DNA of 64,000 nucleotides, taken from assembly GCF_003144395.1 (NCBI RefSeq), contig NZ_PENZ01000027.1, forward strand, positions 1-64,000, in the 5' to 3' direction. Within the stretch, counting starts at the first letter, position 1; each line of letters begins with the position of its first letter. The notes under the pieces are model-generated. The model was given only the letters and a program-made list of their open reading frames with translations, did no database searches and was not told the origin of the DNA. Positions 1-64,000 of the stretch are shown here, one piece after another. The stretch comes from Proteus faecis. Lineage in GTDB: Bacteria; Pseudomonadota; Gammaproteobacteria; Enterobacterales; Enterobacteriaceae. Both the position numbers and the translations under genes were made by a program.

Positions 1-2
1 GC

Positions 3-79
3 GGAGCGGTAGTTCAGTTGGTTAGAATACCTGCCTGTCACGCAGGGGGTCGCGGGTTCGAGTCCCGTCCGTTCCGCCA
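3..79 (+). tRNA. tRNA-Asp (anticodon GTC)
   Basis: A 77-nt cloverleaf with acceptor stem GGAGCGG/CCGTTCC, anticodon loop CTGTCAC, T loop TTCGAGT and encoded CCA end. It is nearly identical to E. coli tRNA-Asp. It is followed after 7 nt by tRNA-Trp, as in the aspT-trpT pair that ends an rRNA operon in E. coli, so an rrn operon may lie just left of the window (inference). Confidence 0.97.
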
Positions 80-86
80 ACTATTT

Positions 87-162
87 AGGGGCGTAGTTCA
101 ATTGGTAGAGCACCGGTCTCCAAAACCGGGTGTTGGGAGTTCGAGCCTCTCCGCCCCTGCCA
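87..162 (+). tRNA. trpT: tRNA-Trp (anticodon CCA)
   Basis: A 76-nt tRNA with acceptor AGGGGCG/CGCCCCT, anticodon loop CTCCAAA and encoded CCA. It sits 7 nt after tRNA-Asp and is cotranscribed with it. As in E. coli, trpT lies next to hdfR. The T loop reads TTCGAGC instead of the TTCGAGT I recall from E. coli, a change at the variable position 60. Confidence 0.97.
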
Positions 163-201
163 GTTACCAATTAAGTAATAACAAAATTTATACTTCTTTG
201 T

Positions 202-230
202 AGCCCAGTTAATTAACTGGGCTTTTTGTT
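202..230 (+). terminator. Rho-independent terminator of the tRNA-Asp/Trp transcript
   Basis: An inverted repeat of AGCCCAGTT and AACTGGGCT with a short AATT loop, followed by TTTTTGTT. It lies 40 nt after the tRNA-Trp CCA end and is well placed to end the tRNA (and probably upstream rRNA) transcript. Confidence 0.88.
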
Positions 231-362
231 ATTTGTATATGCTCAATATTTACTGCACTAAACTCCTTTCACCTAACCTACTAATGCTCTTCTTTTACCA
301 ATACCTATCAGTAATATTCTCTGTTATATGTCGTTAAAATATATGTAATGAAAATTTTAGAG

Positions 363-435
363 ATAAAGCTTAAATCCAAAGGTGATTCGTTTTAATACTA
401 TGAATGAATGGCTATAGGGTAGATTTAAGCTTTAT
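363..435. repeat. 14-bp perfect inverted repeats flanking 45 bp, over the hdfR stop codon
   Basis: ATAAAGCTTAAATC at 363-376 is exactly the reverse complement of 422-435. The right arm covers the hdfR stop codon (432-434). Neither strand has a long T run after the structure, so it is not a typical intrinsic terminator. No target-site duplication is visible at the edges. It may be an mRNA 3'-end hairpin or a remnant of a small element; neither is proven. Confidence 0.6.
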
Positions 436-1253
436 TGATGATTTATTGGTTGTTTTAATAGCTGTTGTATCAATACTTGTTGATCACTAGTATTTAGCCA
501 AACCGCAAATAAAGGTTTTTGAATAATTTCTGTTGAGGCTGGTACTAGGTCTGAATAGAGATCGAGCCAATGTGTAGGCAGGAATGCAACTGCTTGTGTT
601 GTTTTCATTAACTGATAAGCAATCATTGCAGAGTTAGTGGTTAAAATAGGCTCAATCTTTTGCACTGACTCATTAGGAAGAAAAGGCTGAAAATCAGCAC
701 TCCATTCAATCTTGATAAATTGTACTATTTCTTCTGTTTTATGTGATGCTATTTTCATCAACTGAAAAGTAATATCACCAATAATTTTACTTTCTAATTC
801 ATCCATCTTGGGTGCTTCAGTCGTAAAAAGAAGATCTAGCTCTCTTGCATGAAGTTGTTTTACAAGAGACTGCCGTGTAGAGACTCTAGATTCGATTCTA
901 AGCTCTTTTTTTTCTAGATAAGACTCCTGTAACCAAGATGTTAGATATGCTTCCCAGAGTGATGCTGTGGCGCCAATTGATAGCTCTGAATGTTGAGAAG
1001 CATGGCTAATCTCTTTTTTGGCGAGAAGCCACGTATTCATTAACGATTCAGCATAGGGGATCAGTCTTTCACCCGCGACAGTTAAACGAATATTATTACG
1101 ATGGCGAGTGAATAGATTTGTGCCTAATTGTGTTTCCAATTGTCGTATTCTAAAACTAACCGCAGACTGCGTTAGATAAAGAGATTCAGCGGCTCGTCCA
1201 AAGTGTCTAGTCTTACTGACTTCCAAAAAGGTTTTCAGTAATTCGGTATCCAC
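432..1253 (-). CDS. hdfR: LysR-family regulator HdfR
   Basis: A LysR-type transcription factor. In E. coli HdfR is H-NS-dependent and represses the flagellar master operon flhDC. The N-terminal winged helix-turn-helix (about residues 1-60) contains the typical [17 protein letters not shown] stretch, and the rest is the effector-binding fold. I start at GTG (1253), giving 273 aa, because GGAG lies 6 nt upstream and the protein then begins [12 protein letters not shown], matching the family. The longer frame to 1265 begins with TTG, which overlaps that GGAG. It is divergent from maoP with the maoS-like site between them. In a swarming genus its effect on flhDC would matter (inference). Confidence 0.93.
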
Positions 1254-1318
1254 ATCTATCTCCAAAAAAATTTGTCGTTACGATTTAAATATTTTGTTTT
1301 ACAGAACCGCATGACTAT

Positions 1319-1335
1319 CTAATACTCCGCGCCAT
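1319..1335. promoter_or_regulatory. maoS: maoS-like site (17 bp) beside maoP
   Basis: The sequence CTAATACTCCGCGCCAT lies in the hdfR-maoP intergenic region, 33 nt before the maoP start. It is identical to the E. coli maoS sequence as I recall it; maoS and MaoP together organise the Ori macrodomain. The position next to maoP is also conserved. The match rests on memory, not on a search. It stands out as a GC-rich island in AT-rich flanks. Confidence 0.75.
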
Positions 1336-1368
1336 AAGTATGACGATAGAGAATTAGGAGTGTGTCAG

Positions 1369-1707
1369 ATGGCAGAAAGTTTTATCACGACTAATCGTTT
1401 TTTTGACAATAAACATTATCCGCGTGGTTTTTCTCGTCATGGCGATTTCACTATCAAGGAATCCCAGATATTGGAACGTCATGGTCAAGCCTTTAATGAG
1501 CTTGATTTAGGCAAACGAGAGCCTACAACTGAAGCGGAAAAATTATTTGTTGCCATGTGTCGTGGCGAACGAGAAGCAGCAACGATCGAAGAAAAAATTT
1601 GGAAGAAATATACGAGTCGTATAAGTCGTCCAAAACGTTTTCATACATTATCGGGTGGAAAGCCACAGCTCGATCCATCTGATGACTATACCGATTCTGA
1701 TGATTAA
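1369..1707 (+). CDS. maoP: Ori macrodomain protein MaoP (YifE)
   Basis: A 112-aa protein nearly colinear with E. coli YifE/MaoP: MAESF start, central [18 protein letters not shown] and [13 protein letters not shown] stretches, and an acidic tail ending in DD. With the site maoS it constrains DNA mobility in the Ori macrodomain; it belongs to a Dam-coevolved protein group. ATG 1369 is chosen because TTAGGAG lies 8 nt upstream. The longer frame starts with GTG at 1360, inside the ribosome-binding site. It ends at a hairpin shared with convergent yifB. Confidence 0.95.
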
Positions 1708-1723
1708 TATCATTAGTTTTAGT

Positions 1724-1751
1724 AAAAAGGAGCGTTTTTTCGCTCCTTTTT
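1724..1751. terminator. Bidirectional terminator between maoP and yifB
   Basis: AAAAAGGAGCG (1724-1734) pairs with CGCTCCTTTTT (1741-1751) around a T6 loop. The A run on one side and the T run on the other let it work in both directions, ending maoP and the convergent yifB. Confidence 0.9.
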
Positions 1752-1753
1752 AT

Positions 1754-3286
1754 TTACCCATCTAATTGCTTTTGTAAATAGATCATTAATCTATCCATTG
1801 CACGAAAGCTTAATGCTTCAATTAAATGATTTCTCTGTATTTTCTCTTCATTTTCGAGATCTGCAATAGTCCTCGATACTCTTAAAATTTTATGCCAAGC
1901 TCGTATCGATAGTCCTAATTTATTAAGCGTATCTTCAAGAAAAGTGGCATCACTGGTATTTAATGAGCAATAGTTTTCAATCTCTTTTCCGGTGAGATAA
2001 GTATTCACTTTTCCACATCGTGAAAATTGTCTTTCTCTAGCCTTTAGAACTCGTTTTCTAATTGTTGAACTATTTTCAGTGGTAAATGTAGGGTGAATAA
2101 GCGAACCTTGAGGAAGAAGTGGCATTTCGACAGATAAATCAAACCTATCTAAAAAAGGTCCAGAAACCTTGCTTAAATAGCGCAGGATCTGTTTTATTGG
2201 TGCTCGATTATGATTACCTTGATAATGCCCTGTTGGGCTTGGGTTTAATGCACCGACCAATAATACATTAGCAGGATAGCTTATTTTGGCTTTTGCGCGT
2301 GAAATAGTAATTTCTCTAGCGTCTAGAGGTTCACGTAATGCATCGAGTACACGACGCTCAAATTCTGGCAATTCATCTAAAAATAAAATACCGTGATGTG
2401 CTAATGTAATTTCTCCTGGTTTAGGTAGAGAACCACCTCCTGTTAAAGCAACAGCAGAGGAAGTATGATGTGGGGCTCTAAATGGTCTTGTTGGCCATTT
2501 TCTCTCATTAAATGTCAGGCCTCTTAAGCTGCTAATGATTAATACATCAAGTGCTTCTTTAGCGGTTAAGGGGGGAAGAAGCGTACTTATCCTTTGTGCT
2601 AACATTGTTTTTCCTGTTCCTGGTGGACCAAGAAATAAAATATTGTGATTTCCTGCTGCTGTGATTTCCGTTGCTCTTTTTGCATTATTTTGACCAATTA
2701 TATCGCTCATATCTTTATTATCTTGATTTTTAATTTCATCATTAATAATGAAACTTTCTGTTTCAATTAATGGCGTATTATTTTCTAGATGATGACAAAT
2801 CTCTAAAAGATGAGAGGCCAATAAAGCTGATTTATTGGGTAATAATGAAACTTCAGTTTGATGTTCTGTTGATACAATACATATTCGACGATCTTTTGAG
2901 GCACTAAGAATTGATGGAATAACCGCATTAACTCGTTGTAATTTTCCAGAAAGTGCAAGCTCTCCAATAAACTCATAACATTCTAATTTATTTGATTTTA
3001 ATTGTTCTGATGCAATGAGTATTGCTAGTGCAATAGGTAAATCATAACGTGCGCCTTCTTTGGGTAAATCGGCAGGTGAAAGATTAATCGTTATTCTTTT
3101 TGCGGGATAAATATATCCGCTATTAATTAATGCACTCCTTACTCTATCTTTTGCTTCTTTTACGACAGTTTCAGGTAATCCAACTAATGTTAATCCAGGT
3201 AATCCCTGACTAATATGTGCCTCGATAGTAATAAGTGGAGCTGATATTCCTAAAGAAGCACGCGTATATATTATTGCTAATGCCAT
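1754..3286 (-). CDS. comM: YifB/ComM family AAA+ ATPase (Mg chelatase-like)
   Basis: A 510-aa protein of the Mg-chelatase-like AAA+ family (YifB in E. coli, ComM in naturally competent bacteria). ComM hexamers drive bidirectional branch migration during integration of transformed DNA. Visible features are an N-terminal Lon-like fold (residues 1-190), Walker A GPPGTGKT at 220-227, Walker B LFLDE at 301-305, and a C-terminal Mg-chelatase region. The ATG start has GGAG 7 nt upstream. It is encoded leftward between maoP and the ilv leader, as in E. coli. Its role outside competent species is unclear. Confidence 0.94.
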   Translation of the reverse strand: MALAIIYTRASLGISAPLITIEAHISQGLPGLTLVGLPETVVKEAKDRVRSALINSGYIYPAKRITINLSPADLPKEGARYDLPIALAILIASEQLKSNKLECYEFIGELALSGKLQRVNAVIPSILSASKDRRICIVSTEHQTEVSLLPNKSALLASHLLEICHHLENNTPLIETESFIINDEIKNQDNKDMSDIIGQNNAKRATEITAAGNHNILFLGPPGTGKTMLAQRISTLLPPLTAKEALDVLIISSLRGLTFNERKWPTRPFRAPHHTSSAVALTGGGSLPKPGEITLAHHGILFLDELPEFERRVLDALREPLDAREITISRAKAKISYPANVLLVGALNPSPTGHYQGNHNRAPIKQILRYLSKVSGPFLDRFDLSVEMPLLPQGSLIHPTFTTENSSTIRKRVLKARERQFSRCGKVNTYLTGKEIENYCSLNTSDATFLEDTLNKLGLSIRAWHKILRVSRTIADLENEEKIQRNHLIEALSFRAMDRLMIYLQKQLDG

Positions 3287-3737
3287 TTTTTATTCTCCAT
3301 TATTTTTTTCTTTTTAAATTATTTTTTCTTTTGTGTTAAATGGAGAGTTAAATAAATGCGAGATATCTCAAGAATAATGTAATTTATTGAAATTTAACAT
3401 TTAATTTATTAAATAAATAATTTAATAAATTAATATAAATATAATGAAAAATGCCATTAATTTTTAACTTGGAATAATAAAATGCAATAGTAGAAAAAAC
3501 AAAATAACCTGTTCTTACTTAGTGTTAATAACTAAAAAATAAATACTTTATAGATTAATACTCTGCTGTGTGTTTGTGGTATAAAAAAACACATGAAATT
3601 CATGATGTTAGATTTTTTTTAAAAATAAACATTGTCAATTCTAAAATATCATGATAACTCTAAAAGGACAGAGTGAAAGAAAACACAACACAATATTACA
3701 AACATACATTTTAAATAAGAAAAGAAATTATAAAACT
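3287..3737. other. AT-rich upstream region of the ilvLGMEDA operon
   Basis: About 450 bp without a gene, extremely rich in A and T. It must hold the yifB leader on one strand and the ilv promoter on the other. I could not fix an unambiguous -35/-10 pair; TTGTCA at 3632-3637 is a candidate -35 but has no well-spaced -10. E. coli has an IHF-bound AT-rich element in this position, and a similar role is plausible here. It also contains a 14-bp perfect AT palindrome (separate entry). Confidence 0.6.
3401..3433. repeat. Perfect 14-bp A/T-only inverted repeat
   Basis: TTAATTTATTAAAT (3401-3414) and its exact reverse complement (3420-3433) are separated by AAATA. Every base is A or T. It lies about 300 bp upstream of ilvL, where such DNA could melt easily under supercoiling or bind nucleoid proteins (inference). 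Confidence 0.7.
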
Positions 3738-3839
3738 ATGAATACTATCGTCCTAGTGATTAGCCTAATTATTATCAGCGTGGTGGTGATTATTAACCCA
3801 CCGTGCGGGGCTGCACTAGGACGAAGAAAGGCTAACTAA
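3738..3839 (+). CDS. ilvL: ilvGMEDA operon leader peptide
   Basis: A 33-aa leader peptide, MNTIVLVISLIIISVVV followed by a conserved NPPCGAALGRRKAN tail, clearly related to E. coli IlvL. Fifteen of 33 residues are Ile, Val or Leu (7 Ile, 5 Val, 3 Leu), including Ile-Ile-Ile and Val-Val-Val runs where a ribosome would stall when charged tRNAs are scarce. Stalling prevents formation of the terminator at 3857-3892. The start is ATG 3738; a longer in-frame ATG at 3651 has no family support. Confidence 0.95.
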   Translation: MNTIVLVISLIIISVVVIINPPCGAALGRRKAN

Positions 3840-3856
3840 ACTAGCCGGATCTCTTA

Positions 3857-3892
3857 AAAACCCCCGCACCGAAAGGCGCGGGGGTTTTTTTT
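3857..3892 (+). terminator. ilv attenuator terminator
   Basis: A GC-rich hairpin, CCCCCGC paired with GCGGGGG with inner CC/GG pairs capped by a GAAA tetraloop, flanked by AAAAA upstream and T8 downstream. It lies 17 nt after the ilvL stop and 78 nt before ilvG, as expected for translation-coupled attenuation by Ile, Val and Leu. Confidence 0.95.
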
Positions 3893-3969
3893 AAGCCTGA
3901 GTTTGAAAAAGAGATTGAGTGGAAAATAAATTTAAATTAAACAAGAAGTTAAGATGGCAGGGTGAAAGA

Positions 3970-5619
3970 ATGAATGGAGCACAGTGGTTAGTACAGGCAT
4001 TACGAAAACATCAAGTCGAGACAGTCTTTGGTTATCCTGGTGGTGCGATTATGCCTGTTTATGACGCACTCTATGATGGCGGTGTTGAACACATTTTATG
4101 TCGTCATGAACAAGGTGCTGCCATTGCTGCTATCGGTTTCGCCCGCTCTACTGGTACAACGGGGGTTTGTATTGCGACATCAGGCCCAGGCGCTACTAAT
4201 GTTATCACTGGACTTGCTGATGCATTGTTAGATTCTGTGCCTGTTGTTGCTATCACTGGGCAAGTTGCTTCCGATTTGATTGGGACTGATGCATTCCAAG
4301 AAATAGATGTTTTAGGTCTTTCATTAGCATGTACGAAACATAGCTTTTTAGTGTCTACCGTTGATGAATTACCTAGAGTGTTATCAGAGGCATTCTCTAT
4401 TGCTTCTCAAGGTCGCCCTGGACCGGTTTTAATTGATATTCCTAAAGATGTTCAATTGGCTGATGCTTCCCATTTATCAAGTTATGAATTACCAGAAGAG
4501 CAAGAATTTCCTTACCCAACACAAGAGCTGACTCAAGCTAAGCTGATGTTAGCAAAGGCAAAAAAACCAATTTTGTATGTCGGTGGAGGGGTTGCCATGA
4601 GTAATGCAGTGGCAACGTTAAGAGAATTTGTGAAGCAAACAGAAATCCCGGTTGTTTCCACTTTAAAAGGGCTAGGCTGTGCTGATGCATTAGATGCCAA
4701 TTATCTCGGTATGCTTGGTATGCATGGCACTAAAGCGGCAAATTATGCCGTTCAGCGTAGTGATTTATTAATCGCTGTTGGTGCACGTTTTGATGATCGC
4801 GTAACAGGGCGATTAAATACTTTTGCACCTAATGCCAAGGTTATCCATATCGATATCGACCATGCAGAATTAAATAAATTAAAACAAGCTCATGTTGCAT
4901 TGTTGGGTGATGCGAAAGAGTTGTTACCTGCTTTGTTTCAGCCATTATTTATCGCTACTTGGCAACAAGAAGTACAAGAATTAAAAGCAGAACATGCATG
5001 GCGTTATGATCATCCAGGTTCAGCAATTTATGCGCCTTTATTATTAAAACAATTATCAGATGCAAAACCTGAAAATACGGTTGTGACAACAGATGTTGGC
5101 CAACATCAAATGTGGTCAGCACAACATATGACGTTTGATGCACCTGAAAATTTTATCACTTCAAGTGGGTTAGGCACCATGGGGTTTGGTATTCCTGCAG
5201 CAGTAGGTGCTCAAATTGCTAGACCTGATGCATGTGTTATCTGCGTATCTGGTGATGGTTCTTTTATGATGAATGTGCAGGAGCTGGGCACAATTAAACG
5301 TAAACAATTACCTATCAAATTGGTGTTATTAGATAACCAACGTCTTGGTATGGTTCGTCAATGGCAAGAGTTATTTTTTGAACAACGTTATAGCGAAACA
5401 ATTTTAACAGATAACCCAGACTTTGTTGCCTTAGCCAAGGCCTTTGATATTCCTGGGCAACGTATCACAGAAAAAGCACAAGTTGCTGATGCAATAAAAT
5501 GTTTATTAGAGAGCGATGGCCCTTACTTATTACAGGTATCTATCGATGACGCAGAAAATGTCTGGCCTTTAGTCCCGCCGGGCGCAAGTAATGATGAGAT
5601 GATGGAGAAATCAAAATGA
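3970..5619 (+). CDS. ilvG: Acetolactate synthase II large subunit
   Basis: A thiamine-diphosphate enzyme that condenses pyruvate with pyruvate or 2-oxobutyrate, the first common step to valine and isoleucine. It is 549 aa from ATG 3970, which begins [12 protein letters not shown] like E. coli IlvG; the frame extends 17 codons further upstream without family support. The catalytic Glu47 lies in RHEQGAA, and the ThDP/Mg motif is [11 protein letters not shown] near residue 440. The gene is intact, unlike the frameshifted ilvG of E. coli K-12. Its stop overlaps the ilvM start (ATGA), coupling the two subunits. Confidence 0.97.
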
Positions 5620-5891
5620 ACCAACACAATATCACAATTGAAGCCCGTTTTTGTCCAGAGATCTTAGAACGTATCCTAAGAGTTATTCGTCATCGTGGTT
5701 TTCATATATGCTCAATGAATATGAATATCACAGAGAGCAACAATATTAACTTAAGCCTGACGGTGAGTAGTCAGCGCCCATTAGAACTTCTGTGCAGCCA
5801 GTTAACAAAATTAGCTGATGTTGCAGGTATTCAAGTATTACATCAACAGAAAGAAAAATTACGATTCATGAATGCACTAAGTGCCATGTAA
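5616..5891 (+). CDS. ilvM: Acetolactate synthase II small subunit
   Basis: A 91-aa ACT-domain subunit that pairs with IlvG and stabilises its activity; isozyme II is known as valine-resistant. The sequence begins [29 protein letters not shown], an ACT fold. The ATG overlaps the ilvG TGA by 4 nt, which suggests translational coupling at a fixed ratio. It is slightly longer than the 87-aa E. coli protein, with extra residues at the C-terminus. Confidence 0.95.
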
Positions 5892-5901
5892 GGATAAAAG
5901 A

Positions 5902-6828
5902 ATGACAAAGCAAGCTGATTATATTTGGTTTAACGGTGAAATGGTTCCATGGGCTGAGGCAAAGGTTCATGTGATGTCTCACGCATTGCATTATGGTACT
6001 TCCGTATTTGAAGGTGTGCGTTGTTATAATTCTCATAAAGGTCCTGTGGTATTTCGCCATCGTGAGCATATGCAACGTTTACATGACTCAGCCAAAATCT
6101 ACCGTATGCCTGTTGAGCAAAGTGTTGATGAGTTAATGGAAGCATGTCGTGAAACCTTACGTAAAAACAAATTAGTCAGTGCTTATATTCGTCCATTAGT
6201 TTTCATTGGTGATGTCGGTATGGGTGTTAATCCTCCGGCAGGTTATAAAACAGATGTGATCATTGCTGCATTCCCATGGGGAGCATATCTCGGTGAAGAA
6301 GCTTTAGATAAAGGTATTGATGCAATGGTTTCTTCTTGGCATCGCGCTGCACCAAATACTATTCCAACTGCAGCAAAAGCCGGTGGCAACTATTTATCTT
6401 CATTATTAGTGGGAAGCGAAGCTCGCCGTCATGGTTATCAAGAAGGGATTGCATTAGATGTTCATGGCTACTTATCTGAAGGTGCAGGTGAAAACCTATT
6501 TGAAGTAAAAGATGGTGTTATTTTTACGCCTCCATTTACTTCATCAGCCTTACCAGGGATCACGCGTGATGCCATCATCAAATTAGCAAAAGATCTCGGT
6601 TATGAAGTGCGTGAACAAGTACTTTCTCGTGAATCACTTTATCTTGCAGATGAAGTCTTTATGTCAGGAACAGCTGCAGAGATAACGCCAGTACGTAGTG
6701 TTGATGGTATTCAAGTCGGTATTGGACGTTGTGGCCCGGTGACTAAATCAATTCAAAAAGCCTTCTTTGGACTGTTTACTGGTGAGACAGAAGATAAATA
6801 CGGCTGGTTAGATCCAATAAATTCATAA
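5902..6828 (+). CDS. ilvE: Branched-chain amino acid aminotransferase
   Basis: A 308-aa fold-type IV PLP transaminase that performs the last step to Ile, Val and Leu with glutamate as amino donor. The PLP lysine is Lys159 in PTAAKAGGNY, and the C-terminal SGTAAEITPV motif that contacts the cofactor phosphate is present. ATG 5902 is chosen because AAGGA lies 7 nt upstream and the protein then starts MTKQADYIWFNGE as in the family; the longer frame to 5881 overlaps ilvM. Confidence 0.97.
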   Translation: MTKQADYIWFNGEMVPWAEAKVHVMSHALHYGTSVFEGVRCYNSHKGPVVFRHREHMQRLHDSAKIYRMPVEQSVDELMEACRETLRKNKLVSAYIRPLVFIGDVGMGVNPPAGYKTDVIIAAFPWGAYLGEEALDKGIDAMVSSWHRAAPNTIPTAAKAGGNYLSSLLVGSEARRHGYQEGIALDVHGYLSEGAGENLFEVKDGVIFTPPFTSSALPGITRDAIIKLAKDLGYEVREQVLSRESLYLADEVFMSGTAAEITPVRSVDGIQVGIGRCGPVTKSIQKAFFGLFTGETEDKYGWLDPINS

Positions 6829-6900
6829 ACATAATCAAATAATTTTATTTAGCGGGTAGATCGTTCCCTGCTCGCTTTATTTATCGCAGGAGTGTGAAAA

Positions 6901-8751
6901 ATGCCTAAATACCGTTCAGCAACAACGACACACGGTCGTAATATGGCTGGAGCCCGTGCCTTATGGCGTGCAACGGGAATGACTGATGCTGATTTTGGTA
7001 AACCCATTATCGCTGTTGTGAACTCATTTACGCAATTTGTACCAGGTCATGTACATCTGCGGGATTTAGGAAAACTCGTTGCTGAGCAAATTGAAGCCGC
7101 TGGTGGTGTTGCTAAAGAATTTAATACCATTGCGGTTGATGACGGTATCGCAATGGGTCATGGTGGCATGCTTTACTCTTTGCCATCGCGTGAACTTATC
7201 GCTGACTCTGTTGAATATATGGTTAATGCGCACTGTGCTGATGCGATGGTGTGTATCTCAAACTGCGACAAGATCACCCCAGGAATGTTAATGGCCTCTT
7301 TACGCTTAAATATCCCTGTTATTTTTGTTTCGGGAGGCCCTATGGAAGCAGGTAAAACAAAGCTTTCAGATCAACTGATCAAGTTGGATCTAGTTGATGC
7401 CATGATCCAAGGGGCGAATCCAAATGTCAGCGATGCTGATAGTGAGCAAATCGAACGATCTGCTTGTCCGACGTGTGGATCGTGTTCGGGCATGTTTACC
7501 GCAAATTCCATGAATTGTTTAACAGAAGCTCTGGGGTTATCTCAACCTGGAAATGGCTCATTATTAGCGACACATGCAGATCGTGAAACGCTGTTTATCA
7601 ACGCAGGTAAGCGTATTGTTGAATTAACCAAGCGCTATTATGAAAAGGATGATGAATCCGCATTACCGCGCAATATCGCTAAAAAAGAAGCTTTTGAAAA
7701 TGCGATGATCTTAGATATTGCAATGGGGGGCTCAACAAATACGGTTCTGCATTTATTGGCAGCCGCGCAAGAAGGTGATGTTAACTTCACCATGGAAGAT
7801 ATCGACAGACTTTCTCGCCAAGTTCCTCATTTATGTAAAGTCGCACCAAGTACACAAAAATATCATATGGAAGATGTTCATCGTGCTGGTGGTGTTATGG
7901 GTATTTTAGGTGAGTTAGACAGAGCAGGATTACTTAATCGCAATGTTAATAATATCTTAGGATTAAGTTTACCAGAAACATTATCGCAATATGATGTGAT
8001 GTTAACACAAGATGAGCAAGTAAAATCGATGTTCAAAGCAGGCCCCGCAGGTATTCGTACAACGAAAGCTTTTTCACAAAATTGTCGTTGGCCAACTTTA
8101 GATATGGATCGTGAAAATGGCTGTATCCGTAGCAAAGAACATGCTTATAGCCAAGATGGTGGATTAGCCGTGCTATCAGGTAATTTAGCTGAAGATGGCT
8201 GTATCGTTAAAACGGCGGGTGTTGATGAAGATAATCTCATCTTTAGTGGCCCAGCAAAAGTATATGAAAGCCAAGATGATGCAGTAGAGGCTATTTTAGG
8301 TGGCAAAGTGGTTGCTGGTGATGTAGTTATTATCCGCTATGAAGGCCCTAAAGGTGGTCCTGGTATGCAAGAGATGCTGTATCCAACTTCTTATTTAAAA
8401 TCTATGGGGTTAGGTAAAGCTTGCGCATTGATTACTGATGGTCGTTTTTCTGGCGGAACATCGGGTTTATCCATTGGGCACGTCTCGCCTGAAGCAGCAA
8501 ATGGTGGCGTGATTGGTTTAGTTGAAGAAGGCGATATTGTTTCTATCAATATTCCAACTCGCGAGATCTCCTTAAAGGTGGATGATCAAACGTTATCTGC
8601 ACGTCGTGATGCCCAAATGGCTCGCGGTAATAAAGCGTGGACACCACAAAATAGACAGCGCCAAGTTTCGTTTGCTTTACGAGCTTATGCCTCTTTAGCC
8701 ACTAGTGCGGATAAAGGTGCGGTGCGTGATAAATCTAAATTAGGGGGCTAA
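6901..8751 (+). CDS. ilvD: Dihydroxy-acid dehydratase
   Basis: A 616-aa iron-sulfur dehydratase that turns 2,3-dihydroxy-isovalerate or -methylvalerate into the 2-oxo acids. Cluster cysteines are visible at Cys122 (SNCDKITPG) and Cys195 ([12 protein letters not shown]), and [12 protein letters not shown]-type residues form the C-terminal part of the site (here TDGRFSGG). AGGAG lies 8 nt before the ATG. The gap after ilvE is 72 nt and the gap before ilvA is 2 nt. Length equals the E. coli enzyme. Confidence 0.97.
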
Positions 8752-8753
8752 GA

Positions 8754-10328
8754 ATGGCTGCTTTTAGACCTTTAAGTTCAGCACCAAGTAGTGCTGAATA
8801 TTTGAAAGCGGCGCTGAGTGCACCTGTTTATGAAGCCGCAATAGTCACTCCACTTCAAGAAATGACAAAAATCTCTGCACGTTTAGAGAATACAATTTTA
8901 GTTAAGCGTGAAGACCGACAGCCTGTTCATAGCTTTAAATTACGTGGTGCTTACACCATGATTGCAGGGCTGACTCCTGAACAAAAGGCGAAAGGTGTTG
9001 TGACTGCTTCAGCGGGCAACCACGCTCAAGGTGTTGCTTTGTCAGCGAATCGAATGGGGGTAAAGGCATTAATCGTAATGCCAGTAGCAACGGCGGATAT
9101 TAAAGTTGATGCTGTTCGCCAATTTGGTGGAGAAGCGCTACTTTATGGTGCCAATTTTGATGAAGCAAAAGCGAAAGCTATCGCACTGTCTGAAGAGATG
9201 GGATATACCTTTGTTCCACCTTTTGATCATCCTGCAGTAATTGCAGGACAGGCAACACTCGCAATGGAACTCTTACAACAAGATGTTCATCTCGATCGTA
9301 TTTTCGTACCCGTAGGAGGGGGCGGTTTAATTGCTGGCGTGGCTGTATTAATCAAACAACTTATGCCAGAAATTAAGATTATCGGTGTTGAAGCAGAAGA
9401 TGCGGCATGTTTAAAAGCAGCGTTAGAGGCTGGGCATCCTGTTGAATTAGCTCGGGTAGGCTTATTTGCAGAAGGTGTTGCTGTTAAGCGTATTGGTGAT
9501 GAAACTTTTCGTTTATGCCAGAAGTATGTCGATGATGTGATTACTGTTGATAGTGATCAAATTTGTGCAGCAGTAAAAGATTTATTTGAAGATGTGCGTG
9601 CAATTGCAGAGCCTTCAGGCGCATTGGCATTAGCAGGACTTAAAAAATACGTAGAACAGCACCAGATCAAAGGTGAGCGTCTAGCTCATGTGCTTTCCGG
9701 TGCAAATGTGAATTTTCATGGGCTACGTTATGTTTCTGAACGCTGTGAGCTAGGCGAAAAACGTGAAGCGTTATTTGCTGTGACTATTCCAGAGCAAAAG
9801 GGCAGTTTTTTACGTTTTTGTCAGATCTTAGGGCAGCGTGTAGTGACAGAGTTTAACTATCGTTATAGCGATGCGGATCCTGAAAATGCACGTATTTTTG
9901 TCGGGGTACGTTTAAGCCAAGGTTTACAAGAGCGAAAAGAAATTTTACGCGAGCTAACGGCTTCAGGTTATCAAGTCGCTGATCTTTCTGACGATGAAAT
10001 GGCAAAACTTCATGTGCGTTATATGGTGGGGGGACGTCCTAATAAATCGCTTAAAGAGCGTCTATTTAGTTTTGAATTTCCTGAGTCCCCGGGCGCTTTA
10101 ATGAAATTTTTAAAAACATTAGGGGCTTATTGGAATATCACATTATTCCACTATCGTAGTCATGGCACTGATTACGGGCGTGTGCTGGTGGCGTTTGAAC
10201 TCCCAGAAACCGAAGGTCGTTTCGAGCGACATTTAGATGCATTAGGTTATGAATATCATGATGAGACAGGAAATCCTTCTTTTCAGTTATTCCTGTCACC
10301 ACAAACGACAAGTTTAGTTGTGGAGTAA
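8754..10328 (+). CDS. ilvA: Threonine deaminase, biosynthetic
   Basis: A 524-aa PLP enzyme that converts threonine to 2-oxobutyrate and commits carbon to isoleucine. The PLP lysine is Lys62 in HSFKLRGAY, and the phosphate loop GGGGL is near residue 190. Two C-terminal ACT-like repeats (about 330-515) are the allosteric region for Ile inhibition and Val activation. The C-terminus is about 10 residues longer than in E. coli and its last 15 nt overlap the end of convergent ilvY. Confidence 0.97.
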   Translation: MAAFRPLSSAPSSAEYLKAALSAPVYEAAIVTPLQEMTKISARLENTILVKREDRQPVHSFKLRGAYTMIAGLTPEQKAKGVVTASAGNHAQGVALSANRMGVKALIVMPVATADIKVDAVRQFGGEALLYGANFDEAKAKAIALSEEMGYTFVPPFDHPAVIAGQATLAMELLQQDVHLDRIFVPVGGGGLIAGVAVLIKQLMPEIKIIGVEAEDAACLKAALEAGHPVELARVGLFAEGVAVKRIGDETFRLCQKYVDDVITVDSDQICAAVKDLFEDVRAIAEPSGALALAGLKKYVEQHQIKGERLAHVLSGANVNFHGLRYVSERCELGEKREALFAVTIPEQKGSFLRFCQILGQRVVTEFNYRYSDADPENARIFVGVRLSQGLQERKEILRELTASGYQVADLSDDEMAKLHVRYMVGGRPNKSLKERLFSFEFPESPGALMKFLKTLGAYWNITLFHYRSHGTDYGRVLVAFELPETEGRFERHLDALGYEYHDETGNPSFQLFLSPQTTSLVVE

Positions 10329-11201
10329 TCGCCAAAAAGCACTAATCACAGGCTCTTGAAGGCGTTTGTGTGATCCGCAAACGCCTAATTCGAAAGGTTC
10401 TACCATTGAAATATTATCCAATGAAGAGATGCGATTACGAACGGGCTCTGGGCAGTTATCAACGACAACTTGCGGAATAAGTGCAATACCACAACCTAAC
10501 GCAACCATTGAGACAATCGCTTCATGTCCTGAAACAGTCGCATAAATTAAGGGATTATGGATGCGGTGGCGTTTAAACCATAATGCAATTCGTTGTCGTG
10601 ATGGACCATGTTCAGGAATGATAAAGGGAATATTAAGCCAATCGGGGTTCTCTTGTGTTGCAAGATGGCGAACATTACAAGGCAGGGCTGGCACAATCAG
10701 TACTAATGGAATTTCCCCTATTTTTTCAAAGCAGATATTTTCAGGTAGCTTTTCAGGTTTTCCTGCAATACCTAAATCCGCTTCATCAGATAGCACTTTA
10801 TCGACGGCATCAGCCGCATCTCCAGTAGTGAGTTTTATTTCAACTAATGGATTTTCTGCACGAAAACGGTCAAGAATAGGTGGTAAGTGGCTGTAAGCTG
10901 CTGTTACAGAACAAAATAGTCGTAGTTCACCAGAAAGGCTTGGGCTATTTTGGTTTAGCGTATGCTTCAGTTGCTTATATTGCAACAAAGTCTGTTGAGC
11001 ATAGCGCTTTAATTGTTCGCCAGCATCAGTGAGCGTGACTTGTCGGTTATCACGTAAAAACAGTGGGTGACCTAAGCTCTCTTCAAGGCGTTGAATTTGG
11101 CGTGAGAGCGTGGAAGGGCTGACATGCATCGCTTGTGCCGTTTTGGTGAAGTGACAACTTTCAGCTAAATGTAGGAAGAGTTTGAGATCGCGAATATCCA
11201 T
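10314..11201 (-). CDS. ilvY: LysR-type activator of ilvC
   Basis: A 295-aa LysR-family regulator that binds between ilvY and ilvC and activates ilvC when acetolactate or acetohydroxybutyrate accumulates. The N-terminal helix-turn-helix reads FTKTAQAMHVSPSTLSRQIQRLE, followed by the effector domain. ATG 11201 is preferred (MDIRDLKLFLHL as in E. coli, with AGGTG 7 nt upstream); an in-frame ATG at 11207 sits almost on that ribosome-binding site. The 3' end overlaps ilvA by 15 bp, a tight convergent arrangement. Confidence 0.95.
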   Translation of the reverse strand: MDIRDLKLFLHLAESCHFTKTAQAMHVSPSTLSRQIQRLEESLGHPLFLRDNRQVTLTDAGEQLKRYAQQTLLQYKQLKHTLNQNSPSLSGELRLFCSVTAAYSHLPPILDRFRAENPLVEIKLTTGDAADAVDKVLSDEADLGIAGKPEKLPENICFEKIGEIPLVLIVPALPCNVRHLATQENPDWLNIPFIIPEHGPSRQRIALWFKRHRIHNPLIYATVSGHEAIVSMVALGCGIALIPQVVVDNCPEPVRNRISSLDNISMVEPFELGVCGSHKRLQEPVISAFWRLLHN

Positions 11202-11231
11202 TGTCATCCACCTTAGGTGATAAAAAAGAAC

Positions 11232-11248
11232 GTTGCATTTTTTGCAAC
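11232..11248. promoter_or_regulatory. IlvY operator palindrome in the ilvY-ilvC intergenic region
   Basis: GTTGCA (11232-11237) and TGCAAC (11243-11248) form a perfect inverted repeat with a TTTTT centre, giving the T-N11-A geometry of LysR sites. It lies 30 bp before the ilvY start. A candidate ilvC -10 element TATAGT lies at 11293-11298 with a weak -35, as expected for an activator-dependent promoter. E. coli has tandem IlvY operators here; a second site is not obvious. Confidence 0.72.
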
Positions 11249-11371
11249 ACTATCTTGTAAATATATCAATTTAAGCAATGGCTTTCATCCCCTATAGTAA
11301 AGTCATGTAGCACCTCACAAAGAGTGAGGATAATAATAGCAAACACATACACAACGATTTTGGAGTCCCTT

Positions 11372-12847
11372 ATGGCAAATTATTTTAATACACTGAATCT
11401 GCGTCAGCAGTTGTCGCAATTGGGTAAATGTCGCTTTATGTCGCGTGAAGAATTTGCTGATGAAGCAAATTACTTGAAAGGCAAAAAAGTCGTTATCATA
11501 GGTTGTGGCGCACAAGGCCTTAACCAAGGTCTAAATATGCGTGATTCAGGCTTGAATATCGCGTATGCCTTACGGCAAGAGGCGATTGATGAGAAACGTG
11601 CATCATGGCGTCGCGCGACCGAAAACGGCTTTGAGGTTGGAACCTATGAAGCGTTGATCCCTCAAGCAGATTTAGTGGTTAACTTAACGCCAGATAAACA
11701 GCATTCTGCTGTTGTTCAAGCTGTTCAACCACTGATGAAATCAGGTGCAGCATTAGGTTACTCTCATGGTTTTAATATCGTTGAAGTTGGCGAAAAAATT
11801 CGCGATGACATCACCGTTGTGATGGTTGCACCAAAATGTCCGGGCACAGAAGTTCGCGAAGAATATAAGCGTGGTTTTGGTGTTCCAACACTGATTGCTG
11901 TTCACCCTGAAAATGATGCAAAAGGTGAAGGTATGGCCATCGCGAAAGCATGGGCAGCGGCAACAGGTGGTCATCGTGCGGGTGTTTTAGAATCTTCTTT
12001 CGTTGCCGAAGTAAAATCTGACTTAATGGGTGAGCAGACTATTCTGTGCGGTATGTTACAAGCAGGCTCTCTGTTATGTTATGACAAAATGGTTGCCGAT
12101 GGTGTTGAACCAGGCTATGCAGGTAAATTGATTCAGTTTGGTTGGGAAACCATTACAGAAGCACTCAAGCAAGGTGGTATCACCTTGATGATGGACAGAT
12201 TATCTAACCCAGCGAAAATCCGTGCCTATGCATTATCAGAGCAACTGAAAGAGATTATGGCGCCACTGTTTGCGAAACATATGGATGACATTATTTCAGG
12301 TAAATTCTCTGAAACGATGATGGCAGATTGGGCAAATGATGATAAAAACTTGCTGACATGGCGTGAAGAGACTGGAGCCAGCGCATTTGAAAATTACCCT
12401 GAATATGAGGGTAAAATCAGTGAACAAGAGTACTTTGATCACGGTGTATTAATGGTTGCAATGGTTAAAGCTGGTGTTGAATTAGCCTTTGATACCATGA
12501 TTGAAGCAGGGATCTTTGCAGAGTCAGCTTATTATGAATCACTGCATGAGTTGCCATTAATCGCGAATACCATCGCTCGTAAGCGTTTGTATGAAATGAA
12601 TGTGGTTATTTCTGATACCGCAGAATATGGCAACTATCTGTTCTCATTCGCTGTTGTTCCTATGCTGAAAGAGTTTATGACAACATTGCAATCTGGTGAT
12701 TTAGCGAAGAAAGTTCAAGATAATGGAACAGATAATGCACAATTACGTGATATCAATGAAGCCATTCGTCAGCACCCAATTGAAGCGGTAGGTAAAACGT
12801 TGCGTGGGTATATGACGGATATGAAAAAGATTGCTGTCGGTAACTAA
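11372..12847 (+). CDS. ilvC: Ketol-acid reductoisomerase (class II)
   Basis: A 491-aa long-form (class II) enzyme that isomerises and reduces acetolactate or acetohydroxybutyrate with NADPH and Mg. The N-terminal Rossmann motif is [17 protein letters not shown], and the duplicated C-terminal knotted domain accounts for the length, equal to E. coli. ATG 11372 follows TTGGAGTCCCTT; the longer frame to 11324 has no support. It is divergent from ilvY, which controls it. Confidence 0.97.
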
Positions 12848-12900
12848 TTTTTCGTCGCTCTTTACGCGATAAGTGTGTTGGCATAGGCATATTATGAAAA

Positions 12901-12928
12901 AGCCGAAGTGATAATATTCACTTCGGCT
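12901..12928 (-). terminator. Terminator between ilvC and the orphan membrane gene
   Basis: An 11-bp perfect stem, AGCCGAAGTGA (12901-12911) with TCACTTCGGCT (12918-12928). The T run follows it on the minus strand (AAAA at 12897-12900), so it best serves the leftward gene at 12934, only 6 bp away. It may also stop ilvC transcription, but with a poor U tract in that direction. Confidence 0.8.
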
Positions 12929-12933
12929 TCATG

Positions 12934-13311
12934 TTATTGGTTTTGTTTTTCTTCGTGACTCTTTATTGCTCCAATTATACCTAACACTAGTCCTAATGTT
13001 CTCACGAGCTCTTTGACTAAAGAAAATTCACTTATCATAGGTTGTCCCATGATTTCATACTTGTAGCCATCAGTAGATATCCCACTATAAAAAAAGAAAA
13101 TTATTAATATGATGGCATAGCTATATGCAAGAGCTTTATTTTTATTCGGTGATAACGAGTATATTATTACTCCACCAGAGAAATAAACGAAAAACCTAAT
13201 TATATTTTGAAAGAAACCTCCTGATTCAGGAGTCAATATCATATAAGCAAGAGGTTCAATAATTGAAATTGCTAGTATGGGAATAATTAAAAACACAAGC
13301 CATTTTTTCAA
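12934..13311 (-). CDS. Small membrane protein of unknown function
   Basis: A 125-aa protein I do not recognise. It has four predicted membrane spans (about residues 4-26, 35-54, 60-78 and 98-114), with a lysine start and a charged tail EEKQNQ. The start is TTG 13311 with AAGGA about 7 nt upstream; no ATG gives a full first helix. Codon use is more AT-rich than in the neighbours. E. coli has ppiC and a small gene at this position between ilvC and rep, so this looks like a lineage-specific replacement. It has its own terminator. Confidence 0.7.
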   Translation of the reverse strand: MKKWLVFLIIPILAISIIEPLAYMILTPESGGFFQNIIRFFVYFSGGVIIYSLSPNKNKALAYSYAIILIIFFFYSGISTDGYKYEIMGQPMISEFSLVKELVRTLGLVLGIIGAIKSHEEKQNQ

Positions 13312-13619
13312 AAGAGAATCCTTTAATTAATTGTATTATAAGAAAGTTAATGTTCTTTTTTATATTGAGAGAGAGCCTAGTGTATAGGTTTTATTAGTAA
13401 GATAAGTATATATTATTAGTATAAATAAAAGTGACTATTTATCATTTAATTATACTTCAAATACATCTCTATCTTACTTTAAAAATATACAAATTTATTT
13501 ATCTGCTCCTTGTCTATAAATAAAGTAATTGTTAACCAAAAACCAACGCCATCTTTCTATGCACTTTCTGCTACAATTATTCCCCGTTATGTTCTTGGTT
13601 AATGAAGTTTGGAAAAAGT
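13312..13619. other. AT-rich gap upstream of rep
   Basis: About 300 bp between the divergent orphan gene and rep. It is AT-rich with no ORF, no strong hairpin and no clear promoter pair that I can defend. It must contain the starts of transcription for both flanking genes. Confidence 0.5.
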
Positions 13620-15644
13620 ATGCGATTAAATCCTGGTCAGCAAAAAGCAGTGGAATATGTGTCAGGCCCTTGTTTGGTCTTGGCTGGTGCGGGCTCAGGT
13701 AAAACACGGGTTATTACCAATAAAATTGCACACCTTATTCGTCAATGCCAATACTCAGCAAAGCAAATTGCAGCGGTTACGTTTACCAATAAAGCAGCAC
13801 GTGAAATGAAAGAGCGTGTTGCTCAAACCTTAGGTCGACAAGAAGCGAAGGGGTTAATGATCTCAACGTTCCATACCTTGGGATTAGAAATTATTAAACG
13901 TGAATATAAAGCACTCGGTATTAAAGCGAAATTTTCATTGTTTGATGATCAAGACCAATCCGCCTTGCTCAAAGAATTAACGGCTGATTTATTAGAAGAA
14001 GATAAAGATTTACTTTCCCAGTTAAAGAGCCAAATCTCTAACTGGAAAAATGACATGCTTACGCCAGAACAAGCAATGGGAATGGCGAGATCACAACAAG
14101 ATCATACATTTGCCGAATGCTTCCGACGTTATGAACAACATTTGCGTAGTTGCAATGTGCTCGACTTTGATGACTTAATTAGCCGACCGACTATGTTATT
14201 GCGCACGAATGAAGAAGTGAGGGAGCGCTGGCAAAGACGTATCCGCTATTTGCTGGTGGATGAATATCAAGATACTAATACCAGTCAATATGAATTGGTT
14301 AAATGGTTGGTTGGCGAAAGGGCTCGCTTTACGGTTGTCGGCGATGATGACCAATCCATTTATTCATGGCGTGGCGCTCGCCCTCAAAATTTAGTGTTAT
14401 TACAAAAAGATTTTCCACAACTTAATGTGATCAAGCTTGAGCAAAACTATCGCTCTTCTGGGCGTATTTTAAAATCAGCGAATATCTTGATTGAGAATAA
14501 TCCCCATGTCTTTGAAAAACGACTCTTTTCAGAATTAGGTTATGGTGATGAACTGCGAGTTTTAACGGCGAATAATGAAGAGCATGAAGCTGAGCGTGTA
14601 GCTGGTGAATTAATTGCCCATCACTTTATTAATAAAACTAATTATAAGGATTATGCGATCCTTTATCGTGGTAATCATCAGTCTCGTATTTTTGAAAAAT
14701 ACTTGATGCAAAATCGTATTCCTTATCGTATTTCAGGTGAAACCTCTTTTTTTTCACGAGAAGAGATAAAAGATATTCTAGCCTATTTACGCGTTATTAC
14801 TAATCCTGATGATGATGCCGCATTTTTACGTATTGTGAACAAGCCTCGTCGTGAAATCGGACCTATGACGATCCAAAAATTAGGTGAGTGGGCAAAAGTT
14901 CGAGATAAAAGCTTATACAATGCCTGCTTTGATTTAGGGTTAAGCCAAACATTAACAGGCCGAGGCTTGAATTCATTACAAGCATTTTCACAATGGATGT
15001 CGCGTATAGTACAAAAATCAGAACGAGAGCCACTATTAGCTGTGCGTGATTTATTGCATGAAATGGATTATGAAAGTTGGTTATATGAAACCTCAAGTAG
15101 TGCGAAAGCTGCAGAAATGAGGATGAAAAATATTAATCAGCTATTTTTATGGATGAGTGAAATGCTTGAAGGTGATGAATTACATGAGCCTATGACGCTT
15201 TCCCAAGTCGTTAACCGTTTTACCTTGCGTGATATGATGGAGCGAGGAGAAACAGAAGAAGAGTTAGATCAAGTTCAGTTAATGACGTTACATGCCTCTA
15301 AAGGTCTTGAATTTCCTCATGTGTTTTTAGTGGGAATGGAAGAGGGGATATTGCCACATCAAAGTAGCATTGATGAAGATAATGTAGAAGAAGAAAGACG
15401 TCTTGCTTATGTGGGAATTACTCGAGCACAAAAAACACTTACGTTTACGTTATGTAAAGAACGGCGTCAATATGGTGAATTAATCAAACCTGATCCAAGC
15501 CGCTTTCTTTATGAGTTACCTCAAGATGATTTGAATTGGGATACCAATAAAAAGAAAGTGTTAAGTGCAGAGGAAAAACAAGAGAAAGGGCAAAAAGGTG
15601 TTGCAGGATTAAGAGCGATGTTGGCAAGGCATAAACCGGAATAG
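13620..15644 (+). CDS. rep: ATP-dependent DNA helicase Rep
   Basis: A 674-aa UvrD/Rep superfamily 1A helicase (3'-5') that travels with the replisome through DnaB and clears proteins from DNA. Walker A is AGAGSGKT at 22-29, and motif II is DEYQDTN, followed by [13 protein letters not shown]. Start ATG 13620 follows TTGGAAAAAGT and matches the E. coli N-terminus MRLNPGQQ; an upstream in-frame ATG at 13602 lacks a ribosome-binding site. It is a paralogue of uvrD at 47.9 kb. Confidence 0.96.
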
Positions 15645-15667
15645 CGTAGAGAACAGTAGATAAAATA

Positions 15668-15702
15668 AACCCCTTAGCATATTGATCGCCAAGGGGTTTT
15701 TA
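15668..15702 (+). terminator. Terminator between rep and gppA
   Basis: AAACCCCTT pairs with AAGGGGTTT around an imperfect inner stem, followed by T5ATTTTT. Located 24 nt after the rep stop and 20 bp from the convergent gppA stop, so it may act in both directions. Confidence 0.85.
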
Positions 15703-15722
15703 TTTTTGTATAAGTAAAAAGG

Positions 15723-17231
15723 TTAACTTATACGAGAGCTATTTTGTTCTTCAATCATTAAAGACCAATGGACATAACTCTGAAGTTGGATCTCTTCTTG
15801 GAGATTTTCAGCACGCAATGGATGATCATTAAGCCATTGATATGGCAATGTAATAATGAGTTTTTCATCTTCAGTGCGTAATCGTAATGCTGGGAGCGTA
15901 TCATCTCGGCGACGGCTAGCAAAAATGATGGCTAATCGCAGTAAACGCACTAGTCGATTGGCTTGAGTTATCGGCAGGGCATTTTGATGATTAAGGGGGG
16001 CAAGATCGATGATCCCAGTTTGGTTTTTTAGCAAAGAAGCTAATAAACGTCGTTGGGCAGGAGTATATCCTGGTAAATCAAGATGAGAGATCAGATAGCT
16101 TGCATGTGAAGGTGCTTGGCGGAAATCGACACTTAGGCCAATTTCATGTAATGCACTAGCGCTATTAAGCAATTCACGGCAACGATTATCTAACTGCCAA
16201 CTTTTACTGACTTGGATAAAAAAGTGTTCTGCCAGTTGTTGAACTCGATGTGCTTGCTCAATATCAATTTGAAACCGGCGCTGGACATTACGAAGAGTAC
16301 GTTGGCGGATATCTTGCTCAATAGGAAGATGCAACATTCCATAGACTAACCCCTCTCGTAATGCCCCACCTGCTAAGATCATATTGTCGATATGCAGTGT
16401 TTCAAATATGGCGATTAAGATAGCAAGCCCACTTGGAAACACTAAAGCGCGTTCAAAAGTAAGTCCTTCAATTTCCAGCTCTTCTAGTTTTCCACACTCA
16501 ATGGCTTTGTATTTGAGTCGCTCAAGCTTAGGTAAAGTGATTAATTCATCCATACCTTGAGCAATCATGATCTCTTGTAATGCTTGTACAGTACCAGAGG
16601 CACCCACACACACTTGCCAGCCTTGCTCAATTAATTTATCTGCCACTGGGGCGAGTATCGCTTTGGCTGCGTCTTGTGCTTTAGCAAAATTTTCTTGAGT
16701 TAAAGAGCGATCAGTAAAATAGCGCTCTAACCAAGTGACACAGCCCATACTTAAGCTCATTAATTGCGTCGTTTTAGCACCCGTACCAGTTACCAGCTCT
16801 GTACTACCCCCACCAATATCGACGACTAAACGTTGCTCTGCACCACCAGTAGTATGTGCAACGCCACGATAGATAAGGCGCGCTTCTTCCTCACCACTGA
16901 TAACATGAACAGTATTACCTAATATTTCAGACGCTTTTGCGACAAAAATATCCGCATTCTTAGCAATACGTAATGTGGCTGTTGCTACGACTCTGATTTG
17001 TTCAGCTGGAATATCACGTAGATATTCAGAAAAAAGTCGTAAACATTGCCAACCGCGTTCCATTGCCTGCTCTGACAATTCATTTTCACTGTTTAGGCCC
17101 GCAGCGAGTCGAACTTTACGTTTTACACGGGAAAGCACTTGTATAGAGCCCGCGATTTCTCGAACGACTAACATATGAAAACTGTTAGAACCTAAATCAA
17201 TAGCAGCATAAAGTGATGAGGATTTCAGCAT
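15723..17231 (-). CDS. gppA: Guanosine pentaphosphate phosphohydrolase GppA
   Basis: A 502-aa Ppx/GppA phosphatase (ASKHA fold) that converts pppGpp to ppGpp in the stringent response. The phosphate loops DLGSNSFHM near residue 12 and [10 protein letters not shown] near residue 146 are present. The second half is an HD-like helical domain. It starts 3 nt after the rhlB stop and is probably cotranscribed with it. Slightly longer than the 494-aa E. coli protein. The N-terminus [15 protein letters not shown] confirms gppA rather than ppx, as does the location. Confidence 0.94.
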
Positions 17232-17234
17232 AAT

Positions 17235-18539
17235 TTATGGATGACTCGGGCGTTTATTTCGGTTGTTACGTTGAGTATTATTTCCTCTATTATTTCGCGC
17301 AGACGCATTATTGCGACGAGGCTGACCTTGGCGAGGACGGTGACGGCGTTTAGGCTCAGGGAGATCAGTTAATAACGCATCACTATTATATTTACTCACA
17401 GGAATAGCATGTTGAATATAAGTTTCAATTGCTGGTAAATTCAGTGCATATTCTTCACATGCAAGGCTGATTGAGTTACCACTATTTCCAGCGCGTCCTG
17501 TTCTACCAATACGGTGAACATAGTCTTCACAATCATCAGGTAAATCATAGTTAAAAACATGAGTTACTGATGGAATATGAAGACCTCTAGCGGCAACGTC
17601 AGTGGCAACCAGAATATCAAGATTACCTTGGGTAAAATCTTCTAAAATGCGTAGACGTTTTTTCTGAGGTACATCACCTGTTAATAAACCAACGCGGTGT
17701 CCATCGGCGACAAGGTGTGCCCAAATGTCGTCACAGCGATGTTTTGTATTGGCGAAAATAATACAGCGATCTGGCCATTCTTCTTCAATTAATGTTTGAA
17801 GAAGACGCATTTTCTCTTCATTTGAAGGATAAAAGAGTTCTTCTTTTATGCTAAAACCTGTTTTTTGTTCAGGTTCCACTTCAACATATTCAGGATTATT
17901 CATCTGCTCAAAAGCCAGTTCTCTTACACGGTAAGAAAGCGTTGCAGAGAACAGCATATTCATACGCTCAGTGGCAACTGGCATACGGCGGAAGATCCAA
18001 CGAATATCTTTAATAAAGCCGAGATCGTACATTCTGTCAGCTTCATCAAGTACCACAACTTGGATTGCGTTAAGGTTAATATGTCCTTGCTTAACGTAGT
18101 CAATTAAACGACCTGTTGTGCCAATAACAATATCGACACCATTACTTAATACTTTGAGTTGTTCGTCATAGCCATCGCCACCGTAGGCGAGACCCATTTT
18201 AATTCCTGTACTTTGCGCAAGCTCTTTAGCATCAGAATAAATCTGCACAGCTAATTCGCGTGTTGGCGCCATAATAAGTGCACGAGGTTGATTAGTTTCA
18301 TGCCCTTCTTTAGCCGGGTGTGTTAAAAGATAATGAAACGTTGAGGTTAAAAACGCCAACGTTTTTCCTGTTCCTGTTTGGGCTTGCCCGGCAATGTCTT
18401 GACCTTTCACAGTGATAGGTAACGTCAATGCCTGAATTTGTGTACAATTAGAGAACCCTTTTTTTTCAAGGGCTTCTATCACTTTGGGATGCAAGGCGAA
18501 GTCGGAAAACTTCTTTTCTGTCAAATATGTTTTGCTCAT
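17235..18539 (-). CDS. rhlB: DEAD-box RNA helicase RhlB
   Basis: A 434-aa DEAD-box helicase of the RNA degradosome, which unwinds structured RNA for PNPase and RNase E. Visible motifs are Q motif with F and TQIQ, Walker A AQTGTGKT at 53-60, DEAD at 165-168, SAT, and [10 protein letters not shown]. The C-terminal tail (about 395-434) is rich in Arg and Asn, likely RNA-binding. It is divergent from trxA and immediately upstream of gppA. Confidence 0.96.
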
Positions 18540-18658
18540 AATGTAATAGAATATCAGTTATAGGTTGCATTACAAAAGTTTATCCGCTGAAATGCAGACA
18601 GACTTTTGTTATTTAATGTTACACTGGTACGGTCAATATTATTCTTTGGAGTAGAACA

Positions 18659-18985
18659 ATGAGCGATAAAATCCTTCACTTATCTGACAGCAAATTCGAT
18701 GCTGATGTATTAAATGCAACCGGCCCTGTGCTTGTTGATTTCTGGGCTGAATGGTGTGGCCCATGTAAAATGATTGCTCCTATTCTAGATGAAGTTGCAA
18801 CAGAATACGCTGGTAAATTAACAGTTGCGAAGCTAAACATCGATCAAAACCCGCTGACAGCACCAAAATACGGTATTCGCGGTATTCCTACACTAATTTT
18901 ATTCAAAAACGGTGCAGTTGCTGCGACAAAAGTAGGCGCATTGTCAAAAACTCAACTGAAAGAGTTTTTAGACGAAAATATCTAA
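18659..18985 (+). CDS. trxA: Thioredoxin 1
   Basis: A 108-aa thioredoxin with the redox motif WCGPCK at residues 32-37 and the cis-proline loop GIRGIPTL. It reduces ribonucleotide reductase, PAPS reductase and other cytosolic disulfides. TTTGGAG lies 9 nt before the ATG. It lies between divergent rhlB and rho, as in E. coli, and may read through into the rho leader. Confidence 0.97.
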
Positions 18986-19552
18986 TTTGATTTAGATATC
19001 AAAAATAAAGTAGGACGTTTAGATCTTGTCAGTATTTCTGTTATTGACCGCTAGACGTCCGCTTCGAAGCATGGTAAGTTAGCGCCACTTACTTACATAA
19101 TATATCGGATCTACTTGTCAATATGATTAGACATGATTAAATAAGTCTGAGATATTGAATATCAAGCGTGCAAAGTAATAGAATTGAATAACATGATATG
19201 ATATTTAATCTAAAATGATATTTAATATAAGTAATCTGAATTCATCTAACCAGTCAAGTTGCCTTAGAATAATCTATAGTATTCAAGGAATATAAATTTT
19301 TCCAAAGTATGTTCCTAACCCATAAGTTGAAAGTACACTCATGCATCACGAAAATGAATGTCACTTCTCTGGGATAAAGCAGACTGGTCTATATAGTATT
19401 AACACTCTCTAACATTATCATTTTAGTTATACCTTTATGTTAGAAAGTTATAATCTGTAATTTTACACATGACGAAACTGACAGCGATTCGCTGTTATAC
19501 TATTCACGTTCATAGTTCGAGAGTTACCCCGAGTTATTAAGAACCCACCATT
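18986..19552 (+). other. Long untranslated leader of rho
   Basis: A 567-bp region between trxA and rho without a credible gene. It has inverted repeats GGACGT (19013-19018) with ACGTCC (19055-19060) and ACAGCGATTCGCTGT near 19480-19494, and a TGTTATACT extended -10-like box at about 19492-19500. In E. coli rho is autoregulated by Rho-dependent attenuation in such a leader. No homologue of the E. coli rhoL peptide is visible. Confidence 0.6.
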
Positions 19553-20812
19553 ATGAATCTTACCGAATTAAAAAATACGCCGGTATCAGAACTGATAGCA
19601 CTTGGCGAAAATATGGGGCTAGAGAACCTGGCTCGAATGAGAAAGCAAGACATTATTTTCTCTATCTTGAAGCAACACGCGAAAAGTGGAGAAGATATTT
19701 TCGGTGACGGTGTGCTGGAAATATTGCAGGATGGCTTCGGCTTCCTACGTTCCGCAGACAGTTCCTACCTTGCTGGTCCCGATGATATCTATGTTTCTCC
19801 AAGTCAAATTCGCCGTTTTAACCTTCGCACTGGTGACACCATCGCAGGGAAAATTCGTCCTCCTAAAGAAGGTGAGCGTTATTTTGCCCTCCTAAAAGTT
19901 AATGAAGTTAACTTTGATAAACCAGAAAATGCCCGCAGTAAAATCCTCTTTGAAAACTTAACACCTTTACATGCTAATAATCGTTTACGCATGGAGCGTG
20001 GTAATGGTTCAACAGAAGACTTAACCGCGCGTGTTCTTGACTTAGCGGCACCTATTGGCCGTGGTCAACGTGGTCTTATCGTTGCTCCACCAAAAGCAGG
20101 TAAAACCATGTTGCTGCAAAATATTGCAGCAAATATTGCTCATAACTACCCCGATTGTGTATTAATGGTACTTCTGATTGATGAACGTCCAGAAGAAGTG
20201 ACAGAAATGCAACGCTTAGTTAAAGGTGAAGTTATTGCGTCAACCTTTGATGAACCCGCTTCTCGCCACGTACAAGTTGCAGAAATGGTGATTGAAAAAG
20301 CGAAGCGCTTAGTTGAGCATAAAAAAGACGTTATTATCCTGTTAGACTCCATCACACGTTTAGCGCGTGCTTATAACACTGTTGTTCCTTCATCAGGTAA
20401 AGTGTTAACAGGTGGTGTGGATGCAAACGCATTACATCGTCCTAAACGTTTCTTCGGTGCGGCTCGTAATGTTGAAGAAGGTGGTAGCTTAACTATCATT
20501 GCTACAGCATTAGTCGATACGGGTTCTAAGATGGATGAAGTTATCTACGAAGAATTTAAGGGCACAGGTAATATGGAATTACACCTGTCTCGTAAAATTG
20601 CTGAAAAACGTGTTTTCCCAGCAATTGATTACAATCGTTCTGGTACACGTAAAGAAGAGTTACTGACGTCTCAAGATGAGCTACAAAAAATGTGGATCTT
20701 GCGTAAAATTATTCATCCAATGGGTGAAATTGACGCAATGGAATTCCTCATTAATAAGTTAGCAATGACTAAGACCAATGAAGAGTTCTTCGACTTTATG
20801 AAACGTTCATAA
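19553..20812 (+). CDS. rho: Transcription termination factor Rho
   Basis: A 419-aa hexameric RNA-dependent ATPase, the same length as E. coli Rho. The N-terminal helical part is followed by the cold-shock RNA-binding fold with RNP1 GFGFLR at 61-66. The Walker A loop is PPKAGKTM (179-186), the Walker B strand is [10 protein letters not shown], and the R-loop/Q-loop region is intact ([10 protein letters not shown]). ATG 19553. The long leader is consistent with autoregulation. Confidence 0.98.
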
Positions 20813-20939
20813 AGTGTATTAACAAAGTGATTGAGCTGAGAATAGGATTAAAATAGTGTGCTCTATTACAGAATAAGTAATATCACCTCAATTTATATGC
20901 TGTTAAGCTCGTTTATTTTGTAAGAATGACGATATGATG

Positions 20940-20968
20940 AAAACGCCACAATAGTTGTGGCGTTTTTT
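20940..20968 (+). terminator. rho terminator
   Basis: AAAACGCCACAA and TTGTGGCGTTTTTT form a 12-bp stem around TAG with a T6 tail. It lies 127 nt after the rho stop. No other ORF lies between it and wecA at 21210; that 240-bp gap must hold the ECA operon promoter, which I cannot pinpoint. Confidence 0.92.
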
Positions 20969-21209
20969 GTTTTTTATGGATGTAATCCAAATTTAGATTG
21001 CAATATTTTAGTGAGATGTTGGTATATATATTGCATGTTTTGGTAATTGATAAAAATAGCGATGGCATCAATAAAAATAGTTAAGGAAAACTTATAATTG
21101 ATGAGGGGTGGTGGGTTTTGAATAAACTCGTCGTGGTGAGGCTGGAAAAAGAATAAAAACACATGGAAGCGTAAAATAACCAGCTATATTTATTATAGAG
21201 AACCGTACT

Positions 21210-22298
21210 GTGGATATACTAAAAATGAGCACAAGCGTTTTTTATGTGTTCTTATTTTCTTTCGCATTTTTATTCTTGGCTCGTAAAATTGCAAAGAAAA
21301 TTGGACTCGTAGATAAACCGAATTATCGTAAAAAACATCATGGATTGATCCCCCTAGTTGGCGGAATATCAGTCTATTTTGGTATTGTTTTCGCATTTTA
21401 TATTTCAGATATCTATATTCCTCATAAGGAATTGTATCTGGCATGTGCGGGACTTCTTGTTTTTATCGGCGCATTAGATGATCGCTTCGATATAAGTGTC
21501 AAAATTAGAGCAACAATCCAAGCTTTTGTTGGGATCGTGATGATGGTGGGGGCGGGGTTAAAACTCGACACACTAGGTCATGCTTTTGGTCCTTGGGAAA
21601 TGCATTTAGGGCCTTTCGGCTATATTGTTACACTTTTCGCGGTTTGGGCAGCAATCAATGCCTTTAATATGGTTGATGGTATTGATGGGTTATTAGGCGG
21701 TCTTTCTTGTGTCTCTTTTGGTGCACTTGGTATTTTATTATATCAAGGTGGCAACTCCGCTCTTGCATTCTGGTGCTTCTCATTTATCGCGGCAATTTTA
21801 CCTTATATCTTTTTAAACTTAGGCGTTTGCGGTAAAAAATTCAAAGTCTTTATGGGCGATGCGGGAAGTACACTGATTGGATTTACTATTATTTGGTTAT
21901 TGGTTGCATCCACACAAACTCAGCCTCGCCCAGTTAAAGCAGTAACTGCATTATGGATAATTGCTATCCCTCTTATGGATATGGTGGCAATTATGTACCG
22001 TCGTTTACGTAAAGGAATGAGTCCTTTCTCTCCAGACCGTCAACATATTCACCATTTGATTATGCGTGCAGGTTTTACCTCCCGCCAAGCTTTCATTCTG
22101 ATTACATTGTCAGCCGCGTTATTAGCCGCGATTGGTATTATCGGTCAGAACCTATCATTTGTACCTGAATGGTTTATGTTGGCATTATTCTTGCTTGCAT
22201 TTGTTATGTATGGTTATTGCATTAAACGCGCGTGGCGAGTCGCTCGTTTTATTAAACGACATAAGCGTCGCTTACGTAGAGCAACACAACAGCATTAA
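21210..22298 (+). CDS. wecA: UDP-GlcNAc:undecaprenyl-phosphate GlcNAc-1-P transferase
   Basis: A 362-aa polytopic inner-membrane enzyme that starts ECA (and usually O-antigen) by making lipid I, undecaprenyl-PP-GlcNAc. The catalytic motifs DDRFD near residue 90, FNMVDGIDG near 152 and DRQHIHH near 280 are intact. GTG 21210 aligns with the E. coli start; ATG 21225 is an alternative. The C-terminal tail is rich in Arg and Lys. It is the first gene of the ECA operon. Confidence 0.95.
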   Translation: MDILKMSTSVFYVFLFSFAFLFLARKIAKKIGLVDKPNYRKKHHGLIPLVGGISVYFGIVFAFYISDIYIPHKELYLACAGLLVFIGALDDRFDISVKIRATIQAFVGIVMMVGAGLKLDTLGHAFGPWEMHLGPFGYIVTLFAVWAAINAFNMVDGIDGLLGGLSCVSFGALGILLYQGGNSALAFWCFSFIAAILPYIFLNLGVCGKKFKVFMGDAGSTLIGFTIIWLLVASTQTQPRPVKAVTALWIIAIPLMDMVAIMYRRLRKGMSPFSPDRQHIHHLIMRAGFTSRQAFILITLSAALLAAIGIIGQNLSFVPEWFMLALFLLAFVMYGYCIKRAWRVARFIKRHKRRLRRATQQH

Positions 22299-22319
22299 TA
22301 TAAGCAGAGGTTTTTTAAC

Positions 22320-23387
22320 GTGATGAACTCGGAAAATAACGCCTCCCGACAGGGTGATCAGCCAGATAATGAACTCGATATTCGAGGTCTTTTTTGTGCA
22401 CTTTGGTCAGGAAAAAGCTGGATTATAGGGTTCGCTCTGCTTTTTGCCGTGATTGCACTGGGTGCATCTTATTTGATGCAACCCAAATGGAGTGCGATCG
22501 CAATGACAGAGAAACCAACGATTAATAACTTAGGCAGTTATTATTCGCAATCTCAATTCTTGCGCAATCTTGATACACAGATTAATCCAGCGGCACAAAC
22601 ATCCGCTTTAACTATTTCAGATGAAGCTTATCAAGAGTTTATTACTCAGGTTGCAGCATTTGATACACGTCGTGAGTTTTGGTTGCAAACGGATTATTTT
22701 AAACAGCGCAAAGAGAGTGATGAACAGGCTAATGCTGCATTATTGGATGAGTTAATTAACAATATTCAATTTACGCCTGCTGATGAGAAAAAATTAGTTA
22801 ATGATCAACTGAAACTTATCGCAGAAACATCAAAAGAAGCGAGCCAATTATTAAATGAGTATATTGCTTTTGCTAATAAAAGAGCATCTACCCATCTTAA
22901 TGATGAAGTAATAACAGCTTGGTCGACTAGAACTCAATCAATGAAAGCGCTAGTTAAACGCCAAGAAATGGCAGCTCAATCTGCGTATCAACGCCAAATT
23001 AACTTATTAGAGCAATCAATCAAAGTGGCTGAGAAACAAGGTATTTCTCAAAAACAAACCTCGATTGCGATTGATGAGTTACCGGATTCTAAACTGTTTC
23101 TGTTAGGTGTACCTCTGTTGCAATCACAGCTAGAAACTTTAATCGCCACAGGTGCTGATTTTGATAGTGATTACGATCAAAATACGGCAATGTTAGCGAC
23201 CCTTACTGTGGGCGCAAAATTACAAGACAACTTCCAAACTTACCGTTTTCTACGTACCCCTGAAGATCCTGTAAAACGAGATAGCCCTCGTCGTGCCTTT
23301 ATGATGGTACTTTGGGGCGCTATTGGCGTTTTAGTGGGTGCAGGTGTTGCATTAGTAAGACGCAGTTCATTAAAAAATAATAATTAA
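22320..23387 (+). CDS. wzzE: ECA chain-length regulator WzzE
   Basis: A 355-aa Wzz/PCP-1 family protein with two membrane helices (about residues 33-52 and 325-345) flanking a long periplasmic helical domain. It sets the modal length of ECA polymers together with WzyE. The conserved ELDIRGLF and [16 protein letters not shown] stretches are present. GTG 22320 is 9 nt after AGAGG; ATG 22323 is a close alternative. It follows wecA by 21 nt. Confidence 0.94.
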
Positions 23388-23413
23388 ATTTTGTCATTGA
23401 TGACAATAACGAG

Positions 23414-23439
23414 ACATCAGGTGTTTCGGCACCTGATGT
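23414..23439. other. Perfect 10-bp hairpin between wzzE and wecB
   Basis: ACATCAGGTG (23414-23423), loop TTTCGG and CACCTGATGT (23430-23439) with no T run after it. It sits in the only sizeable gap (119 nt) inside the ECA operon. It could be a processing or stability hairpin that shifts expression between wecA-wzzE and the rest; this is an inference. Confidence 0.65.
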
Positions 23440-23506
23440 TGTGAGAATAAGGGCATATTGCTTTCCCAAAAATAAGCAATATAACAATGAAAAAAAGAGA
23501 GCCACT

Positions 23507-24637
23507 GTGAAAGTGTTGACTGTTTTTGGCACACGCCCTGAAGCGATAAAAATGGCACCTTTAGTGCACGCTTTAGCAAATGATGATTCGTTTGAAGCGA
23601 AGGTATGTGTTACGGCCCAACATCGAGAAATGCTTGATCAGGTATTAAATCTTTTTGAGATCAAACCAGATTACGATCTCAATATTATGAAACCAGGACA
23701 AGATTTAACGGATATTACCTGTCGTATTTTAGAAGGGTTAAAACCAGTATTAGCGTCATTTCAACCTGATGTTGTTTTAGTACATGGTGATACAACAACG
23801 ACTATGGCTGCAAGTTTAGCCGCATTTTATCAACGAATTCCAGTCGGACATGTGGAAGCCGGATTGCGTACTGGCAATCTTTATTCCCCTTGGCCTGAAG
23901 AGGCAAACCGCACCATTGCAGGACATCTTGCAATGTATCATTTCGCACCAACAGAAACTGCAAAATTAAATTTGGTACGAGAAGCGGTTGCGGATAAAAA
24001 TATTTTTGTCACAGGAAATACGGTAATAGATGCGTTGTTTTGGGTAAGTGATAGAGTGATGGGCAATCAAACACTCTTAAATGAGCTTGCTGTACACTAT
24101 CCATTTATTCAGCCTGACAAGAAAATGATCTTGGTAACAGGACATCGTCGAGAAAGCTTTGGTGGTGGTTTTGAACGGATCTGCCAAGCTTTAGCTGAAA
24201 TTGCATTAGCACACCCAGATGTAGAAGTTGTCTATCCTGTTCACTTAAACCCTAATGTGAGTGAACCTGTTCAACGTATCCTTCATGGTATTGATAATAT
24301 TAAGCTAATACAACCACAAGACTACCTCCCATTTGTTTATTTAATGAACCATGCTTACCTTATTTTGACCGACTCTGGTGGAATTCAAGAAGAAGCCCCT
24401 TCATTAGGTAAGCCAGTTCTTGTGATGAGAGACACGACAGAGCGCCCAGAAGCAGTTGAAGCCGGCTCTGTTCGTTTAGTGGGAACAGATACTAAACGTA
24501 TTGTTAGCGAAGTAACCTCTTTATTGACAGACGAAAACGCTTATCACCAAATGAGTAAGGCGACAAACCCTTATGGTGATGGTCATGCCTGCCAACGTAT
24601 TCTTGAAGCATTGAAAAAAAATCAGGTGACATTATGA
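23507..24637 (+). CDS. wecB: UDP-GlcNAc 2-epimerase (non-hydrolysing)
   Basis: A 376-aa GT-B fold epimerase that makes UDP-ManNAc for ECA. The residues Asp95 (VHGDTTTT) and Glu117 (HVEAGLRTG) and the HRRESFG loop near 213 are intact. GTG 23507 ([18 protein letters not shown]) matches the family start and length; the longer frame to 23441 runs into the hairpin region and has no homology. Its stop overlaps the wecC start by 4 nt. Confidence 0.96.
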
Positions 24638-25896
24638 GTTTTGAAACTATTTCTGTTATCGGCCTCGGCTACATTGGTTTACCTACAGCGGCAGCTTTTG
24701 CCTCTCGTAAAAAAAGCGTCATCGGTGTTGATGTTAATCAGCATGCAGTTGATACGATTAATAAAGGTCAAATTCATATTGTTGAGCCTGATCTTGATAA
24801 AGTCGTTAAACAAGCCGTTGAAGAAGGTCATTTAAAAGCCTATACCACGCCACAGCCAGCAGATGCTTACCTTATTGCTGTACCTACACCATTTAAAGGT
24901 GAGCACGAGCCTGATTTGGCTTATGTTGAAGCAGCCGCACGCTCTATCGCACCTGTATTAAAGAAAGGTGATCTTATTATTCTAGAGTCAACCTCACCAG
25001 TTGGCTCTACTGAAAAAATGGCAGAGTGGTTAGCGGAAGCTCGCCCAGACTTAACTTTCCCTCATCAACAAGGTGAAGATGCTGATATCGATGTTGCTTA
25101 CTGCCCTGAGCGTGTATTACCGGGACAAGTAATGATTGAACTTATCCGCAATGACCGTGTTGTGGGTGGTATGAACCGTAAATCGTCAGAGCGTGCAAGC
25201 GAGCTATACAAGATTTTCCTTGAAGGTGAATGTGTTATCACTAATGCGCGTACCGCGGAAATGTGTAAGCTGACTGAAAATAGCTTCCGTGATGTGAATA
25301 TTGCGTTTGCTAACGAATTATCCCTGATCTGCGCTGAGCAAGATATTAATGTGTGGGAGCTAATTAGCTTGGCGAATCGCCATCCTCGCGTCAATATTTT
25401 ACAACCCGGCCCAGGCGTTGGTGGGCACTGTATCGCTGTTGACCCTTGGTTTATCGTGTCACAAAATCCAAAACAATCCCGTTTAATTCACACTGCGCGT
25501 TTAGTTAATGATGGCAAACCTGTATGGGTTATTGATCAAGTTAAAGCTGCTGTTGCAGATTGCCTGACAGAGACAGGTAAACGTGCAAACGAAATTAAGA
25601 TTGCCTGCTTTGGCTTAGCTTTTAAGCCTAATATCGATGACTTACGTGAAAGTCCTGCAATGAATATCACTAAACAAATCGCTGATTGGCACAGTGGTAC
25701 GACATTAGCAGTTGAGCCAAATATTCATGAGCTACCAACAAAACTGAAGGGGATCACAGAGTTAGTATCAACAGAACAAGCACTGAAAGACGCTGATATT
25801 GTCTTAATGCTCGTTGATCACCAACAATTTAAAGCGATCCCAGGTAGTAAAGTGACTCAAAAATGGATTGTAGATACTAAAGGAGTATGGCGTTGA
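24634..25896 (+). CDS. wecC: UDP-N-acetyl-D-mannosamine dehydrogenase
   Basis: A 420-aa UDP-sugar dehydrogenase that oxidises UDP-ManNAc to UDP-ManNAcA, using NAD twice. The N-terminal Rossmann motif is GLGYIGLP, and the catalytic cysteine sits in [13 protein letters not shown] near residue 265. ATGA overlap with wecB and overlap with rffG at the 3' end indicate translational coupling. Confidence 0.96.
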
Positions 25897-26960
25897 AACG
25901 CATTTTAGTTACAGGTGGAGCCGGTTTTATCGGCTCTGCTGTTGTTCGACATATTATTGAAAATACCAATGACAGTGTTGTTGTGGTAGATAAACTGACT
26001 TATGCCGGCAATTTAGAGTCATTAGCAACTGTCGCTGACAGTGAACGCTATGCCTTTGAGCACGTCGATATCTGTGATAGAGCTGAGCTTGATCGCTTAT
26101 TTGCTCAATATCAGCCAGACGTTGTTATGCACTTAGCGGCAGAAAGCCATGTTGACCGTTCTATCGATGGCCCTGCTGCGTTTATTGAAACCAATATTGT
26201 TGGTACTTACACCTTATTAGAAGCGGCTCGCCATTTTTGGCAAGTCTTGCCTGAAGGGAAGAAAGCGGCATTTCGTTTCCACCATATCTCAACAGATGAA
26301 GTGTATGGCGATTTAGAAGGTACAGATGATTTCTTCACTGAAACCACACCTTATGCGCCAAGTAGCCCATATTCTGCCTCTAAAGCGTCAAGTGACCATT
26401 TAGTTCGCGCTTGGTTACGCACTTACGGTTTACCAACCGTGATCACTAACTGCTCAAATAACTATGGTCCTTACCATTTCCCTGAAAAATTAATCCCATT
26501 AATTATCTTAAATGCAATTTCAGGAAAACCATTACCTGTTTATGGTAAAGGTGAACAGATCCGCGACTGGCTCTATGTTGAAGATCATGCTCGTGCTCTC
26601 TATTTAGTCGCAACAACAGCAACACCGGGTAAAACTTACAATATTGGTGGACACAATGAGCGTCGCAATATTGATGTTGTTAAAACGATTTGTGCACTAT
26701 TAGAAGAGTTATATCCAGCAAAACCGGAAGGTGTTGATCAATATGTCGATCTCATCACTTATGTGAAAGACAGACCGGGTCATGACCTGCGCTATGCGAT
26801 TGATGCAGCAAAAATTGAAGCAGAATTAGGCTGGAAACCAGAAGAGACATTTGAATCCGGCATTCGTAAAACAGTTTTGTGGTATTTAAATAACGAAACT
26901 TGGTGGAAACGTGTGTTAGATGGCTCTTATGCAGGTGAACGTCTAGGGCTTGGGAACTGA
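25893..26960 (+). CDS. rffG: dTDP-glucose 4,6-dehydratase (ECA)
   Basis: A 355-aa short-chain dehydratase that forms dTDP-4-keto-6-deoxyglucose for Fuc4NAc. Rossmann motif [18 protein letters not shown] and the catalytic YSASK are visible. I choose TTG 25893, 7 nt after AGGAG and overlapping the wecC stop; an ATG at 25887 is only 1 nt from that ribosome-binding site, so it is unlikely. It is a paralogue family of RmlB; the ECA context identifies it as RffG. Confidence 0.94.
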
Positions 26961-26981
26961 TTAAGTAAAGAAGGATAAATG

Positions 26982-27863
26982 ATGAAAGGTATTATTTTAG
27001 CGGGTGGCTCTGGTACACGACTGCATCCGATAACCAAAGGGGTATCGAAGCAGTTATTGCCTATCTATGATAAGCCCATGATCTATTATCCGCTTTCAGT
27101 TCTGATGCTTGCCGGTATTCGAGATATTTTGATCATCACAACACCAGATGATATGACTTCATTTCAGCGCTTATTGGGTGATGGTTCTGCATTTGGTGTT
27201 CATCTTCAATATAAAATTCAGCCATCTCCAGATGGCTTAGCCCAAGCCTTTATTTTGGGTGAGGAATTTATTGGTGATGATCATTGCTGTTTAGTTTTAG
27301 GCGATAATATCTATTTTGGTCAAGGATTTAGTCCAAAACTGAAACAAGTTGCACAACGTGAACGTGGTGCAACAGTTTTTGGTTATCAAGTGATGGATCC
27401 TGAACGATTTGGTGTTGTTGAATTTGACGATGATTTTAAAGTGTTATCTATCGAAGAAAAACCGGAACAACCTAAATCTAATTGGGCTGTGACGGGGCTT
27501 TATTTCTACGATAACCGAGTGGTTGATTTTGCCAAACGAGTTAAACCTTCGATTCGTGGTGAGTTAGAAATTACGTCGATTAATCAGATGTATCTTGAAT
27601 GTGGTGAACTTAATGTTGAACTACTGGGTCGTGGTTTTGCGTGGTTAGATACCGGAACTCATGACAGTTTAATTGAAGCCAGTACCTTTGTTCAGACCGT
27701 TGAAAAACGCCAAGGATTTAAAGTGGCGTGCCTTGAAGAGATCGCTTGGCGCAACGGTTGGCTCAGTGATGACCAAGTAAGAGAAAGTGCAAAATCACTG
27801 TCTAAAACGGGTTATGGTCGCTATCTATTGGATTTATTGCATGTCCGTCCTCGCCAATATTAA
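26982..27863 (+). CDS. rffH: Glucose-1-phosphate thymidylyltransferase (ECA)
   Basis: A 293-aa nucleotidyltransferase making dTDP-glucose, the substrate of RffG. It has the signature GGSGTRLHP near residue 8 and the metal site GDNIYFG near 110. Two in-frame ATGs occur (26979, 26982); the second is 6 nt from AAGGA and matches the family N-terminus MKGIILAGG. Its 3' end overlaps wecD by 23 nt. Confidence 0.95.
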
Positions 27864-28554
27864 TTATCTTGAGTGGGAAAGTGAGTATTTCTCCCTCAAA
27901 ACAGGACGCCTTGAGTTTGATGCCCAAGCGCCTGCGTTAACAGGCGAACGGCTTGACGCTTTTGCTGTGGTTCAAGCTAAAGTCGCATCTTATGAGCTTT
28001 CTCTCATCGATAAACTCAGTCAATTAGGTTTTCAATTTGCGGAAGGTGAAATTGATTTTAAACTTTCAATTGGCACAGAAAATGCTTGTAAGAAAGCGAC
28101 AGAATATTGTTTTAGAAAAGCCAATGAAGATGATATCGATTTATTGATGGCAACGGCTACAGAAGCTTTTGTACAAAGTCGTTTTAGAGCACCTTGGTAT
28201 CAAGAAGGTGATAGTAGTCGTTTTTATGCATTATGGGTTAAAAAAGCGGTATTAGGTACGTTCGATGATATCTGCTTATTAACTTATGATGTTGAAAATA
28301 ATGTCAGTGGTTTTGTCACGTTACGCTATCTATCTGAAAATGAAGCAAGAGTGGGATTATTAGCAGTAATGCCCAACAGAATAGGACAAGGCATTGGTAA
28401 GCAACTGATGTCGGTCGCGAAGTTTTGGTGTCAACAACAAGGTATTTCCACCTTATATGTTGCAACACAGATCAGCAATATCGCAGCTTCGCGTTTATAC
28501 ATACACAGTGGTGGCTTAATCGAAAGTACCACTTATTGGTTATACAGGGGATAA
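27841..28554 (+). CDS. wecD: dTDP-fucosamine acetyltransferase
   Basis: A 237-aa GNAT-family enzyme that acetylates dTDP-4-amino-4,6-dideoxygalactose to dTDP-Fuc4NAc. The acetyl-CoA loop is [11 protein letters not shown], with [10 protein letters not shown]-like [10 protein letters not shown] upstream and [10 protein letters not shown] at the end. ATG 27841 lies inside the end of rffH. It is more divergent than its neighbours, as is common for this gene, with about 13 extra residues relative to the 224-aa E. coli protein. Identification rests on motif plus position. Confidence 0.9.
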
Positions 28555-28555
28555 T

Positions 28556-29686
28556 ATGATTCCGTTTAATAAACCACCGGTTGTCGGCACCGAATTAGAA
28601 TACATGAAACAGGCTATGGAAAGTGGCAAGCTTTGTGGTGATGGCAATTTCACAAAGAAATGTGAAAAGTGGTTAGAAGAACAATTTCATTGTCATAAAA
28701 CGCTGTTAACACCCTCTTGTACAGCATCGCTTGAAATGGCTGCCATCTTATTAGATATCAAGCCTGGCGATGAAGTCATCATGCCAAGTTTTACCTTTGT
28801 TTCGACCTCTAATGCGTTTGTATTACGTGGAGCAACGATTGTTTTTGTTGATATTCGTCCAGATACCATGAATATCGATGAAACAAAAATTGAAGCCGCC
28901 ATTACAGATAAAACCCGTGCTATTGTTCCTGTTCATTATGCTGGTGTCGCCTGTGAAATGGATACCATTATGGCGATTGCGAAAAGACATAATCTGTTCG
29001 TGATTGAAGATGCGGCACAAGGTGTTATGTCAACTTACAAGGGTAAGGCTCTTGGGACAATTGGCCATATTGGTTGTTATAGTTTCCATGAAACTAAAAA
29101 TTACTCATCAGGCGGTGAGGGTGGTGCAACGTTAATTAACGATCCTGATTTAATCAATCGTGCAGAAGTTATTCGTGAAAAAGGGACTAACCGTAGCCAA
29201 TTTTTCCGTGGTCAGGTAGATAAATATACTTGGCGTGATATTGGTTCTAGCTACTTAATGTCAGATTTACAAGCAGCCTACCTGTGGGCTCAACTTGAAG
29301 AAGCTGAAAAAATTAATGAACGTCGTTTAGCATTTTGGCAAATTTACTATGATGCATTAACGCCATTAGCAGAAAAAGGCTTATTGTCACTTCCAATCGT
29401 GCCTGAAGGGTTAGAACACAATGCGCATATGTTCTATATCAAACTGAAAGATATTGAGCAACGTAGTGCGTTTAATGACTATATGAAAGAGCATGGCGTC
29501 TTAACGGTATTCCACTATGTGTCATTACACACCAGCCCAGCAGGTATGAAATTTGGTCGCTTTGATGGTGAAGATATTTTTACAACACAAGAAAGTGAGC
29601 GTTTAGTGCGTTTACCTATGTTCTACAATATGACAGAAGAAGAGCAGCAGACTGTTATTGGTCATATTCGCAACTTTTTTGCTTAA
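28556..29686 (+). CDS. wecE: dTDP-4-amino-4,6-dideoxygalactose transaminase
   Basis: A 376-aa DegT/DnrJ/EryC1-family PLP aminotransferase that aminates dTDP-4-keto-6-deoxyglucose with glutamate. The PLP lysine lies in HETKNYSSGGEGG near residue 180. It starts 1 nt after the wecD stop with AGGGG upstream, and is followed by wzxE after 3 nt. Length equals the E. coli enzyme. Confidence 0.96.
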   Translation: MIPFNKPPVVGTELEYMKQAMESGKLCGDGNFTKKCEKWLEEQFHCHKTLLTPSCTASLEMAAILLDIKPGDEVIMPSFTFVSTSNAFVLRGATIVFVDIRPDTMNIDETKIEAAITDKTRAIVPVHYAGVACEMDTIMAIAKRHNLFVIEDAAQGVMSTYKGKALGTIGHIGCYSFHETKNYSSGGEGGATLINDPDLINRAEVIREKGTNRSQFFRGQVDKYTWRDIGSSYLMSDLQAAYLWAQLEEAEKINERRLAFWQIYYDALTPLAEKGLLSLPIVPEGLEHNAHMFYIKLKDIEQRSAFNDYMKEHGVLTVFHYVSLHTSPAGMKFGRFDGEDIFTTQESERLVRLPMFYNMTEEEQQTVIGHIRNFFA

Positions 29687-29689
29687 ATT

Positions 29690-30946
29690 ATGTCATTAGC
29701 CAAAGCATCAATTTGGACAGCCGGATCAACCCTGATAAAAATTGGGGCTGGTCTGCTTGTCGTTAAGTTACTTGCAGTCTCTTTTGGTCCAACAGGCGTT
29801 GGGTTAGCGGGTAACTTTCGTCAATTAATTACCGTACTAGGCGTCTTGTCTGGTGCGGGTATTTTTAATGGTGTAACGAAATTAATCGCACAATATCAAG
29901 ATGATGATATTCAACGTAAAAAAGTGTTGGGTACTTCATCATCCATGATTTTGCTATTTTCCACACTATTGGCTATTTTATTTCTTCTTTTTTCTGCCCC
30001 CATTAGCCAAGTGTTATTTGGTGATGATTATCATCAATATCAGGATATTGTAAGAGCCGTTGCTTTTATTCAAATGGGGATAGCATATAGCAACTATTTT
30101 CTTGCTATATTAAAAGGTTATCGTGACGCAGCAGGCAATGCCTTATCTGTAATTGCCGGTAGCATTATTGGTGTTGTTGCTTATTATTTGTGCTATTTAT
30201 TTGCGGGTTATCACGGTGCATTAATTGGACTAGCATTAGTCCCAGCACTTATTTTATTTCCTGCTACATTTTTAGTAGTAAAACGTAAACGCTTCGCTTT
30301 ACGCGAGCTTAAACCTCATTGGGATAAGGCGATAGCAAGCCATCTTGGTAAGTTTACCATTATGGCAATACTGACCTCGATTACATTACCCGTCGCTTAT
30401 ATCATGATGCGTAACTTACTTGCTGAGCACTATAGCTGGGAAGACGTAGGGATTTGGCAAGGGGTGACCAGTATTTCAGATGCTTATTTGCAGTTTATTA
30501 CCGCATCGTTTTCAGTTTATTTACTGCCAACACTCTCCCGATTAACGCAAAAGAGTGATATTACCAAAGAGATTGTTAAGTCACTGAAGTTTGTATTACC
30601 TGTGGTAGCGGTTGCGAGTTTTATGGTGTGGTTATTACGTGATTTCGCAATTTGGTTACTGTTTTCAGATAAATTTGTCGCTATGCGTGATTTATTCGCA
30701 TGGCAACTTGTCGGTGATGTTTTAAAAGTAGGCGCTTATGTCTTTGGTTATCTCATCATAGCAAAAGCGGCACTGCGTTTTTATATCCTTACAGAAGTAA
30801 GTCAATTTGCCTTATTAACGCTATTTTCGCGTTGGCTTATTCCTGAACATGGCGCACTGGGTGCGGCTCAAGCCTATATGGCAACGTATATTATTTACTT
30901 CCTTCTCTGTAGTTCCGTTTTCGTGATTTATTGCAGGCGCAAATGA
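29690..30946 (+). CDS. wzxE: ECA lipid III flippase WzxE
   Basis: A 418-aa polytopic membrane protein of the MOP exporter superfamily with about 12 spans. It flips the undecaprenyl-PP trisaccharide across the inner membrane. The N-terminus SLAKASIWTAGSTLIKIGAGL is typical. The stop overlaps the wecF start (ATGA). Confidence 0.95.
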   Translation: MSLAKASIWTAGSTLIKIGAGLLVVKLLAVSFGPTGVGLAGNFRQLITVLGVLSGAGIFNGVTKLIAQYQDDDIQRKKVLGTSSSMILLFSTLLAILFLLFSAPISQVLFGDDYHQYQDIVRAVAFIQMGIAYSNYFLAILKGYRDAAGNALSVIAGSIIGVVAYYLCYLFAGYHGALIGLALVPALILFPATFLVVKRKRFALRELKPHWDKAIASHLGKFTIMAILTSITLPVAYIMMRNLLAEHYSWEDVGIWQGVTSISDAYLQFITASFSVYLLPTLSRLTQKSDITKEIVKSLKFVLPVVAVASFMVWLLRDFAIWLLFSDKFVAMRDLFAWQLVGDVLKVGAYVFGYLIIAKAALRFYILTEVSQFALLTLFSRWLIPEHGALGAAQAYMATYIIYFLLCSSVFVIYCRRK

Positions 30947-32028
30947 CAACTTTGATTTACGTACTAGGTTCAGACATTGTGCATCATAACAACACAATGT
31001 TACGGTTTTTTAACGACCACCTCGTGACTGAGGCGGGGTTAACTTATAAACCTCGTTTTATCGTTGCCAGTAGAAATACTTCACTGCAAGAAAGCTACCC
31101 AGCTTTAGATATTGAGTGTTTAGCTGATAAGCAGCAGGTTGCTCAGAGAGTGGTTACATTGGCAAAAGCTGATACCCACCAACGATTCCTTTTTTTAGGT
31201 CAGTTTAATGCGCCTATTTGGTTGGCATTATTGACAGGCAAAATTAAACGTCATCAATTTTGGTGGCACATTTGGGGTGCTGATTTATATCAGGATTCTA
31301 AACAGCTAAAATTTAGACTTTTCTATCTTCTTCGTAAACTTGCTCAAAAACGTGTGGGGCGTGTATTTGGTACACGAGGTGATTTAAATTATTTTGCGCA
31401 ATTTAACGTTAACATCCCTGCCAGTTTACTCTATTTTCCAACAAGAATGGATCCTGCACTTACGGTGACAGAAAAAGCGCCTATTGATGAAAAACAACTT
31501 ACCATTATTGTGGGTAATTCAGGGGATAGATCGAATCGCCACATTGAAGCTTTACAGGCAATTGCAGAGCAATATGGAACACGTGCAAAAGTGATTATTC
31601 CAATGGGATATCCTGAAAATAATCACGTTTATATTGATGAAGTAACCCAAGCCGCTAGCCAGTTGCTTCCATATAATCAGGTTGAAATATTACGTGATAA
31701 ATTGGTATTTGATGATTATTTAGCATTATTGAAAACATGTGATTTAGGTTATTTTATTTTTCATCGACAACAAGGTATTGGCACACTTTGTCTGCTTATT
31801 CAATTTGCGATCCCTTTTGTTATTAGCCGTCAAAATCCATTTTGGCAGGACTTAACTGAGCAAAATATTCCGGTTTTTTTCTCGGGTGACAAATTAGATG
31901 TTGCACTAATTGAAGAGGCTAAACGTCAATTGCTGATGCTTGATCGTCAAAATATTGCCTTCTTTGCGCCTAATTTTACTGATGGCTGGAAAGAGTTAAT
32001 TGAGATGAGTACAGGAGAGCCACAATGA
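30943..32028 (+). CDS. wecF: Fuc4NAc transferase (GT56)
   Basis: A 361-aa glycosyltransferase that adds Fuc4NAc to complete ECA lipid III. Family stretches include VLGSDI near the N-terminus, [27 protein letters not shown] and [15 protein letters not shown] 30943 overlaps the wzxE stop by 4 nt and matches the E. coli start; the frame's upstream TTG at 30931 is not needed. The stop overlaps wzyE by 4 nt. Confidence 0.95.
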
Positions 32029-33392
32029 CGTTGGCGGAACTGGGTGGCTTAACACTTGTTTATTTTATCTCTTTAAGTTTTATTTTATTACTGACTTATC
32101 AAGAGTTTCGTCGAGTTCGCTTTAATTTTAATGTTTTTTTCTCAATGCTCTATCTGCTGACGTTTTATTTTGGCTTTCCACTGACTTGTATGTTGGTATT
32201 CCAATTTGATGTCGCAGTTGTACCGGTTGACTCATTATTATACGCGCTATTAGCTTCTACCAGCTTCTATGCCATTTATTATGTAACTTATAAGGTAAGA
32301 CTGAGAAAATCGGTTGACGGCCCTTCTAGGTCGTTATTTACGATGAATAGAGTAGAAACCAACCTCACTTGGATTTTATTGGCATTAATTGCATTTGTCA
32401 CCGTGGGTATTTTCTTTCTACAAAATGGCTTTTTACTCTTTAAACTTAAAACGTATAGTCAAATTTTTTCAAGCCAAGTGTCAGGTGTTGCGCTTAAGCG
32501 CTTTTTCTATTTCTTTATTCCCGCAATGCTGGTGGTTTATTTCTTAAAACCTACGCAACAACGCTGGATTTTTTTCCTTTGTGCAACAGTGGGTTTCGGA
32601 ATATTAACTTATGTTATCGTGGGGGGAACCCGCGCTAATATCATCATCGCTTTTGCGCTGTTTCTGTTTATCGGTATTGTTCGTGGCTGGATAACGTTGT
32701 GGATGCTGGTTGCTGCTGGGGTTATGAGTATCGTTGGAATGTTCTGGTTGGCATTAAAACGCTATGGCCTTGATGTGAGTGGTGCCGAAGCATTCTATAC
32801 TTTCTTGTACTTAACTCGCGATACGTTTTCTCCTTGGGAAAACCTTGCTTTGTTACTTGATAATTATGACAAGATTGAATTCCAAGGACTAGCACCGATA
32901 ATTCGTGATTTTTATGTTTTTATCCCTTCTTGGGTATGGCCAGAACGCCCAGATGTTGTGCTGAACTCAGCAAATTACTTTACATGGGAAGTGCTGAATT
33001 ATCATGCGGGTCTTGCTATTTCACCAACCTTAATTGGCTCATTGGTTGTAATGGGCGGTATTGTCTTCATCCCATTAGGTGCAATTGTTGTTGGGCTGAT
33101 AATTAAGTGGTTTGATTGGCTATATCAACAAGGGCTTAATGAGAGCAATCGTTATAAATCAGCTATTTTGCAAGCTTTCTGCTTTGGGGCTATTTTTAAT
33201 ATGATTGTTTTGGCACGAGAAGGTGTTGATTCTTTCGTTTCTCGCGTTGTATTTTTCTGTTTAATTTTTGGTTTATGTTTGGTGGTCGCTAAACTACTTT
33301 ATTGGTTATTTGAAAGCGCGGGGTTAGTACGTAATTACGTAACTCGCCAAATACAAAGTGAACTTCGTTGTTTAGAGAAAAAGGAAAAGTAA
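32025..33392 (+). CDS. wzyE: ECA polymerase WzyE
   Basis: A 455-aa polytopic inner-membrane protein with about 11 hydrophobic segments and a long periplasmic loop. It polymerises ECA repeats on the outer leaflet. Its conserved [11 protein letters not shown] and [17 protein letters not shown] regions match the WzyE family. ATGA overlap with wecF and TAATG overlap with wecG place it in the tightest part of the operon. Confidence 0.95.
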
Positions 33393-34129
33393 TGGGATCC
33401 AATTCAATTCCGAAGTATTCAATCCGCGGACATAATATCTGGGGATTTCGCGATATGGCTCATTTTCTGGATTATCTCTATGAAGGAGCACAAATAAAAG
33501 GTGGCTCTCTGATTGCCATTAATGCAGAAAAAATTCTTACAGCAGAAACAGATCCCGCACTCAATGAGCTACTCAATGAAGCGGATTATCTTTATGCCGA
33601 TGGTATCAGTGTCGTGCGAGGTATTCGTCGCAAGTATCCTGATGCAAATGTTTCTCGTATTGCAGGCGCAGATTTATGGGAAGCATTAATGGAAAGGGCT
33701 GGCAAAGAGGGAACGCCGGTCTTTCTTGTCGGTGGTAAACCTGAAATTCTTTCGCAAACCGAAAATAAGCTTAAAGCAAAGTGGAATGTAAATATTGTGG
33801 GTAGCCAGAATGGTTATTTTACACCACAAGATAGAGAGGCGTTATTTGAACGTATAAAGGCCTCTGGTGCGAAGATAGTGACTATTGCCATGGGATCACC
33901 TAAGCAAGAGCTATTTATTCGTGCATGTCGTGAAATTTATCCTGATGCTTTATATATGGGCGTTGGCGGAACTTATGACGTCTTTACAGGCCATGTTAAA
34001 AGAGCTCCGAAAGCATGGCAAAATCTTGGATTAGAGTGGTTATATCGATTGTTATCACAACCAAGTCGAATTAAGCGCCAATTTAAGCTATTAAAATTCG
34101 TTGGTTATTACTATTCCAATAAATTGTAA
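33392..34129 (+). CDS. wecG: UDP-ManNAcA transferase (GT26)
   Basis: A 246-aa WecG/TagA-family glycosyltransferase that adds ManNAcA to lipid I to give lipid II of ECA. Motifs: NAEK with ADGIS(V)[18 protein letters not shown] and [20 protein letters not shown] 33392 overlaps the wzyE stop as TAATG, with AAGGA 7 nt upstream; the longer frame into wzyE lacks support. It is the last ECA gene; E. coli yifK, usually next, is missing here. Confidence 0.95.
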
Positions 34130-34305
34130 CAGTCATCATGCCTTTTTTGCTAGATGGGGCTGATTAAATGATTTATTTATGCTTTTATCTAGCATCTTGA
34201 TTGTTTACTTATTATACTAACGGGGCGTTTAGCGTGTAAAAACGCTCCATTTATCGACGAAATGCACAAACTATCGTCAAACAAACTTTTTTTTTCAAAA
34301 AGCAC
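34130..34305. other. Gap after the ECA operon with stem-loops
   Basis: No gene is visible. GGGGCGTTT (34223-34231) can pair with AAACGCTCC around an 8-10 nt loop, but only a weak T stretch follows. TGCTAGAT near 34148 has its complement ATCTAGCA near 34187. Either could mark the 3' end of the wec transcript; neither is a textbook terminator. Confidence 0.4.
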
Positions 34306-34334
34306 TAGACAGACAGAGCGTAAATCCGTACTAT
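34306..34334 (+). promoter_or_regulatory. Promoter of the Arg-His-Leu-Pro tRNA operon
   Basis: TAGACA (34306-34311) and TACTAT (34329-34334) are 17 bp apart, 21 bp before tRNA-Arg. A GC-rich discriminator (CCTCTCCCGC) follows the -10, the mark of a stringently controlled stable-RNA promoter. A T-rich tract just upstream could be an UP element. Confidence 0.75.
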
Positions 34335-34355
34335 CCTCTCCCGCAACGGCGTGAA

Positions 34356-34432
<77 letters not shown>

Positions 34433-34496
34433 TTAAAGCGTGCTAAGAGTTACGGTGAAGAACGTTGTTGTAAGAAGTAATAAGATAGCTGTTATG

Positions 34497-34572
34497 GTGG
34501 CTATAGCTCAGTTGGTAGAGCCCTGGATTGTGATTCCAGTTGTCGTGGGTTCGAGTCCCATTAGCCACCCCA
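34497..34572 (+). tRNA. hisR: tRNA-His (anticodon GTG)
   Basis: A 76-nt body from GTGGCTA to CCA, with anticodon loop TTGTGAT. The base before it (34496) is G, which becomes the essential G-1 of mature tRNA-His. Second gene of the operon. Confidence 0.97.
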
Positions 34573-34594
34573 TCTTATCTTAATTATTGTTTAT

Positions 34595-34681
34595 GCGAGG
34601 GTGGCGGAATTGGTAGACGCGCTAGCTTCAGGTGTTAGTGTCCTAACGGACGTGGGGGTTCAAGTCCCCCCCTTCGCACCA
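34595..34681 (+). tRNA. leuT: tRNA-Leu (anticodon CAG)
   Basis: An 87-nt class II tRNA with long variable arm (GTGTCCTAACGGAC region), anticodon CAG in TTCAGGT and encoded CCA. Third gene of the operon, 22 nt after tRNA-His. Confidence 0.97.
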
Positions 34682-34709
34682 ATAAACAAGATAAGAGCAG
34701 TGATACAGA

Positions 34710-34786
34710 CGGCGAGTAGCGCAGCCTGGTAGCGCAACTGGTTTGGGACCAGTGGGTCGGAGGTTCGAATCCTCTCTCGCCGACCA
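34710..34786 (+). tRNA. proM: tRNA-Pro (anticodon TGG)
   Basis: A 77-nt tRNA with acceptor CGGCGAG/CTCGCCG, anticodon loop TTTGGGA and encoded CCA. Last gene of the operon, directly before the terminator. Confidence 0.97.
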
Positions 34787-34791
34787 ATAAG

Positions 34792-34822
34792 AAAAAGCCT
34801 CGATTATGTCGAGGCTTTTTTG
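34792..34822 (+). terminator. tRNA operon terminator
   Basis: AAAAAGCCTCGA and TCGAGGCTTTTTT form a strong stem with a TTATG loop and T6 tail, 5 nt after the tRNA-Pro CCA end. Confidence 0.93.
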
Positions 34823-34860
34823 TATCTATGATTTACCTTTTTAAAACCCGCCATACTTTT

Positions 34861-34890
34861 TCTATATCTACATCTACATCTACATCTACA
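34861..34890. repeat. Hexanucleotide tandem repeat (TCTACA)
   Basis: Five consecutive 6-bp units, TCTATA followed by four exact TCTACA units, in non-coding DNA between the tRNA operon and glmZ. Copy number may vary by slippage. No known function. Confidence 0.75.
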
Positions 34891-35101
34891 ATTTGTTGCT
34901 CTTATTCATATTTTTTATTTCGTGTTATCTGTTCCAGATAAGAAAAACCAAATGGATGCTTTTAACAGAAATGTCGTCCTTGTCACTTAAGGGTTATTAA
35001 TAATTTAATTTATTGCCGAATTTTAATCTTCAAAAAAAGATGAATTGAACACATAAAATGATAGATGATAATTATATGATATATAAGTCTTTTATTTTAT
35101 T

Positions 35102-35215
35102 TGTCGGCAAATACCAACACTCGCCACTTTTGGTGTCTCCAATAGGAGACATTTAATATATTGATTTTATGGGGTTAAATATCGGGCGTGTTTTTCTTGT
35201 CGTGAAAAAGAGACG
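35102..35215 (+). promoter_or_regulatory. Three GlrR-type activator sites upstream of glmZ
   Basis: The E. coli response regulator GlrR binds TGTC-N10-GACA. Here 35134-35151 is a perfect copy (TGTCTCCAATAGGAGACA). 35102-35119 (TGTC-N10-AACA) and 35198-35215 (TGTC-N10-GACG) each differ at one base. The centres are 32 bp and 64 bp apart, close to three and six helical turns, so all sites face the same side. They lie about 200-310 bp before the glmZ start, in the range of sigma-54 enhancers. An IHF-like core TCAATAAGTTA at 35325-35335 lies between them and the promoter. Confidence 0.8.
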
Positions 35216-35384
35216 TATATCAGACCCTATATTTTCTTTTCTATTTAGCAATAGCGTGGTGGAAGCACAGGTCATCGCTTATTTATCATTGAAAATGAGT
35301 AGAGTCAGAAAGAAAAACCAAACTTCAATAAGTTAGCTTATCTTTTTTAAGGATAAAGGGGGTTTTTAATAAAAAATGGAAAAT

Positions 35385-35400
35385 TGGCACGATAAATGCT
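35385..35400 (+). promoter_or_regulatory. Sigma-54 promoter of glmZ
   Basis: TGGCACGATAAATGCT matches the sigma-54 consensus TGGCACG-N4-TTGCW with one mismatch (A for the first T of TTGC). The GG and GC dinucleotides have the required spacing. The RNA start predicted 12 nt after the GC element is exactly the first base of the conserved GlmZ sequence at 35412. No convincing sigma-70 -10 box is needed to explain the start. Confidence 0.85.
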
Positions 35401-35411
35401 TTATCTATATT

Positions 35412-35615
35412 GTAGATGCTCATTCCACTCCTTATGACAGCATATGACTTCATAAACCTAGGAATGATGCAGAGCCGATTATTCGGTGCCTACGTCCACG
35501 TTAACGATGAACACCATTCATCATCAACAGGACGAAACGTTGAGTGAGGCACCATCCGTCTGTAGACCTGATTGTATATTTATACGCCTGTATAGTTCTA
35601 TACAGGCGTTTTTTT
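35412..35615 (+). ncRNA. glmZ: Small RNA GlmZ (SraJ)
   Basis: About 204 nt, recognised by its start GTAGATGCTCATTCCA, the internal GGAATGA-GCAGAGCCG...CGGTGC hairpin, the pairing segment AACGTTGAGTGAGGCACC, and a terminal hairpin ACGCCTGTATAG/CTATACAGGCGT with T7. In E. coli GlmZ with Hfq pairs with the glmS leader to raise glucosamine-6-phosphate synthase, and RapZ-RNase E destroys it unless GlmY is present. It lies upstream of the hemY end as in E. coli. A reading frame at 35486-35692 inside it is spurious. Confidence 0.93.
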
Positions 35616-35699
35616 ATATACCAACCACATATCCATTTTGTATTCACCGCATTAACACGCTATTATCCAGCGCAAGGGTAGATTGGAGATAGCATCAAT

Positions 35700-36017
35700 A
35701 TGATAAATAAGCAAAAAGCATATCTTGCACAAGAAAAACTCTTTCTTATAGAGAAATTTGGCCCATTATTGTTTTTTTTGATCCCTCTTATCATGCTCAT
35801 TATAGGTGGCAAATCATGGGCTAAATATGTGGCTTTCCTTTGCCAAGGGATTGCACTGATTTATATCGTAGTGTTTTATCAAGCGAGAAAGCATTACTTG
35901 TCATTTAAGCAAGAAAATGAGAAGGGAATACCCTCTCGCTTTTATCGCATTGCTTGGGTGTATATGTTTTTGACTTTATGTGTAGAAATAGTGGTGTTAT
36001 TTCAACATAGTTTTTAA
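35700..36017 (+). CDS. Small membrane protein of unknown function
   Basis: A 105-aa protein I do not recognise. Three hydrophobic segments (about residues 18-36, 43-60 and 86-103) are separated by basic stretches, and the N-terminus is charged (MINKQKAYLAQEK). GGAG lies 11 nt before ATG 35700, a slightly long spacing. It starts 85 bp after the glmZ terminator and ends at its own terminator, so it is a monocistron. E. coli has no counterpart here that I can name. Confidence 0.65.
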   Translation: MINKQKAYLAQEKLFLIEKFGPLLFFLIPLIMLIIGGKSWAKYVAFLCQGIALIYIVVFYQARKHYLSFKQENEKGIPSRFYRIAWVYMFLTLCVEIVVLFQHSF

Positions 36018-36025
36018 ATCAAATA

Positions 36026-36056
36026 AAAAAACCCTCAATAATAAAGAGGGTTTTTT
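36026..36056 (+). terminator. Terminator between the small membrane gene and hemY
   Basis: AAAAAACCCTC (36026-36036) pairs with GAGGGTTTTTT (36046-36056) around AATAATAAA. A and T runs on both sides allow use in both directions, ending also the leftward hem operon. Confidence 0.9.
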
Positions 36057-36102
36057 AATCAAGCATTCAAACGATTTATGATCTCGTTCTTATCGAAAGA
36101 GT

Positions 36103-37323
36103 TTATTGACTTTTTTTAGGCTCTTCAAAAATGACGGAATCCTTTTTCAGTGTCATTAATAAAGCATCTTTACGCACTTTTGCCGACTCTTGCGATTTTT
36201 TCTGTTTATCTAATGCATCAGCAAGCCACGCAAAATCATGAACATCAGGGCGTTGTTTTAATGCATTACGAAAAGCCTCTTCAGCTTGAACCCATTGCCC
36301 TTGTTGCATTGCTATCTGACCTAATGTGCTATTGAGTAATGGCGTTGGCCCATGCTGTTTAATTAATGAATTGAGCACTTTCAAAATAGCACTGGCATCT
36401 GTATTTTTTAAACGAGGTAATAGTAGGATCAAGCGCTCGTCATATTGGCGTTTAATACCGTCTAAGATGATCGTTTGAGCGGTATCAGGATCGTTGCATT
36501 CAATAAGGTGTTCAGCTAAAACAACACGTAATGCATTATCGTGATGCACTTTACGAGGCTGTGCTTTCCACCAATTTTTCAGTCCATCACAGCCATTTTC
36601 AGACATCTTCTGCCCCATAATACCGATATAGGCTTTTTGGCGTAATTGCGCTAGTTCATCATCTGTGTGTAATGCAATTTTTTGCATGGAAGGAATGATA
36701 TCAAGCAATGCTTGCCAAGCTGCTGTTCGTGTATAAGCGACTTCTGCAAGTCGTAACACTTCTGGGTGGCGGGGGGCTTGATTTAATAGTTCATCAACTC
36801 CAGTTCGCGCTGCATGATTTTCATTTTGTGCTAATAAAATACGTACTCGTGTGATATCAACTGGAAGCTGATTAGTATCAGCAAGCTCGGCTGCGCGTTC
36901 AAGGTGTTGTTGAACTCGGAATTCATCACCTCGCTGTTGTGCGGCTTCAGCAGCTAACAGGTAGTTTACAACAGGTTGTTCTGCATAATCTGCATTACGG
37001 CTCATCAGCTTTTCAACTTCTTTAAAATCACCTTCAGCTAATTTCATTAATGCCATGCCGGTTTGTTTTCGTGCACGATTACGTTTACGGAAAGAAAACC
37101 AACTATATGCTTTTGAGCCTGTACCAATAAAACGGCGATAACTCCAACCAATCAGTAATAGTGCTAATTGTAGTAAAATAAACATAATGACAAGGCTGGT
37201 TACACTGGTTTCAATATCCCAATCATCAGTTTGTATAAGCACATAACCTTGATGGCCTGCCAAGAGTGGGCCAAAAATGATACCCGCAATAAGCACCACA
37301 AAAAGGAGCAGTATTTTTAACAT
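36103..37323 (-). CDS. hemY: HemY, membrane TPR protein of the hem operon
   Basis: A 406-aa protein with two N-terminal membrane helices (about 1-24 and 40-63) and a cytoplasmic or periplasmic set of TPR-like helices. It belongs to the enterobacterial HemY family, which is not the protoporphyrinogen oxidase of the same name in Bacillus. It has been linked to late tetrapyrrole steps, but its function is not settled. It is the last gene of hemCDXY; the start is 4 nt after the hemX stop. Confidence 0.93.
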   Translation of the reverse strand: MLKILLLFVVLIAGIIFGPLLAGHQGYVLIQTDDWDIETSVTSLVIMFILLQLALLLIGWSYRRFIGTGSKAYSWFSFRKRNRARKQTGMALMKLAEGDFKEVEKLMSRNADYAEQPVVNYLLAAEAAQQRGDEFRVQQHLERAAELADTNQLPVDITRVRILLAQNENHAARTGVDELLNQAPRHPEVLRLAEVAYTRTAAWQALLDIIPSMQKIALHTDDELAQLRQKAYIGIMGQKMSENGCDGLKNWWKAQPRKVHHDNALRVVLAEHLIECNDPDTAQTIILDGIKRQYDERLILLLPRLKNTDASAILKVLNSLIKQHGPTPLLNSTLGQIAMQQGQWVQAEEAFRNALKQRPDVHDFAWLADALDKQKKSQESAKVRKDALLMTLKKDSVIFEEPKKSQ

Positions 37324-37327
37324 AAGC

Positions 37328-38602
37328 TTATTCTCCTTGTTGTGTCACTGGTGTATCAGAAGTTGTGCTATCAGCTGCTGCATTTTGTACGCTTTCTGCT
37401 GCATTTTGTACGCTTTCTGATGCATTATGTTCAGCTTCTACAGCTTGGGCATCTTTAGCTTCAACAGCTTGTGGCTCAGCGTACTCATTTTGTGCTAGTA
37501 AATTGCGAATTTGTTTTTCTACTCGTTTTTCTAGCAAGGTTTGGCTCTTCAATTCTGAGGGCATTGCAAGCGTAATAGGTTGTTTCTCTAATTCAGATAC
37601 CGTATCTAAAAATGCGGTTGTACTTGGATCAGAGGTATCAAAATAAGCGCGAACCCAAGTGGATACGGCTTCCAGTGATTGCTGATAAGTTTCAGTTTGG
37701 TGACGAGGTACTGCTTGAGAAGCAATTAATAAACGTGAACGGATATTCTCACGTAAATAGATATCCTGATTCGGCGCTAATAAAGGAACGGCTGCAGTAT
37801 CACGGCGGCGAATGGTAATAAAATCATCCATAAAGCTTTTCCAGCTTTTGCTGAGATTCTGTTTCCAATCAGAAAGTGAACCCGAAATGGTTTCGTCATT
37901 TTTATCCATTGGTGAGCCATTACGCTCCAAACCAGCTAAACGGAGATTATCAATCTGATTAGCTAACTGGTTTAATTGTAAAATGATGCCATCATTATCG
38001 ATTTTAGTGAGAGCTGCTAAACTACCGATATCTTCATTAATAGCGCGACGGATCTCAAGTAAGCTCGGATCGTTCATTTCCGCTAAGCTACTATCAGCAC
38101 CTTTTAGTAGACTGACTGCGGTTACGACATCTTGATCATTCCATAACTTACGACCTGCCATTTTCACCATAAAATCGGCTTGTGCTAATAGCCAACTTTT
38201 GACATCTGCACTGGAAATAGCGGCAAAGCGTGTTTGTAGATCTTGAATTTGGCGCTCTGTTGTTTGTCGCTCATTTTGTAACTTATCGATAGTCTGTTTT
38301 TGTGAGTTAAACATACTATCAATATTGTCAAAGCGTTGTTGATAAGTATTTTGGAGCTGTTGTAATTGGGCAAGCTCAGATTTGAGTGATTGATTTTCTA
38401 CACTCAGCTTTGATGCTTGTTGATTGGTGTAATAGTAAAGACCACCACCGATTGCCAAAATAACAAGGATAGCAACAGCACTTCCAATTAGGCCTGAGCG
38501 CTTGTTATTAACAGGTTTGACTTCCTGATAGCGGACATTTTCATCAGCTTTAGCTGTATCTTTTGGCAAGTCATTATCATTTGTATTTTTCTGTTCCGTC
38601 AT
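37328..38602 (-). CDS. hemX: HemX, membrane protein of the hem operon
   Basis: A 424-aa bitopic protein: charged N-terminus, one helix (about 36-56), then a coiled coil rich in Gln (about 60-130) and a helical periplasmic domain. It is often labelled a uroporphyrinogen methyltransferase, but no SAM-binding motif is visible, so that label is doubtful. The C-terminal tail is low complexity with repeated AVEA and SVQNAAE units, encoded by a 21-bp tandem duplication at 37378-37419. Confidence 0.92.
   Translation of the reverse strand: MTEQKNTNDNDLPKDTAKADENVRYQEVKPVNNKRSGLIGSAVAILVILAIGGGLYYYTNQQASKLSVENQSLKSELAQLQQLQNTYQQRFDNIDSMFNSQKQTIDKLQNERQTTERQIQDLQTRFAAISSADVKSWLLAQADFMVKMAGRKLWNDQDVVTAVSLLKGADSSLAEMNDPSLLEIRRAINEDIGSLAALTKIDNDGIILQLNQLANQIDNLRLAGLERNGSPMDKNDETISGSLSDWKQNLSKSWKSFMDDFITIRRRDTAAVPLLAPNQDIYLRENIRSRLLIASQAVPRHQTETYQQSLEAVSTWVRAYFDTSDPSTTAFLDTVSELEKQPITLAMPSELKSQTLLEKRVEKQIRNLLAQNEYAEPQAVEAKDAQAVEAEHNASESVQNAAESVQNAAADSTTSDTPVTQQGE
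37378..37419. repeat. 21-bp tandem duplication within hemX
   Basis: Two exact consecutive copies of a 21-bp unit beginning CTGCATTTTGTACGC (37378-37398, 37399-37419), followed by a partial diverged copy. They encode the repeated ESVQNAA heptapeptide in the HemX tail. In-frame, so copy number could vary without disrupting the gene. Confidence 0.85.
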
Positions 38603-38622
38603 ATCGGCGTCTCATTTAGGTT

Positions 38623-39360
38623 CTATATTAATGCATGAAATAAAGCATCATTATTGGCACTTTCAGCAACGGTGACGGTTTCCCACCCTAATGTTTTTGC
38701 TATTGTTGCTAATCGTTCACTGACCACAATTAAATGGCAGTTTAACAGCCATGCTTTTTTAGATTCAGCGACTAGATCAAAGAGTTGTTGTAACATTTCA
38801 CCGCTAGTGACAACAAGCGTATCAACCTGTGCTTTTTCCCATTGAAGAGCAAACTCTTCAGAGGAATAATTAATAAATAGGCGTTGGTAACATTCGCATT
38901 CATCAACAATCGCGCCTCGTTGACTCAATGTTTTTGCGAGTAATTCACGGCCACCGTTACCCCTAAGCAGTAATATTTGTTTGTCTTTCACCTGATTAAG
39001 CGCAGGAAGGTTAAGAAGATCCTCACTGGTTTCTCCTTGCTCAGGGTAGCAAATTGGAAGACTGCTTAAATGTTGGAAATCTTTTGCTGTGCTTTGACCT
39101 ATTCCATAATAGGATAGCGTATCTGGCCATGATTGTTGTAATTGATTTAGCTGCCAGTTTGCGTATGACACCGCATTTTTGGAAAGTAAAAAAACACAAT
39201 CACCCGCCTTTAATCCTTTTAGTTTAGCATCTAATAAAGGGAGTTCACGACCAGCGGTGATCTCGATTAAAGGTGCTTGAAAAGCTATTTTACCCGCATC
39301 AATTAAACGCTGGGTTAATGCCTTTCCTGCTGGGTTAGGGCGAGTAACTAAAATACTCAT
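38623..39360 (-). CDS. hemD: Uroporphyrinogen-III synthase
   Basis: A 245-aa enzyme that closes hydroxymethylbilane with inversion of ring D. Two Rossmann-like domains are expected; the family is poorly conserved, and here [11 protein letters not shown] near the N-terminus and [12 protein letters not shown] near the middle are the recognisable parts. The start overlaps the hemC stop by 4 nt, so the unstable product of HemC is handed to a coupled enzyme. Confidence 0.93.
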
Positions 39361-40298
39361 GCAGGTGTGCTACCTTTATACACGGCAGTTAAAATAGCTC
39401 GTGCTCCTTTATCTAAGAGCTCTTCAGCCAATGAGATGCCTGCGGTTTCAGCGTTTTCAGGTGTCACTAAACGTTCACCTCGTAAAATAGTTTCACCATC
39501 AGGAGAACCGACTAAAGCACGTAACCAAATCTTGTCATCTTGCCAAATGGCATAGCTTCCAATAGGAACTTGGCAACCGCCTTCAAGACGGGTATTCATG
39601 GCGCGCTCTGCTTTAACGCAAATTGCGGTACGTGAGTGATTGAGCGCATCTAATAGCTGGCGAGTTTGATTGTCATCTAAACGACACTCAATTCCCACAG
39701 CACCTTGTCCAACCGCGGGTAAAGATTGCTCAGCTGATAATGGTGTACGAATACGTTCATTAAGACCTAAGCGCTTTAAGCCGGCAACAGCAAGAATAAT
39801 AGCATCGTAATCCCCATTATCTAATTTCCCTAAGCGAGTTCCGACATTACCCCGTAAATCTCGAATAATGAGGTCTGGACGCTGTGCTTTTAATTGGCAT
39901 TGGCGGCGTAAACTGGATGTACCTACAATGCTACCCGCAGGAAGTTCTTCTAACGCATTATAATGATTAGAAACAAAGGCATCACGAGGATCTTCACGTT
40001 CACAAATAGTTACTAAGCCTAAGCCTTCTGGGAAATCTATAGGAACATCTTTCATAGAGTGAACAGCAATATCTGCACGTGATTCAAGTAGCGCAAGTTC
40101 TAATTCTTTTACGAATAGTCCTTTGCCACCCACTTTAGCTAAAGGTGTATCTAAAATGATGTCACCTTTAGTGACCATCGGTACTAATTCGACGACTAAA
40201 CCTGGATGAGTAAGTTGTAGTTGTTCTTTCACATAAAGCGCCTGCCACATAGCAAGAGGGCTTTGGCGGGTAGCAATACGGATGGTACTTTTTGACAT
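39357..40298 (-). CDS. hemC: Hydroxymethylbilane synthase
   Basis: A 313-aa porphobilinogen deaminase that joins four porphobilinogens. The dipyrromethane cofactor cysteine sits in [10 protein letters not shown] near residue 242. HSMKDVP and TSSLRRQ contain substrate-binding residues. It is the first gene of the hemCDXY operon, divergent from cyaA across a long AT-rich gap. Confidence 0.97.
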
Positions 40299-41150
40299 AA
40301 TAGTGTTATCTCTTCCGAGCGATTAGCGATATTTTTGTTTAGAAATAAGCCATTGTTTTAACACTTTAAGACCCAATTTTCCAGTTAAGGCGTTTTGTAT
40401 CGTAATAACAATGAAAGAAATGAGGCCATCATCGAAAAAGAAAAAAAGAAAAAGAAAATAAAAAATAAGTAATTTATTAATGGATATTATTGGGTTTAGT
40501 TATTTTTAGGATTTTATTCTTTTTATATCTATATAAAAAGTGTGGTCATTTACAAAATTAAAACATTGCACTATTGTTGTTAACAACTCGTGAGCGAGAA
40601 GTGATAGAAATATTATGTTTGATCTGAACGTATTGATAAAACGACTATTATTTTAAATGCACTTATCTTTCTTATTATTTTTTTAATATATAAAAACACG
40701 ATAAATTTTAACAAAATTATTATTAAATAAAAGAAAGAGAAACAATAAAAATAAAGAAAAGAATTTAATCTTAATTTAAATAAATAATTAATAAAAATTA
40801 AATATTATTTTAAATATTATTATCTCAATATTAAAAATAGAATTATTATTTTAAGTATAAAAATAAAAAACAATCAAAAAATATAAATAATTCATTATTA
40901 TCAATCGGTTGTTTCTATTTCAGATTTTTTATCACTTTTTTATGTTTTGTCAAAATTTATTTTCAGTTTCATCACTAAGTAAACAGGGATTTTTATAGGC
41001 TAAAGAGAGGATTGAGAGATTTTTTTTATCATTTTTTATGTAAGTAAAATGATTTATCTTTATGATTATAAAGCTATTTATTTAATAGCTTTACACGATT
41101 AAGCGTTTAAATATCATTTTTAGATCTTGGTGCTATATTTTGAGATCCTC
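40299..41150. other. Extremely AT-rich region between hemC and cyaA
   Basis: About 850 bp with no credible gene. From about 40660 to 40880 the sequence is nearly all A and T. Small palindromes occur, e.g. GTTGTTAACAAC (40576-40587) next to CTCGTGAGCGAG (40588-40599). It must hold the hemC promoter. The composition is typical of DNA bound by H-NS-like proteins or easily melted DNA (inference). Confidence 0.6.
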
Positions 41151-41189
41151 TTTACGCCTTGCGTTCAAGGTGTTAAATTGATCACGTTT
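41151..41189 (+). promoter_or_regulatory. cyaA promoter with overlapping CRP site
   Basis: The CRP-type site at 41168-41189 has half-sites TGTTA and TCACG with a 6-bp centre, and its sequence (GGTGTTAAATTGATCACGTT) appears nearly the same as the E. coli cyaA operator. Candidate promoter elements are TTTACG (41151-41156) and TTAAAT (41173-41178), 16 bp apart, so CRP-cAMP would cover the -10 and repress its own cofactor's synthesis, as known in E. coli. Confidence 0.78.
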
Positions 41190-41296
41190 CCGAGATTTTG
41201 TTAGTAAAGTTTTATCTATTAATATTACTTAACTCAACCTTGGTCACTTATAAACTCAGATTCTACTATCTTCTTAGTATTGTTCAGGCGAAACTC

Positions 41297-43900
41297 TTGT
41301 ATCTTTATATTGAAACACTGAAGCAACGGCTGGATGCGATTAATCAACTCAGACTGGAACGAGCATTTGCATCGATGTGTGATGTTTTTAAACAGGTCTA
41401 TGGTTTAATTCCTGTTTTATTGCATTACCACCATCCTGAGTTGCCCGGCTACATACAAGGAAATGTTCCTCACGGCACATGTTTCTTTGAACCTGATGAC
41501 ATGCAACGTCAATGGGCGAATAAGCTGGTTAACGCATTATGTGATGATCCGATGGATGGATACGCCAATGGAGAATTGCCAATTACTGGCATCTATTCAA
41601 TGGGGAGCACTTCTTCTATTGGTCAAAGCCACTGCTCCGATATTGATATTTGGGTCTGCCATCAATCATGGCTAGATCAAGATGAACGTGCACTTTTACA
41701 ACGTAAATGTCAATTGATAGAACAATGGGCTGGCGAACTAGGCATTGATGTTACGTTTTTCTTAATCGATGAAAATAGATTTCGTCACCATGCAAGCGGT
41801 AGCTTAGGTGGAGAAGATTGTGGCTCTACCCAACATATTCTTTTACTTGATGAATTTTATCGTACAGCGGTACGCCTAGCCGGTAAGCGCTTGCTATGGG
41901 CGATGGTACCTATTGAAGAAGAACATCATTATGACGAATATGTTAACTCCCTTTACGCTCAAGGAGTATTAACACCAAATGAGTGGTTAGATCTAGGGGG
42001 ATTAGGTGAGCTTTCAGCTGAAGAGTACTTTGGCGCAAGTTTATGGCAACTCTATAAAAGTGTCGATTCACCTTATAAAGCAGTACTAAAAAGTATTTTA
42101 TTAGAAGCCTATTCAGCTGACTATCCTAATGGGAAGTTGTTAGCATTAGAAATGAAACAACATCTACACCGTGGCGAAATCGTTAATTATGGTTTAGATG
42201 CTTATTGTATGATGCTTGAGCGTGTTACTCGCTATTTGGTTTCTATCAATGATTTAACTCGTCTTGATCTTATCCGTCGCTGTTTCTACCTGAAAGTGTG
42301 TGAAAAATTATCTAACGAAAAAACACAAAATGAACCAGAAGGTTCTGAGGGGTGGAGACGTCAAGTCTTATCGCAATTGGTCACTCAATGGCAATGGGAT
42401 AATGCGCGTTTAACCGTACTTGATACGCGTGATAGTTGGAAAATCGAGCGTGTTCGTGATGCGCACAATGAATTATTAGATACGATGATGCAAAGCTATC
42501 GTAATCTTATTCGTTTTGCTCGCCGAAATAATTTAAGTGTTAGTGCAAGCCCGCAAGATATCGGTGTTCTAACTCGTAAACTTTATGCCGCGTTTGAAGC
42601 CTTGCCTGGTAAAGTGACACTGGTTAATCCACAGATTTCACCTGATTTATCAGAATCACATTTAACCTTTATTTATGTACCACAAGGTCGAGCAAATCGT
42701 AGCGGATGGTATTTATATAATCGTGCCCCTGATTTTGAAAATATTGTAGGACACCAACCATTAGAATATAACCGCTATTTAAATAAATTAGTGGCATGGT
42801 CTTACTTTAATGGGCTGTTAACGAAAGAGTCTCGAGTTTATATTCATCAAGGAGAATCCTCTTGTGATGAAATTAAACTGCATGAATTAGTTAGGGATAT
42901 GTCGAGTCATTTCCCAATTCGTTTACCTGCACCGACACCGAAAGCACTGTATAGCCCTTGTGAAATTAGACACCTTGCGATTATTGTCAATTTAGAAACT
43001 GATCCAACAGAGAGTTTTTCTGATCAAGTGGTTCACTTTGATTTTAGAAAATTAGATGTCTTTAGTTTTGGTGAAAAAGAACAGTGTCTTATTGGTAGTA
43101 TTGATTTGTTGTATCGTAACTCTTGGAATGAAGTAAGAACCCTTCATTTCAGTGGTACACAATCTATGCTGGAATCGTTAAAAACGATTTTAGGTAAAAT
43201 GCACCAAGACGCGGCTCCACCTGCTTCTGTTGAAGTATTCTGTTATAGCCAACATTTGCGTGGTTTAATCCGTACTCGTGTTCAGCAGTTAGTTTCAGAA
43301 TGTATTGAATTGCGATTATCAACGAATCGTTTAGAGCCGGGTCGTTTTAAAGCTTTACGTATTGCAGGGCAAACGTGGGGATTGTTCTTTGAACGACTCA
43401 ATGTGTCAGTACAAAAATTAGAAAATGCTATCGAGTTTTATGGTGCGATTTCATATAACAAGCTTCATGGATTGCCGGTTAAATTAGATAAAGACGCTCG
43501 CTATTTACCCGCAGTGATTGATGGCTTTGCTTGCGAAGGAATTATTCAATTCTTCTTTGAAACTACAGAAGATAATAATGTGTTTAATATCTATATATTA
43601 GATGAAGCAAATCGGGTTGAGATTTATTCCCATTGTGAAGGAAGCAAAGAAGAGTTAGTGAAAGATGTTAGTCGTTTTTACTCCTCATCTCATGACCGAT
43701 TTACATACGGTTCAAGCTTTATCAATTTTAACCTGCCACAATTTTATCAAATTGTGAAAGTGGAAGGATCAACACAAGTGTTGCCTTTTGCTGGTGGATC
43801 CTTTGGTAAATTATCCGATCTGGGTAGTAAAGAAGCTCAACCAGAGATGAATGTAATTAGCCACGGGTTTACAGATTATAAAGCAGTGCAACACTCCTAA
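41297..43900 (+). CDS. cyaA: Class I adenylate cyclase
   Basis: An 867-aa enzyme that makes cAMP. The N-terminal catalytic half has the nucleotidyltransferase motif GSTSSIGQS at 103-111 with Asp115 and Asp117. The C-terminal half is the regulatory domain that responds to the phosphotransferase system. I start at TTG 41297, 8 nt after AGG, giving (M)[17 protein letters not shown] as in E. coli, where cyaA also uses UUG. The longer frame to 41198 overlaps the leader and lacks homology. It is about 19 aa longer than E. coli. Confidence 0.95.
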
Positions 43901-43922
43901 TTGAGTACAAGCCAATAAAAAC

Positions 43923-43952
43923 ACAAATGGGAGCTTTATAGCTCCCATTTGT
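43923..43952. terminator. Terminator between cyaA and cyaY
   Basis: A perfect 12-bp stem, ACAAATGGGAGC (43923-43934) with GCTCCCATTTGT (43941-43952), loop TTTATA. The T run is short in both directions. It lies between the convergent stops of cyaA and cyaY. Confidence 0.8.
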
Positions 43953-43967
43953 CGTTAGTTGCGTTTT

Positions 43968-44285
43968 TTAGAAAGAAAACGCTTCCCCACTTTGTTCTGT
44001 TATCGCTTGTGCCAACATGGTTAAAAATTCACCACCACTTCTATCGCAAATCCATTGTTCATCTTTCCAATCAAAGTGATAGCCACCTGAACGTGTCGCT
44101 AACCAAACTTGATGAAATGCTTCCTGGCGATTAATAATAATTTTGCTATTATTTTCAAAGGTTAATGTCATTACACCGCCATTGATTTCACAATCAATAT
44201 CTGCGTCACCTTCATAATTATCAATAGTTTGTTCTATTTCTGACAAGAGTTCGTCAGCTAATTGGTGAAATTCACTGTCGTTCAT
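43968..44285 (-). CDS. cyaY: Frataxin-like iron protein CyaY
   Basis: A 105-aa bacterial frataxin that binds iron and the IscS complex and tunes iron-sulfur cluster assembly. Acidic N-terminal helix, then [28 protein letters not shown] and GGYHFDW strands. The second ATG (44285) is preferred because AGGA lies 7 nt upstream and the family begins MNDSEFH; a first ATG at 44291 is too near the ribosome-binding site. Confidence 0.95.
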
Positions 44286-44364
44286 CTTCATTTCCTATTT
44301 GCTTTTCGAGATCTAACTGCGATTATAGAGGATATTAACCAAATAAATGACAGGCAGATTTCGA

Positions 44365-44532
44365 ATGAAAACGTATTTACGTTGCACTCTTGCTATAATA
44401 ACACTGATTTCTCTTTCTGGTTGCGGCTTGAAAGGCCCTCTTTATTTCCCACCTGAAGATACTCAGGCAAAAATGACGCAGTCATCCCAGCCAACCCAGC
44501 AAGTTGAGAGCGCCTCAACTCAGACCAATTAG
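44365..44532 (+). CDS. lptM: Small lipoprotein LptM (YifL)
   Basis: A 55-aa lipoprotein with signal peptide [17 protein letters not shown] and lipobox LSGC (Cys20), followed by the invariant [10 protein letters not shown]. In E. coli LptM joins LptDE in the outer membrane and helps correct disulfide formation in LptD. The tail is low complexity (Ser, Gln, Thr). ATG 44365 gives a proper signal peptide; an upstream ATG at 44347 would add six residues. It is divergent from cyaY and 41 nt before dapF. Confidence 0.92.
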
Positions 44533-44573
44533 TCAATCTTAGAAACGGTAATTTTGTTTCAGGCAGGGGCAAG

Positions 44574-45398
44574 ATGCAATTTTCAAAAATGCATGGTCTT
44601 GGCAACGACTTTATGGTGGTCGATGCTGTGACTCAAAATGTTTATTTTTCACCAGAATTAATATGTCGATTAGCGAATCGTCATACTGGTGTTGGGTTTG
44701 ATCAATTATTGGTGGTTGAAGCACCTTATGATCCTGAACTCGATTTCCATTATCGTATTTTTAATGCGGATGGAAGTGAGGTTGCGCAGTGTGGTAATGG
44801 CGCTCGTTGCTTTGCTCGATTTGTGAGATTAAAAGGTCTTACAAACAAAAGAGAGATAAAAGTTAGTACACAGTCTGGCAGAATGACCTTGCATGTTATG
44901 GATAATGACGATGTGTGTGTCAATATGGGCGAGCCTGAATTTGAACCTCAAAAAATCCCTTTTCGTGCACAAAAGGCAGAAAAGACCTATATTATCAGGG
45001 CTATGGAACGCACTGTATTATGCGGTGTAGTTTCAATGGGAAACCCTCATTGTGTTATTCAGGTTGAAGACATTAAAACAGCAGAAGTTGAGTTGTTAGG
45101 ACCTGTATTAGAGCAACATGAACGTTTTCCTGAACGTGCTAATATTGGTTTTATGCAGATCGTAGACAGAAGCAACCTTCATTTGCGGGTATTTGAACGT
45201 GGTGCAGGAGAAACCAATGCTTGTGGTAGCGGAGCTTGCGCCGCTGTTGCTATTGGTATTTCACAAGGCTTATTAGATAAACGTGTGAAAGTGACTTTAC
45301 CCGGTGGTGCATTGCTAATTGAATGGAAAGGAGAGGGTAACTCTCTTTATATGACTGGGCCAGCGACACATATTTATGATGGGATCATTCAGCTATAA
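44574..45398 (+). CDS. dapF: Diaminopimelate epimerase
   Basis: A 274-aa PLP-independent epimerase that turns LL- into meso-diaminopimelate for lysine and peptidoglycan. The two catalytic cysteines are Cys73 (QCGNGARC) and Cys217 (NACGSGAC). AGGGG lies 5 nt before the ATG. Same length as in E. coli; first of a rightward run dapF-yigA-xerC-yigB. Confidence 0.97.
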
Positions 45399-45423
45399 TA
45401 TTATTTTTTGAGAGGCTATCTGT

Positions 45424-46134
45424 ATGACGGATAAAAATGAGCAGTTCTGTTGCCCTGAAACAAACGAGCTTAATGATCAACAAGTGATCCGTTACCTCAG
45501 GGAACATCCTGGTTTTTTTATCCGTAATGCAAGCTATATTGAACAAATGAAAGTTCCTCATCCCGTCAGAGGAACTGTTTCTTTAGTTGAATGGATAATG
45601 TCGCGTCAACGTAACCGTATCCATTATCTTGAAGAAGATATGCGTTTGTTGATAGAACAAGCCTCGGAAAATGAAGCACTGTTTAACCAACTCTTATTAT
45701 TAATTTCTGAACTATCCAACAGTGCTTCTCTTCACGAAATGCTAGAACGCTTAAACCTTTGGGCCAAAGGACTAGGGCTTTATTCAGTTCAATTACGCCT
45801 ATTTACTGATCGCTGGCAATTGCAGCCACCTCTAGATGCGCAAGATCTCCCATTATCTCGTCAAGCATTTGAACATTTTCGGATCCAACGTATGGGCGAT
45901 GATAATCACTATTTAGGTACATTAAATGGGCAAGAGATGATGCTATTGATGCCAAATGTTCGACGCTCTGGTTCAGTTGCGCTTTCATTATTAGGGCATT
46001 ATGGCGATTTAGGTGTAATTATTTTTAATAGCCGAGATAACCAACATTTTCAGGAAGGGATGGGAACAGTAATGCTGGATAAGCTTGCCCATATTTTACC
46101 AGAATTGTTACTTCGTTGGATTGCAAGGCAATGA
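45424..46134 (+). CDS. yigA: DUF484 family protein YigA
   Basis: A 236-aa protein of the DUF484 family, with a short N-terminal helical part ([12 protein letters not shown]), a coiled region, and a C-terminal GAF-like domain. Function unknown. It lies between dapF and xerC throughout the gamma-proteobacteria, and its stop overlaps the xerC start (ATGA), which suggests coupled expression with the recombinase. Confidence 0.92.
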
Positions 46135-47054
46135 ATCAACCAATCAATATTCCAGAAACACTCTCCACTTCTATCGAGCAATTCCTGCGTTATATTCAAG
46201 TTGAACGCCGATTGAGTCCTGTCACCGTAGAAAATTATCATCGCCAATTGACAGCATTAGCGCAAATGATGGTGGCGATGAAAATCACACAATGGATATC
46301 ACTTGAAAGCCAACATGTGCGCATGTTATTAGCGAAAAGTCATCGTAGTGGTTTACAACCGGCTAGTCTTGCTTTGCGCTTTTCGGCGTTACGTAGCTTT
46401 CTTGATTGGCAAGTGATACAAGGAATGTTAGAGGTTAATCCAGCTAAAGGCATTCGTACACCTAAATCTGGTCGTCACTTACCTAAAAATATGGATGTCG
46501 ATGAAGTTAGCCAATTGATGAATATCGACTTAAAAGATCCACTCTCTGTCAGAGATAGAACCATGCTAGAAGTGATGTATGGTGCAGGATTACGTCTATC
46601 AGAATTGACCAACTTAAACATTAGCGATATCGACATGAATGAAGGTGAAGTTCGTGTTTTAGGGAAGGGAAGTAAAGAACGAAAAGTACCGTTGGGAAGA
46701 AAAGCGCTAGAGTGGTTACAAAATTGGTTTCCGATGCGAGAGCTCTATGCACCTGAGGATAAAGCTGTCTTTATCTCTACCCAAAGTGGTAAGCGTTTAT
46801 CTGTGCGCAGTGTACAAAAACGGTTTGAACTTTGGGGAATTAAACAAGGACTAAGTAGCCATGTGAATCCTCATAAATTACGCCACTCGTTTGCCACCCA
46901 TTTATTGGAATCTAGTGGTGATTTGCGTGCTGTACAAGAGTTATTAGGGCACGCCAATTTATCGACCACACAAGTTTATACCCATTTAGATTTTCAGCAT
47001 TTAGCGAAAGTCTATGATGCTGCTCATCCGAGAGCTAAGAGAGAAAAATCATAA
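46131..47054 (+). CDS. xerC: Tyrosine recombinase XerC
   Basis: A 307-aa tyrosine recombinase that with XerD resolves chromosome dimers at dif. Catalytic residues are visible: Arg155 (GLRLSE), Lys179, His248, Arg251 (HKLRHSF), His274 and the nucleophile Tyr283 (VYTH). ATG 46131 overlaps the yigA stop. It is 9 aa longer than in E. coli at the N-terminus. The stop overlaps yigB as TAATG. Confidence 0.97.
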
Positions 47055-47770
47055 TGCGCTTTTATAGAACTCTGACGCCAATCGCAGCGATGACTTTTGA
47101 TTTAGATGATACGCTGTATGACAATGTGCCAGTGATGGACAGGACTGAAAAAGAGACACTGGATTTTATTCGTCAATATGATCTGCGTTTTAATCATTTC
47201 ACAGAAAAAGATGTGAATGATTATAAAAAGCCACTTATAGAAAATGATCCGGATATTTTTCATGATATTACGCAATGGCGTTGGCTTGCGGCTAGAAATA
47301 TGTTGTTAGATTACGGTTATAGTGAGGCCAAAGCACAACAAGGTGCTGATGACATTATGGCTCACTTTGCTTATTGGCGTAGCCGCATTAATGTGCCTAA
47401 AAATACTCATCATGTTCTCACCGAATTGGCACAGAAAATCCCATTAATTGCGATTACAAATGGTAATGCAAACCCATTAAGTTGTGGTTTAGGGCAGTAT
47501 TTTTCACATATTTTAAAAGCCGGTCCGGATGGTCGCTCTAAGCCTTATCCTGATATGTTTGATAAAGCCGCCTCACTGTTAAATCTTCCACATGAGAAAA
47601 TCCTACATGTGGGTGATCACCTTGTAACTGATGTCGAAGGGGCCGTTAATAGCGGATTACAAGCGTGTTGGATTAACCTTGATAGCCGTAGTTTGTTTGA
47701 AGAAGGTGAAACCAGAGTAATGCCGCATATTGAAATTACAGATTTAAGCAAACTAATAGAATTAGTTTAA
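47054..47770 (+). CDS. yigB: HAD-family phosphatase YigB
   Basis: A 238-aa haloacid dehalogenase-type phosphatase with nucleophile motif DLDDT (Asp16, Asp18), motif II ITNGN, Lys in GRSKPYPDMF and motif IV HVGDHLVTD. In E. coli YigB dephosphorylates 5-amino-6-(5-phosphoribitylamino)uracil in riboflavin synthesis. It overlaps the xerC stop by one base. Confidence 0.94.
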   Translation: MRFYRTLTPIAAMTFDLDDTLYDNVPVMDRTEKETLDFIRQYDLRFNHFTEKDVNDYKKPLIENDPDIFHDITQWRWLAARNMLLDYGYSEAKAQQGADDIMAHFAYWRSRINVPKNTHHVLTELAQKIPLIAITNGNANPLSCGLGQYFSHILKAGPDGRSKPYPDMFDKAASLLNLPHEKILHVGDHLVTDVEGAVNSGLQACWINLDSRSLFEEGETRVMPHIEITDLSKLIELV

Positions 47771-47870
47771 TGTGATATTTGGTAAGAATGGCGCAGATAA
47801 ACGTGGCTAAAAAAGGCTTTATTTTGCATAGCGCGTAAATTCCTGTTAGTTTGTTATTTATTCTCTATTT

Positions 47871-47886
47871 CTGTATATATCCACAG
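47871..47886. promoter_or_regulatory. LexA (SOS) box upstream of uvrD
   Basis: CTGTATATATCCACAG fits the LexA consensus CTGT-N8-ACAG exactly, with the preferred AT-rich centre. It lies 29 nt before the uvrD start and would cover the promoter. E. coli uvrD is SOS-regulated by a box in the same position. Confidence 0.9.
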
Positions 47887-47914
47887 TATTTTCTTCACTA
47901 AATGATTGGTAATT

Positions 47915-50071
47915 ATGGACGTCTCATATCTGCTAGAAGGCCTTAACGATAAACAGCGCGAAGCTGTAGCCGCACCTCGTATTAATATGCTGGTGTTAGC
48001 TGGCGCAGGCAGTGGTAAAACACGGGTACTGGTACATCGTATCGCTTGGTTATTATCTGTTGAACAAGCTTCCCCTTTTTCGATTATGGCTGTGACGTTT
48101 ACCAATAAAGCCGCTGCAGAGATGCGACATCGTATTGAAGACTTAATTGGTACAAGTCAAGGCGGTATGTGGATTGGCACGTTCCATAGCCTTGCTCATC
48201 GTTTATTACGCGCACACTATCTTGATGCAAATTTGCCACAAGACTTCCAAATTATTGACAGTGATGATCAATATCGCCTTATTCGCCGTATTGTTAAGTC
48301 AATGGATCTTGATGATAAACAATGGCCTGCACGTCAAGGTATGTGGTATATCAACGGTAAAAAAGATGAAGGTTTACGACCACAACATATTCAAACTTAT
48401 GGTAATCCTGTTGAAACAACATGGTTGAAAGTGTATCAAGCATATCAAGAAGCTTGTGATCGTGCGGGGCTGGTGGACTTTGCTGAGCTTTTATTACGAG
48501 CTCATGAACTTTGGCTTAATAAACCGCAAATTTTAGAGCATTATCAAAATCGCTTTACCAATATCTTGGTTGATGAATTTCAAGATACTAACCGCATTCA
48601 ATATGCATGGATAAGAATGTTGGCGGGTCAAACGGGTAAAGTGATGATTGTTGGTGATGACGATCAATCTATTTATGGCTGGCGTGGTGCACAAGTTGAG
48701 AATATTCAAAATTTCTTAAATGAGTTTCCCGGCGCAGAGACGATCCGATTAGAGCAAAATTATCGTTCTACTAGCAATATTCTAAAAGCCGCGAACGCAC
48801 TCATTGCTAATAATAGTGACAGATTAGGTAAAAACCTGTGGACTGAAGGTGCTGAAGGTGAGCCTATTTCGCTATATTGTGCTTTTAATGATCTGGATGA
48901 AGCGCGTTATGTCGTTGGTCGAATTAAGCGTTGGCAAGAAGAAGGTGGTGCGCTAACAGACTGTGCCATTCTTTATCGTAGCAATGCCCAATCTCGTATA
49001 ATGGAAGAGGCATTATTACAAGCGGCGATGCCATATCGTATCTATGGCGGTCAGCGTTTTTTCGAGCGCCAAGAGATCAAAGATGCACTCTCTTATATGC
49101 GATTAACGGCTAATCGCCATGATGATGCTTCTTTTGAACGCGTTGTGAATACTCCAACACGGGGGATTGGTGATAGAACATTAGATATTGTTCGCCAAGT
49201 CGCAAGAGACAACCAAATTACCTTATGGGAAAGTGCATTACAGGTAATCGAACATAAAATGCTTGCAGGGCGTGCAACGGCTGCGATCCAACGATTCTTA
49301 GAACTGATTGAAACACTTGCTTCTGAAACGGCAGATATGCCATTACATGTGCAAACAGACCGAATTATTCGTGATTCAGGCTTGAAAGCGATGTATGAGC
49401 AAGAAAAAGGTGAAAAAGCACAAGCTCGTATTGAAAACTTAGAAGAGCTAGTCACCGCGACTCGTCAATTTAGTTATCAGGATGAAGACGAAGATTTAAT
49501 GCCACTGCAAGCGTTTCTTTCTCATGCCGCATTAGAATCAGGCGAAAGCCAAGCTGATGCATATCAAGATGCTGTGCAGTTAATGACACTTCACTCGGCT
49601 AAAGGGCTAGAATTTTCACAAGTCTTTATTGTGGGTGTTGAAGAAGGCATGTTCCCAAGTCAAATGTCACTAGATGAAGGTGGACGTTTGGAAGAAGAGC
49701 GTCGCTTGGCTTATGTTGGTGTGACGCGAGCAATGAAAAAGTTAACACTCACTTACGCTGAAAATCGCCGTTTATACGGAAAAGAAGTCAGTCACCGGCC
49801 TTCTCGTTTTATTGGTGAGTTACCTAAAGAGTGTGTCGAAGAAGTTCGTTTGCGCGCGACAGTTTCACGCCCTGTTAATCATAACCGTTTAGGAACACCG
49901 ATTATCAGCAATGATACGGGGTATTCGCTTGGGCAACGTGTGAAGCACCCCAAATTTGGTGATGGCACCATTATCAATATTGAAGGGAGTGGTGAACATT
50001 GTCGATTACAAATTGCTTTTAATGGTGAAGGTATTAAATGGCTGGTGGCAGCATTTGCTCGACTGGAATAA
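47915..50071 (+). CDS. uvrD: DNA helicase II (UvrD)
   Basis: A 718-aa superfamily 1A helicase for mismatch and nucleotide excision repair, and RecA filament removal. Walker A is AGAGSGKT at 29-36, motif II is DEFQDTN, and [13 protein letters not shown] follows. The C-terminal Tudor-like tail (VKHPKFGDGTIINIEG) binds RNA polymerase and distinguishes it from Rep. ATG 47915 gives the family start MDVSYLL; the frame's TTG at 47906 is not needed. Confidence 0.97.
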   Translation: MDVSYLLEGLNDKQREAVAAPRINMLVLAGAGSGKTRVLVHRIAWLLSVEQASPFSIMAVTFTNKAAAEMRHRIEDLIGTSQGGMWIGTFHSLAHRLLRAHYLDANLPQDFQIIDSDDQYRLIRRIVKSMDLDDKQWPARQGMWYINGKKDEGLRPQHIQTYGNPVETTWLKVYQAYQEACDRAGLVDFAELLLRAHELWLNKPQILEHYQNRFTNILVDEFQDTNRIQYAWIRMLAGQTGKVMIVGDDDQSIYGWRGAQVENIQNFLNEFPGAETIRLEQNYRSTSNILKAANALIANNSDRLGKNLWTEGAEGEPISLYCAFNDLDEARYVVGRIKRWQEEGGALTDCAILYRSNAQSRIMEEALLQAAMPYRIYGGQRFFERQEIKDALSYMRLTANRHDDASFERVVNTPTRGIGDRTLDIVRQVARDNQITLWESALQVIEHKMLAGRATAAIQRFLELIETLASETADMPLHVQTDRIIRDSGLKAMYEQEKGEKAQARIENLEELVTATRQFSYQDEDEDLMPLQAFLSHAALESGESQADAYQDAVQLMTLHSAKGLEFSQVFIVGVEEGMFPSQMSLDEGGRLEEERRLAYVGVTRAMKKLTLTYAENRRLYGKEVSHRPSRFIGELPKECVEEVRLRATVSRPVNHNRLGTPIISNDTGYSLGQRVKHPKFGDGTIINIEGSGEHCRLQIAFNGEGIKWLVAAFARLE

Positions 50072-50094
50072 GCTTCGATTAGATCTCCTCTAAT

Positions 50095-50141
50095 AAAAAA
50101 ACACCCTTATTTATTTGATAGATAAGTAAGGGTGTTTTTTT
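50095..50141 (+). terminator. uvrD terminator
   Basis: A long stem of AAAAAACACCCTTA and TAAGGGTGTTTTTTT with weaker inner pairs, 25 nt after the uvrD stop. T7 follows. Confidence 0.92.
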
Positions 50142-50205
50142 AAGGGAAGCGCTATTTAGTTACTTAATAATCACGTTATCTATTCTTACTTAACGGGATT
50201 AATTG

Positions 50206-50592
50206 ATGAAACTCTCTAGCGTATTCTTTTCTACCGACTCTTTTGTCTCACCTTACACGCGAACTTCTTCTGACTCTTTTTCAAGTAATGAATTAGAGAT
50301 TGAAAATATTGAGAATATCCTGCTTGATACTTATCATACGAGTAAACCAATCAATGAATTTGAAGAAGAGTTGTATTGTAAATTATTGAGGTATCAGCGT
50401 GAATTTGTTCCTCGAGCCAATCCCTATTACTGCGTCGTGATCAACCATATTCAATTGGTTAATAACGCAATATCAACGTTATTTAGGCGCTCAGCTCGCC
50501 ATGCAGAGAAGATCTCGAAGAGTGCGTCTTCATTGCAGAGAAAAAAACTCTCTTCCGCTTTTACACAAATCAGCAATTTAGCGGAAGAGTGA
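50206..50592 (+). CDS. Hypothetical protein, no recognised family
   Basis: A 128-aa soluble protein that I do not recognise. The N-terminal 35 residues are rich in Ser, Thr and Phe (low complexity); the middle has an acidic helix (NEFEEELYCKLLRYQREF) and the C-terminal 45 residues are basic with Ser and Lys (RRSARHAEKISKSASSLQRKKL). No signal peptide or membrane span. ATG 50206 follows GGGA by 9 nt. It fills the place between uvrD and rarD where E. coli has corA and other genes. It is convergent with rarD, with an 11-bp gap. Confidence 0.6.
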   Translation: MKLSSVFFSTDSFVSPYTRTSSDSFSSNELEIENIENILLDTYHTSKPINEFEEELYCKLLRYQREFVPRANPYYCVVINHIQLVNNAISTLFRRSARHAEKISKSASSLQRKKLSSAFTQISNLAEE

Positions 50593-50603
50593 GTTTTAGA
50601 GGA

Positions 50604-51497
50604 TTAGCTACGTCTTAAACGGCGTTGTGTATAAAGCGCATCAAGCGTAAAGAGGATCAGCGCAACCCAAATAAAGCCGAACGTGACCAACCGTTCTGCA
50701 TCAATTTTTTCGCCATATACCATTGTGGCAAGAATAAACATCAAGGTGGGGCCAATATATTGGAAAAAGCCCAAAGTTGATAAACGCAGATGGTGTGCCG
50801 CTTCTGTAAAGAGCAGTAGTGGTACAGTTGTAATAATACCGGCCGCAATTAACAAGGTATTTAATGACCAACTATTTTCAAGCATATTGCTAGTCGGCGA
50901 ATGTGTGAAAAATAAGATATAAACTAATGCAACGGGAAATAGCCATAATGTTTCTACCAGCATGCCTGTTTGTGCATCGACACCTAATTTTTTACGAAGT
51001 AAGCCATAAAGACCAAAAGTCACGGCGAGGCTTAATCCAATCACAGGCACTGAACCAAAGTGCCAGAGTTGAATAAATACACCAGTAAATGCTAAACCTA
51101 CCGCTATCCATTGCATACGGCGGAACCGCTCGCTCAAGAAAAGCATGCCAAATAGTACGTTAACTAGTGGGTTAATAAAGTAGCCAAGGCTGGCTTCTAG
51201 CATATAACCGTGGTTAACCGCCCATATATAGGTAAGCCAGTTCGTTGCGATAATAATGGCAGTCAGTGCTAAAAGAAGAATTTTTTTAGGTTGACGTATT
51301 AATTGACGCAAATAAGGCCAATGACGACTGATAGTCATTAAAATCAACATAAAAAAGAACGACCATAAAATACGGTGCGTTAAGATCTCTTCTGCGGGCA
51401 CTTCTTGAATGCTTTTAAAATAGACAGGGGCAATACCCCAGATCAAATAGGCGCCTAAGGCACATAAAACGCCTTTCATCGTGTTTTTCTGGCTCAT
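50604..51497 (-). CDS. rarD: EamA-family transporter RarD
   Basis: A 297-aa protein with ten membrane spans in two EamA repeats. RarD was named for a chloramphenicol-sensitive phenotype; its substrate is unknown. Stretches such as EASLGYFINPLVNVLFG and TLGFFQYIGPTLMF match the family. ATG 51497 with AGAGA upstream gives the E. coli-like start; the longer frame to 51578 adds a non-homologous 27-residue tail. Confidence 0.93.
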   Translation of the reverse strand: MSQKNTMKGVLCALGAYLIWGIAPVYFKSIQEVPAEEILTHRILWSFFFMLILMTISRHWPYLRQLIRQPKKILLLALTAIIIATNWLTYIWAVNHGYMLEASLGYFINPLVNVLFGMLFLSERFRRMQWIAVGLAFTGVFIQLWHFGSVPVIGLSLAVTFGLYGLLRKKLGVDAQTGMLVETLWLFPVALVYILFFTHSPTSNMLENSWSLNTLLIAAGIITTVPLLLFTEAAHHLRLSTLGFFQYIGPTLMFILATMVYGEKIDAERLVTFGFIWVALILFTLDALYTQRRLRRS

Positions 51498-51643
51498 GCT
51501 ATCTCTGGAATTGATGGAAAGGAAAAGTGTGACGGGGTTATCATACCCAATGACATTATTTAATGTGTCATTAGGCATGTATTTTTACAAGTAATTAATA
51601 CTAATCTTAAGCATTATCGCGCATAATGAATTTTAGCAAAGGC

Positions 51644-52111
51644 TTAACCTACAATATAAGTTGCTGTCCCACTCGCAATATGAATTTGTTTTTCATTATG
51701 TAATTCAACACGAGCAACAGACACTTTATTACCACTGCGTAAAATATGGCTACTTGCAGTAAAACATTCTCCACGTCCCGGTCTTAAATAATCAACACGT
51801 AAATCTATGGTGCCCATATTAGCGAGTTTTTGTTCGAGTTGCTCTTGGGATATTGGTGCTAAACGTGTTAATGCGTTACCGACACAAACTAACCCAGCAC
51901 TGACATCAAGTACAGAAGCAATGAGTCCACCATGTAAGATACGTTGAGCAATATTACCAACGAGTTTGTCTTGATACCTAAATTGAATTTCAGCGTAATC
52001 TTGTTCAAAGCGAACGAGCTCTAAGCCGATTAATTGATTAAAGGGCATCTTATAAACAAAAATATGACCAATTAGTGTTTGAGCCTCTTCTAATGTTAAC
52101 TGTTTTTCCAT
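51644..52111 (-). CDS. yigI: Hotdog-fold thioesterase YigI
   Basis: A 155-aa hotdog-fold protein of the PaaI/4HBT-like group, likely an acyl-CoA thioesterase; the natural substrate is not known to me. Conserved [17 protein letters not shown] contains the catalytic region and [14 protein letters not shown] the CoA-binding strand. ATG 52111 is 8 nt after AGAGG and gives exactly the E. coli length; the frame's GTG at 52132 is rejected. Confidence 0.93.
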
Positions 52112-52343
52112 TTTTAGAACCTCTGATATCACGTCATTAAGTTAATATTATGTTAATAATACATGACATAATCGTAATTGCACATTCGTGCTATAAATAT
52201 AATGATGTGAAAATATACGAGATTTAATGGCAATTACGTGTAAAATATGGACGTTAGAGTGTAATAAAGCACATATATAAGAACTAATTCTAAAGTAAGT
52301 ACTAACTTTTATATTATTCAATAATGAAACAGGATAATTAACT
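52112..52343. other. Divergent promoter region of yigI and pldA
   Basis: 232 bp, AT-rich, with no ORF. It must contain promoters for both divergent genes. I see no site that I can name. Confidence 0.4.
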
Positions 52344-53219
52344 ATGCGTTACATCCGTTCTTTACTTGCGGCAGTTTTATTCTATCCAGCATGGGGATTT
52401 GCATCCGAAATACACGTATCACCATCTCCGGCTCCGCTTGTTCAGGGCAGTATCATTTCTGGTTTATTACAAGAATACGATTCACCTTTTGTTCTTTATC
52501 CTTATGAATCCAATTATATTATTTACACTGACACCTCTGATCTTAATAAAGAGGCTATTCAAAGTTATGATTGGAGTAACAAGGCTAAAAAAGATGAGGT
52601 GAAATTTCAGCTCAGTTTGGCCTTTCCTTTATGGCGCGGTATTGCGGGTGAAAACTCTGTTTTAGCGGCATCTTATACTCAACGCTCTTGGTGGCAATTA
52701 AGTAATAAGAAAGAATCCGCTCCTTTCCGTGAGACAAACTATGAACCACAACTTTTTCTAGGTTGGGCAACAGACTATAAATTTGCGGGTTGGACACTTC
52801 GTGAAATAGAAGCGGGTTTTAACCACGAATCAAATGGTCGCTCTGATCCCACTTCTCGTAGCTGGAACCGTGCTTATGCGCGTTTTATGGCACAAAAAGG
52901 TAATTTACAACTTGATCTAAAACCTTGGTATCGCTTTAGTGAAAGTGCTCAACGTGATGATAATCCAGATATTAATCGTTATATGGGCTATTACCGTTTA
53001 AAAGTGGGCTATCGACTAGGCGAAAGTGTGATCACCGCGACTGGGCGTTATAACTGGAATAGTGGTTATGGAGCGGCTGAATTAGGCTGGAGTTATCCAA
53101 TTACTAAGCATGTACGCTTTTATACCCAAGTATTTAGTGGTTATGGTGAATCAATGATTGATTATAACTTCCGGCAAACACGAGTCGGTGTTGGCGTAAT
53201 GCTTAATGATATGCTGTAA
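52344..53219 (+). CDS. pldA: Outer membrane phospholipase A1 (OMPLA)
   Basis: A 291-aa outer-membrane beta-barrel with signal peptide cleaved after AWGFA (residue 20). It hydrolyses phospholipids that reach the outer leaflet and releases colicins. The catalytic motif NHESNGRSDPTSRSWN holds His161, Ser163 and Asn175, matching His142-Ser144-Asn156 of the mature E. coli enzyme. AGGA lies 9 nt before the ATG. Ends with an aromatic-containing strand; followed by a terminator. Confidence 0.96.
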   Translation: MRYIRSLLAAVLFYPAWGFASEIHVSPSPAPLVQGSIISGLLQEYDSPFVLYPYESNYIIYTDTSDLNKEAIQSYDWSNKAKKDEVKFQLSLAFPLWRGIAGENSVLAASYTQRSWWQLSNKKESAPFRETNYEPQLFLGWATDYKFAGWTLREIEAGFNHESNGRSDPTSRSWNRAYARFMAQKGNLQLDLKPWYRFSESAQRDDNPDINRYMGYYRLKVGYRLGESVITATGRYNWNSGYGAAELGWSYPITKHVRFYTQVFSGYGESMIDYNFRQTRVGVGVMLNDML

Positions 53220-53259
53220 TTTTCCCCGTTCTGGGTTAGCATAGCGCTATAATGATGAT

Positions 53260-53288
53260 GGCACCTTCACATTGGTGCCTTTTCTTTT
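53260..53288 (+). terminator. pldA terminator
   Basis: GGCACC and GGTGCC stem around TTCACATT, followed by TTTTCTTTT. A 41-nt gap to pldA stop. The stem is short (6 bp), so strength is moderate. Confidence 0.75.
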
Positions 53289-53332
53289 ACTCCTCATCAT
53301 AGTTTTTATCAGCAGCTTTTCAGAGGAACGGT

Positions 53333-55162
53333 GTGTCCACAGCAGAAGTTCTTAACTCAATGCCATCAGCACAGGTTATTTTGCGAGAAACCTTTGGTTA
53401 TCAGCAATTTCGCCCTGGTCAGCAAGAAATCATCCATACCATTACAACTGGGAGAGATTGCCTAGTAGTGATGCCAACGGGGGGAGGAAAATCTCTTTGT
53501 TATCAAATTCCTGCCTTATTGCTTGATGGGCTGACCGTGGTTGTTTCACCACTTATCTCATTGATGAAAGATCAGGTTGATCAACTTTGCCTTCATGGTA
53601 TTGAAGCAACTTATTTAAATTCAACCCAAACGCGTGAAGAGCAGCTTGATGTTCAAACACGTTGTCAAAAGGGTGAAATAAAACTGCTGTATATTGCCCC
53701 AGAACGTTTAATGATGGAGAGTTTTCTTCATCAATTAGTACAATGGAAACCTGTATTGCTGGCTGTTGATGAAGCGCACTGTATTTCACAATGGGGACAT
53801 GATTTTCGTCCTGAATATCGCGGGATAGGGTTATTAAGACAATATTTGCCTGATGTTCCCATTATTGCATTGACAGCTACAGCCGATAATACAACACGTT
53901 ATGATATTATTAATCAGCTTGTGTTGCGTGATCCGTTAATTCATATCAGCAGTTTTGATCGACCCAATATCCGCTACACTTTAGTTGAGAAATACAAACC
54001 GCTTGATCAGCTTTGGCTATTTATTCGTGGTCAAAAAGGAAAATCAGGCATTATTTACTGTAATAGTCGCAGTAAAGTCGAAGAAACCGCAGAACGCCTG
54101 AGTAAACGAGGGTTAAGTATTGCGGGTTATCACGCCGGAATGGAAATTGCACAACGAGCTAAAGTACAAGACGCTTTCCAGCGAGATGATTTGCAAATTG
54201 TGGTTGCCACTGTTGCATTTGGTATGGGCATTAATAAACCTAATGTCCGATTTGTGGTTCACTTTGATATTCCACGAAATATTGAATCTTATTATCAAGA
54301 GACAGGACGTGCAGGGAGAGATGGGTTACCTGCAGAAGCGGTATTATTTTATGATCCGGCCGATATGGCGTGGTTGCGTCGTTGTTTAGATGAAAAGCCA
54401 GAAAGTGACCAAAAAGCTATTGAAATGCATAAGCTTAATGCCATGGGGGCGTTTGCTGAAGCACAAACATGCCGACGCTTAGTGTTACTAAATTACTTCG
54501 ATGAACATCGACAAAATGCTTGTGGTAACTGCGATATTTGTCTTGATCCTCCTAAGCAATATGATGGTTTAGTGGATGCACAAAAGGCATTGTCCTGTAT
54601 TTATCGTACTGGTCAGCACTTTGGTATTGGTTATATTGTTGAAATCTTAAGAGGCGCAAATAATCAACGTATTCGAGATTCGGGACACGATACATTACCT
54701 GTTTATGGTATTGGTAAAGCACAAAGCCATGAACATTGGGTAAGTGTGATCCGTCAGCTGATTCATTTAGGTATGGTGACACAAAATATTGTCCATCGTT
54801 CTGCATTACAACTGACAGAGATGGCTAGACCAATCTTGCGTGGTGAAGTGCCATTACAATTAGCCGTACCTAGACTATTAAGCCCGACAAAAAGCCGTAA
54901 TCAACAAACAAAAAATACTCATAGACAGTATGATAGAAAATTATTTGCGAAACTGCGTAAATTGCGTAAGTCTATTGCTGATGAAGAAAATATTCCGCCA
55001 TTTGTTGTCTTTAATGATGTCACATTGATTGAAATGGCAGAGCAGTGTCCCGTTTACCCTGATGAATTATTATTAATAAACGGTGTAGGACAACGAAAAT
55101 TAGAACGATTTGGACCTGCTTTTATGACACTCATTCGTGACCATATTGAGGGCTTCGAATAA
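53333..55162 (+). CDS. recQ: ATP-dependent DNA helicase RecQ
   Basis: A 609-aa RecQ helicase of the RecF recombination pathway. Walker A MPTGGGKS near 48-54, DEAH box, CISQWGHDFR aromatic-rich loop, four zinc cysteines around residue 380-404 (CRR, CGNCDIC), winged helix and C-terminal HRDC domain (RKLFAKLRKLRKSIADE). GTG 53333 follows AGAGGA. Same length as in E. coli. Confidence 0.97.
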   Translation: MSTAEVLNSMPSAQVILRETFGYQQFRPGQQEIIHTITTGRDCLVVMPTGGGKSLCYQIPALLLDGLTVVVSPLISLMKDQVDQLCLHGIEATYLNSTQTREEQLDVQTRCQKGEIKLLYIAPERLMMESFLHQLVQWKPVLLAVDEAHCISQWGHDFRPEYRGIGLLRQYLPDVPIIALTATADNTTRYDIINQLVLRDPLIHISSFDRPNIRYTLVEKYKPLDQLWLFIRGQKGKSGIIYCNSRSKVEETAERLSKRGLSIAGYHAGMEIAQRAKVQDAFQRDDLQIVVATVAFGMGINKPNVRFVVHFDIPRNIESYYQETGRAGRDGLPAEAVLFYDPADMAWLRRCLDEKPESDQKAIEMHKLNAMGAFAEAQTCRRLVLLNYFDEHRQNACGNCDICLDPPKQYDGLVDAQKALSCIYRTGQHFGIGYIVEILRGANNQRIRDSGHDTLPVYGIGKAQSHEHWVSVIRQLIHLGMVTQNIVHRSALQLTEMARPILRGEVPLQLAVPRLLSPTKSRNQQTKNTHRQYDRKLFAKLRKLRKSIADEENIPPFVVFNDVTLIEMAEQCPVYPDELLLINGVGQRKLERFGPAFMTLIRDHIEGFE

Positions 55163-55180
55163 CATCAATAAGGAGAGTCA

Positions 55181-56185
55181 ATGACAACCACTCTGTTTAA
55201 ATATTCGTGGTTATCGCGTGAAAAGCAGTTTTCTGCATTTACGAACGGCGTCTTATTGGATTTTTGGGGGCAACGCGAAGAAGGTGAGTTTGTTGGTGTT
55301 GATGGTGCCAAAATTCGCTATGTTTATTGGCGTTCACCATCGCACAATAAAGCTCTAGTTATTGCTTCGGGCCGTAGTGAAAGCTATGTAAAGTACCCTG
55401 AAGTGGCATTCGATTTCTTTCACTCAGGTTATGATGTTTTTCTTCTCGATCATCGAGGACAAGGCCTTTCTGACAGACTGTTAGAAGATACGCAAAAAGG
55501 GCATGTAGAGAAATTTAGTGATTATATTGATGATTTCTCGACGTTTGTCGATACGATAGTGCTGCCTTTTCAATACCCGCATTATTTTGCATTAGCTCAC
55601 TCAATGGGAGGGGCTATCTTAGCGGGATATCTTCTAAAACAAACTCATGTTTTTAAAGCAGCAGCATTAAGTGCGCCGATGTTTGGTATTAAATTACCTA
55701 TACCTCGCTGGGTGGCTAATTTTTTAGTTAACCGAGCAGAACAAAGTCAATCTGAAAGAAATAATTACGCGGTATCAACAGGTAAATGGTTTCCACTGCC
55801 ATTTATTCTTAATGTGTTAACACATAGCCATGAGCGATATCGCCGGTATTTACGTTATTATGCTGATTTTCCAGAACTACGATTAGGCGGACCTACTTAT
55901 CATTGGATGGGGGAAAGTCTAAAAATGGGAGATTGGTTAATTGAACATGCGGGAGAGATTAATACCCCTCTATTAGTGCTCGAAGCAGAGCTTGATAAGG
56001 TGGTAGATAATCAAGAGCTAAGGGCTTTCTGTGAACGTTATAGTCAGTCCAGAACAAGAGAAGAAAAACAAAAATTGCCACTGGTGATTGAGGGTGCGCA
56101 CCATGAAATCTTGTTCGAAATAGATAAGCTACGCTCACAAGCATTAAATGAAATCTGTGAGTTTTATGATAAGCATTTATTTTAA
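55181..56185 (+). CDS. pldB: Lysophospholipase L2 PldB
   Basis: A 334-aa alpha/beta-hydrolase that removes fatty acid from lysophospholipids at the inner membrane. The nucleophile elbow is HSMGG near residue 147; Asp in EAELDKVVD and His in EGAHHEI complete the triad. AAGGAGAG precedes the ATG. It directly follows recQ (18 nt); E. coli rhtC and rhtB, normally between them, are missing. Confidence 0.94.
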   Translation: MTTTLFKYSWLSREKQFSAFTNGVLLDFWGQREEGEFVGVDGAKIRYVYWRSPSHNKALVIASGRSESYVKYPEVAFDFFHSGYDVFLLDHRGQGLSDRLLEDTQKGHVEKFSDYIDDFSTFVDTIVLPFQYPHYFALAHSMGGAILAGYLLKQTHVFKAAALSAPMFGIKLPIPRWVANFLVNRAEQSQSERNNYAVSTGKWFPLPFILNVLTHSHERYRRYLRYYADFPELRLGGPTYHWMGESLKMGDWLIEHAGEINTPLLVLEAELDKVVDNQELRAFCERYSQSRTREEKQKLPLVIEGAHHEILFEIDKLRSQALNEICEFYDKHLF

Positions 56186-56197
56186 TCAGGAATGTGT

Positions 56198-56998
56198 ATG
56201 TATTCGATAGTCGCTTCAGATCTTGATGGCACACTGTTATCACCTAATCATGTATTAACTCCCTATACGCAAGAAACTCTGCACCTACTTATTAATAAAG
56301 GTGTGCATTTTGTATTCGCAACAGGTCGTCATCATGTTGACGTTGCTCAAATTCGTGATGGATTAGGCATTAACGCTTATATGATAACCTCTAATGGTGC
56401 ACGAGTGCATAACACTCATGGCGACCTTATTTTTAGCCAAGATCTTGAGCCTGAAATTGCTTATGACTTGGCGCTTATGGTTTTTGATCACCCTGAAATT
56501 GAAACTAATATTTATGCAGGTGATTACTGGTATGTTAATAAGGAGATGCCAGGGGCTTGTGAGTTTTTTCGAGAATCAGACTTTGGCTATGAGTTATATT
56601 GTAAAACAGGATTCCCAACCACCAATGTCTGTAAGGTCTTCTTTACCTCTGATGATCATGAGTTATTACTGAAACTAGAAAATGAAATTAATCAGCGTTG
56701 GGGTGATAAGGTTAATGTGAGTTTCTCACTGCGTAATTGCTTAGAAGTGATGGCAGGAGGAGTATCTAAAGGTGAGGCATTAGAAAAAGTGGCTGAGCTG
56801 ATGCAGCACTCTGCGAAAGATGCTATCGCGTTTGGTGATGGTATGAACGACAAAGAGATGCTACAGATGGCGGGTAAAGGTTGTATTATGGAAAATGCAC
56901 ATCAGACATTAAAAGATCTGCTACCGAATATGGAAGTGATTGGCACTAATGCCGATGACGCCGTTCCTCATTATTTACGTAAGCTATATCAAGTGTGA
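56198..56998 (+). CDS. yigL: HAD-family phosphatase YigL
   Basis: A 266-aa Cof-type HAD phosphatase; E. coli YigL acts on pyridoxal phosphate and sugar phosphates. Nucleophile motif DLDGT (Asp8, Asp10), ATGRHHVD, SNGAR, GGVSKGEAL and the Mg motif FGDGMND are all present. The second ATG (56198), 6 nt after AGGA, gives the family start MYSIVASDL; the first ATG at 56192 is too close to AGGA. Confidence 0.94.
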   Translation: MYSIVASDLDGTLLSPNHVLTPYTQETLHLLINKGVHFVFATGRHHVDVAQIRDGLGINAYMITSNGARVHNTHGDLIFSQDLEPEIAYDLALMVFDHPEIETNIYAGDYWYVNKEMPGACEFFRESDFGYELYCKTGFPTTNVCKVFFTSDDHELLLKLENEINQRWGDKVNVSFSLRNCLEVMAGGVSKGEALEKVAELMQHSAKDAIAFGDGMNDKEMLQMAGKGCIMENAHQTLKDLLPNMEVIGTNADDAVPHYLRKLYQV

Positions 56999-57034
56999 TC
57001 CCTCCTAAAGAAAAAGACGAATAAAAAAGAATGA

Positions 57035-57068
57035 AGCCATTATCTTCTGGAAAAATAATGGCTTTTTA
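57035..57068 (+). terminator. Terminator after yigL
   Basis: AGCCATTAT and ATAATGGCT pair around CTTCTGGAAAA, followed by T4AT. It sits at the junction of two blocks that are far apart in E. coli. Confidence 0.82.
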
Positions 57069-57089
57069 TCAAATTAATTGATGTAGGGC

Positions 57090-60000
57090 TTATAATCCAC
57101 CCACTTCTCTTGGTGTTGCTCGCATTGAGCTACGAATTGTATTGCCCATCATATCCACTCTTGCTTGGAATGGTGGGAACGGTAATGGAATACCGTGTTC
57201 TGCAAAAGCTAAGAGAATATTTTGGTGGATCTCATGTCTTGCTGGCATTCTATGCCCCATCTCTGCTGCATAAACACGTAGTTCGAAAATTTGAATACCT
57301 TGCTGTAAATCGACCAGATAAACCTCTGGTGCAGGGTTTTCTAAAATCATTGTAGAGCGTTTTGAGGCTTCTAATAACACATTTGTCACTTGCTCACTGT
57401 TGCAGTCTGCAGGTGCTGGGATTGTCATTACGATACGAGTAATTGAATCTGATAGTGACCAGTTAATAAATTGCTCTGTAATAAAGGCCTTGTTCGGTAC
57501 GATAATTTCTTTTCTATCCCAGTCGGTTAACGTTGTTGCCCGAGTATTGATCTTAGAGATATTTCCGGTCAAATTACGAATGGTAACGGTATCGCCAATA
57601 CGAATTGGTTTTTCGAATAAGATCATCAAACCTGAAATGATGTTGGCAAAAATTTCTTGTAAACCAAAACCTAATCCGACCCCCATTGCTGCCACTAGCC
57701 ACTGCAATTTTGACCATTCAATCCCTAATAAAGAGAAACCCACGATACTACCAATTAAGGTGATGGTGTATTTGGTCATGGTGGTAATGGCGTAACCTGT
57801 ACCAGGTGTTAAATCAAGATGCTGCAAAATGGCCAACTCAAGTAAAGCGGGGAGATTTCGAACTAATTGAGTTGTAATAATAATGACGAGGATCGCCACT
57901 AAAATAGAGCCCATCGTGATTGGTTGTACTGTGTTAACGCCATTCACTGATGAGGTGACATCCCAAAGTCGAATATTGTCGACGAAAGAGAATGCAGTGT
58001 TTAATTCAGACCACAATAAGATCATCGAGACTAATGCAATCATAGTTAGAATAGAACGAACTAAACCAATAGATTGCGCACTAATCGCATCAAGGTCTAT
58101 TTCTTGCGCTTCAATTTCAAGTCCTACTGTGCTTTCACCACTGCTTCCGACAATCGTATTTTCATCTTCACCTTTTGCGCGCTGAGCCAAAATTTCTGCA
58201 CGCTTTTGTTTAGCACGTTCAAAGGCTAATTTTCGGCGCTGAATAAGCATCCATCGCTGAATAATATGGTAGATAATCAGCAGAGCAAACCAAATGGCGA
58301 CAGACATTTCTAAACGACCGAGTAAGACAATCGAGGTAGAAAGGTAACCTAAGATAGCGGCTAAAGCAGCAATAACAGGAGCAACCAGTAAGAACCACCA
58401 TAAAATGGTGTTGATCAGGTTATCACCCGATCCATGTTTATCGAGATAAAGTGGGACGTGAGCTTTTTTAAGGCTAGAGGTAATAAAGCTTAGGGCGATA
58501 CAGAGTAGTAAGAAACAAAAGCGACCGACTGTTGGCGCAAATTCTCTATCACTATAATATTCAAAGGTAATTAATGACATCATCAGCGGAACGATGACAA
58601 AAATAGAAAGCTGGTAAAAACGCATCGCTTTTTTAACCCGGCTCTCTTTCCATTTAAATTGAGCAATAAACAGACCGTTATGACGTGCAAACGTTGCACT
58701 GATCATAAATAGCCATAGCACAGGTGCTGCTGCTGTGACCCCATATCCAATAGCTCCCGCCATTGGATAACGCCATTCAACACTTTGTAAGCCATAGCCT
58801 ACGGCAGACCACAACAGAGGTAATGGTAACGCAATTAAAATAGACCAAAAGACAGTGCGTATCGTTAGTGAAAAGTGATCTTGTGTGACTTTACCAATAC
58901 GGTTGCTGACTCTTTCAAGAAATGCGTTGTAATGTTTTCGAGTACGCAAACTAAAGCCTACAATCGATAAAGTGGCAAATAGGAATAGGAACGTATCTTG
59001 ATTTTTAAGCATACTGACAGCTGCATGACCTAATTGTGAGAAGGTATCTAGCGAAAGCAGCCGAGTGATATCTTTGACTAATAAAACCGGATAATTAAAT
59101 TTGATAGGGCTGATATCGGCAACCCAGAACATATAACGGTTTGTCGCGTCTTTTGTCTCTTTTAAAGCGTCGGCTAATTGTGTTGTCGCAACTTTTAGTT
59201 TTGTTAATTCAAGAATTTGAGAATCATAACCAGATAGCAATGAATTCAATAATTCATGGCGTGCTTGGATCAGAGAATCAAAAATATATTGCTGAGCTTC
59301 AGGTAATTTGGAACCATCGGCAGTTTCTGGTGGCTGGATTTTGCTTAAGTTTTCCAGCATATCTTCATAGCCTAAACGCTCGACACGTAATTGAATGATA
59401 TCTCTATCAAGCTCTTGTGAACGAGGCATTTCAGGTAGGCGAGAAAGTTGTGTTCTTAATGCTTCACCTAATGCTGTTGATCCGCTTAACCATTGTGCTT
59501 GTTCTCGGATCGTGGTGAGTGTTTGACGGACTTGTTGTGTCTGCTGTGTGGTAATGCGCTGTTTTTCTGACAGCTCACTCATTTCCTGAGTTTGTTTATT
59601 CAGGATTTGAGAGAGTTCTCGGTTAGTTTGGATCTGCTTTGTCAGAAACTCAGGAAGTTCACCACCTTTCTCCGCTAACATCTCTGTTTTTTCTAATGCG
59701 AGATCAGCCACTTCTTGGCGCTTTATATTTAATAAGCTGCGCAATTGTTGTAGCTGTACATCCAGACGCTGATAGCGTTTTTTAAACAACTCTAAGCGAA
59801 GGCGAGCGATTTCTTGGCGATTATTAGCTGAAAGTTGTGCCATTTCTAGCTCATTAACCATCGCTTTACGTGCGGTAACCTCAGCTTGTGTGAGCTTATT
59901 TTGTGCTTCTGTTAATGGTGTTGTTGATGCACTGACAGAGGCCAGTCTTGCTGTCGCATCACTAAGTAAACGACGCGCTTCTGAAAGTTGTTGGGGTAAT

Positions 60001-60425
60001 AAGTTTAACGACTCACTGATTTCACGACTTTTATCTTGTTCTTGTTGCTGGAGTCGTGCTTGTTCCATTAGTTGACTACTGACTTGAATAATTTTCTGTT
60101 CTAAATCAGGAATACTAATTTTTTCAGGGATAGTTGGAACCGCATGGCTCTCTTCAAGCAGTTTTGTTCTCAGCTCTTGTGTGATTTGCGGATAATCATC
60201 AATGGCTTTTTGATAATTATCTGCATTTGCTTGCGCTTTTTCACCATCATTAATCCAATTGATAGTGCCTTGTAGCGCCTGAACTGCCTCAATATCTTGA
60301 GGATTGGTACTTCCTTCAAGTTGTTTTATATCTTGACGCAATTTCTCTACATCTGCTGATATTGCAGATGTACTTAAAGAAAGCGTCAAAAAGAGAGAGA
60401 AGAAAAGAGTGATTATCAGGCGCAC
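57090..60425 (-). CDS. mscM: Mechanosensitive channel MscM (YjeP, MscS family)
   Basis: A 1111-aa inner-membrane channel of the large MscS/MscK type. Signal peptide MRLIITLFFSLFLTLSLSTSAISA, a long periplasmic coiled-coil domain (about 25-470), about eleven membrane spans (470-900), and the MscS pore region GVGLGFGLQEIFANIISG near 925. It opens under hypo-osmotic tension. GTG 60425 has GGAG 8 nt upstream. It ends the psd-mscM pair and is convergent with yigL. Confidence 0.94.
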   Translation of the reverse strand: MRLIITLFFSLFLTLSLSTSAISADVEKLRQDIKQLEGSTNPQDIEAVQALQGTINWINDGEKAQANADNYQKAIDDYPQITQELRTKLLEESHAVPTIPEKISIPDLEQKIIQVSSQLMEQARLQQQEQDKSREISESLNLLPQQLSEARRLLSDATARLASVSASTTPLTEAQNKLTQAEVTARKAMVNELEMAQLSANNRQEIARLRLELFKKRYQRLDVQLQQLRSLLNIKRQEVADLALEKTEMLAEKGGELPEFLTKQIQTNRELSQILNKQTQEMSELSEKQRITTQQTQQVRQTLTTIREQAQWLSGSTALGEALRTQLSRLPEMPRSQELDRDIIQLRVERLGYEDMLENLSKIQPPETADGSKLPEAQQYIFDSLIQARHELLNSLLSGYDSQILELTKLKVATTQLADALKETKDATNRYMFWVADISPIKFNYPVLLVKDITRLLSLDTFSQLGHAAVSMLKNQDTFLFLFATLSIVGFSLRTRKHYNAFLERVSNRIGKVTQDHFSLTIRTVFWSILIALPLPLLWSAVGYGLQSVEWRYPMAGAIGYGVTAAAPVLWLFMISATFARHNGLFIAQFKWKESRVKKAMRFYQLSIFVIVPLMMSLITFEYYSDREFAPTVGRFCFLLLCIALSFITSSLKKAHVPLYLDKHGSGDNLINTILWWFLLVAPVIAALAAILGYLSTSIVLLGRLEMSVAIWFALLIIYHIIQRWMLIQRRKLAFERAKQKRAEILAQRAKGEDENTIVGSSGESTVGLEIEAQEIDLDAISAQSIGLVRSILTMIALVSMILLWSELNTAFSFVDNIRLWDVTSSVNGVNTVQPITMGSILVAILVIIITTQLVRNLPALLELAILQHLDLTPGTGYAITTMTKYTITLIGSIVGFSLLGIEWSKLQWLVAAMGVGLGFGLQEIFANIISGLMILFEKPIRIGDTVTIRNLTGNISKINTRATTLTDWDRKEIIVPNKAFITEQFINWSLSDSITRIVMTIPAPADCNSEQVTNVLLEASKRSTMILENPAPEVYLVDLQQGIQIFELRVYAAEMGHRMPARHEIHQNILLAFAEHGIPLPFPPFQARVDMMGNTIRSSMRATPREVGGL

Positions 60426-60447
60426 AAAGGTTACTCCGAATTACGTG

Positions 60448-61344
60448 TTATTCACTGATGGCATTGTTGTCATTACCAGCGACATTAATGATGGAACCCA
60501 GTTGTTCCCCCATTAAGGTAACGGAGCCATTCATAAGATCTTTATTCAATTGAACGGTGTTTTCTGGGAAAAGATTGATGACTGTTGAGCCTAATTTGAA
60601 TCGGCCCATCTCTTCACCTTTTTTCAAGAATATCGCTCCTGCTTTATCTGCTTGAGGATATGTCCAACGCTTAATAATACCTTCGCGAGGTGGCGTTACC
60701 ATGCCACACCAAACCGTTTCAATACTACCGACAATTGTTGCACCAACCAGAATTTGTATCATTGGGCCAAATTGTGTTTCAAATAGGCAGATAATACGTT
60801 CATTACGTGCAAATAAGTTAGGGACATTAGCCGCTGTTAATGGATTAACAGAGAAGAGATCACCTGGAACATAAATCATCTCTTTTAATAAGCCATCGTA
60901 AGGCATGTGAACACGGTGGTAATCACGAGGTGAAAGATACGTCGTAATAAACTGCCCATTACGGAACTTATCCGCCAACATAAAATTACCAGCAAGTAAT
61001 GCTTCAAGGGTGTAGTGATGTCCTTTGGCTTGCAAGATTTGATCATCTTGAATTAGACCAAGTTGGCTTACTGCACCATCTGCCGGTAATGCAAGTTTGT
61101 CATTACCTTCAACAATAGGACGAGCACCGTCTTTTAAGGCACGAATAAAAAAGTCATTGAATGTAGAATAAGCTTGGAACTGGCTGTCTTTCGCTTCATT
61201 CATATCGACTTTATAAGCTTTCGCAAATGTCTTGATAACAAACTGGGTGATGGCACCTGCTTTTTTATTTGCGAACCAGCCTGCTAACTGTGTTAGCCAT
61301 AATTTAGGCAATAAATACTGTAGTTTAATTTTTAGCTTGTCCAA
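60448..61344 (-). CDS. psd: Phosphatidylserine decarboxylase
   Basis: A 298-aa proenzyme that makes phosphatidylethanolamine. Self-cleavage occurs in the LGST motif, whose Ser253 becomes the pyruvoyl group. The YHRVHMP and FARNERI stretches are conserved. I choose TTG 61344 because AGAGG lies 8 nt upstream and the family start (E. coli MLNSFKLSLQY) aligns with [10 protein letters not shown]. The longest frame starts at another TTG, 61383, without a ribosome-binding site. It is upstream of mscM by 22 nt, as in E. coli. Confidence 0.93.
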
Positions 61345-61432
61345 AATGGCAACCTCTGGGATTAAACGATAAAAAATAGACAAAAGGGGTCTATTGTACC
61401 TACCCTTATTAGGGTTGTCAGTGAATCAATTA

Positions 61433-62491
61433 TTAAGAGTCTAAATTAATGTTCTTACGAACCTTAACTTGGCTCATACTTTCTAAAATTCGGTGGTAGT
61501 TTTCAAATCGTGTTTCTGCTATTTCGTTGTTTCTCACCGCTTCACTTATTAAGCAACCAGGATCGTCTAAGTGCTTACAATCGCGGAATTTACATCCACC
61601 AAGGTACGGTCTGAATTCAACAAAACCTTTTGTTACTTGCTCTGGCGTTAAGTGCCATAAACCAAATTCACGTACACCAGGAGAGTCAATGACATCTCCG
61701 CCTTGTGGGAAATGGTACAGGCGTGACGCTGTTGTGGTATGTTGGCCTAATCCTGAGTTATCAGAGACTTGATTAACAACAATGCTTTCTTCCATTGGGG
61801 GTAACAGCGTGTTAAGTAAACTTGATTTACCCACACCAGATTGCCCTGCAAAAATAGAGATGCGTCCGATAAGTTCTTGAGTCAGTGCTTCTAACCCTTC
61901 TTTAGTATAGCTAGAGACTTCAAGGACGCGATAACCAATATCTTTATAAATTTGCATCCATTCACTCACAGTCTTACGACCTTCTTCATCTAACATATCG
62001 ATTTTATTGAGTACAATCAGAGGCTCAACATTTAAGGTCTCACATGCAACAAGGTAACGATCGATAATATTTAAAGATAATTCAGGTAAAATAGCCGAAA
62101 CGATAATAATTTGATCGATATTAGCGGCAATAGGCTTAATGCCATCATAATAGTCAGGACGAGTAAGCACTGAAGTTCGTTCGTGTACGGCTTCAACAAT
62201 ACCATTTACGCGGACATTTTCTTGTGTTTGTAGCGCAGGGCGCCAAACAACTTTATCACCCGTTACCAGTGATGAAATTGTGCGTCGAATATTGCATCGT
62301 GTAATTGTGCCGTCTGCAGCTTCGATATCTGCATGTTGACCAAAACGGCTGATCACTAAACCTTCTGTCGCTTCGCCTAATTGCGCATCGTCTAATTCAA
62401 CGTGGTTTTTTTTCTCTTTGCTCTGCAAACGCTTTTTATGATTTTCTTGTACTCGGCGTTGCTGGCCTTTAGATAATTTACGTTTTGTCAC
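61433..62491 (-). CDS. rsgA: Ribosome small-subunit GTPase RsgA
   Basis: A 352-aa circularly permuted GTPase that checks late 30S maturation. N-terminal OB fold ([15 protein letters not shown]), then G4 NKID, G1 GQSGVGKSS and G3 DSPG in permuted order, and a C-terminal zinc site of [16 protein letters not shown] 62491 has GAGGA upstream and gives the family start [12 protein letters not shown]. Divergent from orn; followed by psd. Confidence 0.96.
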
Positions 62492-62606
62492 CGATCCTCA
62501 CTTGTATTATTCGGTTAGATGTTCTTCTGTCGTGCTTATTGAGTAAACGCGCTATGATAAATACTAAAATATCATGTCTCACACTTAGAAACAGCTAGGA
62601 TATATT

Positions 62607-63152
62607 ATGTCAAAAAGCGAGAACAATCTGATCTGGATAGATCTGGAAATGACAGGCCTTGATCCTGAACGTGATCGTATCATCGAAATTGCCACTATCG
62701 TGACAGATCCTCAACTTAATATTTTAGCCGAAGGCCCTGTTATTGCAGTCCATCAATCTGATGAACAATTAAGTTTAATGGATGAATGGAATACACGTAC
62801 CCATACAGGTAGTGGCTTAGTTGAGCGCGTAAAAACCAGTTCATATGATGATAATTCAGCACAAAAAGCGACAATTGAATTCCTAGAAAAATGGGTACCA
62901 AAAGGTGTATCACCTATCTGTGGTAATAGTGTGGGGCAAGATAGACGTTTTCTATACCGTTATATGCCAGAATTAGAGCAATATTTTCACTATCGTTATC
63001 TTGATGTGAGCACATTAAAAGAGTTAGCACGTCGTTGGAAACCTGAAATTTTAGAAGGATTTGAGAAAAAGAATACTCATCAGGCATTGGATGATATTCG
63101 TGAATCCATTGCAGAACTTGCTTATTATCGTAAAACCTTTATTAAAGAGTAA
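62607..63152 (+). CDS. orn: Oligoribonuclease
   Basis: A 181-aa DEDDh 3'-5' exoribonuclease that degrades 2-5 nt RNA and pGpG. Acidic residues lie in [14 protein letters not shown], in [12 protein letters not shown] and in HQALDDI, the last with the histidine of the DEDDh class. AGGA lies 8 nt before the ATG. Same length as in E. coli, and next to the tRNA-Gly array as there. Confidence 0.97.
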
Positions 63153-63240
63153 AAAGCGTGCATTGATGATTGATATTACATCATTATGATGATTTTATCG
63201 GCATGTAATCAAAAAAACGTATTTTTTTGTTGATAAAGGC

Positions 63241-63268
63241 TTGCGGTTAAGCATTTTTCTCGTATAAT
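63241..63268 (+). promoter_or_regulatory. Promoter of the tRNA-Gly array
   Basis: TTGCGG (63241-63246) and a perfect TATAAT (63263-63268) separated by 16 bp, then a GC-rich discriminator GCGCTTCCCG. It lies 51 bp before the first tRNA-Gly. Strong stable-RNA promoter layout. Confidence 0.9.
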
Positions 63269-63318
63269 GCGCTTCCCGTACCGATGAAGAATTTTATTTG
63301 TACGGGTGTAAGAAAGAC

Positions 63319-63394
<76 letters not shown>

Positions 63395-63430
63395 ATCTTT
63401 CTTAGACAGTGATTAGTAGTGATATGCGAC

Positions 63431-63506
<76 letters not shown>

Positions 63507-63542
63507 ATCTTTCTTAGACAGTTATTAGTAGTGTTATGCGAC

Positions 63543-63618
<76 letters not shown>

Positions 63619-63653
63619 AATCTTTTACTAGTGATTGTCAAAACTTACCAAAC

Positions 63654-63729
63654 GCGGGAATAGCTCAGTTGGTAGAGCACAACCTTGCCAAGGTTGGGGT
63701 CGCGAGTGCGAGTCTCGTTTCCCGCTCCA
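63654..63729 (+). tRNA. tRNA-Gly (GCC), copy 4, with U55-to-G change
   Basis: Identical to the other copies except for G at 63708, which is position 55 of the tRNA (T loop TGCGAGT instead of TTCGAGT). U55 is nearly invariant and becomes pseudouridine; it pairs with G18 to hold the D and T loops together. This copy may fold poorly or lack modification, so it may be a decaying gene or a sequencing error. Confidence 0.88.
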
Positions 63730-63764
63730 AATCTTTTACTAGTGATTGTCAAAACTTACCAAAC

Positions 63765-63840
<76 letters not shown>

Positions 63841-63875
63841 AATCTTTTACTAGTGATTGTCAAAACTTACCAAAT

Positions 63876-63951
<76 letters not shown>

Positions 63952-63986
63952 AATCTTTTACTAGTGATTGTCAAAACTTACCAAAT

Positions 63987-64000
63987 GCGGGAATAGCTCA
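63987..64000 (+). tRNA. tRNA-Gly (GCC), copy 7, cut by the window end
   Basis: The first 14 nt (GCGGGAATAGCTCA) match the other copies exactly, at the same 111-nt period. The gene continues beyond the window, so the total number of copies is unknown but at least seven. Confidence 0.9.

Follow-up and report, generated by a model that had tools for sequence, protein, structure and literature searches.

The glmZ promoter of a Proteus genome is most likely of the common enterobacterial sigma-54/GlrR type

In E. coli, the small RNA gene glmZ is transcribed from a single sigma-70 promoter (PMC4585118). A glmZ locus found in a 64-kb stretch of Proteus DNA, hereafter the window, raises the question of which sigma factor and which activator control this RNA in Proteus. 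A sequence-only reading of the window had proposed that GlmZ itself is under envelope-responsive GlrR control in this bacterium, and that this changes the wiring of the GlmY/GlmZ/RapZ cascade.

The gene was recognized by a full-length covariance-model match to GlmZ (RF00083, model positions 1-214) at 35412-35615 on the forward strand, which scores 146.1 bits against a curated cut-off of 60. A wecG-like gene (PF03808) and a tRNA-Arg/His/Leu/Pro cluster lie upstream, while an ORF of 105 codons and then a hemY-like gene (PF07219) on the opposite strand are found downstream, which we take to be the usual enterobacterial position of glmZ. The intervening ORF (35700-36017) reads by eye as a small membrane protein, and a Pfam search of it gave zero matches at an E-value of 0.001. 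Among the fetched loci, the closest comes from P. penneri, whose glmZ region matches at 93.4% across 650 bp. The features considered are as follows.

35102..35119, no strand assigned, predicted GlrR/QseF site 1 (distal), TGTCGGCAAATACCAACA, 1 mismatch to TGTC-N10-GACA
35134..35151, no strand assigned, predicted GlrR/QseF site 2, TGTCTCCAATAGGAGACA, 0 mismatches to TGTC-N10-GACA
35154..35166, reverse strand, IHF-like match between sites 2 and 3, perfect WATCAANNNNTTR, moderate evidence in AT-rich DNA
35198..35215, no strand assigned, predicted GlrR/QseF site 3 (promoter-proximal), TGTCGTGAAAAAGAGACG, 1 mismatch to TGTC-N10-GACA
35323..35335, forward strand, weak IHF-like match between site 3 and the promoter, 2 mismatches
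35385..35400, forward strand, sigma-54 -24/-12 promoter element TGGCACGATAAATGCT, 11 of 12 specified bases
35412..35615, forward strand, GlmZ small RNA and terminator (RF00083 match; terminator-like hairpin with its stem at 35584-35609)
35558..35575, forward strand, presumed glmS-pairing segment of GlmZ

The sequence-only reading had described one perfect and two one-mismatch TGTC-N10-GACA sites spaced by 32 and 64 bp, and these are indeed present at 35134, 35102 and 35198, their starts being about three and six helical turns apart. Under the looser GlrR consensus TGTN12ACA, which PMC6075780 quotes, the only deviation is one mismatch in site 3, sites 1 and 2 matching fully. Single sites with at most one mismatch are common (16 in the window vs 18.9 expected), so that a lone site carries little meaning. 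A cluster of three is rare: when the intergenic region (34785-35411) was shuffled 5000 times by dinucleotides, three sites were never obtained, the mean being 0.09. Furthermore, when a pair of sites 32 bp apart was searched for in the whole genome with at most two mismatches in 16 positions, it was found in two places, upstream of glmY and of glmZ, with one mismatch in each case; the reversed control pattern of this pair gave no match genome-wide. The longer spacings are less informative. The 63-bp pair has one match in the genome, at glmY, and its control also has one; the 64-bp pair matches glmZ (one mismatch) and two other places (two mismatches each), against four for its control. Since such pairs are no more frequent than their controls, a long pair by itself lacks specificity at this tolerance.

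The conservation of the sites was examined in an alignment of ten sequences, the window and nine named Proteus records. All 24 half-site bases are invariant, including the mismatched ones, compared with 105 of 349 background positions (Fisher p = 1.9e-12, a value to be read as strong rather than exact, the positions in an alignment of related species not being independent). Thus, the eight half-site bases of site 1 are all invariant with its mismatched base, 17 of the 18 bases of site 3 do not vary, and the mismatched bases of sites 1 and 3 are identical in the window and the nine other records. The layout is also shared within 2 bp, with the sites at -308/-310, -276/-278 and -212/-214 and the -24/-12 element at -27. 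In the stretch from -28 to -12, 12 of 17 positions are invariant. For another genome of the genus (G082), outside the alignment, 332 bp were available, and these contain only two sites with at most one mismatch.

The -24/-12 element, of the TGGCACG-N4-TTGCW type, is the sole match of at least 11/12 on both strands of the 64 kb, and 3 of 5000 intergenic shuffles reach 11. Its position relative to the gene is characteristic: of the 216 glmZ loci surveyed, 175 score at least 9, and in all but one of these (174) the element begins at -27 or -28. The -12 element has its GC at 35398-35399 and, given the usual distance between this dinucleotide and a sigma-54-dependent start, transcription would begin at 35411-35412. 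The earlier proposal of a near-perfect element placed so that the RNA starts at the first base of GlmZ therefore holds at the level of sequence (11/12 and usual spacing).

An IHF-like core had also been noted upstream of glmZ, without specification of which one; the perfect match to the IHF consensus WATCAANNNNTTR is located at 35154-35166. It recurs at the same position with zero or one mismatch in all ten aligned Proteus sequences, and the match at 35323-35335 has one mismatch in all but one of the nine others. This pattern is weak evidence because the DNA is AT-rich: five matches with zero or one mismatch occur within 420 bp upstream of glmZ.

The same genome encodes the other members of the system. 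The sequence-only reading had suggested looking for glmY and its promoter, and glmY is present (RF00128, 133.2 bits, L003 1474-1635); three sites precede it at -246, -214 and -151, one of them with a mismatch, together with a sigma-54 element of 11/12. The glmZ array (-310/-278/-214) thus lies about 64 bp, or six turns, farther upstream than the glmY array, their internal spacing being nearly equal. Downstream of glmY come a histidine kinase at the qseE position, QseG (NF007997, 260.5 bits for a cut-off of 234) and GlrR (NF011695, 931.6 bits for a cut-off of 763), and then nadE and glnB, these last two identified by eye. The kinase is named by its position; the matches listed for it (25 of 78 for NCBIfam) are to other kinases and fall below their cut-offs. 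The glmY-qseE-qseG-qseF locus that goes with a GlrR/QseF target is therefore present, and the order from glmY to glnB is the one reported for P. mirabilis (PMC8745638). Matches to rapZ, rpoN and glmS were also found in the genome, and the gene before glmS reads by eye as the end of glmU.

To place this promoter among those of relatives, 225 fetched loci and the window were surveyed; one locus without a recognisable GlmZ start (L223) and nine with less than 300 bp upstream were removed, which left 216 loci. These correspond to 192 distinct regions from -300 to +20, among which near-identical relatives remain, so that counts are not independent events. An array was scored when a sigma-54 element of at least 9/12 at -27/-28 was accompanied by two or more sites. 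The named set comprises at least 115 loci, 109 of them with at least 300 bp upstream, and is a biased sample, as an exact GlmZ motif was required; two of the 109 are labelled outside Enterobacterales (Chryseobacterium and an Oscillospiraceae MAG) and are probably mislabelled or contaminated. For the second set, 112 of 198 genomes were above the glmZ cut-off, and the own genome and 110 others were used; one genome (G148) was left out, and eight genomes with one weak glmZ match were excluded. In the same way, glmY was matched in 121 of the 198 genomes, and 111 were used: the own genome and all but ten of the 120 others, nine of the ten lacking a fetched glmZ and one (G071) having two glmY copies. 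Five of these 111 were skipped in pairing.

Among the matches listed, the array is found on glmZ in 73 of the 109 named loci. It is present in all the loci of Serratia (15/15), Proteus (9/9), Kosakonia (7/7), Buttiauxella (7/7) and Salmonella (2/2), in most of those of Enterobacter (9/11), in some of those of Citrobacter (4/14) and of those labelled Escherichia (1/5), and in none of those of Klebsiella (0/5), Kluyvera (0/5) or Raoultella (0/4), the remaining groups having one to four loci each, again among the matches listed. It is also carried by the Erwinia, Prodigiosinella and Enterobacillus loci listed, one for each genus. Over both sets, a sigma-54 element with at least two sites occurs in 142 of the 192 distinct upstream regions. 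The phasing is shared as well: in the 143 regions with a sigma-54 score of at least 9 and at least two sites, 234 of 245 site spacings on glmZ are of 31-33 or 63-64 bp, and on glmY 203 of 210 are of 31-33 or 62-64 bp.

The two genes differ in how constantly they hold this arrangement. Of the 105 genomes that are informative, both promoters are kept in 86, glmZ alone is below the threshold in 18 and glmY alone in one, the GlrR array being kept on glmY in 104; a 'glmY not intact' score in G094 is a contig-end artefact and was excluded. Several of the 18 genomes retain sites or a -24/-12 element (G002 even has three perfect sites), so that not all of them are complete losses. In the named set, most loci below the threshold belong to genera close to Escherichia; an exception is a Symbiopectobacterium locus, one of the two surveyed, which lacks sites. 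The array is most simply read as an old one that glmZ lost mainly in the relatives of Escherichia, since it persists in Proteus, in Serratia and in the lone loci of Erwinia, Prodigiosinella and Enterobacillus; kinship follows general background here and not a tree. The E. coli state of glmZ thus looks derived, as judged from these sequences.

Two side observations concern the same survey. One genome (G137, glmZ in L225 and glmY in L348) is the only one of the 105 in which the array is kept on glmZ while glmY falls below the threshold. Four Citrobacter loci (L008, L048, L051 and L103) combine on glmZ a -24/-12-like element of 10-11/12 with an AATAAT -10 box, and have zero GlrR sites with at most one mismatch; from sequence, they are apparent intermediates in a change to sigma-70.

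Control of this kind has already been described in relatives. In Y. pseudotuberculosis, glmZ and glmY are transcribed from sigma-54-dependent promoters with direct binding of GlrR upstream and putative IHF sites (PMC4585118); the Proteus promoter, from a different genus, has the corresponding predicted sites, the control having been shown by experiment there and being deduced from sequence here. Sigma-54/GlrR control of glmZ in Y. pseudotuberculosis and Salmonella was reported in 2011, according to PMC4585118, PMC4098024 and PMC3844500, which all cite Gopel et al. 2011 (NAR 39:1294). The glmZ gene of Salmonella Typhimurium is listed as sigma-54/GlrR-dependent in PMC3844500 with its sigma-54 binding site, TGGCACGTTATGTGCAAT. 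As a positive control, the two Salmonella loci of the survey (L029, L078) carry this TGGCACGTTATGTGCAAT; the element is at the same offset as in Proteus, and GlrR is named as the activator of the Salmonella gene. However, Salmonella glmZ differs from that of Proteus by a fully overlapping sigma-70 promoter, whose -10 box Proteus lacks, and its two loci have two sites with at most one mismatch and not three. The glmY promoters of E. coli and P. mirabilis, with three GlrR/QseF sites, IHF and sigma-54 (PMC6075780, PMC8745638), resemble the glmZ promoter described here. For Proteus glmZ itself, a search of paper titles, in which most subscription journals are outside coverage, found none on its promoter among those listed.

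All these data make sigma-54/GlrR control of glmZ very likely in this genome, as far as sequence and conservation can indicate, and the promoter can be assigned with high confidence to the common enterobacterial sigma-54/GlrR type, which is probably ancestral. By analogy with the relatives in which the steps were tested, QseE/GlrK, with QseG, would phosphorylate QseF/GlrR, which would bind the phased sites, all three located some 200-310 bp upstream of glmZ. IHF could bend the DNA between these sites and the promoter. GlrR would then open the complex of sigma-54 with RNA polymerase at 35385-35400, and GlmZ would be transcribed from 35412. GlmZ would activate glmS, and GlmY, made from a similar promoter, would protect GlmZ from RapZ, so that GlmY and GlmZ of Proteus would both answer to one two-component system. 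The presumed pairing segment of GlmZ forms a predicted duplex of -18.1 kcal/mol with the glmS leader of the genome (-58 to -40), which is not significant, 85 of 1000 shuffled leaders being equally strong, and 78 of 500 when a longer piece of GlmZ is used. The term 'envelope-responsive' derives from work on QseE/QseG/QseF in E. coli and not from the sequence analysed here.

It should be emphasized that this architecture does not guarantee a net dependence on rpoN, as exemplified by Salmonella glmZ. In Salmonella arrays, glmZ is not up-regulated by sigma-54 (wild type/rpoN ratio of 1.1), and a glmZ reporter is equally or more active in the absence of rpoN, which was ascribed to an overlapping sigma-70 promoter (PMC3844500). 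In Proteus too, GlmZ could be mostly constitutive and merely modulated by GlrR. Dual sigma-70/sigma-54 promoters were reported for both glmZ and glmY of Salmonella (PMC3844500), an overlapping one is marked on glmY of P. mirabilis (PMC8745638), and a NATAAT -10 box at -17 to -4 is found in 65 of the 143 regions with a sigma-54 element and sites, in both Salmonella ones, in 8 of the 11 regions with a sigma-54 element and fewer sites and in all 38 with a sigma-54 score below 9. However, this box is present in none of the 15 Serratia regions and in none of the ten Proteus sequences (the window and nine named records), so that a Salmonella-type -10 box giving the same start was not found here by this narrow test. 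A poorer sigma-70-like sequence, TTGGCA-16-TATATT (10/12), does overlap the promoter at 35384-35411, in a region whose promoter-like matches are no more numerous than by chance (3 vs 4.1 expected). Its TATATT reaches -1, which is too close to the start for an overlapping promoter of the known kind, and the RNA would begin several bases downstream of 35412; moreover, some Proteus sequences, P. mirabilis and P. hauseri included, lack this TATATT at the corresponding place, and the motif thus varies in the genus. A dual promoter is hence unlikely here, and the Proteus promoter seems, from its sequence, to be sigma-54-only.

The array could also be a visible relic of a GlrR control that is no longer active on glmZ in this lineage, two of the three sites having one mismatch and apparent relics being seen elsewhere, e.g., in the Citrobacter loci where a -24/-12-like element stands without sites. 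This is quite improbable: a relic should drift, whereas half-sites and mismatches alike are invariant in ten Proteus sequences in which much of the background has drifted. Even less credible is the recent acquisition of a GlrR promoter that would have rewired GlmZ in this bacterium, which was the sense of the sequence-only reading. It agrees with the orthologous glmZ of E. coli, of which the two surveyed records (L096, L107) have neither a GlrR site with at most one mismatch nor a -24/-12 element at -27. It is contradicted by the distribution of the array, which, among the matches listed, is found throughout Serratia and Proteus, in Erwinia, Prodigiosinella and Enterobacillus and in many Enterobacteriaceae, the named loci below the threshold being mostly in genera near Escherichia; the spacings on glmZ are also the same as on glmY. 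The claim of GlrR control is thus retained on the basis of sequence and conservation, but not that of a new wiring, since the array is widespread and such control has been in print since 2011. The direction of the proposed change is even reversed: with an array on 73 of 109 named loci among the matches listed, it is the sigma-70-only glmZ of E. coli that is the exception.

This suggests that the textbook picture from E. coli, with a constitutive glmZ and glmY alone regulated, corresponds to a derived state. If so, conclusions on the control of envelope precursors drawn from E. coli should not be transferred unchecked to Proteus, Serratia and others. As a principle, sigma-54/GlrR control of glmZ brings little novelty, having been published since 2011. 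In P. mirabilis, glmY is QseF-dependent, and qseF and glmY mutants have a swarming defect that was explained via GlmY, which is predicted to pair with the cheA leader (PMC8745638). Apart from its references, the text of this article mentions GlmZ a single time, in a sentence on other work, and RapZ not at all. GlmZ is therefore an unexamined candidate for a second QseF target in a genus where QseF is linked to swarming, and is worth considering when P. mirabilis qseF phenotypes are interpreted. A more tentative proposal, plausible and short of probable, is that Proteus GlmZ is an obligate sigma-54/QseF output without sigma-70 back-up, QseEF switching the base-pairing RNA and its decoy together, and that the swarming defect of P. 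mirabilis may partly reflect loss of GlmZ.

Some minor observations can be added. A distant search of a phage collection for GlmZ gave three records, all labelled Salmonella, which cover part of the RNA. At 3726-3955, the window holds a match to Rev39_5p_UTR (RF02744; 94.2 bits, the cut-off being 88). This family is described as a 5' UTR of soft-rot Enterobacteriaceae and is met here in Proteus. Close to the end of the window (63319-63948), six tRNA genes are arranged in tandem; five of them score identically (69.9 bits) and resemble recent copies.
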